Positions 1 through 64,000 of a stretch of DNA of 64,000 nt are shown here, piece after piece. A program made the translations under genes and the position numbers. How positions within the stretch are numbered: the first letter of the stretch is position 1; each line of letters starts with the position of its first letter. The stretch is from Maribacter sp. GTDB taxonomy: Bacteria > Bacteroidota > Bacteroidia > Flavobacteriales > Flavobacteriaceae. The DNA lies in assembly GCA_002749285.1 (NCBI GenBank), contig PDPR01000016.1, positions 34,075-98,074 of the forward strand, in the 5' to 3' direction. The notes beneath the pieces were generated by a model that saw only the letters and a program-made list of their open reading frames with translations, did no database searches and was not told where the DNA came from.

Positions 1-2
1 TT

Positions 3-155
3 TTCAACACCAGTGGGTTCACAAAACATGCCGGAACGGAAAAATTACAACAGCAAATCGAGGCTGGAATGTCCGAAACGGATATCAAAGCCACCTGGCG
101 GTCCGATCTGGAATCGTTCAAGGCCATTAGGGCAAAATATTTGATATACGAATAA
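3..155 (+). CDS. 3' end of a DUF1343/NamZ-like (exo-beta-N-acetylmuramidase) protein, 5' truncated by window
   Basis: Frame-3 translation FNTSGFTKHAGTEKLQQQIEAGMSETDIKATWRSDLESFKAIRAKYLIYE* resembles the C-terminus of DUF1343 proteins. Confidence 0.6.
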   Translation, partial: FNTSGFTKHAGTEKLQQQIEAGMSETDIKATWRSDLESFKAIRAKYLIYE

Positions 156-163
156 GACAAAGG

Positions 164-658
164 CTAAGGCAATCTTTTTTTCATTTCCTCGACAATATTG
201 AAGGCTGCGGGACAGATAGCCACATTCTTAAGGGTAAGGTTACCGATCTGCTGGAATTTTTTTCGATCGGTATGCGGAAACCCACGGCATGCCTTGGGAC
301 GGACATCGTAAATGGAACAAAAATTGTCATCGCCCAAAAAAGCACATGGGACCTCCTGAAGCACATAGTCATTGTCCTCATCGACCCTCAGGAACTGGGC
401 GATGAACTTCTGTGGCTTCATCCGAAAAAATTTCGAGATACGCCCAATGTCAATATTGGTGAAAAGAGGGCCTGTGGCCTTACAACAATTGGCACAGGCC
501 AAACAATCCGTCCGTTCAAATTCGGCCTCATGCAGATCCCGCATCACATAATCGAGGTTCTTGGGGGGCTTCCGTTTTAACTTGGCAAAAAACTTTTTAT
601 TGCTACTGTGTTTTTCGGCAGCTTTCTTGGGCAACTGTCTCAGAAGAATATCATCCAT
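164..658 (-). CDS. YkgJ-family cysteine cluster protein
   Basis: Cys-rich CLACANCCKATGP...CAFL...CSIYDVRPKACRGFP; start probably MDDILLRQ, overlapping the stop of the upstream ORF. Confidence 0.85.
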   Translation of the reverse strand: MDDILLRQLPKKAAEKHSSNKKFFAKLKRKPPKNLDYVMRDLHEAEFERTDCLACANCCKATGPLFTNIDIGRISKFFRMKPQKFIAQFLRVDEDNDYVLQEVPCAFLGDDNFCSIYDVRPKACRGFPHTDRKKFQQIGNLTLKNVAICPAAFNIVEEMKKRLP

Positions 659-1172
659 TGCCCAAAAGACCCATAAAAATTCCGTACAGCTCACGACTCC
701 ATTTTTCAGATGCCGCGGATATTTCCTTGGTAAGCACCTCCTGCTTATTTATGATTTTTTGACCTAGGGCAGTATTGTAAAATGAATTCAATTCCTCTTT
801 GTGGGCCTGGGTCATTTTTGAACGGTCCGTGGTCAACAGAACACCTGCCTCCGTTTTATAAAAAGCGGCCATCTTTTTTATTTCCCCATGGGAAAAATGT
901 TCTTTGTATATGGGTACCAACATGTTTTTTATATCCTCCATGGCCTTGGCCTTGTTCTCCTCCAGATAGGTCCAGCTTTTTATGTTGTCATCACTCTTGG
1001 GGTAACGACTTTCCATCATCTGCACCAACTGTCCGTAGGCATATTCATATTGTTTCATGGTGCCATTACACTCTAGGTAGTCCTTCACATCCTTGGAAAA
1101 ATCGGTCTCTTGTGCCATAAGGCCCATTGGGGCCATAAGAAAACAAAGAAGTAATATCTTGAATTGCTGCAT
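651..1172 (-). CDS. DUF2059 domain-containing secreted protein
   Basis: Signal peptide MQQFKILLLCFLMAPMGLMAQ; YKEHFSHGEIKKMAAFYKTEAGVLL resembles DUF2059. Confidence 0.75.
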   Translation of the reverse strand: MQQFKILLLCFLMAPMGLMAQETDFSKDVKDYLECNGTMKQYEYAYGQLVQMMESRYPKSDDNIKSWTYLEENKAKAMEDIKNMLVPIYKEHFSHGEIKKMAAFYKTEAGVLLTTDRSKMTQAHKEELNSFYNTALGQKIINKQEVLTKEISAASEKWSRELYGIFMGLLGNG

Positions 1173-1229
1173 ATTCGGTTTTTTATAATGGGCCAAAAGT
1201 CCCACTTTTGCCTGCAAAGTACGAATTTT

Positions 1230-1967
1230 ATGGAAACCGATGTTTTCGGCAAGGCTTTATTGGATTATCTCAAGGGTGACCATGATAGGGATATCACCAC
1301 CTACTCTTCCTTGGACGAAGAGGACACCATTCCTGTCCCCTATCTCTTCAGGGGCTATAAGGAAATGCCCAAAATCGAACAAAAGGCATTGGACCTGTGC
1401 CATGGCAATATCCTCGATATAGGATGCGGGGCAGGGAGCCATAGTCTTTACCTCCAGGAAAAAGGATTGCAGGTTACAGCTTTGGACCAGTCTGTCGGAG
1501 CTGTGGCCTGTTGTAATTCAAGAGGTGTCAAAAATACCGTGAACAGCCCTATACTGGACTATAATGGCCAAAAATACGATACCCTGCTACTGCTCATGAA
1601 CGGCATTGGGATTGTTGGCAGACTCAAACTACTAAAGACCTATTTGGAACATTTTAAATCGTTGATGCTTCCAAATGGACAAATCTTACTGGATTCCTCA
1701 GACATCATTTATATGTTCGAAGAGGATGAAACGGAAAAAAATGGGGATAAGACCAATAACCATGAGGGTATGGCCGCTGATGAAAACGACTATTATGGGG
1801 AGGTTGACTTTACCATAACCTACAAAGGAGTATCAAGCAATTCATTTCCATGGTTATATTTGGATTACACGACCTTGTGGCATGCCGCATTGGAATGCCA
1901 CCTAAATTGTGAACTGATCAAAAAAGGGAATCATTATGATTATTTGGCCCGCTTGACCTTCTTGTAA
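1230..1967 (+). CDS. class I SAM-dependent methyltransferase
   Basis: ILDIGCGAGSHSLYLQEKGLQVTALDQS motif; start likely METDVFGKALL. Confidence 0.85.
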   Translation: METDVFGKALLDYLKGDHDRDITTYSSLDEEDTIPVPYLFRGYKEMPKIEQKALDLCHGNILDIGCGAGSHSLYLQEKGLQVTALDQSVGAVACCNSRGVKNTVNSPILDYNGQKYDTLLLLMNGIGIVGRLKLLKTYLEHFKSLMLPNGQILLDSSDIIYMFEEDETEKNGDKTNNHEGMAADENDYYGEVDFTITYKGVSSNSFPWLYLDYTTLWHAALECHLNCELIKKGNHYDYLARLTFL

Positions 1968-2012
1968 TACCAAATACATGGTTTTATACGTTATCTTTTA
2001 AATGATTAAACC

Positions 2013-2834
2013 ATGAGCAATCGATTTTGGATAGTACTGATCCTATTTTTGGGCTTAACGGGCAGTTGCTCAAAAGACCCGGGGAACCCAAATGACCAAA
2101 AAGAAAACAATAATTCGGCCAACTATAAGATCGCCGGATCATCTGCCAATGATATCCTATCGAACAACTCCTTTGATAAGCTTCGCATAGAAATCGCCTA
2201 TGTCAAGGGCTACAGACCAACAGCAAATGCAATGACCGATTTCGTTTCCTTCCTTAAGGAACACACCTTCAAGAACAATATTGAATTGGTCTATACCGAA
2301 CTAACTTCCCCAGAAGAAGAGAAATTGACATTAGAGGAAATAGATGCCTTGGAAAAGAAGAACAGGACCATCTTCAATGATGGCAGCACCCTTGGTATCT
2401 ATATCTATTTTGCCGATGCCTCTTCCGAAGACGACGTGGAGGAAGAAAACCTTGTTACCTTGGGGGCCGTGTACTACAATACATCTATGGTCATTTACGA
2501 AGAAACCATTAGGACGTTGGCCAACAAAAGCCCTGTAGTCGATATCGATGATATAGAGACCACAACCTTGAACCATGAATTCGGACATCTTATGGGACTC
2601 GTTAATTTGGGCACCGAACCTGTAAACGGGCATGAAGGAACCACTACGGATGACAACGACAATGAAATAGGCGACAACCACTGTACTGTTGAAGGGTGCC
2701 TTATGCGGGCAGAACTACAGTTTGGTTCCAGCGCAAAAAGAATACTGGAGAAAAGAACGTCCAAAGGTTTGGTTTCCGTTCCCGATTTGGGCCCGGAATG
2801 CCTTTTGGACCTTAAGACCAATGGCGGCCGTTAA
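2013..2834 (+). CDS. lipoprotein with zincin metalloprotease motif
   Basis: Lipobox LTGSCSKD; HEFGHLMGLVNLG (HExxHxxGxxN). Confidence 0.75.
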   Translation: MSNRFWIVLILFLGLTGSCSKDPGNPNDQKENNNSANYKIAGSSANDILSNNSFDKLRIEIAYVKGYRPTANAMTDFVSFLKEHTFKNNIELVYTELTSPEEEKLTLEEIDALEKKNRTIFNDGSTLGIYIYFADASSEDDVEEENLVTLGAVYYNTSMVIYEETIRTLANKSPVVDIDDIETTTLNHEFGHLMGLVNLGTEPVNGHEGTTTDDNDNEIGDNHCTVEGCLMRAELQFGSSAKRILEKRTSKGLVSVPDLGPECLLDLKTNGGR

Positions 2835-2869
2835 AACAAGGTCGATTTCAGGTCATGGGCCATTCCGGC

Positions 2870-3502
2870 TTACGGGATATTCAAATACTTATGGGTCTGC
2901 AAGGACACTTTCCATTTCGAATTCCGCATCACAAAATCGACGATCAAGGGCGTAACCTTATCGCGCACACTCCATTCCGGCTGTAAGTACAATATACAAT
3001 CCTTATTGACCTTCGCCGCCTGTTCCTCGGCAAAGATGAAATCATGCTTATTAAAGACAATGACCTTTAGCTCATGTGCCTTTTCGTAAATGTTCCCCAT
3101 GGGTAATTTGTTCTTTTTCGGGGACAGGCAGATCCAATCCCAAGTGCCACTAAGCGGGTGGGCCCCGGAAGTTTCAATATGGGTCTGTACATTTTTCGCT
3201 TTCAGTGCCTTGGTCAACGGCCCCATATCCCATGTCAATGGTTCCCCTCCTGTCACGACTATCGTATCGGAACAGTCCACTGCCTTCTCAACAATACTTG
3301 TTATATCTGTTGGCGGATGTTTTCTGGGATTCCAACTTTCCTTCACATCACACCAATGACAACCCACATCACAACCACCCACACGTATAAAATAAGCGGC
3401 CGTTCCCTTATAGAACCCCTCTCCTTGTATGGTATAAAATTCTTCCATCAATGGAAGCATCAAGCCCTTATCGACCAATTCCAAAACCTCACCTTTCATC
3501 AT
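2870..3502 (-). CDS. queE: 7-carboxy-7-deazaguanine synthase (radical SAM)
   Basis: YTIQGEGFYKGTAAYFIRVGGCDVGCHWCDVKESW, TGGEPL motif. Confidence 0.92.
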   Translation of the reverse strand: MMKGEVLELVDKGLMLPLMEEFYTIQGEGFYKGTAAYFIRVGGCDVGCHWCDVKESWNPRKHPPTDITSIVEKAVDCSDTIVVTGGEPLTWDMGPLTKALKAKNVQTHIETSGAHPLSGTWDWICLSPKKNKLPMGNIYEKAHELKVIVFNKHDFIFAEEQAAKVNKDCILYLQPEWSVRDKVTPLIVDFVMRNSKWKVSLQTHKYLNIP

Positions 3503-3576
3503 TCGGCAAAGATACTACTTACCAATCGTTTTATTGTTGCCTAAAAATGCCCTATTTTTATCAAAAATTTGACCTT

Positions 3577-5082
3577 ATGAGTACCAAAGATGATTTCTTT
3601 GCACATATAGAAGAAGGATACACTACCAAAGGCGATTCGATTACCATGGGTGCCGCGATGCTCGATGGTGAGGCTGTCACCAACGCCCTCGTTAAAGTCC
3701 CTCTTAAAACCTTGAACCGCCATGGTCTGATATCGGGTGCGACAGGAACAGGGAAGACCAAAACACTCCAGGTGCTTGCAGAGAATTTATCGGATAAGGG
3801 GATCCCCGTCCTACTAATGGACCTCAAGGGTGACCTTAGTGGACTTGCCCAGCCCAGTCCGGGACATCCCAAGATCGATGAGCGACATGCCAGAATAGGC
3901 ATCCCCTTTGAGCCAAAAAGCTTTCCTGTTGAAATACTGTCACTTTCAGAACAGGATGGGGTAAAATTACGTGCAACGGTTTCAGAATTCGGCCCAACCC
4001 TCCTATCCAGGATTCTGGATTTGACAGAGACCCAAGAAGGTATCGTTTCCGTGGTGTTCAAATATTGCGATGACAACAAATTGCCCCTTTTGGATTTAAA
4101 GGATTTTAAAAAAGTCCTTCAATATGCGACAGGAACCGGGAAAAAGGAATTCGCCAAGGATTATGGGCGGATCTCGACAAGTTCAACAGGTACGATTTTA
4201 CGAAAGATCATCGAATTGGAACAACAAGGTGCCGATTTGTTCTTTGGGGAGAAATCCTTTGAGGTTGATGATCTGGTACGCATAGATGAAAATGGCAGGG
4301 GGTATATAAATATACTACGCTTAACGGATATACAAGATCGGCCTAAATTGTTCTCGACCTTCATGTTGAGCCTTTTGGCTGAAGTTTATGCTACCTTCCC
4401 TGAACAGGGTGATAGTGGCAGACCGGAACTTATCCTGTTTATTGATGAGGCCCATCTCATTTTCAAGGAAGCCTCAAAAGCCTTGTTGGACCAGATTGAA
4501 AGCATTGTCAAACTAATCCGTTCCAAAGGGATCGGACTTTACTTCGTGACCCAAAACCCGACCGATGTCCCCAATGAGGTTCTAGCGCAATTGGGGCTAA
4601 AAGTGCAACACGCCTTACGTGCCTTTACGGCAAGGGACCGGAAAGCCATAAAACTGACTGCGGAAAACTATCCGATTTCCGATTACTACGACACAAAGGA
4701 GGTCCTTACCTCACTCGGAATCGGAGAGGCATTGATCTCGGCCTTGGATGAGAAAGGGCGCCCCACACCATTGGCCGCCACTTTACTTCGTGCCCCAATG
4801 AGCAGAATGGATATACTTACCGATAAGGAATTGGATTCGGTCATTGAAAATTCGACCTTGGTCAACAAGTACAATGAGGATGTCGATCGGGAAAGTGCCT
4901 ATGAGATACTGAATGAAAAAATAGAAAAAGCCGAAAAAGAGGCCGAAAAAGAAAGAGAAAAACCAACAAGAAGAAAAACATCCACAAGAAGAAGCACAAG
5001 GCAGAACCCCGTAATAAAGGTTTTGACCAGTGCAACCTTTATCCGTGGGGTCTTAGGGGTCTTGAAAAAGGTAATGCGTTAA
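3577..5082 (+). CDS. HerA-like/DUF853 ATPase
   Basis: Walker A GATGTGKT, ILFIDEAHLIF Walker B; probable start MSTKDDF. Confidence 0.88.
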   Translation: MSTKDDFFAHIEEGYTTKGDSITMGAAMLDGEAVTNALVKVPLKTLNRHGLISGATGTGKTKTLQVLAENLSDKGIPVLLMDLKGDLSGLAQPSPGHPKIDERHARIGIPFEPKSFPVEILSLSEQDGVKLRATVSEFGPTLLSRILDLTETQEGIVSVVFKYCDDNKLPLLDLKDFKKVLQYATGTGKKEFAKDYGRISTSSTGTILRKIIELEQQGADLFFGEKSFEVDDLVRIDENGRGYINILRLTDIQDRPKLFSTFMLSLLAEVYATFPEQGDSGRPELILFIDEAHLIFKEASKALLDQIESIVKLIRSKGIGLYFVTQNPTDVPNEVLAQLGLKVQHALRAFTARDRKAIKLTAENYPISDYYDTKEVLTSLGIGEALISALDEKGRPTPLAATLLRAPMSRMDILTDKELDSVIENSTLVNKYNEDVDRESAYEILNEKIEKAEKEAEKEREKPTRRKTSTRRSTRQNPVIKVLTSATFIRGVLGVLKKVMR

Positions 5083-5085
5083 TAA

Positions 5086-5643
5086 ATGAAAAAAATAGCC
5101 ATAATAGTTACCGGTACCTGTATCCTTACAGTAGCCGTACAGTGCAAAAAGGAAAAGGACACAAGTTTTCGCATTACGAACCACAGTGTGGGCAAACTTG
5201 AAAAAATCAGTTTGGTCAGGGACCTGGATCTTATCTACTATCAGGATTCCATCGTCAAGGACACCATGAAGCTGACATCCGGCCTAGGGGCCAGAAGCAT
5301 CAAAATCTATGAAAAAGGGGGTAACCATTTGTTGACCATAACCCCGAGTTCCGATAGCATTCCCAAAGTACAGAATGTGCGGATCAATGACCCAAGGTTC
5401 GAAACCGAAAAAGGCATAAGCCTAAACAGCACATTCAAGGACATCAGGGAGAAATACACGATTCAAAAAATCGTGACATCCCTAAACAATATTATCATTT
5501 TCGTAAAAGACAGTGATGTTTATTTCACCATAGACAAGAGTCAATTACCCGAAAGCCTCCGTTATGTATCAAGTCCGAACATAGACCCTGTACAAGTACC
5601 TGATGGGGCCAAAATAAAATACCTGATGATCGCATGGGAATAG
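5086..5643 (+). CDS. hypothetical lipoprotein
   Basis: ORF with signal peptide and Cys (TVAVQCKKEKD), directly after the HerA-like gene. Confidence 0.6.
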   Translation: MKKIAIIVTGTCILTVAVQCKKEKDTSFRITNHSVGKLEKISLVRDLDLIYYQDSIVKDTMKLTSGLGARSIKIYEKGGNHLLTITPSSDSIPKVQNVRINDPRFETEKGISLNSTFKDIREKYTIQKIVTSLNNIIIFVKDSDVYFTIDKSQLPESLRYVSSPNIDPVQVPDGAKIKYLMIAWE

Positions 5644-5697
5644 ACCCTGTCCAACCTTTTCTCTTTCAACAACCCATTTAAACACCCAAGATATCCT

Positions 5698-6537
5698 ATG
5701 CGCAAAATCCTTAATAGATACCTTCCGATTTATTTTGGAGCTTATTTTAATCTTTTGTCCCACTTCTCCAGAAGAAAAGCTGCCGAAAAGGCGTTCACCT
5801 TATTCTGTAGCCCTAGGAAAGGAAGGGTAAGTGAAGGGCAACAGGATTTTTTGCAAGAAGCGAAAAGTAAGGTGATCACGGACAAAGGCCTTGAACTTCA
5901 GACCTATCAATGGAAAGGCACCAAAGAGACCGTACTCCTTATGCATGGATGGGAGAGCAATACCTATCGATGGAGGAACTTGATTTCCTTTCTAAAAGAA
6001 CAGGATTATAATATCGTAGCCTTCGATGCTCCCGCCCATGGGTATTCAACAGGTAAGATTCTGAATGTGGTCTTATACACAGAATCTACCCAAGCCATCG
6101 TCAATGAGTATGGACCAACATATATCATCGGCCATTCCGTTGGTGGCATGAACGCCTTATACCACCAAGAGAAATACCCGAATGAAACTATAGAAAAAAT
6201 CGTTACCATAGGTGCACCTTCGGATTTGGAGGACGTTATGCTACATTACCAAAGACTATTACGATTCAATGACAAGGTTCTTGATGGATTGGACAAATAC
6301 CTTCAGGAAAAATACGGATTCGGAATCTGTGAATTCTCAACTTCAGAATTCAAAGGCCATTTGTCAAAAAAGGGGCTTATCATCCATGACGAGAAAGACC
6401 CGGTAGCCCCCTTCATCGCTGCGGAAAAAGTACATGCCAAATGGGAAAACAGTGAACTGTATGCAACCCAGGGCCTAGGACATTCGATGCACCAGGATAA
6501 GGTAAACCTAAAAATCATGGACTTTTTAAATTCATAG
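5698..6537 (+). CDS. alpha/beta hydrolase
   Basis: LMHGWESNTYRW, GHSVGGM nucleophile elbow, late GLGHSMHQ His. Confidence 0.88.
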   Translation: MRKILNRYLPIYFGAYFNLLSHFSRRKAAEKAFTLFCSPRKGRVSEGQQDFLQEAKSKVITDKGLELQTYQWKGTKETVLLMHGWESNTYRWRNLISFLKEQDYNIVAFDAPAHGYSTGKILNVVLYTESTQAIVNEYGPTYIIGHSVGGMNALYHQEKYPNETIEKIVTIGAPSDLEDVMLHYQRLLRFNDKVLDGLDKYLQEKYGFGICEFSTSEFKGHLSKKGLIIHDEKDPVAPFIAAEKVHAKWENSELYATQGLGHSMHQDKVNLKIMDFLNS

Positions 6538-6593
6538 AAAAAAGGTGATTTTTATCCACTTATTCCCCTCCACGGGAGAAACCCTTATTATTT

Positions 6594-6967
6594 ATGCAAG
6601 ATATAGCGCCTTTCCACATTGCTATTCACGTCCATAATCTAGCTGAATGCCGCAAATTCCATGGGGAAGTCCTTGACCGTGGAGAATGGCGCAGCAGTGA
6701 CCATTGGGCAGACTTCAATCTTTTTGGCCATCAATCGGTCATTCACTACAAACCTAAATCCGAAGAGGTGCCACATTATGGCGTGGTCCTTACCTTGGGA
6801 CATTTTTGAAAACCTTGCCGGGGAATGGGGTAGAGTCTATTATCGAACCCTACATACGGTTTAAGGGACTTGCCGGGGAACAGGCGACCATGTTCTTTTT
6901 AGGCCCAGCCGGGAATGCACTGGAGTTCAAGACCTTTAAGGATATGGGGCAATTGTTCGCTAAATAG
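6594..6967 (+). pseudogene. VOC family (glyoxalase-like) protein, frameshifted remnant
   Basis: Homologous segments in three successive frames: IAIHVHNLAECRKFHGEVLDRGE...[15 protein letters not shown] / [11 protein letters not shown] / [45 protein letters not shown]. Confidence 0.85.
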
Positions 6968-6997
6968 ATTTCAACCCGAACGGAATCCACGAAGGAA

Positions 6998-7186
6998 TCA
7001 TTCCTTTTTCTTTTTCAATTTCTCCCTAAGCCAAATAAACACACCGTACATGAGGCCAAATACCATCCCTTCCAAAACCTCCCTAAGGATTATTTCGTTG
7101 GAATATTCCTTTTCCAGAATCAATGAAATACCCACATAAAGCAGGATTGCCGCAAATACTTGTGCCAATAACCTTTTTTTGCCCAT
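6998..7186 (-). CDS. small hypothetical membrane protein
   Basis: 62-aa ORF with two hydrophobic segments. Confidence 0.5.
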   Translation of the reverse strand: MGKKRLLAQVFAAILLYVGISLILEKEYSNEIILREVLEGMVFGLMYGVFIWLREKLKKKKE

Positions 7187-7196
7187 AGTACTTAAT

Positions 7197-7245
7197 GGGC
7201 TCGTTTAAACCTTTTCACTTAAGCCGAAAAGGTTTAAACGAGCCC
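7197..7245. repeat. palindromic intergenic element, 20-bp perfect arms, 9-nt loop
   Basis: GGGCTCGTTTAAACCTTTTC-acttaagcc-GAAAAGGTTTAAACGAGCCC; no T-tract following on either strand. Confidence 0.9.
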
Positions 7246-7247
7246 AA

Positions 7248-8117
7248 TCAATATTTATGAAATGCCTGTGAGACAAACTCCAATACCACAGGTAAGGATT
7301 CCCGCCAATACGTCCAACTATGATGGCCTTCCCTTACCCGATACTCATGGGGGATCTCTTTCTTTCGCATAGCGATATGCACCAGACTATTTCCCTCATA
7401 AAGGAAATCATCATCACCACAATCTATATACCATCGAACGGACTTCATATCCTCTACCGAGGAGTTCTTTATCAGATTCAAGGCATTATGCCTGTTATAA
7501 TATTCCATCACTTCCTTATCGGTATATTTTTCCGTAATGGCGGTATACCGCACTTTTTGCTCCTCAAAAGTCAAAGGGCCAACATAAGCACTCAACGGAC
7601 AAGCGGAGGAAAACAGTTCAGGATGGTGCAGGGCGTACATAAAAGAACCACCCCCCCCCATGGAAAGTCCTGCCACGGCACGATATCTTTTCTCTCCCTT
7701 GATTCTATATTTTCCTTCAACATAGGGCATGAGTTCCTCAAAAAAGAAATCCTCATAGCGCCAATCCGCACCTTGGTTAAAATATCCTCTTTTACCGGTT
7801 TCGGCATCGGGCATAACAATGACCATGGGAGTGGCCTTGCCTTCTTCAATGGCTTTATCGGCAATTCTTAAGATTTCCCCGAATTGAACCCATCCTGTTT
7901 GGTCATCAGTGGCGCCATGTAATAAATACAGCACTGGATAACTACGCTCAGACGTCCCATAATCCGGAGGCAAATAGATGGCATACCTACGCTCACTTTT
8001 TAAGATATCACTCCTCATTGTAAGGTTGTCGTATACTTTCCCCGACTGTGCTTTACCTGAAAGTATACCCGCTAAAATAAAGAAGGGTACTATTAGGGCT
8101 TTCTTGATATCAAACAT
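7248..8117 (-). CDS. alpha/beta hydrolase-fold esterase (feruloyl/acetyl esterase-like), secreted
   Basis: RRYAIYLPPDYGTSERSYPVLYLLHGATDDQTGW; AGLSMGGGGS nucleophile; signal peptide. Confidence 0.85.
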   Translation of the reverse strand: MFDIKKALIVPFFILAGILSGKAQSGKVYDNLTMRSDILKSERRYAIYLPPDYGTSERSYPVLYLLHGATDDQTGWVQFGEILRIADKAIEEGKATPMVIVMPDAETGKRGYFNQGADWRYEDFFFEELMPYVEGKYRIKGEKRYRAVAGLSMGGGGSFMYALHHPELFSSACPLSAYVGPLTFEEQKVRYTAITEKYTDKEVMEYYNRHNALNLIKNSSVEDMKSVRWYIDCGDDDFLYEGNSLVHIAMRKKEIPHEYRVREGHHSWTYWRESLPVVLEFVSQAFHKY

Positions 8118-8516
8118 ATTGTCACCATTTAAAAATTAAGAGAACACAAGATAAGGAAATACAGTCAGATTGCAAACCAAAATATGGACTAAGACCCACA
8201 AAACCAAAAGTCATCACATAACTACAGACCAAACCCTTTATGTAAAGACATATCCTCCCACATATAGCCATTTAAAGCCCTGACAAATGGAATGACAATA
8301 CAATCACCGTTCTTTGGGGACATCACCCCATTAAACAAAAACCAGAAGAAAGGACAGAGGGGCCCGGTTTATTCATATTCAAGATCGACCTTCAGCAAAA
8401 AACATTGATTTTATGCAGATCAAACCTCCCATATGGTTGTATGGGTAACAATTTACCAATTCTTACGTTATGGAATAACACAAACCCTGTAATCGAACCT
8501 ACTAAAAACACTATTT

Positions 8517-8705
8517 ATGAAAAAAATCTTACTCGGGGGACTTTTATTAACCAGTATCGTTGTAATGGGTAGCTGCGACAATTATGAAGGTGATGATATT
8601 GACGTACTTACACCCAATGATAGCATACAGTCACAACTTGGTCATTTCCCAAAAACCATTAAAAAAAGCGCTTCGGTCGATACCCAAAGCACTTTTCACA
8701 ACTAA
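8517..8705 (+). CDS. small putative lipoprotein (possibly truncated)
   Basis: 62-aa ORF with lipobox VVMGSCDN, convergent with the SusD gene. Confidence 0.4.
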   Translation: MKKILLGGLLLTSIVVMGSCDNYEGDDIDVLTPNDSIQSQLGHFPKTIKKSASVDTQSTFHN

Positions 8706-8759
8706 ACTAACGTCAATTCCAATCGCAGACCAGGACATAATCGATTATAATGACAGATT

Positions 8760-10340
8760 TCAATACCCGTTATTATCGGTTCCTAAACTTGGATTCCTTT
8801 GAAGTTCTGGACCTGGCAAAGGCAACAACATATGTTTTTGTTCAATTTGTTTGTCTTGACTGGTAACAAAACCTACTGCGTCTACAAAGGTTATTTCACC
8901 TGGTGTGTTGGCTACTGGAATTTTTCTTGTACGAACAATATCATTCCAATTCTGAAACTCGAAAACAAGTTCCCTATGTCTTTCTTTCCAAACTTCTTCC
9001 ACAAATTCATTTACACCAAGACCCGAAAGTGACGTCTCAATTGTTGAAATATCGCTCTGCCAGTAGGCCCTAGCCCTTACTTGAGCCAAATAATTAACGG
9101 CTTCCGCGGTAACACCTGAGGATTGTGCTATTGCCTCAGCCCCAATCAAAAGCACGTCGGCAAAAGTTAACATGGCTTGGTCCTTACCTGAATTGGCTGT
9201 TTCAAAAATGGCCTCATCATCATGCCACATATATGGAGTATGTTCAAATGTTTTATCAGAACCTTCAAGTGTTGTATGGAAATATTGTTTTTCCTGTGCC
9301 CTTAGGTCATTCACAGGATCATATAGACCTATAAAGGTTGATGAAGGTTGATAAGCCCCATTAACGATATCGTACAAAACGTCTTGGGAAAGTCCGGTAG
9401 GATATGAATATCTAGGAAAGCCTGAAGTAGAAATGGCAGGATCATATTCCTTGATATAAATATGCTCTTGGGCAGATGCGTCACTTCTACGAATCTTATT
9501 GTATGCAGAATTTTCCAAATCCACTTTACCATCAATCATATCATGCTGTACCAAACTAAAACTACCATAATCACCGTTTACAATCTTTTGGGCTAAACTT
9601 GCAGCATCGCCATATCTGTCTACATTCAACGGATTACCACTCATGGTGAGGTAAACTTCTGCCAATAATGTCGCTACCGTACCTGAAGAAATCCTTTTTC
9701 CATTGTCTACCATACCAACGTTGGCCAATTCCCCATTATACAGGGCATCGCTTAAATCCGCTTCAATCTGCGCATACACCTCAGCGACAGAACTCCTTTC
9801 CAAATATAGATCCTCTAAAGAATCATAGGGTTCTGTAGTTAATGGAACGGGACCAAACAAACGCACCAAATAATAGTATGCATAGGCCCTAAAAAACTTT
9901 GCCTCTGCCATTAACTGGTTCCTTTCGGTATCAGCCAACCCCGGTGTCTCCGGAATATATTTGATAGCATTGTTTGCTCGGGATATCCCTCGATATAAAT
10001 CGCCCCATCGGTCTTGTAAATACCCTCCAATATTATCCCCATTAAGGGTCAATTGTTGTGTATTAATGACATGAAGCTCTTGCCCTGCATACTCATTGGA
10101 AAAGAATCCGGACATATAAGCGCCCAACATCGTAGGCACCCCGCTATAAACCCCTCCATTGGTCATACTTGGAGCACCTGTCCTATACAGGGAATTTACT
10201 GCACTACGTGCTTGGTCGGCCTCTTTGAAGAATTGACTGGAACTCAGCTCTGATCGTGGCTCCTCATCTAAAAAGTCCGAACAAGAGCTGCCCAAAAAAG
10301 CGACGGTTATTACAACTAAAATGCTAATTTTTATTTTCAT
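8760..10340 (-). CDS. RagB/SusD family nutrient uptake outer membrane lipoprotein
   Basis: SCSDFLDEEPRSELSSSQFF, AEAKFFRAYAYYYLVRLFGPVPL. Confidence 0.93.
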   Translation of the reverse strand: MKIKISILVVITVAFLGSSCSDFLDEEPRSELSSSQFFKEADQARSAVNSLYRTGAPSMTNGGVYSGVPTMLGAYMSGFFSNEYAGQELHVINTQQLTLNGDNIGGYLQDRWGDLYRGISRANNAIKYIPETPGLADTERNQLMAEAKFFRAYAYYYLVRLFGPVPLTTEPYDSLEDLYLERSSVAEVYAQIEADLSDALYNGELANVGMVDNGKRISSGTVATLLAEVYLTMSGNPLNVDRYGDAASLAQKIVNGDYGSFSLVQHDMIDGKVDLENSAYNKIRRSDASAQEHIYIKEYDPAISTSGFPRYSYPTGLSQDVLYDIVNGAYQPSSTFIGLYDPVNDLRAQEKQYFHTTLEGSDKTFEHTPYMWHDDEAIFETANSGKDQAMLTFADVLLIGAEAIAQSSGVTAEAVNYLAQVRARAYWQSDISTIETSLSGLGVNEFVEEVWKERHRELVFEFQNWNDIVRTRKIPVANTPGEITFVDAVGFVTSQDKQIEQKHMLLPLPGPELQRNPSLGTDNNGY

Positions 10341-10361
10341 GATCATTGTCTTTAAGTTAGT

Positions 10362-13300
10362 TTAAAATGTAAAGCTGCATCCTAGGGTGAACGTAGTTGG
10401 TTTAGGGTACTGGAAGAAGAAAATATTCTGTCCCCATTGATTACCTTCCCATGAAGTGGCTTGTGGATCATAACCCTGAAAATCCTTAGAATCGATAACA
10501 AAAGCGTTTTCAAGACTTGCGTAAACCCGGAGCTTATTGAGCCCTAAATCATCCAAAACATTTTGGTTGAATGTATATCCCAAGGTAAAGAGGTTACCTC
10601 GAATATAGGAACCGTCAACTACCCAATGACTATCGATTTGACTATTTTGACCTGCATATGACTGATTTCTGATTTCCTGCACCATGGTATTCTGGTTTTG
10701 CTCTGTCCATCCATCATACAATATCGTGGCAAGGCCATTGGCAATTCCTGAACGGTCTTCTGTTGAGTGATAGAATTGTTGAAGAATATCGACACCACCA
10801 ACAAACTGTATGTCTGCTGTAAAATCAAAATTCTTGTAACGGAAGGTATTGATCCAACTCCCCGTAAAATCTGGAAGTCCATTGCCTAAAATTTTCTTTT
10901 CGGCAGAGCGTTTTGCCTCACCTGGCACAGCACCGACCAAAGCAGCCTCTGCCGCTTCATCAGTACCCCAAGTCCCTAGACGTTCATAACCCCAATACGA
11001 ACTCAACGATTCACCAACCCTTAAAATAGTTTGGCTTCCTGAAACCCAAAACGGCCCTGGTTCTATATCCTCATCATTTTCACCCAAACTTTCAATCTTG
11101 TTCTTATTGAAGTTTATATTGAATGAGATTTCCCAGTTAAAATCAGGTTTTCTAAAGATATTGGCAGTAACCATGGCCTCTATACCTTTATTGGACACTG
11201 CCCCAATATTATCCCTTACTGCGGTAAATCCTGTACTATAAGGAACAGGTCTGTCCAATAAAAGATCTGTTGTTTTCTTATAGTAATAGTCAAACTCGAA
11301 CCGAAGTCCTTGATTAAAAGCAGCTAAATCCAAACCTATATCGAACTGGCTTGTTTTTTCCCATTCGAGATTAGGATTGGCCAATCGGTTTACCTGACTT
11401 GAACTCACCCGAGTACCATTCAACAATATGGTACCTGAAGAAACTGTTGCCAGCGAACTATATGCAGGTATTTCAGTATTCCCCGTGACACCATAACTGG
11501 CCCTTAGTTTTAAATTATCAAGGTCTTCAACATCGGAAAGGAATGATTCTTCTGAAAGAATCCAACCACCACCCACAGATGGGAAAAATCCATACTTATT
11601 GTTTTCACCAAATCTTGATGAACCATCCAACCTGCCTGTGAGGGTTACCATATATTTATTTTTAAAGGTATAACCTGCCCTTAGAAAGTAGGAATTCAAA
11701 GACCATTTGCTATATCCCGAGGATGGGGAGTCAGGATCACTACCTGCACCTATATTATTGTATTTGAAGAAATCATCGCTAAAACCACGGGAAAAAATAT
11801 TGGAATATTCACTCACTTGTTCTTGCCAACTTAACCCCAACATGGCATTGATCCTATGGTCATCCATTTCCTTCGTATAGGTCAAATAATTCTCTTGTTG
11901 CCAATACGTTGATTTCTGATTGTATATTCTGGCATAACCATTGGGTGCGGATATATTTATCAAATCCCTTGGAGAGTATTCCTTTTTCTCCCTAATGTGT
12001 TTATCAAAACCAAATTGTGTCCTGAATTTTAAATCAGGTAATATGGTAAATTCGGCATAAACATTACCGAATAACTGGTTTCGATGCCAAAATCTTTCTT
12101 GGGTTTCCAATACATGGACTGGGTTTGCCATCGCCTCAAGGTTATAGGCATCGTCTATCATAAAACTATTACTATAGGTCCCATCAGGAAATTTGACCGG
12201 AAAGATGGGTGGCATCTCAATCATAGTACGTCTTGGCACCTGACCTCCACCGCCTTCTTCAAATTCGGTATCCTGTACATCATTCACTAAAAGGTTTATT
12301 CCCAATGACAACCAATCTTTTGGAGTTACATCATAGGTGATTTTTCCGCTAATCCTTTCCAAATCATTGTTCAACATGATTCCCTGTACATTTGAATAAT
12401 TCAAGAAAGCACCCACAGAGGATTTTTCCGAACCACTTCGAATGGATAATTGATGGTTATTGGAAATTGCAGTTCTTGTGGCCTCTTCCTGCCAATCGGT
12501 ATCATAAAGGGGATTACCCTGGGCATCGAACAAATCTGGATCATTGGTGGTAAAAACCGGTGTAGTCCCAGGCCTATACTTAGGAGTGTTTTCCATTCCG
12601 ATTCTCACAACATCCAACCATTCCTCCGCATTTAAAAGATCCATCTTATTACGCATCTTGCCTACACTAACAAAACCATCGTAACCGATAATGGTACGGC
12701 CCGACTCTACACCTCTCTTCGTAGTGATAAGTACAACACCATTTGCTCCACGAGCCCCGTATATTGCAGCAGAAGATGCGTCTTTCAACACTTCCATACG
12801 CTCAATATCATTTGGATTCAAGAATTGTATTTCATCCATTACAACACCATCGACCACATATAAAGGATCTGAAGATGAATTAATGGTGCCTACCCCCCTA
12901 ATAACAATCCTTGGTGACCCTGTTGGAGAACCTGAATTCAAAAACACATTTACCCCAGCTACTTTACCTTGTAGTCCTTGTAGTGAATTGGCTACCGGAG
13001 CTTTTAAAAGTTTCTCACTTCCTATGACCCCCACAGACCCGGTCAAATCAGATTTTCTTTGGGTACCATAACCTACGACTACCACTTCGTCCAAAGATGA
13101 AGTTTCTGTCTTCATTGTTATATTCAAGGTGTCCTGATTGCCTAATACGATTTCCTGAGTGGCAAAACCAATGAAGGAAACCACTAATGTATCCCCTGGT
13201 TCGGCATTAATACTGTAATGACCATCAAAATCAGTGGCTACCCCAACATTTGTTCCCTTAATCACAATACTTGCTCCTGGAATCGGCAGACCCTCCTCAT

Positions 13301-13742
13301 CGATAACAGAACCCGTTAACGTTTGTTGCTGTGGTGCAACTATTTCGGCATCCAAGGAGCTTTTTGGCCTTTCGGATTCAGAAACCGTTTTCAAAAGTAT
13401 TTGACGATTATTATAGATTTTATAAATGACAGCAGTATTCTCGAACAACTTGTCGAGAACATAAACAATGCGCTCTTGATTGACATTAATGGTTACCTTC
13501 CTGTCTAAATCCAAATCCCTGTCTTTGTATAAAAACCTAAACTCGGTCTTTGATTCTATCACATCCAGTACCTCATTAACCTTTACATTCGATAAGTTCA
13601 GAGAAATCTTGGTAACCTGGGCATAATTATTGGCTCGAATCCCAAAAAGTGAACCTAGTAAAAACAATGTAGTGAGTATTACTTTTAAACTGATTTTAAT
13701 AGGATATAACGATGATATCCTGGAAGAATACTTTTTTTTCAT
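10362..13742 (-). CDS. SusC/RagA TonB-linked outer membrane protein with N-terminal STN domain
   Basis: STN-like region, CarboxypepD_reg-like domain (GSVIDEEGLPIPGASIVIKGT), VVVGYGTQRKSDLTGSV, VLKDASSAAIYGARGANGVVLITTK. Confidence 0.95.
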   Translation of the reverse strand: MKKKYSSRISSLYPIKISLKVILTTLFLLGSLFGIRANNYAQVTKISLNLSNVKVNEVLDVIESKTEFRFLYKDRDLDLDRKVTINVNQERIVYVLDKLFENTAVIYKIYNNRQILLKTVSESERPKSSLDAEIVAPQQQTLTGSVIDEEGLPIPGASIVIKGTNVGVATDFDGHYSINAEPGDTLVVSFIGFATQEIVLGNQDTLNITMKTETSSLDEVVVVGYGTQRKSDLTGSVGVIGSEKLLKAPVANSLQGLQGKVAGVNVFLNSGSPTGSPRIVIRGVGTINSSSDPLYVVDGVVMDEIQFLNPNDIERMEVLKDASSAAIYGARGANGVVLITTKRGVESGRTIIGYDGFVSVGKMRNKMDLLNAEEWLDVVRIGMENTPKYRPGTTPVFTTNDPDLFDAQGNPLYDTDWQEEATRTAISNNHQLSIRSGSEKSSVGAFLNYSNVQGIMLNNDLERISGKITYDVTPKDWLSLGINLLVNDVQDTEFEEGGGGQVPRRTMIEMPPIFPVKFPDGTYSNSFMIDDAYNLEAMANPVHVLETQERFWHRNQLFGNVYAEFTILPDLKFRTQFGFDKHIREKKEYSPRDLINISAPNGYARIYNQKSTYWQQENYLTYTKEMDDHRINAMLGLSWQEQVSEYSNIFSRGFSDDFFKYNNIGAGSDPDSPSSGYSKWSLNSYFLRAGYTFKNKYMVTLTGRLDGSSRFGENNKYGFFPSVGGGWILSEESFLSDVEDLDNLKLRASYGVTGNTEIPAYSSLATVSSGTILLNGTRVSSSQVNRLANPNLEWEKTSQFDIGLDLAAFNQGLRFEFDYYYKKTTDLLLDRPVPYSTGFTAVRDNIGAVSNKGIEAMVTANIFRKPDFNWEISFNINFNKNKIESLGENDEDIEPGPFWVSGSQTILRVGESLSSYWGYERLGTWGTDEAAEAALVGAVPGEAKRSAEKKILGNGLPDFTGSWINTFRYKNFDFTADIQFVGGVDILQQFYHSTEDRSGIANGLATILYDGWTEQNQNTMVQEIRNQSYAGQNSQIDSHWVVDGSYIRGNLFTLGYTFNQNVLDDLGLNKLRVYASLENAFVIDSKDFQGYDPQATSWEGNQWGQNIFFFQYPKPTTFTLGCSFTF

Positions 13743-13887
13743 AATTTTAAAGCGTTAATTAAGATTTAACATTAGTCCGTTGAGTCGTTTTAGCTTTATT
13801 CGGGGAATGGTCACACATTTCCCGATTTTTTTCTAAAATGATGGAAATCTAAAAAGGTTTTTATTTCATTAGCATCGTATTTATTCG

Positions 13888-15045
13888 TTAGTTTATATTT
13901 ATACGTTGATTTTCAATTGTATAGTCAAAAGGATATTGTAGTTTGATATAATCCAATACCTGTTCAATGCTTTCAACCCCAACATGAAAGTTGGCACTGA
14001 AAATTTCATTATTCAATTCTTGGTTCGTACATGTTATTGATACATTATAGGCACGCTCTAGCTTTTTGATCATATCACCGAAAGCCATACCACGAAAAAT
14101 CAATCCTCCTTTAGTCCATACCGTACATCTTTCAACATCGGCCTCAGTAATCAATATCTTTTTATCCTCTTTGTCCCAAGTGGCCAAATGGCCTGGCGTC
14201 AACAATGTCTCCTTTGGGCTTTCGGCATCATACAAGGCTACCGAACCCTCTACCAACACTGTCTTTATTTCAGGTTCCCCTGCATATGATGCCACGTTGA
14301 GTCGGGTTCCCAATACCTTTACCTCCAAATCCCCCATCTGAATCCTAAAGGCATGCAATGAGTCCTTGGCCACAACGAAAAAGGCTTCACCCTCCAAAAA
14401 AACCTGTCTTTCATTTCCCTTGACAAACTTAATCGGATATCTCATCGAAGTGCCAGCATTCAATTGCACATGGGTTCCATCCGATAGTAGGAGTTTGATT
14501 GTTTTCCCATAGGGCACCTTTATTTCATTGTAAACCAATTCCTCGGACAAAGCTGCTCCCATATAGTTTAAGGTTCCTTTCTCTTGCTCCCCTACTATTT
14601 GCCCTTTAGCATTCAATAATTCCTCCTCTTTTTCTGTATTTATGGCCTTTACGGTACCATCATCCATAATCAGGGTTATTACATTACCATCCTCGGGAAG
14701 TTCCTTAGTTTGGTCTTTCAAATGAGAGGTATACAAAAAGCCAAGCCCCAATAGGCAGATAAAAATCGCGGCAATTTTAGTTATGAATATTGGCAAGTGA
14801 AAGCTATGGGTTGGCCTGGAACGTTCATCAAGTTCTGCCCAGACCCTTTCCTTTGAGTTTTCAAATTCATTCCTGAGATCTTCTCTTTGCCCCAATGCCT
14901 CTGAATCAGTCAGGCGATTATAAATATAATCGCGGTTTTTTTGATCAAAATGACCACCCCAATCATCATCCTCTATTTTCTTTTCTTTCAGAATCGCATC
15001 AGCAATCCTTTTAGACAATCGCATTATTCTTTTAAAATCGGCCAT
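13888..15045 (-). CDS. FecR family anti-sigma/transducer
   Basis: VPYGKTIKLLLSDGTHVQLNAGTSMRYPIKF...VFLEGEAFFVV...VKVLGTRLNVASY. Confidence 0.92.
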   Translation of the reverse strand: MADFKRIMRLSKRIADAILKEKKIEDDDWGGHFDQKNRDYIYNRLTDSEALGQREDLRNEFENSKERVWAELDERSRPTHSFHLPIFITKIAAIFICLLGLGFLYTSHLKDQTKELPEDGNVITLIMDDGTVKAINTEKEEELLNAKGQIVGEQEKGTLNYMGAALSEELVYNEIKVPYGKTIKLLLSDGTHVQLNAGTSMRYPIKFVKGNERQVFLEGEAFFVVAKDSLHAFRIQMGDLEVKVLGTRLNVASYAGEPEIKTVLVEGSVALYDAESPKETLLTPGHLATWDKEDKKILITEADVERCTVWTKGGLIFRGMAFGDMIKKLERAYNVSITCTNQELNNEIFSANFHVGVESIEQVLDYIKLQYPFDYTIENQRININ

Positions 15046-15229
15046 AAACAAATTCAATCTATTACTACTTCTACTACCCAAAACGACAAAAAGGGTTATA
15101 GGGGTTAAAGAAATAGAGGAATAATTAAATTCGTAGTGGGATTTTCATGGACACCCCCCTGATAATGGGGTATGTACCCCGGAAGCCATAAGAAGAGGGG
15201 TAACTGATGCCGAACATTCCTGAAATCGA

Positions 15230-15772
15230 TTAAATGAAAGGCAAAATGAATATAAAATGTTCCTTTAGTAAGGGTCGCAACTTTTTATACGCCAATCTCT
15301 TTTGGGTCTTGACCGTATTCAATGAAATTGAGAGTTCTTCCGCTATGTCCTTATTGGACAATTCCCCTAAACTGAGTTTAATGATTTTTTTGCATTTGGG
15401 TGGAAGTGTTTTTACCGCATTTCGGACAATCTCACTAACTTCTGAAATAACCATTTCCCTTAGAAAGAAATCGTTAGCCCCTAGAGCTTCCAAATTCCCC
15501 TTTGCCAATTTACAATTGGTCTTATGATATTTGGATTTCAGATAATCAAGCGATTTGTTCTTTACCGATGTATATAAGTAAGATTTTAAGACAACCTCTG
15601 GTTTCATAAATATCTTCTTTTTCCAAATTACCATAAACACATCCTGTACTATATCCTTGGAAAACTGTTTATCCCCCACATATGAATAGGCAAACAAACA
15701 GAGGGGAGTGAAGAGTTCGTTGAAGCACCCTTCGTATTCATCTCTATCCGATGAGAGTTTTTTATACATCAA
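15230..15772 (-). CDS. ECF RNA polymerase sigma factor (FecI-like, sigma-70 family)
   Basis: Sigma-70 region 2 and region 4 motifs (DIVQDVFMVIW; LSLGELSNKDIAEELSISLNTVKTQKRLAYKKLR). Confidence 0.92.
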   Translation of the reverse strand: MMYKKLSSDRDEYEGCFNELFTPLCLFAYSYVGDKQFSKDIVQDVFMVIWKKKIFMKPEVVLKSYLYTSVKNKSLDYLKSKYHKTNCKLAKGNLEALGANDFFLREMVISEVSEIVRNAVKTLPPKCKKIIKLSLGELSNKDIAEELSISLNTVKTQKRLAYKKLRPLLKEHFIFILPFI

Positions 15773-15982
15773 TCTACAAATAGGTTCAAATTATTAATAT
15801 CGGACTTAGCAAATCCACCTTTTATGAATTTCAAAATTTTCGAGGCCTAAAAAGGAGAATGTCTTAATACACTTCATGTAAATATAATGATTTCTTTGTA
15901 ATCATTTGTCCGTTAAAAACTATTATTGCCCTAAAACAGGGAAATACCATTCAATATTTTCTGCATGGAACCACTGGTATAT

Positions 15983-16023
15983 AAAAAAAACCCCCCAGCC
16001 ATAATCGGCTAGGGCTCAAAAAA
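15983..16023 (-). terminator. Rho-independent terminator of the M13 peptidase gene
   Basis: Minus strand GAGCCCTAGCCgattatGGCTGGGGGGTTTTTTTT. Confidence 0.75.
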
Positions 16024-16038
16024 TAAGTTAAATGTTCC

Positions 16039-18084
16039 CTACCAAATCTTAACCCGTTCTTCAGGAGCAAGATATAGGGAATCACTTTCTTGTACATTGA
16101 AGGCCGTATAAAATTCAGGCACATTCCTTACTACGCCATTGACCCTGAACTTAGCTGGTGAATGGGGATCCGTGTTCACCTGTACCCTCAAAGCCTCATC
16201 CCTGGATTTACTCCTCCACGATTGGGCATACCCGATAAAAACGCGTTGGTCTCCTGTAAAACCGTCCATTACGGGGGATTCCTTACCATTTAATGCCATT
16301 CTATAGGCTTTCAAAGCTATACTCAAACCTCCTAGATCACCAATGTTCTCCCCTAGGGTAAATTCCCCATTGACCTTTAAATCCGGTAAAACCTCAAAAC
16401 CATTATACTGCTCCACCAATGCACCCGTACGCTTCCTGAATTCCTCCATATCGCTTTCGGTCCACCAATTTCGCATGGCGCCATCCCCATCAAAAGTACT
16501 ACCCGTATCATCAAAACCATGACCGATCTCATGCCCGATAACAGCTCCGATAGAACCGTAATTAACGGCATCCTCTGCATTCATATCAAAAAATGGTGGC
16601 TGTAGGATAGCTGCCGGAAAAACAATCTCATTCATTGTAGGGTTGTAATAGGCGTTTACGGTTTGTGGAGTCATACCCCATTCGGATCTATCAATCGGTT
16701 GACCCAATTTTGCCAATTCCCTTTCGTACTCCAATAAAGCTGATCGTCTTAAATTGCCATAAAGGTCATCTGCCCTTATTTCCAAATCGTAGGATTTCCA
16801 TTTGTCGGGATATCCGATTTTATAGGTAAATTTACCCAACTTGTCCAAAGCCTCCTTTTTCGTATCCCCACTCATCCAATCCAGGTCCTTGATACTCAAT
16901 TCATATGCTTTTAAAAGATTCGCCACCAACACTTCCATGTGTTCCTTGGCCTCTGGCGGAAAATGTTTTTTCACATAGACCTTACCGACCACTTCACCCA
17001 AGGCCCCGTTAACTATAGAGACACCCCTTCTCCAAAGCGGACGCTGTTCTTTTGTGCCACGAAGCTCCTTACTATAAAATTCCCAGTTTTGTTTATCCAG
17101 GTCCTCGGTCAATCGCGAAGCATTGGCATCCAACACTTTCCATCTCAAATAGGTTTTCCAAGTATCCAAGTCTGTATTTTGGATAATCCTGTCCAATGCC
17201 TTCATGTAATCCAACATCAAAACCCCTAATTTTTCCTGGTCCTGAAGACCAGCTTCCTTTAGGTAATTCGACCAATTGAATTTAGGCATAATATTGACGA
17301 GGGTATCGACCGGGAACATATTATATAGACTTACCAGATCTCTGGTCTTTTCCTTTTCCAAGTGTTTACTGGCAATTTTTGATTCCAATGCCATAACTGC
17401 CCTTGCTGCCGATGTCCCGTCTGGCAAATTGGCCAATCCGAACATTTTTTCGATATGCCCAACATACTTGGCCTTTATTTCATTGGACCGTTCATCATCC
17501 TTTAAATAATATTCCCGATCAGGCAGACCCAATCCGGATTGCCAGGTATAGACTGTATATATCGCTGGATCTTTAAAGTCTTGGTATACGAAAAGGCTTA
17601 TAGGTACATTTATACCATATTTATTGGCATATGCAAAATAGGTGGCCAGTTCATCATAATCCTTGATTCCCTCTATTTTGGAAAACTCATTGGCAAGGGG
17701 GGCAACCCCTAATGTATTCCGGGTCCCAATATCCATATACGACTGGTACAGCCCACCAACTTTCTGCTCATCCGAACCCTGCCCAAAATCACCTGATGCG
17801 GATTCCTCGATAATTTCCTTGACATTATCCTCTGACTTTTCGCGAAGGATATAGCCGATACCATAAGATGCCTTATCTGCGGGAATATCGGTATTCCTTA
17901 CCCAAGTGCCATTTACATAAGCTGCAAAGTTATCACCGGGGTTTACAGAGGTATCCATATATTCGGTCAGGACACCGGAGGTGGACTCTTTTTCAGGTTG
18001 CTTGTCCTTGACCTTGTTCTCACAGGAAACACCCATAAAAAAAATTACCGAAAATGCTGTTTTCAGAATGATTGGATTTTTCAT
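16039..18084 (-). CDS. M13 family metallopeptidase (neprilysin/PepO-like)
   Basis: VIGHEIGHGFDDTGSTFDGDG; NAYYNPTMNEIVFPAAILQPPFF; lipoprotein signal. Confidence 0.95.
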   Translation of the reverse strand: MKNPIILKTAFSVIFFMGVSCENKVKDKQPEKESTSGVLTEYMDTSVNPGDNFAAYVNGTWVRNTDIPADKASYGIGYILREKSEDNVKEIIEESASGDFGQGSDEQKVGGLYQSYMDIGTRNTLGVAPLANEFSKIEGIKDYDELATYFAYANKYGINVPISLFVYQDFKDPAIYTVYTWQSGLGLPDREYYLKDDERSNEIKAKYVGHIEKMFGLANLPDGTSAARAVMALESKIASKHLEKEKTRDLVSLYNMFPVDTLVNIMPKFNWSNYLKEAGLQDQEKLGVLMLDYMKALDRIIQNTDLDTWKTYLRWKVLDANASRLTEDLDKQNWEFYSKELRGTKEQRPLWRRGVSIVNGALGEVVGKVYVKKHFPPEAKEHMEVLVANLLKAYELSIKDLDWMSGDTKKEALDKLGKFTYKIGYPDKWKSYDLEIRADDLYGNLRRSALLEYERELAKLGQPIDRSEWGMTPQTVNAYYNPTMNEIVFPAAILQPPFFDMNAEDAVNYGSIGAVIGHEIGHGFDDTGSTFDGDGAMRNWWTESDMEEFRKRTGALVEQYNGFEVLPDLKVNGEFTLGENIGDLGGLSIALKAYRMALNGKESPVMDGFTGDQRVFIGYAQSWRSKSRDEALRVQVNTDPHSPAKFRVNGVVRNVPEFYTAFNVQESDSLYLAPEERVKIW

Positions 18085-18110
18085 CTATTGATTATTGGGA
18101 TTAGATATGT

Positions 18111-18132
18111 AACCCGTTTGTTTAAACGGGTT
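18111..18132. repeat. short palindrome AACCCGTTT-gttt-AAACGGGTT
   Basis: 9-bp perfect arms; shares the GTTTAAAC core with the elements at 7197 and 62042. Confidence 0.7.
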
Positions 18133-18201
18133 CATGATGCTTGTGGTACTCCTCTACAAAACCATTATTATAAATATAGCAAAAAAACAATTAAAACAGG
18201 G

Positions 18202-19086
18202 CTACTTTCTGCCTCTGTGCCTTTCGCGCGCCAATAAGGTGTTTTTCATCAACATGGCTATGGTCATTGGCCCCACCCCACCAGGCACAGGTGTAATGTA
18301 TGAGGCTTTTTTACTTACATTCCCAAAATCGACATCCCCTGTAATGTAATATCCCTTTTCCTTGGTATCATCGGGCACACGTGTAATACCCACATCGATT
18401 ATAACCACATCATCCTTTACCATTTCGGCCTTAAGGAATTTGGGTACGCCCAAGGCCGAGATAATAATATCGGCTTGGGAAGTAATCTGGGTAATATTCT
18501 TGGTCCTACTATGGGTAAGGGTCACAGTGGAGTTCCCGGGAAACCCTTTACGCCCCATTAGAATACTCATGGGCCGCCCAACAATATGGCTCCTACCGAT
18601 TACAACGGTATGCTTTCCCTGGGTCTCAACACCATAACGTTCGATCAATTCCAAAATACCATATGGCGTAGCAGGAATAAAGGTACTCATGTCCAATGCC
18701 ATTTTACCAAAATTGGTGGGATGGAAACCATCAACATCCTTATCGGGATCAATGGCCATAATCACCTTTTGGGTGTCAATCTGGTCTGGTAATGGCAATT
18801 GTACTATAAAACCATCTATGTCCTTATCCTTATTCAGCTCATCTATCTTTTTCAACAACTCGATTTCCGAGGTCATACTTGGCATTTTCACCAAAGTAGA
18901 CTCGAACCCCACTCGTTTACACGAGCGTACCTTACTACCCACATAGGTTAGGCTTGCCCCATCATTACCAACGATTATAGCAGCCAAATGAGGGACTTTT
19001 TCCCCATTTTCCCTCATTTTGGCGACCTCGACCGCAATTTCATCCTTGATTTGATTTGAGATTTTCTTTCCGTCTAGAATTGTCAT
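18202..19086 (-). CDS. folD: bifunctional methylenetetrahydrofolate dehydrogenase/cyclohydrolase
   Basis: YVGSKVRSCKRVGFES, VQLPLPDQID, VVIGRSHIVGRPMSILM, ITPVPGGVGPMTIAML. Confidence 0.97.
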   Translation of the reverse strand: MTILDGKKISNQIKDEIAVEVAKMRENGEKVPHLAAIIVGNDGASLTYVGSKVRSCKRVGFESTLVKMPSMTSEIELLKKIDELNKDKDIDGFIVQLPLPDQIDTQKVIMAIDPDKDVDGFHPTNFGKMALDMSTFIPATPYGILELIERYGVETQGKHTVVIGRSHIVGRPMSILMGRKGFPGNSTVTLTHSRTKNITQITSQADIIISALGVPKFLKAEMVKDDVVIIDVGITRVPDDTKEKGYYITGDVDFGNVSKKASYITPVPGGVGPMTIAMLMKNTLLARERHRGRK

Positions 19087-19115
19087 TTGCGCATATTCAA
19101 TTGGTTGTTAAAATA

Positions 19116-20456
19116 TTAGGGCCTGTTCCCTTTCATTCCGCCCATCATCTGCATCATTTTCTTACCGCCACCCCCTTGCATCATCTTCATCATTTTACTC
19201 ATTTGGTCGAATTGCTTCAAAAGTTGGTTGACCTCTTGGATAGTCCTCCCACTACCCTTGGCAATTCGCTTTTTTCTACTGGCATTCAATTTTGAAGGTG
19301 TAGAACGTTCATCAGGGGTCATCGAATGGATAATCGCCTCAATATGCTTAAAGGCATCATCATCGATATCCAATCCTTTCAGGGCTTTGCCAGCTCCGGG
19401 AATCATACCCATAAGGTCTTTGATATTCCCCATTTTCTTGATTTGTTGGATCTGGTTGAGAAAATCATCAAAACCGAATTTGTTCTTGGCTATTTTCTTT
19501 TGGATTTTCCGGGCCTCCTCCTCATCAAACTGTTCCTGGGCCCTTTCGACCAATGAGACTACATCCCCCATTCCCAAAATACGATCGGCCATTCGTGAAG
19601 GATGGAAAACATCGATTGCCCCCATCTTCTCGCCCGTACCGATAAACTTAATGGGTTTATCCACGACTGATTTGATCGAGATTGCGGCACCACCCCGGGT
19701 ATCACCATCCAATTTGGTGAGGATCACCCCGTCAAAATTCAGGACATCATTAAATGCCTTCGCCGTATTCACGGCATCCTGACCTGTCATGGCATCAACC
19801 ACGAACAGTGTTTCCTGTGGGTTTATGGCACTACGGATATCCGATATCTCGGTCATCATCTTCTCATCAATGGCCAAACGACCGGCCGTATCTATAATGA
19901 CCACATTATGTCCGTTGGCTTTTGCATGGGCCACACCTGCCTGTGCAATAGCTACTGGATCGTTGTTTCCGCGATCCGAATACACCTCAATACCTATTTG
20001 TTCCCCCACCACATGCAACTGGTCGATTGCCGCAGGTCGATATACATCACAGGCAACCAACAATGGTTTTTTACTTTTTTTGGTGTTAAGGTAATTGGCC
20101 AACTTACCGGAAAAAGTGGTTTTACCCGAACCCTGAAGACCGGACATTAAAATAACCGACGGCATTCCCGAAAGGTTCACACCTTCCGTCTCACCTCCCA
20201 TAAGCCGGGTAAGCTCATCCTTAACGATCTTGACCATTAGCTGGCCCGGCTGTAAGGTGGTCAACACATTCTGACCAAGAGCTTTTTCCTTTACCCTATT
20301 GGTAAACTCCTTGGCTATCTTAAAATTGACATCAGCATCCAATAAAGCCCGACGGACTTCCTTGGTGGTCTCTGCCACATTTATCTCGGTAATCTGCCCA
20401 TGCCCCTTGAGAACATGTAGGGCCTTATCCAACTTTTCGCTTAAATTATCAAACAT
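19116..20456 (-). CDS. ffh: signal recognition particle protein
   Basis: GLQGSGKTTFSGKLANYL, DTAGRL, TKLDGDTRGGAAIS; Met-rich C-terminus. Confidence 0.97.
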   Translation of the reverse strand: MFDNLSEKLDKALHVLKGHGQITEINVAETTKEVRRALLDADVNFKIAKEFTNRVKEKALGQNVLTTLQPGQLMVKIVKDELTRLMGGETEGVNLSGMPSVILMSGLQGSGKTTFSGKLANYLNTKKSKKPLLVACDVYRPAAIDQLHVVGEQIGIEVYSDRGNNDPVAIAQAGVAHAKANGHNVVIIDTAGRLAIDEKMMTEISDIRSAINPQETLFVVDAMTGQDAVNTAKAFNDVLNFDGVILTKLDGDTRGGAAISIKSVVDKPIKFIGTGEKMGAIDVFHPSRMADRILGMGDVVSLVERAQEQFDEEEARKIQKKIAKNKFGFDDFLNQIQQIKKMGNIKDLMGMIPGAGKALKGLDIDDDAFKHIEAIIHSMTPDERSTPSKLNASRKKRIAKGSGRTIQEVNQLLKQFDQMSKMMKMMQGGGGKKMMQMMGGMKGNRP

Positions 20457-20592
20457 ATACTTTCCTTATTAGCGGAGGACTGCAAAGTAAAGAAATATAG
20501 CGCCCATAGACAAGGGAGTGTTGATAACAATAGCCGATTGTTCAGTATTTCATAAAACGGTGACCGCCCGACCCCTTACACGCAAAAAAACC

Positions 20593-20623
20593 AAAAAGCA
20601 CCCATTTTAGATGGGTGCTTTTT
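20593..20623 (-). terminator. Rho-independent terminator-like hairpin (symmetrical)
   Basis: AAAAAGCACCCATtttagATGGGTGCTTTTT; strand assigned from flanking genes. Confidence 0.7.
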
Positions 20624-20685
20624 GATCACGGAATCATGGCACAAAAAAATATGGTCTTTTCCAAGGGTCAAATAGCCGGAACCTA

Positions 20686-20876
20686 ATTGTTGTCATCGGT
20701 ACCATCCCCATTGGAAGTACATGCTGCCCAATCCAGACCTATCCATATCCGCATCGGTGTAATTGTCAATCCCACAGACCCCCGACCCTATAGTTCCCTT
20801 TATCCGTGGTAGATCGGGGCTCCACAACAACTATTGTCCTGTCCCATGGGGCAAGACGTTCAGGGATGCTTTCAAA
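20686..20876 (-). pseudogene. possible remnant of a small protein gene
   Basis: Minus-strand frames give FESIPERLAPWDRTIVVVEPRSTTDKGN, then in shifted frames GTIGSGVCGIDNYTDADMD and LDWAACTSNGDGTDDNN*; lies between two terminator hairpins. Confidence 0.3.
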
Positions 20877-20878
20877 TA

Positions 20879-20910
20879 AAAACCCCGATGCATAATGGCA
20901 TCGGGGTTTT
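20879..20910 (-). terminator. Rho-independent terminator of the 20916-22679 gene
   Basis: AAAACCCCGATGCcattatGCATCGGGGTTTTTA on the minus strand. Confidence 0.75.
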
Positions 20911-20915
20911 GAAAA

Positions 20916-22679
20916 TTATTTTTTATCGAAGACCAAACGATCATAACCACCATAATCATTACCATGACTTAGCTCCAATCTGTTTTCCCCAACCTCAACG
21001 ATCAGATAATCGTTTCCAAGGGGATAGAAATTACTTTCAGAACCAAAACGAATAATCATCTCCAATTTATTATCACTGTTTCGATACACATACCAATTAC
21101 CTACACTTATTTCTTGTGAGTCCTGATCAAGTACGGCAATGCTACCATCCATATTAAACACATATGTATAACCACCATAGTATTCGGTAAGTGGGTCTTC
21201 ATTTTGGGAGAACAGGGTCAAACCCCACTGTGAACCACTGAACAAATCCCTGACCCAAATTACATCCTCATCAGTATTATCGTTATCACAGTTCCTTTCG
21301 AGGATCAATCTATGGCCAGTCTCCCCTATCTCAAACTTTAACCTATCATCCCCGAAATAGGACAACGGCCATTCAAAACTTACCCTCTCTTCATCTTCCA
21401 TGGCAATGGCCATCACCAAACGACCTTGCATATTGGTCGTAATCTCCCATGTTCCTTCCGAGACAACATCACCATTACTGAGCATTACAATGTTTTCAGC
21501 TTTAAAATCAAACCCAAAACCCAATAACCCCTTGATTTCCCATCCATCATTAAATACCTCCTTAACGATCCAACTACATTCTTTTAATTCCCCACGCAAT
21601 GTACTTGGATCATCGTTTACGATATCGCATCCGTTTTTCAAGATTATCCTATTTCCATCTATCGCATATAGTTTAATCGTGCCTTCGCCTTTATCGTATA
21701 CAGACCATTCCAAATTAAAATCATCCAATGTCCCAAACTCCAGATTAAGGAGCAAACCGGATTCGGTTTCCATGACACCCCAAACACCTGTCATGTCATT
21801 TCCTCCCTGATCTTTCATAATTACCGAACCATCCTCTTTAAAGTACATTACATAGCCAAGGTATTGTCCAGTCTGCAATTGGTTGTTCCTCTTTACCTCT
21901 TTGACCAACAGAGGACACTCGGTCAAATAGTTTTCCAAACTCTCCTTGGTAAAATCATCGTCATTATAATCATTGTCATCATCCTCATCACATAGTCCCT
22001 TGGCATTTTCAATGGCATTGGCCAGTTCTGCATTGGAGCTTACCATAATCTCGGTACCATCATAAAGTTTTAATGTAATGGGGAAATCGATTCCTATCAA
22101 ATTATCCTTATCCAACCCAGCAAAAAAACGACGAAGATCCTTATCGTTTTTTACAGGGACATTCCCTGTTACCTCATTGTTTAAGTCAAACGTATATAGT
22201 GTGATCGGATAGACGAAATCAATACATTCAATATCATCATCCTCACCACCTTCCTTACACTGCTTTGCCATTTCCCGTAGATCATCGATACCATTTATGG
22301 TAATTTCAGTATAGTCCGCCATGGTAATGGTAACCGGGAATATAATATCAAGAATATCCTCATCACCGTCCAAGGCATCAAAAATTTCCTCAATAGCCTT
22401 TAAATCCTCTTTCTTGCCAATGACCAGCTCAACACCATTTGTTCTTACCGTATAAGGAAACTTGATGTTGAAACAACTGGACTCGTCCACGATATTATCA
22501 AAAGACCCATCATTGGAACAGGTGTCCTCGATTAATTTTGCGGTTGATGAACTTGCCGTAATCGAATCTGCCTGGGAGTTTTCCTTCGGTAGTGGCTCAA
22601 ACTCCTCTTGACACGAAGTAAGGCCCAATACCATCAGCAATAAGCCTGTACATAATGCATAATCAAAAAACTTTTTCAT
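20916..22679 (-). CDS. large modular lipoprotein built of internal repeats
   Basis: Lipobox LGLTSCQEE; about four ~45-aa FPxTI..G..I repeats, Asp-rich linker, three ~115-aa beta-rich units. Confidence 0.75.
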   Translation of the reverse strand: MKKFFDYALCTGLLLMVLGLTSCQEEFEPLPKENSQADSITASSSTAKLIEDTCSNDGSFDNIVDESSCFNIKFPYTVRTNGVELVIGKKEDLKAIEEIFDALDGDEDILDIIFPVTITMADYTEITINGIDDLREMAKQCKEGGEDDDIECIDFVYPITLYTFDLNNEVTGNVPVKNDKDLRRFFAGLDKDNLIGIDFPITLKLYDGTEIMVSSNAELANAIENAKGLCDEDDDNDYNDDDFTKESLENYLTECPLLVKEVKRNNQLQTGQYLGYVMYFKEDGSVIMKDQGGNDMTGVWGVMETESGLLLNLEFGTLDDFNLEWSVYDKGEGTIKLYAIDGNRIILKNGCDIVNDDPSTLRGELKECSWIVKEVFNDGWEIKGLLGFGFDFKAENIVMLSNGDVVSEGTWEITTNMQGRLVMAIAMEDEERVSFEWPLSYFGDDRLKFEIGETGHRLILERNCDNDNTDEDVIWVRDLFSGSQWGLTLFSQNEDPLTEYYGGYTYVFNMDGSIAVLDQDSQEISVGNWYVYRNSDNKLEMIIRFGSESNFYPLGNDYLIVEVGENRLELSHGNDYGGYDRLVFDKK

Positions 22680-22740
22680 AACGATTTGGTATTTTTTGTT
22701 TGTACCTGATTAAAACAATCCATTTAAAGAATACCCTACC

Positions 22741-22771
22741 CCTGTTTTTTCATTTTTTTAAAATACCTTTG
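22741..22771 (+). promoter_or_regulatory. Bacteroidota-type promoter candidate upstream of the sigma factor gene
   Basis: CCTG-N19-TACCTTTG (matches TAnnTTTG -7; partial -33). Confidence 0.5.
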
Positions 22772-22786
22772 GTACAAACCGATGTT

Positions 22787-23299
22787 TTGAAAAAAGAAAA
22801 CAAGGACAATGTATGTAAGGAAGATGTCTACAGCGACCTTTTCAGGGCTAATTCCAAAACGGTTTTCAATTATATATATTACAAATTCGGCAATGAGGAA
22901 AAAGCCTACGACGTTGTACAGGAGGCTTTCACACGACTATGGGAGAACTGTTCCAAGGTTGCACCCTCCAAGGCCAAAGCCTATGTGTACAGGATTGCGA
23001 ACAACCTTTACCTTAATATCCTAAAGGCGGAAAGAATACGGTTAAGGTATGCGGATCGGGTAAGTACGGTAGATTACGAGACCCCTGAATACAGCATGGA
23101 GGAAAATGAATTTAGGGAAAAACTGAATGCAGCGTTGGATGGTTTACCGGAAAAACAACGCACCGCCTTTCTATTGAACAGGATCGATGGAAAAAAATAT
23201 GCGGAAATCGCCGAAATGGAAGGGGTAAGCGTAAAGGCCATTGAAAAACGGATGCATCTTGCATTAAAATCATTGAGGGAGCAAATCGATGGGATTTAA
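22787..23299 (+). CDS. ECF RNA polymerase sigma factor (sigma-70 family)
   Basis: YDVVQEAFTRLWENC, LPEKQRTAFLLNRIDGKKYAEIAEMEGVSVKAIEKRMHLALKSLR; TTG start inferred, ORF opens at 22700. Confidence 0.85.
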   Translation: MKKENKDNVCKEDVYSDLFRANSKTVFNYIYYKFGNEEKAYDVVQEAFTRLWENCSKVAPSKAKAYVYRIANNLYLNILKAERIRLRYADRVSTVDYETPEYSMEENEFREKLNAALDGLPEKQRTAFLLNRIDGKKYAEIAEMEGVSVKAIEKRMHLALKSLREQIDGI

Positions 23300-23454
23300 A
23301 TCGGCCCGGTGTTGCCGGTGCGAAAGCCAGGATTGAAATATTCCCCTAAAAAATAGGTGATGGGAGTGTCCATCAATAATATACGGTTTTCGACCCCACA
23401 TAAAGTAGGGTTTTTACAGCCTTGATTGTTATGATAAAAGCAAAGCAATAAACC

Positions 23455-24366
23455 ATGCAAGAGAACTACTTGGCAAAATGGCTTAATAACGAACTATCCG
23501 AAGAAGAGCTCACAGCATTTGAAAAATCGGACGAATATGCCTCTTACAAGAGAATCATAGCGACTTCGAGCATGATGGAAGCTCCCGATTTCGATATTGA
23601 CAATGCGCTCGAAGCCGTTAAGAACAGGAGAACACTACATGAACCGAAAGTGGTGCGATTAAAACCGTTCAAAAGGTTCTTGCGAGTCGCCGCTGCAGCA
23701 ATCATCATCATGGTCAGCTCTTATTTTTACCTAAACACCCTCGATGAGAATTTCACCACCCAATATGCCCAAAATGAAGAAGTGACATTACCTGATTCCT
23801 CAAAAATCATATTGAATGCAGATTCCAAAATTTCATTTAATGCCAAAAAGTGGGATAAAAGGAGAAATGTATCCTTAAAGGGGGAAGCATTCTTCAAAGT
23901 GGCCAAAGGCAAACGGTTCACGGTTGCTACCGACCACGGAACAGTGGACGTTTTAGGCACACGGTTCAATGTTGAAAACCGCAAAGGCTTTTTTGAAGTA
24001 ACCTGCTACGAAGGTCTGGTGAACGTCACTTATAACGGCAAAGAAACCAAATTACCGGCCGGAACTTCTTTTATGGTCATTGATGGTAATATAGCCGCCG
24101 CAGAAAAACCTAAATCATCGATTCCATCTTGGATGGACAAGGAAAGTACTTTTAAAAGCATACCCTTAAAGTATGTCTTGGATGAATTTCAAAGACAGCA
24201 CAATATAAAGGTCGAAACCCAAAATATTGACCTTGGCAAGCTGTTTACCGGTACTTTCAGCAACACAAACACAGATTTGGCATTACAAAGTATAAGTGTG
24301 CCTTCCCATCTAAAATTTAAATTAGAGGGTAAAAAAGTGTTATTCTATGCCGAAAGTGTACCATAA
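23455..24366 (+). CDS. FecR family protein
   Basis: EEVTLPDSSKIILNADSKISFN..VSLKGEAFFKVAKG..VDVLGTRFNVENR. Confidence 0.93.
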   Translation: MQENYLAKWLNNELSEEELTAFEKSDEYASYKRIIATSSMMEAPDFDIDNALEAVKNRRTLHEPKVVRLKPFKRFLRVAAAAIIIMVSSYFYLNTLDENFTTQYAQNEEVTLPDSSKIILNADSKISFNAKKWDKRRNVSLKGEAFFKVAKGKRFTVATDHGTVDVLGTRFNVENRKGFFEVTCYEGLVNVTYNGKETKLPAGTSFMVIDGNIAAAEKPKSSIPSWMDKESTFKSIPLKYVLDEFQRQHNIKVETQNIDLGKLFTGTFSNTNTDLALQSISVPSHLKFKLEGKKVLFYAESVP

Positions 24367-26917
24367 ACCACTTTTAACCATTGTTTTTTGCTTATTGCTG
24401 TTTTTTTCCGTCCTAAAGATAACAGCACAGGAAAATAACGCCAAGTCCATACACCTTACCACAGTATTACAGGACCTCGAAAACAAATACGATATTAAAT
24501 TCTCTTATGTTGACGAGGACTTAAAGAACCTATATATACCCCTGGGCCCATTCAAGGACCTACAAGATATACTCGACCATATCCAAGCCCAAACGCAATT
24601 AAACGTACAGCAGCTCAGCGAACGCTACTACACCCTGTCCAAAAGGACCACAGTGGATATTTGCGCAACGGTCTTGGACAATTACAAAGAGAACACCGTA
24701 ACGGGTACCTCCATAGAGGTTTTGGGAACTGACATTGCCCTGATTACCGATAGCCAAGGTCGGTTTTTCCTGGATGGCATTCCTAGAAATTCCATTTTAC
24801 AGATAAGACATATTGGTTATAAACCCAAGTTTATTACTGCGGAGGAATTGGTGGGGCACGACCCCTGCAAGACCCTTTTGCTAGACCTTAATTACGAACA
24901 GCTTGATGAGGTAATCGTATCCCAATTCCTAACCACGGGCCTTAGTAAGGAAATCGATGCAAGTATTCGATTGACCCCTGGTGATTTTGGCATTCTACCG
25001 GGATTGATAGAACCGGACGTTTTACAAACCATACAAGCATTACCGGGAATCGAAAGCATAGACGAAACGGTATCCAACATCAGTATACGTGGAGGCACCA
25101 ATGACCAAAACCTTATTCTTTGGGATGGTATCAAAATATACCAGTCCGGTCACTTTTTTGGACTTATCTCTGCATTCAACCCATACCTAACCGAAAAGGT
25201 CACCTTAATAAAAAATGGTACAAGTACCCAATACGGGGATGGTGTAAGTGGAATCTTGGATATAGAAACCAAAAATGATATTACCAGCGGTTTTTATGGT
25301 GGGGCTGGTTTCAATATGATCAATGGTGATGTATACGCTGAAATTCCCATAGCCAAAAATGCCGCGTTCCAGTTCTCGACGAGACGATCATTGACCGACT
25401 TTTTTGACACACCCACCTACACAAAGTTTTTTGATAGGGCATTCCAAGACAGTGAAATCAAAAATGAATCAAGTCCGCCTAACGAAATCAAGAGAAACGA
25501 GGATTTCTACTTCTATGATTTTACCGCCAAGGTTTCGTATGACCTGAACCCATATCATAAAATAAGGGTAAGCTTTATAAACATCAACAATCATCTGTAC
25601 TATAGCGAACAGAACGCAACTACCTCAGATGGAACCCAAAGTCGACTAAACCAAACCAATCTTTCTTTTGGAGGGAGTTTGGAAAGCGGGTGGAACGACG
25701 TTTTCTCTACAAAAATAAATGCATATTACACACGTTACGATTTAGATTCGGAGAATATAACGGTAAACCCTTCCCAATTACTGTCACAAAAAAACGAAGT
25801 CATTGAGACGGCCTTGAAACTGAAAACCATCTATAGACCAAGTGAACCCTTACATTGGCTCAATGGTTACCAAATAACGGAAACAGGTATATTAAATTTT
25901 TCCGATGTTACACAACCGCCTTACAACAACAAAATCAAAGGTGTTATGAGAACGCATGCCCTTTTCTCGGAACTAGAGTACAGGTCCCCCAATGGGAAAC
26001 TCTATATGCGAGGAGGTACCCGTTTCAGCTATATTGAAAATATAAACACCTTCAGTGAGTTCCGCATTGAACCAAGGCTCAATGTCAACTATAATTTTTT
26101 TGACTACCTGAAAATCGAACTGCAAGGCGAATATAAAAACCAGACCGTCCACCAAGTAGTTGATCTTGAACAGAATTTCCTAGGAATAGAAAAACGACGC
26201 TGGTATATTTCCGACCCCCAAAACCCTTTGTTGCCTTTACCCTTTACCAAAAGCAAACAAGGCTCTTTAGGTCTAAATTATGACCATCACAGCTTATATG
26301 TAGGGGCTGAAGGATTCTATAAGCAAGTAGACGGTATTAGTACCCGTACCCAAGGGTTTCAAAGTGAGGGGGAATTCAATGGGGAAATCGGAAGTTACAC
26401 CGTAAAAGGTTTGGAATTCCTTATCAATAAAAAAACGAACGATTATAGTGCTTGGTTGAGTTATGGTCTTAATGTGAATGACTACACTTTCAAGGATATA
26501 GTCCCAAAAACCTTCCCGAACAATTCGGATATTAGGCATACGGTCGTGTTTGCTGGCAATTACACCTATAACCACTTCAAATTCGGGTTCGGGCTAAATT
26601 ACAGAACAGGAAAGCCCTATACAAAACCAGATGCGGCCAATCCGGTCGACACTACTTTTTTCCCTAGTAGCATTAACTACGAAAAACCAAACAGTAGTCG
26701 GTTGGCCGACTACATAAGGGTCGATGCCTCGGCCATTTATGATTTTGATCTATCCCCAAGGGTAAAAGCAACAGCTGGAGCCTCAGTATTGAATTTGACC
26801 AATAGAAGAAACATCCTCAATCAGTACTATCGAATCAATGACAATGATGAAATCGAAACTGTGGAAAATGTTTCCTTAAGACTCACTCCCAACATTAGTT
26901 TCAGGATTACGTTTTAA
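24347..26917 (+). CDS. TonB-dependent receptor (STN plus carboxypeptidase-like N-terminal domains)
   Basis: TIQALPGIESIDETVSNISIRGGTNDQNLILWDGIKIYQSGHFFGLISAFNP; overlaps fecR by 20 nt. Confidence 0.93.
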   Translation: MPKVYHKPLLTIVFCLLLFFSVLKITAQENNAKSIHLTTVLQDLENKYDIKFSYVDEDLKNLYIPLGPFKDLQDILDHIQAQTQLNVQQLSERYYTLSKRTTVDICATVLDNYKENTVTGTSIEVLGTDIALITDSQGRFFLDGIPRNSILQIRHIGYKPKFITAEELVGHDPCKTLLLDLNYEQLDEVIVSQFLTTGLSKEIDASIRLTPGDFGILPGLIEPDVLQTIQALPGIESIDETVSNISIRGGTNDQNLILWDGIKIYQSGHFFGLISAFNPYLTEKVTLIKNGTSTQYGDGVSGILDIETKNDITSGFYGGAGFNMINGDVYAEIPIAKNAAFQFSTRRSLTDFFDTPTYTKFFDRAFQDSEIKNESSPPNEIKRNEDFYFYDFTAKVSYDLNPYHKIRVSFININNHLYYSEQNATTSDGTQSRLNQTNLSFGGSLESGWNDVFSTKINAYYTRYDLDSENITVNPSQLLSQKNEVIETALKLKTIYRPSEPLHWLNGYQITETGILNFSDVTQPPYNNKIKGVMRTHALFSELEYRSPNGKLYMRGGTRFSYIENINTFSEFRIEPRLNVNYNFFDYLKIELQGEYKNQTVHQVVDLEQNFLGIEKRRWYISDPQNPLLPLPFTKSKQGSLGLNYDHHSLYVGAEGFYKQVDGISTRTQGFQSEGEFNGEIGSYTVKGLEFLINKKTNDYSAWLSYGLNVNDYTFKDIVPKTFPNNSDIRHTVVFAGNYTYNHFKFGFGLNYRTGKPYTKPDAANPVDTTFFPSSINYEKPNSSRLADYIRVDASAIYDFDLSPRVKATAGASVLNLTNRRNILNQYYRINDNDEIETVENVSLRLTPNISFRITF

Positions 26918-26985
26918 GACCCCATGAGCCAATAATCAATCCATATTAACGGAGCATTCGATAAAACTACTATGTCCCTTTCTAT

Positions 26986-28773
26986 TTACATACGTTCGGG
27001 AACCTGTATACCCAATAACAAAAATGCGGATTGAATGACCTCACCTACTTTTTTGGATAACTGTACACGAAGTATTTTTCTTTGTCTATCGGATTCCCCC
27101 AAAATCGAGACCTGTTGGTAGAATGAATTGAATTCCTTTACAAGGTCATAGGTGTAATTGGCGATCAAGGCCGGACTATAATTTTCTGCCGCCAATTGAA
27201 TGGTTTCGGGAAACAACTGTATCTGTTTCAGAAGTTCCTTTTCCTTTGAATGCAATGGTATGGAGGTCCCGACCGTACTGGACCATACATCATCTATTTC
27301 ATTGGCCTTTCGCAAGATAGACTGTATCCTCGCATAAGTGTACTGGATAAACGGACCCGTATTTCCTTGAAAATCAACTGATTCTTCAGGGTTGAACAAA
27401 ATACGTTTTTTAGGATCTACCTTTAAAATATAATATTTAAGGGCACCCAACCCGATTATTTGGTACAATTCTTCTTTTTCCGTACCCGTATAATCTTCCA
27501 GTTTGCCCAATTTTTCCGATATTGTCGCTGCCGTCTGGGACATATTGTCCATAAGATCATCGGCATCGACAACGGTACCTTCCCTACTCTTCATTTTACC
27601 ACTCGGTAAATCAACCATGCCATAACTTAAATGGTGCAATTGTCCCGCCCAAGCAAAGCCCAACTTCCTCAAGATCAAGAACAGCACCTTAAAGTGGTAA
27701 TCCTGCTCGTTACCCACGGTATAGACCATGCCCGCAACATCAGGGTAATCCTTGACCCGTTGGATGGCGGTACCGATATCCTGGGTCATATAGACTGCCG
27801 TACCATCGGAACGCAATACGATTTTCTCATCCAATCCTTCATCGGTGAGATCGATCCAGACGCTACCATCCCCCTTTTTATAGAAAACCCCTTTTTCCAA
27901 TCCGTCGGCAACAACATCCTTCCCTAGGAGATAAGTATCACTTTCAAAATATAATCGGTCAAAATCAACCCCAAGGTTCTTATAGGTTTCCTCAAAACCT
28001 TTATACACCCAACCGTTCATCCTTTTCCATAGGGCAACCACCCCCTCATCCCCGGACTCCCACTTCCGAAGCATTTCCTGGGCCTCCTTTAAAATAGGGG
28101 CTTCTTTTTCCGCAACTTCCTTTTCAACGCCATTGGCGATCATATTGGCAACCTCTGCCTTATAGGCCTTATCAAACGCCACATAGTAATTACCTACCAA
28201 CTTATCCCCTTTCAATCCGGAACTTTCAGGTGTTTCCCCATTGCCAAATCGCTGCCAGGCCAACATACTTTTACAAATATGGATACCCCTGTCATTGATA
28301 ATTTGGGTCTTATATACCTTTTTCCCCGAGGCTTTCAAGATCTCAGCAACCGAATACCCCAATAAGTTGTTCCTAATATGGCCAAGATGCAAGGGCTTGT
28401 TGGTGTTGGGTGAAGAATATTCGACCATTACCGCCCCATTCCCACTTGTTGGTGCATGCCCATAATCCTTGGTGTCCCTTATCGAATTGAAAAAACCAAG
28501 ATAATACGAATCACTTATCACTATGTTCAAAAACCCCTTGACAACATTATAACCGGATACCTCCTCAACATTTTCCTGTAGAAAATCCCCCAATTGCTTC
28601 CCTATGAGTTCAGGATTCCCCTTTACGAAACGAAGCATTGGAAACACAACAACAGTGACATCCCCTTCAAAATCTTTTCGGGTGGGTTGAAATTCAACAG
28701 TAGGCAACTCCACATTAAAGATTGCCAAAACAGCCTCTTTGACCTTAGCTGACAGGACTTCTTGAATATTCAT
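26986..28773 (-). CDS. argS: arginyl-tRNA synthetase
   Basis: VEYSSPNTNKPLHLGHIRNNLLG (HIGH-type), KMKSREGTVV. Confidence 0.97.
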   Translation of the reverse strand: MNIQEVLSAKVKEAVLAIFNVELPTVEFQPTRKDFEGDVTVVVFPMLRFVKGNPELIGKQLGDFLQENVEEVSGYNVVKGFLNIVISDSYYLGFFNSIRDTKDYGHAPTSGNGAVMVEYSSPNTNKPLHLGHIRNNLLGYSVAEILKASGKKVYKTQIINDRGIHICKSMLAWQRFGNGETPESSGLKGDKLVGNYYVAFDKAYKAEVANMIANGVEKEVAEKEAPILKEAQEMLRKWESGDEGVVALWKRMNGWVYKGFEETYKNLGVDFDRLYFESDTYLLGKDVVADGLEKGVFYKKGDGSVWIDLTDEGLDEKIVLRSDGTAVYMTQDIGTAIQRVKDYPDVAGMVYTVGNEQDYHFKVLFLILRKLGFAWAGQLHHLSYGMVDLPSGKMKSREGTVVDADDLMDNMSQTAATISEKLGKLEDYTGTEKEELYQIIGLGALKYYILKVDPKKRILFNPEESVDFQGNTGPFIQYTYARIQSILRKANEIDDVWSSTVGTSIPLHSKEKELLKQIQLFPETIQLAAENYSPALIANYTYDLVKEFNSFYQQVSILGESDRQRKILRVQLSKKVGEVIQSAFLLLGIQVPERM

Positions 28774-28793
28774 CATGCATTGATTTTAATCTG

Positions 28794-28801
28794 CAAAACT
28801 A
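28794..28801 (-). promoter_or_regulatory. candidate -7 element of the argS promoter
   Basis: TAGTTTTG on the minus strand (TAnnTTTG), just upstream of argS; -33 not clear. Confidence 0.35.
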
Positions 28802-28862
28802 AACATTTTTTAGGCTTTAACGATATAGCCATTCCTTAAATCATTTAACTTTAGTCCTACCA

Positions 28863-29303
28863 ATGAAAAGAAACAATATGTTATTGAATGTTTCCTACAG
28901 TCATGCCGAGGCCAGGGAAAAGGTCGATGCAGAAGTAGGCAAGCCCTTTACCTTAAAAGAACGTTGGGCCATAGGGGGTATTGGGTCACCAAAATTGTTC
29001 ATTACGGCCGCCAGTATGCAGATCAGGAACCTACTTATCCTGGACAATAACATCGATTGTTGCAACATCGAATTACGTCCCAAGGGAATTATTGTACGGT
29101 TTCGGTCCTTATTGGAATCCTACGCCTTGGTCATCCCCTTTTATAAATTGGCAATCCATAAGGGTAATCCTGATATATACTCGATTTATAGGGACGATTA
29201 TTTTATAAAAGTACGATCGGACACCAAGGCTGTCCAAAAATTCTTCAAAAAGATATTGGACTACAAAACCAACAACAGACACACCTCAATAGAGGACTTA
29301 TGA
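28863..29303 (+). CDS. conserved-looking hypothetical protein
   Basis: 146-aa ORF, ATGA overlap with the following decayed gene. Confidence 0.65.
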   Translation: MKRNNMLLNVSYSHAEAREKVDAEVGKPFTLKERWAIGGIGSPKLFITAASMQIRNLLILDNNIDCCNIELRPKGIIVRFRSLLESYALVIPFYKLAIHKGNPDIYSIYRDDYFIKVRSDTKAVQKFFKKILDYKTNNRHTSIEDL

Positions 29304-30081
29304 AAATACTACCCACTGGTGCCAATGGTTATATCGGAATGCGGTTATTACCCCAACTACCAGGGTTAGGACATGGGGCAATATGTGTGGTTAGGGACAA
29401 AAACCGCTATCCATCGATAAGCAGACCAAGTCCCAGGTACAAGTTGTCGAAATAGATTTTCCAAGGGAATCCTTACCCAATCTTCTCCCTAATGATATTG
29501 ATATCCCTATTATCTTATTCATTCCATGAGTTCATCAACTTCGGATTTTGAGAAAAGGAAGCCCAATAAGCCTTTACTTTTAATGAATATATGGCCGACA
29601 CCAATGTAAAGCAGGTCATTTATTTGAGCGGAATCGTCAATGGGAAGAAGCTCCCAAAGCATTTAAGCTCACGTAAAAACGTAGAGAATATCCTATGGGG
29701 AGGTTTCAACCTAACAGTGTCAAGGGCCAATGCCCCCAAGGATGTTCAAAAAAAGAAAGTCATCGATATAGATGTCGTTTTGGATAACATATGGAAAACA
29801 GGAGGTGAAAACAGATGGTACTATGGCAACTGGCCTTGGAATATCAGGGAATTTCCTGACAAGTTAAATGGTGGTGTTGGCCTAAGATTGGGGCGAACCC
29901 GTCCCAATAGGATTTTCCCTGGTGAGGCTTGGCTCGAATTTAAGATCGATGAGAACAACACACTACACCAAACAGCCATCTTTAGACCACGGGGGCTAAA
30001 AGGCCGTTTATATTGGTATAGTATCCTCCCCTTCCATTATTTATCTTTGGTGGAATGATTCGGAATATCACCAAAACATAA
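29300..30081 (+). pseudogene. SDR/NAD(P)H-binding (DUF2867-like) epimerase family, degraded
   Basis: MKILPTGANGYIGMRLLPQL, then in shifted frames TKSQVQVVEIDF, YYLIHSMSSSTSDFEK, FNEYMADTNVKQVIYLSGIVN...GRLYWYSILPFH, FIFGGMIRNITKT*; the middle of the domain is missing. Confidence 0.9.
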
Positions 30082-30279
30082 GACACCCAATCCTATCTAA
30101 ACAGCTGGACCACCTTAATCCTTCACTTTCATTTTCCTTAGGGCTTCTACCCCGTTCAGGGATTGTGGCATTACCTCTTTAGGTGGGCAAACCCAGCACA
30201 ATCCAACCTACCCTATTTATTGTAGCCCAATATTGCATTATCGATAGGCTCTTAAATACCATCGTATCCCTATAGTACT

Positions 30280-31212
30280 TTACAAACTTTTTGGCAAGAA
30301 AACCTCGGCCATCATACAACGGGCACTACCGCCGCCACAGGTCTCTATGGTATCCAAAGGGCTGTGTATTATTTCGCAACGCTTTTCTATCCGTGCCAAT
30401 TGTTTAGGGTTTAGACTACGGAAAGCCGCCGAACTCATCACTAGAAAACGTTTATCATCAGCTCCTCGAACCTCAAGCATATTACCTGCAAATTGATGTA
30501 TCTGCTTTTCCGTGATCTCAATAAGCTCCTTACCGTCCTTTTTTAAATGATCAACAACATTTTTACGCTCTTTCCTATCATCGATCGTATCCAAACAAAT
30601 AATCGCGAAGTCCTCCCCCATGGCCATCATTACATTGGTGTGGTAAATTGGCAAACGTTGGCCATCGACTGTTTGATTGGCCGTAAATATTACCGGAAAG
30701 CAGTCAAAATCCTCACAGAACTCAATAATCAAATCCTCATGGGCCCTGTCCGACAAGGCACAATACACCTTTTGGTGCACCCTGTCCATCAAGATACTAC
30801 CTGTACCTTCCAAAAAGACACCTTGTTCCTCCGCAGAGGTGTAATCCACAACATCCTTTATCCGAAACCCTTTTTCCTCAAGGATATCCAGAATATCCTC
30901 CCTACGTTCATTTCTCCTATTCTCGGCGAACATGGGATAGACAACAACGGTACCGCTCTCATGGAATGATATCCAGTTATTGGGAAAGATAGAATCCGGG
31001 GTGTCGAAATCCTTAGTATCATCAACAACGACCACCTTTACCCCTTTATCCCTTAAAACATTTACAAAGGCATCGAATTCCGATTGTGCCTTTGTATTTA
31101 TGACCTGATTCCTCAAATCCATTTCCTCCATGAAATAGTTGTTCACGGCCGTTTGCTCATTCATCCTAAAATTGATGGGACGAATCATTAATATGGTATT
31201 GGTAATCTGCAT
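30280..31212 (-). CDS. ctlX: arginine deiminase-related protein (citrulline utilization hydrolase CtlX-like)
   Basis: IRPINFRMNEQTAVNNYF, GSGSILMDR-type motifs, IETCGGGSARCMMAEVFLP C-terminal Cys motif. Confidence 0.85.
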   Translation of the reverse strand: MQITNTILMIRPINFRMNEQTAVNNYFMEEMDLRNQVINTKAQSEFDAFVNVLRDKGVKVVVVDDTKDFDTPDSIFPNNWISFHESGTVVVYPMFAENRRNERREDILDILEEKGFRIKDVVDYTSAEEQGVFLEGTGSILMDRVHQKVYCALSDRAHEDLIIEFCEDFDCFPVIFTANQTVDGQRLPIYHTNVMMAMGEDFAIICLDTIDDRKERKNVVDHLKKDGKELIEITEKQIHQFAGNMLEVRGADDKRFLVMSSAAFRSLNPKQLARIEKRCEIIHSPLDTIETCGGGSARCMMAEVFLPKSL

Positions 31213-31302
31213 CATATAAGTTGGTGTTTGGGCAAAAATAACTTTTTGATCGGGTATTGATCGCTTAAAAACAAAAATTGTATGAGACTATTGACAAACA
31301 GC

Positions 31303-32220
31303 CTACTCGCGAACCAATGGCAAGGTACTACACCGGAGCAACCCCCCTTGTTTTGAGATTTCCGCATATGGAATTTCCTCGACAGTAAACCCCTGATTCC
31401 CCAGCCATGTATTCAATCGTTCGAAATTGCGTTCAGAAACCACGACATCGGGCGCTATTGAAAATACATTACAACACATATTGTACATCTCATCGGCAGA
31501 GATCTCAAAGATATTCCCCTTGCCAAAATAAGCCACCAACCATTCGTATTCCCCTTCGACCAAAAAACCATTCTTATGCAAGATAGCCTTGTCTTTGCCA
31601 ATAGGCTGGAAACAACAATCCAGATGCAGGGCATTCTCCTTGGGGTTCACAATCGACTTTCTTAGCTCAAAGGATTTGACCTTCTTGCCCGGGAACATTC
31701 TTTGGATATATTCCACTCCCTCCTTATTGGTACGGGCTGTAATATAATCCGGATAATCCTTCCCCGTGTAAGTACCAACGAAAATATAGTCGTTCCAAGG
31801 CATAACATCACCTCCTTCGATATGCACCTTCTCTGGAGGGTGTAAAATATTATCGGGGTTGATTTTATCGACAACATGGAGAATGGCCTCGAACTCCTCT
31901 TCACGATCTGGGAGGATATTGGCCTTGATCAATTTATCGTCAATAACAAAGGCAATGTCCCTTGAGAATATCTGATTACAATCATGTAGGACCTCTGGTC
32001 GAAATACTTGTACCCCATACTTCTCGAAAACCTTTGCAAATGATTCCATCTCCAATATCATATCCTCTTCCTTGGGGTAAGTCCCGGCCAGGATATGCTC
32101 TAAGGATTTGGGGTCGTATGCCTCTTTCGGCAATGGTATTGGCCCACATTCATGAGCGGTACCCAAGACAACTGTTTTTAGTCTTGACGTTTCGTTTTTT
32201 ATATGAAGGTCTAACATTGA
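31303..32220 (-). CDS. dimethylarginine dimethylaminohydrolase/amidinotransferase family protein
   Basis: FSRDIAFVIDDKLI, HIEGGDVMPWNDYIFVG, HLDCCFQPI, GGLLRCSTLPLVRE. Confidence 0.85.
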   Translation of the reverse strand, partial: SMLDLHIKNETSRLKTVVLGTAHECGPIPLPKEAYDPKSLEHILAGTYPKEEDMILEMESFAKVFEKYGVQVFRPEVLHDCNQIFSRDIAFVIDDKLIKANILPDREEEFEAILHVVDKINPDNILHPPEKVHIEGGDVMPWNDYIFVGTYTGKDYPDYITARTNKEGVEYIQRMFPGKKVKSFELRKSIVNPKENALHLDCCFQPIGKDKAILHKNGFLVEGEYEWLVAYFGKGNIFEISADEMYNMCCNVFSIAPDVVVSERNFERLNTWLGNQGFTVEEIPYAEISKQGGLLRCSTLPLVRE

Positions 32221-32262
32221 TCTTATTTTGGGCAAATATATGAAATCGGTTTTGTGGGCCAT

Positions 32263-32297
32263 AAAAAAACACCCTTATCCAAAGGGAAAAGGATGTC
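32263..32297 (-). terminator. possible terminator downstream of gltA
   Basis: Minus strand CATCCTTTTCCctttGGATAAGGGTGTTTTTTT. Confidence 0.5.
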
Positions 32298-32320
32298 TCG
32301 ATTATATTCAAAAGGTATGG

Positions 32321-33604
32321 CTACCTCTCTTCAAGAGGTACAAAAGGCCTGTATGTCTCACCAACATAAACCTGTCTTGGCCTACCAATGGGCTCATGTT
32401 TAAGCCTCATTTCCCTCCATTGGGCAATCCACCCCGGAAGTCGACCCATGGCGAACATTACCGTGAACATCTCAACAGGAATATCCAAGGCGCGGTAAAT
32501 AATTCCAGAATAGAAATCAACATTGGGATACAGGTTCCTTTCCACAAAATATGGATCCTCCAAGGCTACTTTCTCCAAGCTTTTGGCAATATCCAAAATC
32601 GGATCTTCGACCCCTAGATCCTCAAGTACCTCATCTGCCGCTTTTTTAATGATCCTAGCCCTTGGGTCAAAATTCTTATATACACGATGGCCAAATCCCA
32701 TCAATCTAAATTCGTCATTTTTATCTTTCGCCTTGTCCATGAATTTATGGAAATCACCTCCATCGGCCTCAATAGCCTCAAGCATTTCCAATACCGCTTG
32801 GTTGGCCCCCCCGTGCAACGGACCCCATAATGCGGAAATACCGGCAGATAACGATACGAACAACCCTGCGTGTGACGAACCTGTGATGCGTACAGTAGAT
32901 GTAGAACAGTTCTGCTCATGGTCCGCATGTAAGATCAATAATTTATCAAGGGCATCTATAACAATTTTATTGCGTTCGTACTCTTTGTTCGGTCTTTTGA
33001 ACATCATCTTGTGAAGGTTCTCAACATAGCCCAAACTATCATCGCCATAATCAAGGGGCAGACCTCTTTTCTTACGCATGGTCCAAGCGACCAATACAGG
33101 GAATTTCCCCAATATCCTAACGATGGCATGGTACATTTCTTTTTCTGAGGAAATATTGACCGATGACGGATTGAATGCTATCAAAGCACTTGTCAAGGAC
33201 GACAGGACCCCCATTGGGTGTGCCGATTTAGGAAAACCATCCAAGATCTTCTTCATTTCCTCATCTACTTGGGACTCCGCCTTGATATCATCATGAAAGG
33301 TCTCAAGTTCTTCCCTGTTTGGCAATTCACCAAATATCAACAAGTAGGCAACTTCTAGGAAATCGGCTTTTTCGGCCAATTCCTCAATGGCATACCCCCT
33401 ATATCTAAGCATCCCCTTTTCTCCATCCAAAAAGGTTATTGAACTCTCACAGGAACCCGTATTCTTAAATCCTGGATCAACGGTTATCATCCCCGTGGAT
33501 GTCCTTAATGTTCTTATATCAATGGCCAATTCATCCTCCGACCCTTTAATTACAGGGAATTCATATTTTTTACCATTGTATTCAAGAGTTGCTTTATCTG
33601 ACAT
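32321..33604 (-). CDS. gltA: citrate synthase
   Basis: LHADHEQNCSTSTVRITGSS, GPLHGGANQAVLEML, GFGHRVYKNFDPRA. Confidence 0.97.
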   Translation of the reverse strand: MSDKATLEYNGKKYEFPVIKGSEDELAIDIRTLRTSTGMITVDPGFKNTGSCESSITFLDGEKGMLRYRGYAIEELAEKADFLEVAYLLIFGELPNREELETFHDDIKAESQVDEEMKKILDGFPKSAHPMGVLSSLTSALIAFNPSSVNISSEKEMYHAIVRILGKFPVLVAWTMRKKRGLPLDYGDDSLGYVENLHKMMFKRPNKEYERNKIVIDALDKLLILHADHEQNCSTSTVRITGSSHAGLFVSLSAGISALWGPLHGGANQAVLEMLEAIEADGGDFHKFMDKAKDKNDEFRLMGFGHRVYKNFDPRARIIKKAADEVLEDLGVEDPILDIAKSLEKVALEDPYFVERNLYPNVDFYSGIIYRALDIPVEMFTVMFAMGRLPGWIAQWREMRLKHEPIGRPRQVYVGETYRPFVPLEER

Positions 33605-33730
33605 TTGTTTAATTTAATGAATTAATGTTAGTGGTAAATTTAATAAAAACGCATCATTTTAACAATTTCACAAAAGTTAATAATAATACAACCTTACTTG
33701 CCAATTGTTGGGGAACACCCAACAAAACCA

Positions 33731-35272
33731 CTATAAACCACACAAGTACAACGACTTATAATAAGCATCAACGGATTTTTTCCAGGTGAACCGCTTTTTT
33801 TTGGCATTTGCCTGTATTTTTTTCCATTGGGGTTTGTCGTTATTATAGATATCCAAGACCAAGTCAAATGAAGCTACCATATTTTTGATCTTTTCATCAT
33901 AGGTATCCCCATCAAAACTAAATCCCGTTTTCAGATGTTCTACAGTATCTTTCAAACCACCCGTATGGTGCACCAAACAGGGGTGTCCATTTCTCATGGC
34001 CAACATTTGGCTAATACCACAAGGCTCAAACAGGCTTGGCATAAAATACAGGTCTGTTTCCAGGTATATGGAATCAATAACATCCTCTGATTGGGCATTT
34101 ATAAAAATAAGATTGGAATATTCATAGCTAATAGACCTTAACAGCTCCTCATATTCGGGAGCGCCGGTCCCCAATATCATTAGGATTCCATTTTGCTCTT
34201 TCAATTTTTCCAATATTTCGACCAAGGCCTCTGGTGAACGTTTAAAGAAATAAAATTTCTGTTCTGTCAAACGTGCCACACTGGAGACGGTAAAACTAGG
34301 TGGATCGGTCAAGAACCTAACAACCTTCTCCCCTGTATGGGCCAGAAAGTCCGCTTTATATTTTTTTGATTCTTCTTGCAACCATTGAAAAATGGCCTTT
34401 ATGATATTCCTATAAACAGTATCCTTTTCGGCCTCACGAATATTGGCATAGTTGCTTCCATTTAGGATACCGAACAATCTACCTTCATTATCCGCATTTT
34501 GCAAATCGACCTCGAGACCTTCCCCTCCTATAAACTCTGGTGGGGAACTAGGAAGCAGCACATCCTCTTTATACGATGGGGAAACAGTGTGTACGGCATC
34601 GGCAAAACGTATACCTACCGCCATTAGGTTGATACAATCCTGATACCTGTAGTCTTTTAATTCATTTGTATCATAAGGAACATTGGGGAACCAATTCCGC
34701 AAGGAGGCGTAATTATTCTCAAAAGGCCGGATTCCCTGAATTGCAAGGTTATGTATACTATAGACGTACCTCATTTTCTTTAGGGATCGGTATGCAGGGT
34801 GATAAGTCTTCAGGAACAGGATAAGACTTGAATGCCAATCGTGCATATGCACAATATCCAACGTACCAAAGACACCCTGTCTTATAGCTTCGGCAACCGC
34901 AGTGCAAAAAATAACATACTTGATAAAATCGGAATAAAACGGCTCAACAGGATTATTGTGATAGATCTGGGCAATATCCCCTGCCTCAATTTCAGGATGG
35001 TGTATTACATAATGATGGACATTGCCAAACTCTTTCTTCGGAACAACCTCATATAGATCCGCAATATAGGTCACGCCCCTTAGCTCAAAGTCAAGGTTGG
35101 TCTTGAATGTCCCTCCTTTATGCAATCGTGAATAAGCCGGTACTATCACATGGGCCTTATCCCCCCTCTCCGAGATCTGCCGGGGTACATCCCGGACGAC
35201 ATCGCCCATACCACCAGCTTTACATTTATACAACCCATCGTTTTCCGCGGCAACAAAAAGAAAATTCGTCAT
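33731..35272 (-). CDS. glycogen/starch synthase (GT5 family)
   Basis: FVAAENDGLYKCKAGGMGDVVRDVPRQ, HMHDWHSSLI, YFMPSLFEPCGISQMLAM. Confidence 0.85.
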   Translation of the reverse strand: MTNFLFVAAENDGLYKCKAGGMGDVVRDVPRQISERGDKAHVIVPAYSRLHKGGTFKTNLDFELRGVTYIADLYEVVPKKEFGNVHHYVIHHPEIEAGDIAQIYHNNPVEPFYSDFIKYVIFCTAVAEAIRQGVFGTLDIVHMHDWHSSLILFLKTYHPAYRSLKKMRYVYSIHNLAIQGIRPFENNYASLRNWFPNVPYDTNELKDYRYQDCINLMAVGIRFADAVHTVSPSYKEDVLLPSSPPEFIGGEGLEVDLQNADNEGRLFGILNGSNYANIREAEKDTVYRNIIKAIFQWLQEESKKYKADFLAHTGEKVVRFLTDPPSFTVSSVARLTEQKFYFFKRSPEALVEILEKLKEQNGILMILGTGAPEYEELLRSISYEYSNLIFINAQSEDVIDSIYLETDLYFMPSLFEPCGISQMLAMRNGHPCLVHHTGGLKDTVEHLKTGFSFDGDTYDEKIKNMVASFDLVLDIYNNDKPQWKKIQANAKKKRFTWKKSVDAYYKSLYLCGL

Positions 35273-35340
35273 GTGTTCTCCTAATCGTTAATTAATAACC
35301 GATTTTACATTAAATTAAGTAAAGTTTGGCATTAAGCCAA

Positions 35341-35370
35341 AAAAAAGCCTTTCTAAAGAAAGGCTTTTTT
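35341..35370 (-). terminator. Rho-independent terminator downstream of eno
   Basis: AAAAAAGCCTTTCtttaGAAAGGCTTTTTT hairpin. Confidence 0.85.
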
Positions 35371-35381
35371 AATTGATCTGG

Positions 35382-36725
<1,344 letters not shown>

Positions 36726-36776
36726 CTACTTTCATGAAGCTTTTAAACATTATTTTCACATGAAAATAACAATAGT

Positions 36777-37901
36777 TTAAACTTTCGTTTTTTTCTTTGC
36801 GGATTTTTCCAAAAACCCGAAAAACCGATCGAAAAGATACTCGGCATCATGGGGTCCAGGACTTGCCTCTGGGTGGTATTGCACAGAGAATACATCCTTG
36901 TCTTTCATTCGTAGGCCGGCCACAGTGCCATCATTTAAATGTACATGGGTTATCTCCAACCCTGGATGGGATTCAGTCTCCTCCCGATTAATGGCAAAGC
37001 CATGGTTTTGGCTGGTAATCTCCCCTTTGCCGGTCAATAGGTTCATCACAGGATGGTTTATACCACGGTGACCATTATGCATTTTATATGTAGAGATTCC
37101 ATTGGCCAATGCAATTACCTGATGTCCCAAGCATATACCAAAAAGTGGCTTGCCAGATGCTATAATATCCTTAGCGGTTTTAATGGCCCCTTTTAAAGGC
37201 TCGGGGTCACCAGGGCCATTTGAGATAAAATAGCCATCAGGGTTCCATTCGCTCATTTGCCCAAAGGTCGCATCATATGGGAATACCTTTATATAGCAGT
37301 CCCTTTTTGCAAGGTTTCTAAGAATATTCTTTTTCACACCAATATCCAAGGCCGATACTCTATAGGTTGCATTCTCGTCCCCATAAAAATAGGCCTCCTT
37401 GGCCGAGACTTTTGACGCAAGCTCCAGTCCCTCCATACTTGGCATTTTTGCAAGTTCAGCCTTAAGTTTATCTATTTGGCCGACATCTGTTGATATCACG
37501 GCATTCATCGCACCATTATCACGTATGTAGCTAACCAATGCCCTTGTGTCAACATCGGATATGGCCAAGGTGTTGTTTTTTTCCAAAAAATCCAACAACC
37601 CCGTAGCACCAGGACGGGAATAATCATAACTGAAGTTCTTACAGATCAACCCAGCTATCTTTATAGAATCCGATTCCACCTCTTCCCCGTTGGCCCCATA
37701 ATTGCCAATATGGGCATTGGTCGTGACCATAAGCTGTCCAAAATAGGAAGGGTCGGTGAATATTTCCTGATAACCGGTCATACCTGTGTTAAAACAAACT
37801 TCCCCAAATGACGTTCCTTCCTTGCCCCCTACGGACTTTCCATGGAAAATGGTTCCATCGGCCAATAATAACAGTGCTCTTTTTTTGGATTGATATTTCA
37901 T
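36777..37901 (-). CDS. carA: carbamoyl-phosphate synthase small subunit
   Basis: NTGMTGYQEIFTDPSYFGQ, FGICLGHQVIALA, SQNHGFAI. Confidence 0.97.
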   Translation of the reverse strand: MKYQSKKRALLLLADGTIFHGKSVGGKEGTSFGEVCFNTGMTGYQEIFTDPSYFGQLMVTTNAHIGNYGANGEEVESDSIKIAGLICKNFSYDYSRPGATGLLDFLEKNNTLAISDVDTRALVSYIRDNGAMNAVISTDVGQIDKLKAELAKMPSMEGLELASKVSAKEAYFYGDENATYRVSALDIGVKKNILRNLAKRDCYIKVFPYDATFGQMSEWNPDGYFISNGPGDPEPLKGAIKTAKDIIASGKPLFGICLGHQVIALANGISTYKMHNGHRGINHPVMNLLTGKGEITSQNHGFAINREETESHPGLEITHVHLNDGTVAGLRMKDKDVFSVQYHPEASPGPHDAEYLFDRFFGFLEKSAKKKTKV

Positions 37902-38171
37902 TTATCTGTTTTTGGTCTTAAATCTTAATTTTTGATATTCCATTAGGGATATCCTGCCCAATAATCCCTATTCCAAGGAGACAGCCCCAACACTTAAAGT
38001 TATTTCCCCCTACATAGGATCGTACCGTCTTTTGTTGGTTTCCGAATATTGAATTCAATACTTATTTCATTAAAAACAGCTATTCCAGGAAAACAACGAA
38101 CAATTAATACAAACCTAAACAATTCTTTTTTGCCGACAAATTCTATCCCGCACCTTCTGGCCGGACATAAA

Positions 38172-38201
38172 AAAAGGATAAACTATAAAGTTTATCCTTT
38201 T
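38172..38201 (-). terminator. Rho-independent terminator of the ribosomal protein cluster
   Basis: AAAAGGATAAACT-loop-AGTTTATCCTTTT immediately after rplQ. Confidence 0.85.
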
Positions 38202-38225
38202 CTAAATATTCTGGTCAATACCATT

Positions 38226-38729
38226 TTATTCTTCTGAATCGTCAGTTTTGCCATCAGCTACGGGAGCTGGCGAAACCTCGGCTTTTGAGCCACCACCTCT
38301 TCTACTACGCCTTGTAGTTTTCTTCTTGGGCTTATCGGCATTGTAGATTTCGTTGAAATCCACAAGCTCTATCATTGCCATATCGGCATTATCACCTAAA
38401 CGATTACCTAACTTTATGATTCTAGTATAACCACCTGGCCTGTCACCAACCTTCTCGGAAACCTCACTGAACAATCGGGTAACCGCATCCTTGCTTCTTA
38501 AATACTTAAAGACGATACGCCTGTTATGGGTTCCTTTGTCCGCAGATTGGTTGTTCCCTGCTTTTGACTTAGTGATCAAAGGCTCTACGAACTGTTTTAA
38601 GGCCTTCGCCTTTGCTACAGTTGTATTTATCCTTTTATGTTCTATCAAAGAACAAGCCATATTGGCCAACATAGCCTTTCTGTGGGCCGCTTTTCTTCCT
38701 AAGTGATTAACTTTCTTACCGTGTCTCAT
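38226..38729 (-). CDS. rplQ: 50S ribosomal protein L17
   Basis: [25 protein letters not shown]. Confidence 0.97.
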
Positions 38730-38788
38730 CTTCTAAATTTATCATCTTGCTACCAAACCCGAATAGTCGAGGAGCAAAATATGATTAC

Positions 38789-39781
38789 TTAATCTTTATC
38801 TAATTTATATTTTGAAAGATCCATACCAAAGCTAAGACCCTTGTTGATTACCAACTCTTCCAACTCTGTCAAGGATTTTTTACCAAAATTCCTAAACTTC
38901 ATTAAATCGTTCTTGTTGAACGAGACCAAGTCCCCCAATGTGTCGACCTCAGCTGCTTTCAAGCAATTCAAGGCACGTACCGAAAGATCCATATCGACCA
39001 ATTTTGTTTTCAAAAGTTGGCGCATATGCAATGATTCCTCATCATATGTCTCGGTCTGGGCAATCTCGTCAGCCTCCAAGGTAATACGCTCGTCAGAGAA
39101 CAACATAAAGTGATGTATCAAGACTTTAGCCCCTTCTGTCAAAGCATCTTTTGGGTGTATCGACCCATCGGTAACGATTTCAAAAACCAATTTTTCATAA
39201 TCGGTCTTTTGTTCGACCCTAAAGTTCTCAATGCTATATTTTACATTCTTTATAGGTGTAAAAATAGAATCGACAGCAATAGTACCTAAGGCGGTATTGG
39301 ATTTTTTGTTTTCCTCGGCCGGAACATAGCCCCTGCCCTTATCAATAACTATTTCCATATTGACAACGACCTTGGGATCCATATTACAGATAACCAAATC
39401 AGGGTTCAAAACTTGATAACCTGAAATGAATTTCTGAAAATCGCCTGCGGTCAATTGGTCTTTACCACTTACCGATATGGAAACAACCTCTGCCTCTGAA
39501 TCCTCGATCTGTTTTTTGAATCGAACTTGCTTCAAGTTCAAGATCATCTCGGTAACATCTTCTACAACACCCGGGATTACCGAAAATTCATGTTCAACCT
39601 TATCGATTCTTACCGAAGTAATGGCATGGCCTTCCAAAGAGGAAAGCAATACTCTTCTTAATGCATTCCCAATGGTTAATCCGTAACCAGGTTCCAATGG
39701 TCGAAATTCAAATTTCCCTTCGAAATCTGAAGAATCGATCATTATTACTTTATCGGGTTTCTGAAAATTAAATAATGCCAT
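38789..39781 (-). CDS. rpoA: RNA polymerase subunit alpha
   Basis: [29 protein letters not shown]-terminal domain [18 protein letters not shown]. Confidence 0.98.
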
Positions 39782-39799
39782 AATTGGATCAGTGTTGTT

Positions 39800-40405
39800 T
39801 TATTTTGAGTATAACTCGACTATTAATTGTTCCTTGATATTTTCAGGAATCTGCATTCTTTCCGGGACCGATACAAAAGTACCCTCTTTCTTTTCCGTAT
39901 TCCAGGTAATCCATTCATACACATGACTGCTGGCTTCCAAAGCATCTTGAATTGTCTGCAAAGACTTCGACTTCTCGCGCACTCCAACAACATCTCCCGC
40001 CTTTAAGGAATAGGAAGGTATATTGACCAACTCCCCATTTACCGTAATGTGCCTATGTGAGACCAATTGCCTGGCTCCTCTTCTTGATGTAGAGATGCCC
40101 ATTCTATACACAACATTGTCCAACCTTGATTCACACAATTGCAAAAGCACCTCACCGGTAACCCCTTTGCTTTTATTGGCCTTGGAGAATAGGTTTCTAA
40201 ACTGGCGCTCTAAAATACCATAGGTATATTTTGCTTTTTGCTTCTCCATCAACTGGATAGCATATTCCGATTTTTTACCTCTACGGCGATTTTGTCCGTG
40301 TTGTCCTGGAGGGTAATTTTTATTTTCAAAAGACTTGTCGTCTCCAAAAATCGCTTCACCGAATTTACGGGCGATTTTACTTTTTGGTCCTGTGTATCTT
40401 GCCAT
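39800..40405 (-). CDS. rpsD: 30S ribosomal protein S4
   Basis: [18 protein letters not shown]4 domain [17 protein letters not shown]. Confidence 0.98.
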
Positions 40406-40489
40406 CTTCTTTTAATTTGGAAGTGTGATCATGAATTAAGGCTTAATCCTTCGATAATCGTAACTACACCTCCTATGAATTAATCTTAG

Positions 40490-40882
40490 TTAAACTCTTC
40501 TTCTTTTTGGTGGTCTACATCCATTATGTGGCATTGGGGTAACATCGATGATCTCCGTCACCTCGATACCTGAATTATGTATGGAACGAATTGCGGACTC
40601 CCTACCATTTCCAGGCCCCTTAACATAAACCTTTACTTTCCTAAGACCTGCCTCACGGGCTACTTTGGCACAATCCTCAGCGGCTACCTGTGCAGCATAG
40701 GGAGTATTCTTTTTAGATCCCCTGAATCCTAGTTTTCCGGCTGATGACCAAGAAATAACATCTCCTTTTTTATTGGTCAACGATATAATGATATTATTGA
40801 AGGATGCTGTAACGTGAGCTTCCCCGACCGCATCTACTATAACTTTACGTTTCTTAGCCGATTTTGCATTTGTCTTTGCCAT
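40490..40882 (-). CDS. rpsK: 30S ribosomal protein S11
   Basis: [16 protein letters not shown]...[17 protein letters not shown]. Confidence 0.98.
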
Positions 40883-40895
40883 AATATGCTACTTA

Positions 40896-41270
40896 TTATT
40901 TAGTTGCCTTTTTCTTGTTGGCCACTGTTTTTCTTTTTCCTTTTCGGGTCCTGGAATTGTTCTTGGTCCTTTGCCCTCTTAATGGTAGACCGGCTCTATG
41001 ACGAATACCCCTGTAACAACCAATATCCATTAATCGCTTAATGTTCAATTGGGTCTCTGACCGTAATTCACCCTCGATAGTGAACAGGGCCACTGTCTCT
41101 CGAATACGACCAATCTCATCATCGTTCCAGTCAGAAACTTTAGTATCCTCACTAACCTGGGCCTTTTCTAAAATCTCTTTAGCTCTACTTCTACCGATAC
41201 CAAAGATATAGGTAAGGGCTATTACCCCTCTTTTCTGTTTTGGTATATCTATACCTGCAATTCTTGCCAT
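40896..41270 (-). CDS. rpsM: 30S ribosomal protein S13
   Basis: [26 protein letters not shown]. Confidence 0.98.
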
Positions 41271-41272
41271 AA

Positions 41273-41389
41273 TTATCCTTGTCTTTGTTTAAATCTAGGA
41301 TTCTTTTTGTTGATTACGTACAACCTGCCTTTTCTGCGTACTATTTTGCAATCGGCACTTCTTTTCTTTACTGAAGCTCTAACTTTCAT
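41273..41389 (-). CDS. rpmJ: 50S ribosomal protein L36 (not in supplied ORF track)
   Basis: Manual translation [38 protein letters not shown]. Confidence 0.97.
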
Positions 41390-41398
41390 CTTACTGTC

Positions 41399-41614
41399 TT
41401 AATATCTATATGTGATTCTTGCTTTGGTAAGATCATATGGGCTCATCTCCAACTTAACCTTATCCCCAGGGAGCAATTTTATATAATGCATTCTCATTTT
41501 GCCTGAGATATGTGCCGTGACCACATGGCCATTTTCCAATTCCACCCGGAACATTGCATTTGATAGTGCCTCTATAATAGACCCATCCTGTTCTATTGCT
41601 GCTTGTTTAGCCAT
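41399..41614 (-). CDS. infA: translation initiation factor IF-1
   Basis: [45 protein letters not shown]. Confidence 0.98.
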
Positions 41615-41617
41615 AAT

Positions 41618-42961
41618 CTATGCTACTTTTCTGTTTTTACCAGATTTCATTAAACCATCATAATGTCTGTTCAACAAATAAGCGTTTACCTGTTGTACCG
41701 TGTCAATAGCCACACCCACCATAATCAATAAGGAGGTACCCCCATAGAACATGGCCCAACCGGATTGGACGTCCATAAGCTTAACAACAATAGCAGGCAA
41801 TACTGCCAACAAGGCCAAAAAGACCGATCCCGGTAATGTTATCAACGACATGATCTTATCAAGAAAATCACCGGTTTCCTTACCTGGTCTTATACCAGGG
41901 ATAAACCCACCACTTCTCTTCAAGTCATCCGCCATTTTATTCGTAGGTACCGTAATTGCCGTATAGAAATAGGTAAATATGATTATCAACAATGCGAACA
42001 ATATGTTATAGGCCAAACCGAATATATCCTGGAATTGTACTTCCATCCATTGTCCCATTGCCGTATTGTTGAACGTTCTACCGAGCAACCCAGGAACGAA
42101 CATTATCGCTTGTGCAAAAATAATAGGCATTACCCCAGATGCATTCAACTTCAATGGGATGTACTGCCTAGACCCCATCACATTTTTCTCATAACCGCCA
42201 GAAGCTGTTCTCCTTGCGTACTGTACCGGTATCTGTCTTGTTGCCATCACCAGTAATATACTTGCCAAAATCACCAAGAACCAAAGAATAACCTCAACAA
42301 GGATGAACATCAACCCCCCATTGTTGTTCACTGTCCTGGAAACAAATTCCTGTACAAAGGATTGTGGAAGTCTCGCAATGATACCTACCATGATCAACAA
42401 TGAGATACCATTACCAATGCCTTTATCGGTAATTTTCTCCCCCAACCACATTGCAAAGACACAACCTGTTACCAATATGATGACCGAAGGGATAATAAAA
42501 TCCAATCCTTTGCCCAATACAAAAGCACTATCTGGCACACCCAATGCACCAAGGCTATATAAGTAAGCAGGTGCCTGGACAATACAGATACCAATGGTCA
42601 ACCATCTTGTTATTTGATTGATCGTTTTTCTACCGCTCTCCCCTTCTTTCTGCAACTTCTGTAAATACGGAATGGCAATACCCATAAGCTGTACAACAAT
42701 CGACGCTGAGATATATGGCATGATCCCCAATGCAAAAACAGAGGCATTTGCAAAAGCCCCGCCTGTAAAAGCATTTAGAATACCCAATATACCATTATCG
42801 GTACTAGAGGTCAATTCGGCCAATTGTGCCGTATCGATACCGGGAAGAACAATTTGACAACCAAAGCGGTATACCAAAAGAAGACCTAAGGTAATTGTTA
42901 TTCTATCCCTTAGCTCCTCGATCTTCCAAATATTGGATAGTGTCTCGATAAATTTCTTCAT
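41618..42961 (-). CDS. secY: preprotein translocase subunit SecY
   Basis: IRPGKETGDFLDKI, QLMGIAIPYLQKLQKEGESGRKTINQITRW. Confidence 0.98.
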   Translation of the reverse strand: MKKFIETLSNIWKIEELRDRITITLGLLLVYRFGCQIVLPGIDTAQLAELTSSTDNGILGILNAFTGGAFANASVFALGIMPYISASIVVQLMGIAIPYLQKLQKEGESGRKTINQITRWLTIGICIVQAPAYLYSLGALGVPDSAFVLGKGLDFIIPSVIILVTGCVFAMWLGEKITDKGIGNGISLLIMVGIIARLPQSFVQEFVSRTVNNNGGLMFILVEVILWFLVILASILLVMATRQIPVQYARRTASGGYEKNVMGSRQYIPLKLNASGVMPIIFAQAIMFVPGLLGRTFNNTAMGQWMEVQFQDIFGLAYNILFALLIIIFTYFYTAITVPTNKMADDLKRSGGFIPGIRPGKETGDFLDKIMSLITLPGSVFLALLAVLPAIVVKLMDVQSGWAMFYGGTSLLIMVGVAIDTVQQVNAYLLNRHYDGLMKSGKNRKVA

Positions 42962-42979
42962 AGTGATGTATTATCTGGC

Positions 42980-43432
42980 TTATAAATTTATTGCTTCACC
43001 GCCAGCTGCCTCAATAGCCGCCTTTGCAGTAGCTGTAAACTTATGCACTGATACTTTTAAGGGTGCTTTCAACTCTCCCCTTCCTAAGATCTTGACTAAA
43101 TCGTTCTTTCCTACCAAACCTAACTCGACAAGGTCATCAAAGGTAACAACATCCTTGATCACTTTGTTGTCGGCCAATTCTTGAAGTTTGTCAAGATTGA
43201 CCCCTTTATATTCCTTTCGGTTGATATTGGTGAAACCGAACTTGGGAACACGCCTTTGCAATGGCATCTGCCCTCCTTCAAAACCGATTTTCTTGGAATA
43301 TCCAGACCTAGACTTAGCTCCTTTATGTCCTCGAGTTGCAGTTCCCCCCTTACCTGAGCCCTGACCTCTTCCTACCCTTTTGCCATCCCTATTGACGGCA
43401 CCTTCAGCTGGTTTTAGATTACTTAAATTCAT
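42980..43432 (-). CDS. rplO: 50S ribosomal protein L15
   Basis: GRGQGSGKGGTATRGHKGAKSRSGYSKKIGFEGGQMPLQRR. Confidence 0.98.
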   Translation of the reverse strand: MNLSNLKPAEGAVNRDGKRVGRGQGSGKGGTATRGHKGAKSRSGYSKKIGFEGGQMPLQRRVPKFGFTNINRKEYKGVNLDKLQELADNKVIKDVVTFDDLVELGLVGKNDLVKILGRGELKAPLKVSVHKFTATAKAAIEAAGGEAINL

Positions 43433-43447
43433 TACACTATATGTATA

Positions 43448-43627
43448 TTAAGCTTCCTCCGAGGAAACTAAGTGTTTAACTTTATCTATCATGCCAAGAA
43501 TATTTGGCGTGGCATCGTGTTCTACTACTTGACCGATCTTACGTAGCCCTAAAGCCTCCAAAGTCCTTTTTTGGTCCTGTGGTCGCTTAATACCACTTTT
43601 TAATTGTTTTACTTTGATCTTTGCCAT
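43448..43627 (-). CDS. rpmD: 50S ribosomal protein L30 (not in supplied ORF track)
   Basis: Manual translation MAKIKVKQLKSGIKRPQDQKRTLEALGLRKIGQVVEHDATPNILGMIDKVKHLVSSEEA*. Confidence 0.97.
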   Translation of the reverse strand: MAKIKVKQLKSGIKRPQDQKRTLEALGLRKIGQVVEHDATPNILGMIDKVKHLVSSEEA

Positions 43628-43708
43628 TTTTCCTAGTATTTCGAAGTCGATGTTCAGTAGGCACGAATGGGAAACCCGAATCGTTTTACCTATATCCGAT
43701 ACTTCTTT

Positions 43709-44233
43709 TTATCCTTTAAAAACCTTATCCAATGAAACCCCTCTTTGTTTGGCTACCGTACTGGCGCCCCGCAACTGCAATAACGCATCGAATGTGGCCT
43801 TGACAACATTGTGCGGATTGGATGAACCTTGTGATTTGGACAATACATCATGTACACCAACCGATTCCAATACCGCTCTCACGGCACCACCTGCAATTAC
43901 TCCTGTACCATGGGATGCTGGCTGGATATAAACCCTGGCCCCTCCATATTTCCCTTTTTGCTCATGTGGCAATGTATGCTTGTCCAGAGGAATCCTAATA
44001 AGGTTCTTCTTCGCATCTTCAATAGCTTTGGCAATGGCAGTGGCCACCTCCTTGGATTTACCCAGACCATGGCCTACGACACCGGCCTCATCACCTACCA
44101 CTACGATAGCGGAAAATCCAAATGCCCTACCACCTTTGGTTACTTTGGTTACCCTTTGCACACCAACCAACCTATCTTTAAGCTCTAAACCTCCTGGTTT
44201 AACAGTTTCTACGTTTTTGTATTTCTGGTACAT
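43709..44233 (-). CDS. rpsE: 30S ribosomal protein S5
   Basis: [31 protein letters not shown]. Confidence 0.98.
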
Positions 44234-44241
44234 ACTCTATA

Positions 44242-44598
44242 TTAAAATTTTAGTCCTGCTTCCCTTGCCGCTTCCGCAAGTGCCTTAACCCTTCCGTGGT
44301 ACAGATTACCCCCCCTATCGAAGGCAACCTTTTCTATACCGGCTTTCTGGCATTTTTCAGCAATGGATTTACCTACTAATCTTGCCATTTCAGATTTACT
44401 CCCCTTGGCCGATGCCAAGTCCTTATCCCTAGAAGAAGCAGCAAGCAAGGTGTTTCCGTTATTATCATCGATTACTTGTACATAGATCCCTGTATTACTT
44501 CTAAACACAGCCAACCTTGGCCTTTCAGCGGTTCCGAAAGAGACCTTTCTGATTCTCCTTCTAATTCTAAATTTTCTCTGAGTCTTTGATAATCCCAT
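44242..44598 (-). CDS. rplR: 50S ribosomal protein L18
   Basis: [20 protein letters not shown]...[28 protein letters not shown]. Confidence 0.98.
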
Positions 44599-44609
44599 GA
44601 TACTTATTA

Positions 44610-45152
44610 TTAAGCTGATTTACCTGCTTTTCTTCTTAATTGTTCCCCTACGAACCTAATTCCTTTTCCTTTGTAAGGTTCTGGCTTACGGAAAGAACGG
44701 ATCTTTGCCGCTACCTGCCCTACCAATTGCTTGTCAAAAGAGGTAAGTTTTATGATCGGGTTCTTTCCTTTTTCAGAACTGGTCTCTATTTTCACTTCCG
44801 GGGCGATGTCCAAAACTATATTGTGTGAAAAACCAAGTGCCAGATCCAATTTTTGTCCTTGATGACTGGCCCTGTAACCAACACCTACCAATTCAAGTTC
44901 CTTGGTCCATCCTTTGGACACCCCTTCGACCATATTCAAGACAAGTGACCTGTAAAGACCGTGCTTTGATCTGGCCCCTATCGAATCGGATGGTCTTGTA
45001 ACCCAAGCTTGTCCATCTTCAATCTTTATGGCCACACCGGAAAACTCTTGGGTCAACTCGCCCAGTTTACCTTTCACAGTAACCACATTCTCTTTTACAT
45101 CTATAGTCACTCCTTCTGGAATCGCTATCGGATTATTACCTATTCTTGACAT
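44610..45152 (-). CDS. rplF: 50S ribosomal protein L6
   Basis: [15 protein letters not shown]...[13 protein letters not shown]. Confidence 0.98.
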
Positions 45153-45173
45153 TTTTTTACTCTTTATATAGTA

Positions 45174-45572
45174 TTAATACACATAGCACAAAACCTCGCC
45201 ACCTACGTTTTCCTTCTTGGCCTGCTTACTGGTCATTACCCCATGGGAAGTAGAGACTATCGCGATTCCCAAGCCGTTCAATACCCTTGGCATATCATTG
45301 GAATTGGCATATTTACGTAAACCTGGCTTACTTATACGTTGTATTCTCTTAATTACGGGGTCTTTGGTCACCTTGTCGTATTTCAAAGCGATCTTAATCG
45401 ACCCTTGGACTTTATCTTCTTCAAATTTGTAACTCAAAATATACCCTTGGTCGAATAATATCTTGGTTATCTCCTTTTTAACATTGGATGCAGGAATCTC
45501 AACCACCCGATGACCGGCTGAACTGGCATTTCTAATTCGTGTTAAATAATCTGCTATAGTATCTGTTACCAT
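45174..45572 (-). CDS. rpsH: 30S ribosomal protein S8
   Basis: TDTIADYLTRIRNA...LGIAIVSTSHGVMTSKQAKKENVGGEVLCYVY. Confidence 0.98.
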   Translation of the reverse strand: MVTDTIADYLTRIRNASSAGHRVVEIPASNVKKEITKILFDQGYILSYKFEEDKVQGSIKIALKYDKVTKDPVIKRIQRISKPGLRKYANSNDMPRVLNGLGIAIVSTSHGVMTSKQAKKENVGGEVLCYVY

Positions 45573-45640
45573 ATTTTATTGAATTCGGTGACGGTTTTTA
45601 GCTTTATCGCTAAACCTGAAACCAGTTTATTTATTTTTAA

Positions 45641-45910
45641 TTACCAGCTGGCTTTTTTTACTCCGGGAATCAAACCTTGATTGGCCATTTCCCTGAATGT
45701 TACCCTTGAAATACCAAAGGTCCTCATATACCCTTTAGGTCTTCCCGTAAGCTTACAACGATTGTGTATACGGACAGGAGAAGCGTTTTTTGGCAATTTC
45801 TGAAGTGCCTCATAGTCACCAGCCTCTTTCAAAGCCTTACGCTTTTCGGCATATTTAGCAACTGTTTTCGCCCTTTTTCTTTCACGGGCCTTCATTGATT
45901 CTTTAGCCAT
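45641..45910 (-). CDS. rpsN: 30S ribosomal protein S14 (zinc-independent, long form)
   Basis: [13 protein letters not shown]...[43 protein letters not shown]. Confidence 0.98.
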
Positions 45911-45911
45911 A

Positions 45912-46463
45912 CTAATTCTTTTTAAAAGGTAATCCTAATTCTGTTAATAATGATTTCGCCTCCTTGTCCGTAGGTGCGGAAGTCACAAAGGTAATATCCA
46001 TCCCATTGATTCTATTGATCTTGTCAATATTTATCTCGGGGAAAATTATTTGTTCGGTAACACCCAAACTATAATTACCACGACCATCAAAGCCCGTTGC
46101 ACGAATTCCCTGGAAATCCCGAACCCTTGGCAGGGCGGAAGTCACTAGACGATCCAAAAACTCGTACATTCTCTCACCGCGCAAAGTTACCCTGGCACCT
46201 ATTGGCATCCCCTTACGTAATTTAAATGCAGCGACATCCTTTTTGGACATAGTGGAAACTGCTTTTTGGCCCGTTATCAAGGTCAATTCATCAACTGCAT
46301 GATCAATCAACTTTTTATCGGCCACGGCAGCACCAACACCTCTACTAACCACGATTTTCTCTAACTTGGGCACTTGCATTACATTTTTGTAACCAAATTC
46401 CTCCTTAAGCGCATCGACGATACGCTCACTATATTCTTTCTTTAATCTTGCGACGTAAGCCAT
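45912..46463 (-). CDS. rplE: 50S ribosomal protein L5
   Basis: [17 protein letters not shown]...[20 protein letters not shown]. Confidence 0.98.
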
Positions 46464-46465
46464 AA

Positions 46466-46780
46466 TTAAATTACTTCATTGGATTTCTTAGCAAACCTTA
46501 TCTTCTTACCATCCCTAACTTCCAATCCTATTCTGGTAGCATCGTTCGATTTTGGATCGATCAATGACAAATTGGAAACGTGAATAGGAGCTTCTTTCTT
46601 GACAATACCACCTTGAGGGTTGTTGGCACTTGGCTTCTCGTGTTTGGAAACCATATTGGCTCCTTCGACGATAGCCTTGTTCTTTTCGATCAACACCTTT
46701 ATCACCTTACCTTCCGTACCTTTATGGTCTCCAGCAATAATCTTTACGGTATCTCCTGTTCTTATCTTTAATTTTTTCAT
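46466..46780 (-). CDS. rplX: 50S ribosomal protein L24
   Basis: [22 protein letters not shown]. Confidence 0.98.
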
Positions 46781-46794
46781 TGTAGTATTAAATA

Positions 46795-47163
46795 TTAAAG
46801 CACCTCTGGGGCCAATGATACAATCTTCATGAACTGCTTATCGCGCAATTCCCTTGCCACTGGTCCGAAAACACGGGTACCTCTCATTTCTCCGGTAGGA
46901 TTCAATAATACGCAAGCATTGTCATCAAAACGAATATATGAACCATCCGGCCTTCTAACTTCTTTTTTTGTCCGTACCACAACTGCGGTAGAAACTGCTC
47001 CTTTTTTGATCCCCCCATTTGGCGTAGCCTCTTTAACGGTAACAACGATTTTGTCCCCGATAGAAGCATATCGTCTTTTCGTACCACCGAGAACCCTAAT
47101 GGTCAAAACCTCTTTTGCCCCGGTATTGTCCGCTACTTTTAGTCTTGATTCTTGCTGTAACAT
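46795..47163 (-). CDS. rplN: 50S ribosomal protein L14
   Basis: [27 protein letters not shown]. Confidence 0.98.
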
Positions 47164-47164
47164 A

Positions 47165-47422
47165 TTATTTAGCTCTTTCTAGGATTTCTACTAACCTCCA
47201 ACACTTGGTCTTACTCATGGGACGGGTCTCCATAATCTTTACGGTATCACCGATATTGCAATCGTTCTTCTCGTCATGGGCAACATATTTCTTTGTCTTC
47301 AAAACGAACTTACCGTACATCGGGTGTTTTACTCTTTTCACTTCCGACACAACAATGGATTTCTCCATTTTGTCACTAGTAACAACCCCTACTCTCTCTT
47401 TTCTTAAGTTTCTTTTTTCCAT
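47165..47422 (-). CDS. rpsQ: 30S ribosomal protein S17
   Basis: [33 protein letters not shown]. Confidence 0.98.
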
Positions 47423-47435
47423 AAAGCAGAACCAA

Positions 47436-47627
47436 TTATTGGTTTTCCCTATTAGTTATTTCAGTAGCCAATCTTGCAACCGTTTTTCTTACCTTCTTGA
47501 TCTGAAGTGGATTTTCCAATGGAGTAACAAAATGCGCCATTTTTAAATCAGCATACTGTTTCTTATAATCAGCAAGCTTTTCCGTAAGTTCCTCGACAGA
47601 TAACTTTTTTATTTCTAAATTTTTCAT
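47436..47627 (-). CDS. rpmC: 50S ribosomal protein L29
   Basis: [24 protein letters not shown]...[18 protein letters not shown]. Confidence 0.97.
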
Positions 47628-47639
47628 GATTCCCTACGA

Positions 47640-48065
47640 TTAATTCTGATTCGTATAATCCCTTGCTGTAACAAATTTTGTTTTTACAGGCAACTTCTGT
47701 GCCGCCAAACGCAAGGCTTCCTTCGCGACTTCCTGGCTAACACCACCAACTTCGAACATGATCCTGCCCGGTTTTACCACAGCAACAAAATATTCAGGGG
47801 CACCTTTACCTTTACCCATACGTACTTCCAATGGTTTTTTGGTAATTGGCTTATCTGGGAATATCTTAATCCACAATTGTCCTTCCCTCTTCATAAATCT
47901 CGTTGCAGCGATACGGGCCGCTTCGATTTGACGGGAAGTCAAGAATGATGAATCCAAGGATTTAATGCCAAACATACCATTTGAAAGCTGATGCCCCCTT
48001 CCGGAGTTACCCTTCATACGGCCTTTCTGCATTTTACGGAACTTGGTTCTTTTCGGTTGTAACAT
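47640..48065 (-). CDS. rplP: 50S ribosomal protein L16
   Basis: [20 protein letters not shown]...[25 protein letters not shown]. Confidence 0.98.
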
Positions 48066-48085
48066 TTTCTTACTTCTTTAAAAAA

Positions 48086-48805
48086 TTACTTTCTACGACG
48101 TTGCTTTCTCTGACCGTCCTGCTTCCCACCTTTTCCACCTTGGCCTTTTTGCATTCCGACCAATGGGGAAAGTTCTCTCTTACCATAAACCTCTCCTTTC
48201 ATGATCCATACTTTAATACCTAGTCTACCATAAGTAGTGTGGGCTTCATGCAAAGCGTAATCTATATCCGCCCTAAAAGTGGACAATGGGATACGACCAT
48301 CTTTATAGGATTCGGACCTGGCCATTTCAGCACCATTCAAACGTCCTGAAATCTGAACCTTTATTCCTTCTGCATTCATTCGCATTGCAGCAGCAATGGA
48401 CATTTTAATGGCCCTTCTAAAAGAAATCCTACTTTCAATCTGTCTCGCTATACTTGCGGCGACCAGATTTGCGTCGACCTCTGGTCTTTTGATCTCAAAG
48501 ATGTTGATCTGGACTTCCTTATTGGTAATCTTCTTCAGCTCTTCCTTAAGCTTGTCAACTTCTTGCCCCCCCTTACCAATTATGATACCTGGCCTAGCGG
48601 TTGTCACCGTCACGGTAATCAATTTCAACGTGCGTTCGATGATTACCCTGGAGACACTTGCCTTGGAAAGGCGTGCATGGATATACTTTCTTATTTTATC
48701 GTCTTCAGCCAGCTTATCACCATAATCATTTCCACCGTACCAGTTGGATTCCCATCCCCTGATTATTCCAAGACGATTTCCTATCGGATTTGTTTTCTGT
48801 CCCAT
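48086..48805 (-). CDS. rpsC: 30S ribosomal protein S3
   Basis: [27 protein letters not shown] domain GIIIGKGG. Confidence 0.98.
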
Positions 48806-48806
48806 T

Positions 48807-49214
48807 CTAGCTTGCTATATTATTGTTAGACCCCAAAATCAATGTTACATGATTTGAGCGTTTTCTTATTCTATGCGCTCTACCTTGTGGGGCCGGTCGC
48901 AATCTTTTCAACATAGTTCCACTATCGACCCTTATCTCTTTTACGATAAGATCGGCTTCCTCCATATTGGCATCCTCATTCTTGGCTTGCCAGTTTGCCA
49001 AGGCTGATAAAAGTAATTTCTCCAATTTTCGAGAAGATTCCTTCGAATTGAACTTCAAGATAGCCAAGGCTTTCTCAACCTCAACACCCCTGATCAAATC
49101 GGCTACCAACCTCATCTTCCTCGGTGATGTTGGACAATTATTCAATTTAGCAAAAGCCAATTGTTTCTTTTCAGCCTTGATTCTTTCGGCCATTTGTCTT
49201 TTTCGAACTCCCAT
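48807..49214 (-). CDS. rplV: 50S ribosomal protein L22
   Basis: [26 protein letters not shown]...[12 protein letters not shown]-like end. Confidence 0.97.
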
Positions 49215-49217
49215 AGC

Positions 49218-49496
49218 TTACTTTTTACCTTTGTTCTTAGCCCCTGCATGACCCCTAAAAGATCGTGTTGGAGAAAATTCGCCTAATTTGTGACCTACCA
49301 TATTCTCGGTAATGTATACCGGGACAAATTGCCTGCCATTATGGACTGCAATTGTCAACCCTACAAAATCAGGGGTGATCATTGAAGCTCTTGACCACGT
49401 CTTTATGACGCTTTTCTTACCAGAGGTTACACTTTGCTGGATTTTATTTTCCAAGCTATAATGAACGTAAGGTCCTTTTTTTAATGAACGTGCCAT
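49218..49496 (-). CDS. rpsS: 30S ribosomal protein S19
   Basis: [19 protein letters not shown]...[18 protein letters not shown]. Confidence 0.98.
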
Positions 49497-49508
49497 TTCT
49501 TTTTCTTT

Positions 49509-50333
49509 TTATTTCTTTCTACGTTCCAATATATATCTATTCGTGCTCTTGGTTTTGGATCGGGTCCTAAATCCTTTTGCAGGAATTCCGTTTTTAGATC
49601 TTGGATGACCACCTGAGGCCCTACCTTCACCACCACCCATTGGGTGATCCACAGGGTTCATCGCCACAGGTCGTGTTCTCGGCCTTCTTCCCAGCCACCT
49701 ACTTCTACCTGCCTTGCCCGAAACCAATAATTGGTGGTCCGAATTGGACACGGCACCGATAGTGGCCAAACATTCAGACAGAATAAGCCTTGTCTCACCT
49801 GACGGTAATTTCACGGTAACGAACTTACCTTCCTTGGCCATTAATTGGGCGAAAGTACCGGCACTACGGGCCATCACAGCCCCTTGGCCCGGCCTTAACT
49901 CGATACAGGATATAATCGTACCCAAAGGAATACTTTTCAAAGGCAAGGCATTTCCGATCTCCGGTGCAGCAGTCTCACCTGCCAATACCGTTTGACCTAC
50001 CCCCAAACCATTTTGGGCGACGATATAACGTTTCTCACCATCAGCATATTCCAACAACGCTATAAACGCAGTTCTGTTCGGATCATACTGAATCGATTTT
50101 ACAGTTGAGACAACACCTTGTTTGTCCCTCTTGAAATCAATGACACGATATCTTCTCTTATGACCCCCGCCTCTGTGGCGTATGGTCATTTTTCCTTGAC
50201 TGTTTCTACCTCCGGACTTTTTTAACGGAGCGAGCAAACTCTTCTCCGGCTTATCAGTAGTAATGGAGTCAAACCCATTTACTACTCTAAAACGCTGCCC
50301 TGGAGTGATTGGCTTTAATTTTCTAACTGACAT
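49509..50333 (-). CDS. rplB: 50S ribosomal protein L2
   Basis: [18 protein letters not shown]...[22 protein letters not shown]. Confidence 0.98.
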
Positions 50334-50342
50334 TTTTTGTCT

Positions 50343-50633
50343 TTATAGATTACTGTAAAAATCAATTATATCACCTTCCACAACATCGACGATTGCTTTT
50401 TTGATAGCATTCGTCTTACCATGTTGAATACCGGTCTTGGTATATCTTGTCTTTCTTTTGGGACCATAGTTCATAGTCCTTACTTTTTTCACAGAAACAC
50501 CGTAAGTTGCCTCTACAGCATCCTTGATCTGAATTTTGTTCGCCTTAGGGTCCACAACGAAACCATAACGATTATGCAACTCGCTATCCGCAGTCATTTT
50601 TTCCGTTATAATCGGCTTTATCAACACACTCAT
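50343..50633 (-). CDS. rplW: 50S ribosomal protein L23
   Basis: LIKPIITEKMTADSELHNRYGFVVDPKANKIQIKDAVEATYGV. Confidence 0.97.
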   Translation of the reverse strand: MSVLIKPIITEKMTADSELHNRYGFVVDPKANKIQIKDAVEATYGVSVKKVRTMNYGPKRKTRYTKTGIQHGKTNAIKKAIVDVVEGDIIDFYSNL

Positions 50634-50639
50634 GGCTTC

Positions 50640-51269
50640 CTATTTATTTAAGTTCGTTTCAATCCCTTCCAGGGAACCTTCCAACAACACTATGCTATTT
50701 GCGTTTAATATTTTGTAAGTACTTAATTCTGCGTTAGTTACAACTTCAGAACCCTTCAAATTACGCGAAGACAAATATACACCATTATTTGAATCGCCCA
50801 ACACAAATAAAGATTTTTTACCTTGAAGTCCCAATGACTTCAGAATCTGTACAAAATCTTTTGTTTTGGGAGCGTCAAAATCAAAATCCTCAACAACCAT
50901 GACCGACTGTTCCTTTGCCTTAAGGCTCAAAGCCGATTTCCTGGCCAAACGTTTTACGTTTTTATTCAATTTTTGGGTATAGTCCTTAGGTCTTGGGCCA
51001 AAGATTCGACCACCACCCCTGAAAATAGGCGATTTAATACTACCTGCCCTTGCCGTACCAGTACCTTTTTGCTTTTTGATCTTTCGTGTACTACCGGCAA
51101 TCTCACCACGTTCCTTAGCCTTGTGCGTTCCTTGCCTCTGATGGGCCAAGTATTGTTTTACATCAAGGTATATTGCGTGATTGTTTGGTTCTATGGCGAA
51201 AACATTATCCGAAAGGTCTACCTTTCTTCCTGTTTCTTTTCCTTTAATATCTAAAACTGCTACTTTCAT
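50640..51269 (-). CDS. rplD: 50S ribosomal protein L4
   Basis: KQKGTGTARAGSIKSPIFRGGGRIFGPRPKDY. Confidence 0.98.
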   Translation of the reverse strand: MKVAVLDIKGKETGRKVDLSDNVFAIEPNNHAIYLDVKQYLAHQRQGTHKAKERGEIAGSTRKIKKQKGTGTARAGSIKSPIFRGGGRIFGPRPKDYTQKLNKNVKRLARKSALSLKAKEQSVMVVEDFDFDAPKTKDFVQILKSLGLQGKKSLFVLGDSNNGVYLSSRNLKGSEVVTNAELSTYKILNANSIVLLEGSLEGIETNLNK

Positions 51270-51892
51270 TACTGCCACCTTTTAATGGTTACATAAGCGT
51301 TCTTATGGCCCGGAACACAACCTTTTACTACTAAAAGGTTTTTCTCTGGAACTATTTTTAAAACTTTGAGGTTTTGGACCGTAACCTTGTCACCACCCAT
51401 TCTACCTGCCATTTTCATTCCCTTGAATACTCTCGCAGGATACGAGGCGGCACCGATAGAACCTGGGGCCCTAAGCCTGTTGTGCTGACCGTGGGTCGCT
51501 TGGCCTACACCAGCAAAACCATGTCTTTTCACAACACCTTGAAAGCCTTTTCCCTTTGACTTTCCGATCACGTCGACAAACTCTCCTTCCAAAAACAAAT
51601 CAACCCCTACTGTGTCCCCCAACTTATACTTATCATCAAAACCTTGGAACTCAACGACTTTTTTCTTGGGAGAAGAACCTGCTTTTTTAAAGTGGCCGAC
51701 TTCGGCCTTATTAGCACGTTTTTCTGCCTTGTCATCGAAACCAAGTTGAAGGGCCTTGCACCCATCAACCTCTTCGGTTCTGACTTGGGTAACTACGCAT
51801 GGCCCTGCCTCAATGACAGTACAGGGAACGTTCTTCCCGCTTTCGTCAAAGATGCTGGTCATACCTACTTTTCTTCCTATTAACCCAGACAT
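51269..51892 (-). CDS. rplC: 50S ribosomal protein L3
   Basis: [61 protein letters not shown]. Confidence 0.98.
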
Positions 51893-51928
51893 ATCATTAC
51901 TATTTATTGATTACTATTTATTATTCTT

Positions 51929-51960
51929 AAAAAAACAGGGCCAAAAATAATCCAGCCCTG
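51929..51960 (-). terminator. terminator/attenuator-like hairpin in the rpsJ-rplC spacer
   Basis: Minus strand CAGGGC-(13 nt)-GCCCTG-TTTTTTT, 36 nt upstream of rplC. Confidence 0.6.
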
Positions 51961-52042
51961 AATTTATCTTTGTTTCCGTTTTTCCCTCGCACGCGGCTTG
52001 GGACATGTTAGCCCTACTTCCTATTTGGAGCGGAACATATAC

Positions 52043-52348
52043 CTAGACCTTGATCTCGACCTCCACACCACTGGGAAGCTCTAGCTTCATAAGGGCATCG
52101 ATGGTCTTTGAAGAAGAACTGTATATATCCAACAACCGCTTATAAGAACTCAATTGAAATTGCTCTCTCGACTTCTTGTTTACGTGTGGGGACCGCAACA
52201 CGGTAAATATCTTCTTATGTGTCGGCAACGGAATAGGCCCTGTAACCACTGCGCCTGTCGTCTTTACCGTTTTAACGATTTTCTCGGCAGACTTATCCAC
52301 CAAATTATGATCGTAAGATTTTAGTTTTATTCTGATTTTTTGACTCAT
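52043..52348 (-). CDS. rpsJ: 30S ribosomal protein S10
   Basis: [43 protein letters not shown]. Confidence 0.98.
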
Positions 52349-52358
52349 CTTCTAAAAA

Positions 52359-54491
52359 TTAAGCGGTTATCCCTCTTGCTGCTTTAATGACTTCTTCTGC
52401 GATATTCGATGGTGTCTCTGCGTAATGCGAGAACTCCATTGTAGAGGTTGCCCTACCAGACGAAAGTGTTCTCAACGAAGTAACGTACCCGAACATTTCC
52501 GAAAGGGGAACCGTACCTTTTACAACTTTGGAACCTGCCCTGTCACCCATATCGGAAATCGTACCCCTTCTACGGTTAAGATCCCCCACGATATCGCCCA
52601 TATTTTCTTCTGGAGTCAATACCTCTAATTTCATTACAGGTTCCATGATTACGGCACCAGCAGCTTTTCCTGCAGCTTTGTAACCCATTTTTGCAGCTAG
52701 CTCAAAAGATAATGCATCTGAATCCACTGGGTGGAAAGACCCATCCTTAAGCACAACCTTCATTGTATCCATTTCATAACCGGCAAGTGGCCCATTTTTC
52801 ATGGCAGCCTGGAAACCTTTCTCTACGGATGGGATGAATTCTTTTGGAATACGCCCTCCTTTTATTTGGTCAACGAACTGTAAGCCCTCTCCTTCAAAAT
52901 CAGCATCCGCAGGACCCATTTCAAAAATAATGTCACCGAACTTACCACGACCACCGGATTGCTTTTTATAAGTCTCCCTGTGTGCGGCCGTTTTCGTCAA
53001 GGCTTCTTTATATTCAACTTGTGGCTCACCTTGATTTACCTCAACCTTGAACTCACGTCTTAATCGATCGACAATTATATCCAAATGAAGTTCACCCATA
53101 CCGGATATAATGGTTTGACCTGATGCTTCATCTGTTTTCACCTGAAAGGTTGGATCCTCCTCAGCCAATTTGGCCAAGGCCATGCCCAATTTATCAACAT
53201 CGACCTTTGTCTTGGGTTCGACAGCAATACCGATAACCGGATCGGGAAAGTCCATACTCTCCAAAACTATCGGATGTTTTTCGGCCGACATGGTGTCCCC
53301 TGTTTTGATGTCCTTAAAACCAACAGCGGCACCTATATCACCTGCCTCAATATAATCGATGGCATTCTGTTTATTGGAATGCATTTGGTAAATACGTGAA
53401 ATACGCTCTTTCTTGCCCGAACGGTTGTTCAAAATATAGGAACCGGCATCCAAACGACCCGAATACGTCCTAAAGAAAGCCAAACGACCCACAAAAGGAT
53501 CTGTTGCGATCTTAAATGCCAAAGCAGCAAACGGCTCCTTGACATCCGGTCTACGGGTTTCCTCCTTGCCTGTATCAGGGTTCACGCCCACGATAGCATC
53601 CTTATCCAACGGTGATGGCAAATACCTACAAACAGCATCCAATAAAAACTGTACACCTTTGTTCTTAAATGAAGAACCACAGATCATAGGGATGATAGCC
53701 CTATCCATTACAGCAGCCCTTAGGGCAGCATGCACTTCTTGCTCCGTAATCGAATCCTCATCCTCGAAGAATTTCTCCATTAGGTTCTCATCGTATTCGG
53801 CAACAGCCTCGATCAAGGCCGCACGATACTCATGCACCTCCTCCTTCATTTCCTCAGGAATATCGACTATATCGAATGTGGAGCCAAAATTGTCATCATG
53901 CCAGACTATAGCCCTATTCTTGGCCAAATCAACAATACCCCTAAAATCGGCCTCTTCACCAATTGGCAATACAATGGGAACCGCATTGGAGCCCAACATC
54001 TCTTTCACTTGCTTACAAACCATAAGGAAGTTAGAGCCCTGACGATCCATCTTATTCACAAAACCGATACGAGGCACCTTATAGTTATCGGCCAACCTCC
54101 AGTTAGTCTCGGATTGTGGCTCAACACCATCGACAGCACTGAACAAGAACACCAAACCGTCCAATACACGCAAGGACCTATTGACCTCTACTGTAAAATC
54201 AACATGGCCCGGGGTATCGATAATATTAAAATGATAACCTTTTGCATCCGCAGTCGGTTTTCCGTTTTCTGTTGGGAACTGCCACTCACAAGTAGTAGCC
54301 GCGGAGGTGATGGTTATACCACGCTCCTGCTCCTGTTCCATCCAGTCCATAGTAGCCGCACCATCGTGCACCTCACCTATTTTGTGACTAACCCCCGTGT
54401 AAAACAATACCCGTTCGGTAGTCGTGGTCTTACCGGCATCAATATGTGCCGCAATACCTATATTCCTTGTATATTTTAAATCTCTTGCCAT
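52359..54491 (-). CDS. fusA: elongation factor G
   Basis: [38 protein letters not shown]. Confidence 0.98.
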
Positions 54492-54497
54492 TTCTGA

Positions 54498-54974
54498 TTA
54501 AAATCTAAAGTGAGAGAATGCCTTGTTCGCCTCGGCCATCTTGTGTGTATCAACCCTTTTCTTAACAGCCCCTCCTTCTTCTTTTGAAGCCGCCAATATC
54601 TCGGCAGCCAATTTCTGGGCCATACCTTTCTCATTACGCTTACGCGCAAAGCTTATAAGCCACTTCATTGCTGTGGAGATCTTCCTGTCCGGCCTGATCT
54701 GCATAGGAATCTGGAAGGTAGCCCCACCGACTCTCCTACTCCTCACCTCTACATGGGGCATTACATTGGAAAGAGCATCTTTCCATAATTCCAATGCCGT
54801 TTTCTCCTCATCGGTATTCTTTTCCCCAACTATATCTATAGCCTCATAAAATACACTGAATGCCACTGACTTCTTACCATCCCACATCATCATGTTCACA
54901 AAACGTGTCACCAACTGGTCGTTAAACCTTGGATCGGGTAAAATCGGTCTTTTCTTTGCCTGTCTTTTTCTCAT
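54498..54974 (-). CDS. rpsG: 30S ribosomal protein S7
   Basis: [30 protein letters not shown]. Confidence 0.98.
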
Positions 54975-54996
54975 TGCTGTCTTTTAAAAAAGTTGA

Positions 54997-55371
54997 TTAC
55001 TTCTTAGGTCGTTTTGCCCCATACTTAGACCTACGCTGGGTTCTGCCAGCAACACCGGCAGTATCCAGGGCACCTCTGACAATATGATACCTGACACCTG
55101 GCAAATCCTTTACTCTTCCGCCCCTTACCAATACTATCGAGTGCTCTTGCAAGTTGTGTCCCTCACCCGGAATGTAAGCGTTGACTTCCTTTCCGTTGGT
55201 CAACCTGACCCTGGCCACTTTTCTCATGGCAGAGTTCGGCTTCTTGGGGGTTGTCGTATATACCCTGGTACATACACCCCTCCTTTGAGGGCACGAATCC
55301 AAAGCAGCCGATTTACTCTTCTTGGTAATCGTGGCCCTTCCTTTTCGTACTAATTGTGAAATTGTTGGCAT
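54997..55371 (-). CDS. rpsL: 30S ribosomal protein S12
   Basis: [12 protein letters not shown]...[33 protein letters not shown]. Confidence 0.98.
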
Positions 55372-55418
55372 ATTATATATTAATGTATAAAATATTCTAC
55401 CCTTCGATTAAGGGCTGG

Positions 55419-55449
55419 CAAATGTAGCAATATTTCATTATAATTCAAA
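55419..55449 (-). promoter_or_regulatory. Bacteroidota-type promoter of the ribosomal protein cluster
   Basis: Minus strand TTTG-N19-TACATTTG, exact match to -33 TTTG / -7 TAnnTTTG, about 50 nt upstream of the rpsL start. Confidence 0.8.
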
Positions 55450-55602
55450 TACATATAGATTAATTTTGAAGTTTTTTTCAATGACGGACAAATCCCTGTA
55501 AAAAACCACAGTGCACGCCCACGTTCCACCATAAAAACACACAACGGCTCACAGGGCGGCAAAAAAAAGTATGGCCCATAGGTATCTTTTTTGGGTTTTA
55601 TA

Positions 55603-55710
55603 GAACCCGTTCAAACTTTTTGGGTTTAAGCGAAAATCAATGGTTTTTGTTCTATTGAAGGCTTTTTCAAGTTGCATGGCAGGGCTACGGAAGTGAAAAA
55701 AAAGACAAAA
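55603..55710 (+). repeat. intergenic repeat element copy A (about 105 bp homologous to 62037-62145)
   Basis: CCGTTCAAACTTTTTGGGTTTAAGCGAAAATCAATGG...GGCTTTTTCAAGTTGCATGGCAGGGCTACGGAAGTGAAAAA. Confidence 0.9.
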
Positions 55711-55853
55711 ACATAAACCATCCTTGTTCTGCGACGAAAAAAGCTAAAAAAGTTGCGCTATTTGCAATGAATCTTAAAATAATATTAAAATAAACTTGGA
55801 TTATTAACTTTATATTATGATTTTAGCCCTCAACTAATCCAAATACTATTAAA

Positions 55854-58800
55854 ATGAAAACAAATTTAAGTCGAATCCTAACGCTGCTTTTGGTGTTTAT
55901 TGTACATATCTCGTTCGCTCAGGAGAAAACGATTTCCGGTACGGTGACAGACCAAGACGGCCTCCCGCTCCCAGGAGTCAACGTCCTCGTTGTAGGAACG
56001 TCCAATGGGACCCAAACCGATTTTGATGGCAATTACAGTATTAAGGCTTCAGAAGGCCAGACATTGTCGTTCACCTATGTTGGTCAGGGGGAAGTAAACA
56101 AAAAAGTTGGTGCGGGGAACAACATCAATGTCCAAATGGAAGATGATGCCCAAGCCCTTCAGGAAGTAGTAGTAACCGCACTTGGTGTCAAAAAGGAAGC
56201 TCGATCACTTGGGTATGCCATCACAAAGGTAGATGGTGATAAAATTGCCGAAAAATCCTCTAGTGATGTGGGTAGATTGCTCCAAGGAAAGGCTGCCGGT
56301 GTAAACATTACGGCATCAAACGGCCTTTCAGGCTCATCGACGAATATCGTAATAAGGGGGTACACCTCGATTACAGGATCCAACCAACCACTCTTTGTTG
56401 TCGATGGTATCCCTTTTGGAAGTGACACGAACAACAATGAATCATTTGTTGACAATGCAACGGAATCCAGTAGGTTTTTAGACCTGGATCCCAACAACAT
56501 TGCCGACATTAACGTATTGAAAGGGCTAAGTGCAACTGCCCTTTATGGAAACAGGGGTAGAAATGGTGTCATCTTAATTACCACCAAGAATGCCCAAGGA
56601 GGCGACTATGAAGGCAATACCACTGTCTCTATCAGTAGTTCAACATTTTTCAGCACCCCCCATTTGCCAGATTACCAAAATGACTATGGTGGTGGTTTTG
56701 ACCAAGAGTTTGGCTGGTACTTCAGTAACTGGGGGCCAAAATTTGGAGATACGAACCCAAATATATGGACAGGCTACCTAAACTCAATAGAAGATGGCAA
56801 AGTGTTCCTGAACCATCCGTTCGCAACCAACACTGTACCTGATTACATTACTGGCTATGAGGATCTGGCGGCAAGCAAATACGAATACAAGGCCTACCAA
56901 AGTGTCCCCAATTTTTTCAGAACCGGTGTTTACACCAGTCAATCAATTGGCATAAATGGAGGGAATGGGAATACTGGATATAACGTAACATACTCCAGAA
57001 CCGATGACAAGAGTTTTGTCCCAGGAAACTCCCTAATGAAAAACAACCTTGGTGTAGGCGGGTCTACAAAATTTGGCAAACTTTCAGTTAACGCAAGTCT
57101 GAACTATAGCGTGACCGATTTAAAAAGTCCCCCAATAGCAGCCTCAAGGGGATCTGGGGTCTCAGGTGATGGTGCCTCCCTTTTTGGTGATCTGATGTAC
57201 ACCCCAAGGAGTGTGGATTTAGCCAATATTCCTTTTGAAAGGGCCGATGGTGGCTCATTGTACTACCGGGAAACCAATTCCATCCAGAACCCACGCTGGA
57301 CCGTGAAGAATTCTAAAACAGGCCAAAAAGTAGATAGGTTCTTCGGAAATGCCTCTTTAAGTTATAAATTGTCGGACCACGTGAACCTTTCTTACCGCTA
57401 TGGATTGGATATTTACAATGAGAATTCCTTCTATGGCCAGAACAAAGGGGGGATAGATGGCAACCAATTGGGGATGTACAGAACCCAAAAAATAAGAAAC
57501 TCGATTACTGACCATAATTTAAGCCTCAGTTTTGACAAAGACCTGAACGATAATCTAAACCTGAGGTTTACAGCAGGTTTTAACTCCAACTCTGTTTTAT
57601 TCGAAAGAGACGGTTTGGAGAGTTCGAACCAAATTGCATTCGGGGTGATGAAGCATTGGAATTTCATCAATGTCTCTTCCTCAAATTCTTTTAATGGAAT
57701 CGATTTCCAAAGGGAAGCCAAGAACAATACGTATGGTATATATACGGATGTTACTTTGGCATACAAAGATTTCCTTTACTTAAATGGATCGGCCAGGAAC
57801 GACTGGACCTCTACATTGGAAAGTGACAACAATTCCCTTTTGTACCCTTCAGCCAGTTTATCCTTTATCCCTACAAATGCCTTTGAAGGTCTAAAGTCGG
57901 ACGGAAATGGGCTGAATCATTTAAAAATCAGATTAGGGTATGGTTCTTCAGCAGGTTTTCCTGATGTATACAGTACCAGAAACACCCTATCCCTTACAGG
58001 AAGATCGTTCATTGACGAAAATGGCAATGTCGTTTCGAGCAACACCACTTCGGATTTCCTAGGCAATCCGGCACTTGAACCTGAAAGGGTTTCAGAGATT
58101 GAAATGGGTATAGACGCTAGGTTTCTCAATAACAGGGTAGGCCTAAATGCCAGTGTCTTCAAAAAGGAAACCAAGGATCTGATCACCCTTAAAGACCTAG
58201 ACCCTTCTACCGGTTACACATCCACTACGATCAATGGGGGTGATATGGAGGTAAAAGGTGTTGAGGTTGACCTTGATGTCCATTTTATAAAAAGTATGGA
58301 CCGAGGTTTTAACTGGACAACCAATATCAATTTCTATGCTGATGAATCATTAGTAACGAGGTTGCCTGAAGGCATCGAACAAATTATTATTGGGAATTAC
58401 TTTGCCGCTGATGCAAAAAATGCCGCTATAGTCGGGCAACCATTTGGGGTGCTGATCGGTGACAAAATTGCCAGGGATGAAAACGGGAATAAGATAATCA
58501 CCGCCAGTACCGGTAACTATGTCAACGTTCCCGATGATGTAGTAATCGGAGATCCAAACCCAGACTGGACGGCCAGCTTGGATAATGGGTTCTCATACAA
58601 AGGTCTTACCCTTGGGGCTACATTAGGCTATCGCCATGGAGGGGATATTTTCTCCAAAACAGCAGTGACTTTATTGAGCAGGGGTGTTATTGACTTCCCA
58701 TTCGACCGTCTGGGCACTTATATACTACCTGGCGTAAACCCTGACGGAAGTACGAACACGACACAAATCGGGGCTACGGATATTGCTTTTAGCAACTGGC

Positions 58801-59084
58801 TAGGTCAAGATGAATTGGAAATATGGGATGGTACGACCATAAGGTTACGTGAGGTAAGACTTGGATATAGTTTATCCCGTAAGATGTTGGAAAAAACACC
58901 TTTCGCAAGTTTATCATTCACATTTTCCGGCTCAAACCTTTGGTACAAAGCCGTCAATTTTCCTAAAGGCGTGAACTTTGACACCAATACCTTGTCCAAC
59001 GGAGTAGGTAATAATATAGGTTTGGAATACTTCTCTGGTCCAAGTTCAAAACGATACGGATTTAGTATTAAAGCAACATTCTAA
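55854..59084 (+). CDS. SusC/RagA family TonB-linked outer membrane protein
   Basis: ISGTVTDQDGLPLPGVNVLVVGTSNGTQTDFDGNYSI; VVVTALGVKKEARSLGYAI; NVLKGLSATALYGNRGRNGVILITTK. Confidence 0.96.
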   Translation: MKTNLSRILTLLLVFIVHISFAQEKTISGTVTDQDGLPLPGVNVLVVGTSNGTQTDFDGNYSIKASEGQTLSFTYVGQGEVNKKVGAGNNINVQMEDDAQALQEVVVTALGVKKEARSLGYAITKVDGDKIAEKSSSDVGRLLQGKAAGVNITASNGLSGSSTNIVIRGYTSITGSNQPLFVVDGIPFGSDTNNNESFVDNATESSRFLDLDPNNIADINVLKGLSATALYGNRGRNGVILITTKNAQGGDYEGNTTVSISSSTFFSTPHLPDYQNDYGGGFDQEFGWYFSNWGPKFGDTNPNIWTGYLNSIEDGKVFLNHPFATNTVPDYITGYEDLAASKYEYKAYQSVPNFFRTGVYTSQSIGINGGNGNTGYNVTYSRTDDKSFVPGNSLMKNNLGVGGSTKFGKLSVNASLNYSVTDLKSPPIAASRGSGVSGDGASLFGDLMYTPRSVDLANIPFERADGGSLYYRETNSIQNPRWTVKNSKTGQKVDRFFGNASLSYKLSDHVNLSYRYGLDIYNENSFYGQNKGGIDGNQLGMYRTQKIRNSITDHNLSLSFDKDLNDNLNLRFTAGFNSNSVLFERDGLESSNQIAFGVMKHWNFINVSSSNSFNGIDFQREAKNNTYGIYTDVTLAYKDFLYLNGSARNDWTSTLESDNNSLLYPSASLSFIPTNAFEGLKSDGNGLNHLKIRLGYGSSAGFPDVYSTRNTLSLTGRSFIDENGNVVSSNTTSDFLGNPALEPERVSEIEMGIDARFLNNRVGLNASVFKKETKDLITLKDLDPSTGYTSTTINGGDMEVKGVEVDLDVHFIKSMDRGFNWTTNINFYADESLVTRLPEGIEQIIIGNYFAADAKNAAIVGQPFGVLIGDKIARDENGNKIITASTGNYVNVPDDVVIGDPNPDWTASLDNGFSYKGLTLGATLGYRHGGDIFSKTAVTLLSRGVIDFPFDRLGTYILPGVNPDGSTNTTQIGATDIAFSNWLGQDELEIWDGTTIRLREVRLGYSLSRKMLEKTPFASLSFTFSGSNLWYKAVNFPKGVNFDTNTLSNGVGNNIGLEYFSGPSSKRYGFSIKATF

Positions 59085-59095
59085 AAAAAACAAAA

Positions 59096-60745
59096 ATGAA
59101 AAGATTAAGAAACAAATTAAAAATAAGTTTCGTTGCTTTGGCCCTACTTCTAGGCTTTAGCAATTGTGAAACCACCGAGTTGGAGCTGTTGGACAGTCCC
59201 AATGCACTAACAATAAACAACGCATCACCTGATTTCTACGTGAATGCGATTCAATTGAACCTAAGGGATTTTTTTGTTGACGTTACAGAAGAAGGCATGG
59301 AAACAACCCGTATCCTGCATATGTTCGGGCCTTTGTACGAAAATGCATACCAGCCCAGTGACATGAACGATGCCTGGTCGGAAGCGTATGCACAAATATT
59401 GGCAGATGTAAGAAGCTTGGAGCCCATCGCCCAAGAGCAGGAATTATATATGCACCTTGGTATTGCCCAAGTAGCCGAGGCTTACGCCATTGCAACCTTA
59501 GTTGATTTCTTTGGAGATGTTCCTTATTCTGAAAGCAATGACGGCGTAAGTTTCAATCCTGTGGCAGACCCTGGCCTGGAAATTTACCAAAAATTACATA
59601 TTGTCCTCGATAATGCAATCGCAAACTTCAACAAGGATGAATCGAGAAAACCCGGTACTGACCTATTTTACAAAGGGGACAAGGCCAAGTGGATCAATTT
59701 GGCCAACACCTTGAAATTGAAATTGTACCTACAATCCAGATTGGTTACGGAAGCAGAGTCCACTGCGGGCATAAATTCAATTCTTGCTAGCGGAAACTAT
59801 ATTACTTCTGCCAGTGGTGATTTTAAATTCCAATATGGAACGACCGACAACAATCCTGATAGTAGACACCCTATATTCGCAAGGAATTTTGTAGAAGGTA
59901 CCGGTGTCTCTGATTACATGTCGAACACCTATATGGATATGCTTCTAAACAAAAATTCAGTAGAAGACCCTAGGGTTCGTTATTATATTTATAGACAACG
60001 GGCCACAAACGCCCAAAATACGGTAGAACAATCTTGTTACGGAGGTTTACCTCCTGCACACATAGGTTTTTCAAGCATCTTCTGTAACCTGACGGACAAT
60101 CCTGGATACTGGGGCAGGGACCATGGCTACGATTTTGGTATTCCACCAGATACTGGTGCCAGGGCCACTTGGGGACTCTACCCTGTTGGCGGTAAATTCG
60201 ATGCAAGCCAGTTCGAAGCTATCCCAGATAGGAACATAGGTACAAAAGGAGCTGGTATTGAACCTATCATGATGTCCAGTTTTGTTGATTTCATGTTGGC
60301 AGAAGCTGCGTTAACAATAGGCGTAAACGGTGATCCCGCTGCCTATTTGGAAAGCGGTATTAGAAAAAGCATAGGTACGGTAACCTCTTTTAGAACGGAT
60401 TTAGTAGACCAAACCTTTGCTCCTACACCTGCCGAGATCGATACATATGTCAATGAGGTAATGGCCAACTACGCCGCCGCAAACAACGACGGGAAGATGA
60501 ATATCATAGCCCAGGAATACTGGTTGGCGTTATGGGGCAATGGTGTCGAAGCATACAACACTTATAGAAGAACAGGGAAACCGGATAATTTACAACAATT
60601 GGTTAGACAGCCTTCCGACAACTTCCTAAGGTCATTCTATTATCCTGATTCTTATGTTAATCAGAACTTGAATGCTGAACAAAAGCCAGATGTTTATCAA
60701 AAAGTATTCTGGGACACTAATCCTGACACAGGTTTCATTTATTAA
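59096..60745 (+). CDS. SusD/RagB family lipoprotein (SusD-like_2 type)
   Basis: Lipobox LLGFSNCETTE; AEAYAIATLVDFFGDVPYSES; AQEYWLALWGNGVEAYNTYRRTGKP. Confidence 0.92.
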   Translation: MKRLRNKLKISFVALALLLGFSNCETTELELLDSPNALTINNASPDFYVNAIQLNLRDFFVDVTEEGMETTRILHMFGPLYENAYQPSDMNDAWSEAYAQILADVRSLEPIAQEQELYMHLGIAQVAEAYAIATLVDFFGDVPYSESNDGVSFNPVADPGLEIYQKLHIVLDNAIANFNKDESRKPGTDLFYKGDKAKWINLANTLKLKLYLQSRLVTEAESTAGINSILASGNYITSASGDFKFQYGTTDNNPDSRHPIFARNFVEGTGVSDYMSNTYMDMLLNKNSVEDPRVRYYIYRQRATNAQNTVEQSCYGGLPPAHIGFSSIFCNLTDNPGYWGRDHGYDFGIPPDTGARATWGLYPVGGKFDASQFEAIPDRNIGTKGAGIEPIMMSSFVDFMLAEAALTIGVNGDPAAYLESGIRKSIGTVTSFRTDLVDQTFAPTPAEIDTYVNEVMANYAAANNDGKMNIIAQEYWLALWGNGVEAYNTYRRTGKPDNLQQLVRQPSDNFLRSFYYPDSYVNQNLNAEQKPDVYQKVFWDTNPDTGFIY

Positions 60746-60756
60746 AAAATATAACT

Positions 60757-61626
60757 ATGAAAAAAATATTTTCTTTACTTACAATAGTAATTATGGTCTT
60801 TGCAGTATTATCCTGCGAAGATGAGGACAAGGATAGATTGGACAAAAACCAGATTACCGGTGGCGCTATTTTAAGGACTTTGAGCAAGGAGACACCCCCT
60901 GTCAACTCCGCATTTCCAAACAATTCGAACATGACGGTCAAGGTTGAATTTGATGATTTCGCAGACGATGATACTCTGGAATCTGTTGATGTATTCATGG
61001 AGTTTATTGATGCTACACCAGTGAACAACGAGCTGTTGGAATTTGATGAGGTCCAAATATCCACCATACCCGAAAGTGCCTTTACGACAGAGGATGGGAA
61101 GAAGGTAACGACTATTTCAGTAAATATCGGTGATGCGCTAGGTGCTTTGGGCATTGATCAATCTGTCCTATATGGCGGTGATGTCTTTTTGCTAAGACTT
61201 GCCCTAAATACAACTGATGGACAGGTTTTTACCTCAACTAATGTTGGTACTAAAATCCAGACCAGTTCTGCCTTTAGATCTCCATTCAGATATTCTGCTG
61301 CTGTAGCTTGTCCTCCACCTGCCAACCTTGCAGGGGATTGGATCATAGACATGCAGGACTCATATGGTGACGGATGGAATGGTGCCTCAATTACCGTAAG
61401 TGCTGCCGGGGTTGCCACGGATTATACCATAGAAGGGGGTAGTGAAGGTCATTTTGTTGTAACTGCGCCTGTTGGTGAATTATTCACATTTACTTTTAAC
61501 TCAGGGGCATATGATAGTGAGGTCACTTATCAGATTACCGATCCCGAGGGCAAGGTCCAAGCCGATCATGGACCAACACCTACAGCAGGACCCATTACAC
61601 TAGTAGATGATTTTTGTGCCTTATAA
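60757..61626 (+). CDS. hypothetical lipoprotein with C-terminal DSYGDGWNG-type domain
   Basis: Lipobox AVLSCEDED; 11-nt gap after the SusD gene; MQDSYGDGWNGASITVSAAGVATDYTIEGGSEGHF. Confidence 0.75.
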   Translation: MKKIFSLLTIVIMVFAVLSCEDEDKDRLDKNQITGGAILRTLSKETPPVNSAFPNNSNMTVKVEFDDFADDDTLESVDVFMEFIDATPVNNELLEFDEVQISTIPESAFTTEDGKKVTTISVNIGDALGALGIDQSVLYGGDVFLLRLALNTTDGQVFTSTNVGTKIQTSSAFRSPFRYSAAVACPPPANLAGDWIIDMQDSYGDGWNGASITVSAAGVATDYTIEGGSEGHFVVTAPVGELFTFTFNSGAYDSEVTYQITDPEGKVQADHGPTPTAGPITLVDDFCAL

Positions 61627-61667
61627 GAATAGATAATTTGATCCTATCGGATCGATACAATAGTATT

Positions 61668-61700
61668 AAAACTGCCCAACATAAAGTTGGGCAGTTTTTT
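61668..61700 (+). terminator. Rho-independent terminator of the SusC-SusD-lipoprotein operon
   Basis: AAAACTGCCCAACataaaGTTGGGCAGTTTTTT. Confidence 0.88.
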
Positions 61701-62036
61701 GTTTAAGGAACACTTCTTGTCAAGAATGACAAACAACCCTCGGGACAGAACCACGAGGTATTAAAATAGTTTTAACTGACCAGCTTTTCTTGATTGAGTG
61801 TTGGGATTGATAACATGTGTTATCAAGATAAAGCCCTAGGTATTTATCGTTTTATAAATTGTCATGCCTTTCCCATATAATTTTTCCTCCCATATCCCTT
61901 TTCCATATCTTTTATTTAGTTTCACTGTTGGTTTTTATACCATATATGCATATTTCCCATTCCCATATCCCCGTAAATAGACCTTTTTTTTAATATTTTT
62001 ATTGATTCCACGTTACTTTACCAGTATCCATATATT

Positions 62037-62197
62037 AAACTCGTTTAAACTTTTTGGGTTTAAGCGAAAATCAGTGGTCTTTTGTTCTGCTGAAAGCTTT
62101 TTCAAGTTGCATGGCAGGGCTTCGGAAGTAAAAAAAGACAAGAATAGGGCAGAAAACGGCAATTTTCCGGCAAGCCGAAAAAGTTTAAACGGTTTCG
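62037..62197 (+). repeat. intergenic repeat element copy B (about 150 bp, with 14-bp perfect inverted termini)
   Basis: CGTTTAAACTTTTT (62042-62055) ... AAAAAGTTTAAACG (62178-62191); interior matches copy A at 55603. Confidence 0.9.
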
Positions 62198-62246
62198 TTA
62201 TGTAAAAAAGTTGTGAAAAAAACCATGTTAACCTTTATTCCAGTTT

Positions 62247-64000
62247 ATGAGAAAAACCTACATCTCCATATTAATATGCTTGTTGGCCAATTTTAGTTTC
62301 GCACAAACTACGGCCATACCCGACACCAATTTTGAAAATTTTTTAATAACACAAGGTATTGATACCAACGGTGCTAATGGAAATATTTTAAATACCGATG
62401 CCGAGACGGTAACCTCCCTAAATATAAATGTAGATAATATTGTTGATTTTACAGGCTTGGAAGCCTTTGTGAATTTGGAAGAACTGAGTATTTCCAACAA
62501 CCACACCATACAGACCCTTAGCGTTAGTGCAAATACGAAACTAAGGATACTAGACATAAGTAGTTATATTTTAAATCCGGGTTTTGTTTGGTCTCCTTTA
62601 ACTACGTTAGACTTGTCCAACAATACACTTTTGGAAGAAATAACCATTCGGGATTTTAGGAATATGACAACACTTACACTACCTGAAACAAATACGCTGA
62701 AAAAGGTATATATCTACTACCTTGAAGTATCTGATATAAACCTATCCAAACTAAACGGATTGGAAGATATTTACATAAGCAATAGTGCTGCACCTTTAAC
62801 CAACATTACCTTGCCGGAGGAAACACAAGTATTAAAAAAAATATTCATAGGTCATATTTCCATTCCCGATATTAATCTAAGTCCTTATACAGTATTGGAA
62901 GATATAGAACTACGTATAACCTATGTTGAAAATTTACAACTCCCTACTACAAATACATTAAAAAAATTAATAATCACTTGGCATAAAATAGTTACACCTT
63001 TATCACTTGCCGGTGTGCCGGAACTCATTGATTTGGAAATTTCATCAAACCAAACAAATGTTCCGTTACAACTGGATATAACAAACAATGTAAAACTTGT
63101 TAATGTTAATCTGTATAGCAATAAAATGACCAGTATTAACGTAACAAATAATGCCTTAATTGAAGACTTGAATATTTCGTACAATCAACTTCCTTCGGTT
63201 AATCTAACCAATAACACCTTATTAGAAACGCTTAATGCCTCCAATAATGTAATCCCAAATTTAGATATTACCCAAAATACGGTTTTAGAAACAGTAAATT
63301 TAAGCAACAACCTACTTCCTAATTTAGATGTTACCAATAATATAATATTAGGTTCCCTAAATATCAGTAATAATAAGTTTACCGGAACCGGATTGGATTT
63401 AACACAGAATGTGGAACTATACTACCTAAATGTATCTCATAATCAAATAGAATCGTTGAACATTTCTAATTGTGTTAAATTAAGTTCATTTAACGGTTCT
63501 TATAATCTATTTTCGGGCACAGCTATTTTAGACCAACTGTATGTTATAAGATTAAACCACAGTGGTATAATAAATTTTTATTTAATGATAATGCTTTTCA
63601 TTTTGGCGATTTTGAAAACCAACATAGTGATTTTATTACCTACATGTCTTCTACAAACACCTTCGGAGGCTCAGAATTACCTATTATGACTACGTATTAT
63701 TACGCCCCACAAGCCAAGGTTAATGCTATAGAAAATTTAACCCCCAATGCAGGGGAAACCATTACTTTAACAACTACTGTTAGAGGAGCACAAAACCATT
63801 ATAAATGGTTTAAGGATGGTGTGGAAATTACAGGTGCACCAGACAGCCCTAACTACATTATTACAGAGGTAAACGATTGTGATAGTGCTACCTATCATTG
63901 CGAAATTACAAGTGATTTAGTACCTTTTGAAAATGCCAATCCACCGGGAACAGGAGGAAAAAATTTACTTCTTGTAAGAAATGATATAAATGTAACGGTA
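62247..64000 (+). CDS. secreted leucine-rich-repeat protein with following Ig-like region; apparent frameshift near 63.55 kb; 3' end beyond window
   Basis: Signal peptide MRKTYISILICLLANFSFAQ; LRR units (LTNNTLLETLNASNNVIPNLDI); the shifted frame carries NKFLFNDNAFHFGDFENQHSDFITYMSS...TYYYAPQAKVNAIENLTPNAGETITLTTTVRGAQNHYKWFKDGVEI. Confidence 0.75.

Follow-up and report, generated by a model that had tools for sequence, protein, structure and literature searches.

We consider it highly probable, on comparative sequence grounds, that the 64,000-nucleotide stretch of Maribacter sp. DNA analysed here (the window) carries a copy of a noncoding 160-bp MITE family of Flavobacteriaceae, which would be moved in trans by an ISBf6-like IS5 transposase and whose interior would be kept as a hairpin folding on one strand. 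As expected of a MITE, the element is short, noncoding and dispersed, and it shows fixed terminal inverted repeats, target duplications of constant length, empty sites and a partner with matching ends.

Copies in the window and in the window genome

The first-pass annotation described a noncoding segment of about 150 bp with perfect 14-bp inverted termini. These termini were located: CGTTTAAACTTTTT occupies 62042-62055 and recurs, as its exact reverse complement, at 62178-62191. An inverted-repeat search of this copy gave 30-nt arms with 80% identity. The segment is indeed noncoding, but its length was refined to 160 bp (62037-62196), as the alignment with other copies placed the true edges 5 bases further out on each side (Table 1). 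The outer bases of the window copy are decayed, AAACTCG...CGGTTTC compared with the consensus GAACTCG...CGAGTTC. Its target-site duplication is decayed too and therefore not visible by eye, so that the annotation rightly reported none obvious; the flanking 3-mers ATT/GTT nonetheless show a 2/3 match to a target duplication. It was also correct that the window contains no transposase; relatives yielded an IS5-family partner whose ends match, and decayed remnants of it are present in the window genome.

A second locus with a similar interior, proposed at 55603-55710, is real. It showed 90% identity with the window copy over 107 bp and is truncated at the right end, where a third of the element is missing. 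A 24-bp interior word was found twice in the window against 0.00 expected, and 30 matches to the element at E≤0.001 were dispersed over unrelated sites of the window genome, of which the assembly is incomplete (2.07 Mb, 68% complete). Judging from the word count and the genome matches, the similarity of the loci is not due to chance. The covariance model gave 35 matches in the same genome, with some sites counted on both strands. The earlier proposal would have failed if there were no further copies or no consistent termini; about 30 matches were found here, and their termini are consistent.

Table 1. Positions of the MITE copies and their parts in the window
Feature	Position	Strand	Basis or sequence
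Palindromic mini-element, 49 bp, common end type, flanked AAT/AAT	7197..7245	.	GGGCTCGTTTAAACCTTTTC...GAAAAGGTTTAAACGAGCCC
Right-truncated copy, upstream of TonB-dependent receptor gene	55603..55713	+	sequence match
Decayed target-site duplication, left 3-mer ATT	62034..62036	.	3-bp duplications in family
Full-length MITE copy, 160 bp	62037..62196	+ (folding strand)	alignment with other copies; profile match 1.2e-43
Left terminal inverted repeat, with A for the first base of the consensus GAACTCGTTTAAACTTTTT	62037..62055	+	
Interior with conserved strand-specific hairpin, sequence unrelated to partner IS	62056..62177	+	
Right terminal inverted repeat, with decayed CGGTTTC at the outer end in place of CGAGTTC	62178..62196	-	
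Decayed target-site duplication, right 3-mer GTT	62197..62199	.	

Evidence of mobility

The copies have matched 19-bp termini and fixed boundaries. In the second set of copies, both ends agreed at positions 4-7 in 38 of 72 copies (8.9 expected). Among 89 distinct terminus pairs, 59 were flanked by identical 3-mers against 12.8 on re-pairing (the largest of 2000 re-pairings gave 25), while the flanking 4-mers of the same 89 pairs showed no agreement. The 3-bp duplications were also found in 31 of 72 copies of the second set (5.1 expected) and in 29 of 46 copies of the closed genome G159 (4.7 expected). This genome contains groups of identical copies, each with its own flanks, at unrelated sites, and such groups were found for three end types.

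For empty sites, the joined flanks of 16 copies from genomes G001 and G002 were sought in those two genomes (G001 and G006 are of the same genus as the window genome). Uninterrupted orthologous sites with 84-97% identity were found for five of the 16, all of them other copies of the family than that of the window. A single target copy is visible at three of these sites (L040/L220, L050/L221 and L059/L223), while L055/L226 lacks a clean junction and one base is changed at L033/L222. The empty sites are direct evidence of insertion. The suggestion of a non-autonomous mobile element was thus upheld by the number of copies, their termini and duplications, the empty sites and the identical copies at unrelated sites, which include the checks of boundaries, duplications and relatives that the annotation had proposed.

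A fixed structured RNA gene or leader, with no mobile element involved, would also have a fold conserved across genera. Such a gene is hard to reconcile with copies at dozens of unrelated positions, with the 3-bp duplications and the empty sites, and with identical copies in one genome. In Rfam 15, no match to the element reached the gathering threshold in the window, and two loci carrying it gave none at E≤1. We regard this reading as barely conceivable.

Distribution in Flavobacteriaceae

When the left terminus was compared with public genome contigs, 71 loci were revealed, nearly all in Flavobacteriaceae, including Maribacter, Flavivirga, Kordia, Winogradskyella, Aquimarina, Galbibacter, Arenibacter and other genera. 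At most of these loci the matching terminus lies 158-164 bases away, and the length and ends of the element are constant across genera. A near-consensus query had matches in at least 63 of 400 Flavobacteriaceae genomes and at least 48 of 237 genera, which are lower bounds because only two candidates were scored per genome. In a sample of 295 genomes from the class, the window's own was the only one with a match, and none of those sampled outside the family had one. The closed genome G159 contains about 46 full copies. Few MITE copies overlap open reading frames. No MITE match was found in either the phage or the plasmid collection, and carriage by phages or plasmids is not supported. One 96% match (L036 in G031) covered 27 bases only, without termini, and is probably due to chance.

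Several loci differ from the common pattern. In Agaribacillus aureus, a genome titled outside Flavobacteriaceae, a 36-bp palindrome of the common end type was found (L157:3220-3255), with unmatched flanking 3-mers. A contig titled as a Chlorobiota MAG (L162) carries a typical element; as its genome (G267) is assigned to the family of the window, the title of the record may be in error. Aureivirga sp. CE67 contains a 164-bp MITE with the shared ends and an unrelated interior (L155, L166, L169, L176, L187 and L190), which is a second passenger using the same IS ends. Variant ends of type GAACTCGTCTTGAGTTTTT were found on both sides of elements at L184:2045-2250, L250, L291 and L301, and are probably tied to another IS5 subtype.

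Probable partner insertion sequence

Close to a MITE left end in Aquimarina longa lies a 931-bp IS that has the ends GAAGTGATTTAAACTTTTT and is flanked by the duplication ATA. Its transposase matched PF13340, PF13586, PF01609 and NF033580 above the cut-offs, which places it in the IS5 family with a DDE domain of IS4/5 type, and is 59% identical to that of ISBf6. Related ISs in the bacterial family measure about 0.9 kb, are flanked by 3-bp duplications, and have a left end of GAAGTG type and a right end that is mostly of GAACTC type. Two of them (L204 and L206, duplications ATA and ATT) have right ends that match the MITE end at all 19 bases. An IS in which both ends fully match one MITE type was not found. 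The closed genome G159 contains four IS copies with intact frames and one broken copy, alongside its full MITEs. From the end identity and the presence of IS and MITE in one genome, we infer that an IS5-family element related to ISBf6 is the likely mobiliser. Its transposase (NF033580) would recognise the 19-bp MITE ends and move the MITE in trans, with insertion into A+T-rich sites and 3-bp duplication of the target.

The ends of the MITEs are mostly paired alike: 114 MITEs have GAACTC at both ends and 32 have GAAGTG. The MITEs look as if they were built from two right or two left IS ends, and each would carry two right-type (GAACTC...) or two left-type (GAAGTG...) ends. The interiors differ no more between the end classes, where mean identity is 0.679, than within each class, where it is 0.683 or 0.724. 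When the MITE was compared with the partner IS, only the ends matched; the idea that the interior arose by internal deletion of the IS was rejected on this ground, as the interior is not visibly derived from it. In the window genome only decayed IS remnants were found (L193, 511 bp; L197), in an assembly that is 68% complete, so its MITE copies may be stranded.

Conserved strand-specific hairpin

Fifty copies (set 1) were aligned and folded, and a second set comprised 68 copies. The fold is a long hairpin composed of a subterminal, a middle and an apical helix, with 93.3% of cells paired in set 1. Compensatory base-pair changes were found in the interior. Cells changed on both sides numbered 135 in set 1 against 40.8±5.8 in shuffled alignments (0 of 500 shuffles reached this value), and slid partners gave 13-52. 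With the termini left out, the subterminal and middle helices had 125 double-changed cells against 37.5. The whole count in the second set was 232 against 79.4 (maximum 98). The shuffles leave the relatedness of copies in, so the result is strong but carries no formal probability; the slid controls keep the relatedness and agree with the shuffles.

The changes also distinguish the two strands. G-U exceeded A-C by 264:61 in the interior helices of set 1 (sum of four), with 78:7 in the subterminal, 158:31 in the middle and 20:6 in the apical helix, while a short helix at columns 32-38 was opposite (8:17). In the closed genomes G159 and G387 together the interior ratio was 205:25. The termini showed no excess in set 1 (25:29) or in G159 and G387 (16:32), and a weaker G-U excess in the second set (58:28). 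The + strand fold was more stable in 133 of 137 interiors. It is well supported by these comparisons that the interior hairpin would be conserved by compensatory change on one strand only, and the earlier guess of a structured repeat agrees with this.

Compensatory changes might also arise without selection, if template switching or quasi-palindrome repair corrected one arm of a DNA hairpin to the other. In favour of this, the element is a long imperfect palindrome whose internal deletions show that it misbehaves in replication. However, such repair would restore Watson-Crick pairs on both strands with no G-U preference, contrary to the interior ratios, and should hit the termini at least equally, where little or no asymmetry was found. 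We consider correction by repair improbable.

Single changes among copies within one genome broke pairs about as often as they kept them (67 to 68), while pair-keeping double changes were common between lineages and between the subfamilies of G159. This is suggestive of a constraint that acts on spreading lineages more than on resident copies.

Decay products

At two orthologous sites, the full element in one species corresponds to a palindromic remnant of 47 bp or 20 bp in the other. The deletions run between short direct repeats (TTTTT; GTTTAAAC); because GTTTAAAC is palindromic, the two ends also carry it in direct orientation. Remnants at the same sites and deletions between short repeats indicate that some, at least, of the small palindromes arose where they stand by decay of a full copy; such products would otherwise be taken for unrelated hairpins. 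Some resident copies would lose DNA between short repeats inside the hairpin and leave palindromic scars of 20-50 bp. Scars of 20 bp as a frequent end product were not supported, and only isolated cases were found.

Short palindromic minis of 35-50 bp occur in the family, and on their own they would fit REP-like palindromes spread by a RAYT (IS200/605-type) transposase. REP/RAYT systems make no target duplication and use a Y1 transposase, whereas this family has 3-bp duplications and an IS5-type DDE partner with the same ends, and some of the minis, at least, were left by deletions within full copies that stood there. Spread by a RAYT is very improbable.

Possible function of the fold

That the fold is kept suggests that it does something. 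Its likeliest use is at the mRNA level, where the fold might shield or process transcripts with an inserted element, as argued for ERIC and NEMIS; by analogy with these we find this plausible, though somewhat short of probable. MITE lineages would keep the interior as a one-strand hairpin, most simply as RNA read from neighbouring promoters. Alternatively, the fold could work as single-stranded DNA rather than RNA, for example on one of the replication strands, in the way that REP hairpins serve RAYT. Since folded single-stranded DNA also tolerates G-T pairs, the strand asymmetry cannot separate DNA from RNA. The duplications and the end identity nevertheless point to a DDE transposase acting on double-stranded ends, and the interior is not conserved in the IS, which make a single-stranded DNA role unlikely, if less so than correction by repair.

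Returning to the RNA reading, we might speculate further that the interior is an independent RNA without relation to the IS, hitch-hiking between IS5 ends, with its fold kept across about 50 genera while the ends switched between left and right type. The constraint would then act on spreading lineages since the RNA aids spread or tolerance, as the bacterial equivalent of a SINE-like passenger RNA. This proposal is tentative, and we hold it with less confidence than a use in mRNA.

A bias for the sense orientation relative to the right-hand gene was found in two sets (46:21 and 49:21; 95:42 together). It was not reproduced in the closed genomes G159 and G387 (20:26 and 6:12; 26:38 together), and the ratios differ significantly between sets. 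As the bias is absent or reversed in the closed genomes, it was withdrawn as evidence of function. A promoter at the right end was also considered, since TTG is located 19 bases before the element edge in many copies and a 19-base spacing of TTG is usual in Bacteroidetes promoters. It was not supported, as TAnnTTTG was not enriched at the flank and no promoter boxes were revealed at the ends. A terminator scan of two cases predicted none within the element.

Relation to known elements

The MITE shares its 19-bp ends and 3-bp duplications with the IS5 ISBf6-like elements (NCBIfam NF033580, transpos_IS5_3). Those are 0.9 kb long with a transposase gene and unlike ends, whereas the MITE has no gene, like ends and an unrelated interior. 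ERIC, Correia/NEMIS, CIR and YPAL are dispersed elements of 100-200 bp, several with terminal repeats and duplications; their transcripts are predicted to form long stem-loops, and empty and filled sites are known for YPAL (PMC2229807). They have other ends and hosts, several with TA termini, while the MITE of Flavobacteriaceae has 3-bp duplications and IS5 ends, and its fold is backed by compensatory, strand-specific changes across many genera.

Within Bacteroidota, BrickBuilt and other MITEs of Porphyromonas gingivalis also have ends matching IS5-family ISs of the same genome, but these are ISPg-type ends, with an internal minisatellite, a duplication length that is not constant and occurrence in one species (PMC4596501). 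MITECca01 of Cardinium, likewise from Bacteroidota, is probably maintained by an IS of the same genome; it differs in its IS982-family parent, its length of about 240 bp and its occurrence in one strain, and no conserved fold is mentioned in the parts of the source consulted (PMC9769881).

No description of the present family was found in the open-licence papers searched, which is weak evidence of absence. The class of bacterial MITEs is known, and this family is newly described. It gives Flavobacteriaceae, for which those papers describe none, a clear and widely spread MITE family. Transposition in trans can now be tested, given a likely transposase, a host genome that looks active (G159) and empty sites. 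The interior gives concrete form to an old question, whether selection acts on the RNA folds of bacterial MITEs and to what end. The asymmetry of G-U and A-C offers a simple test for other MITEs, in which the termini of the element serve as internal control.

Other features of the window

The gene directly downstream of the window copy (62247-63689) looks like a secreted leucine-rich-repeat protein, with weak Pfam LRR matches below the cut-off. The last 50 or so residues of its product lose the repeat pattern, which may be a frameshift. The window also contains an S4-Flavobacteria ribosomal protein leader at 40427-40459 on the minus strand (Rfam RF03141, 49.1 bits).
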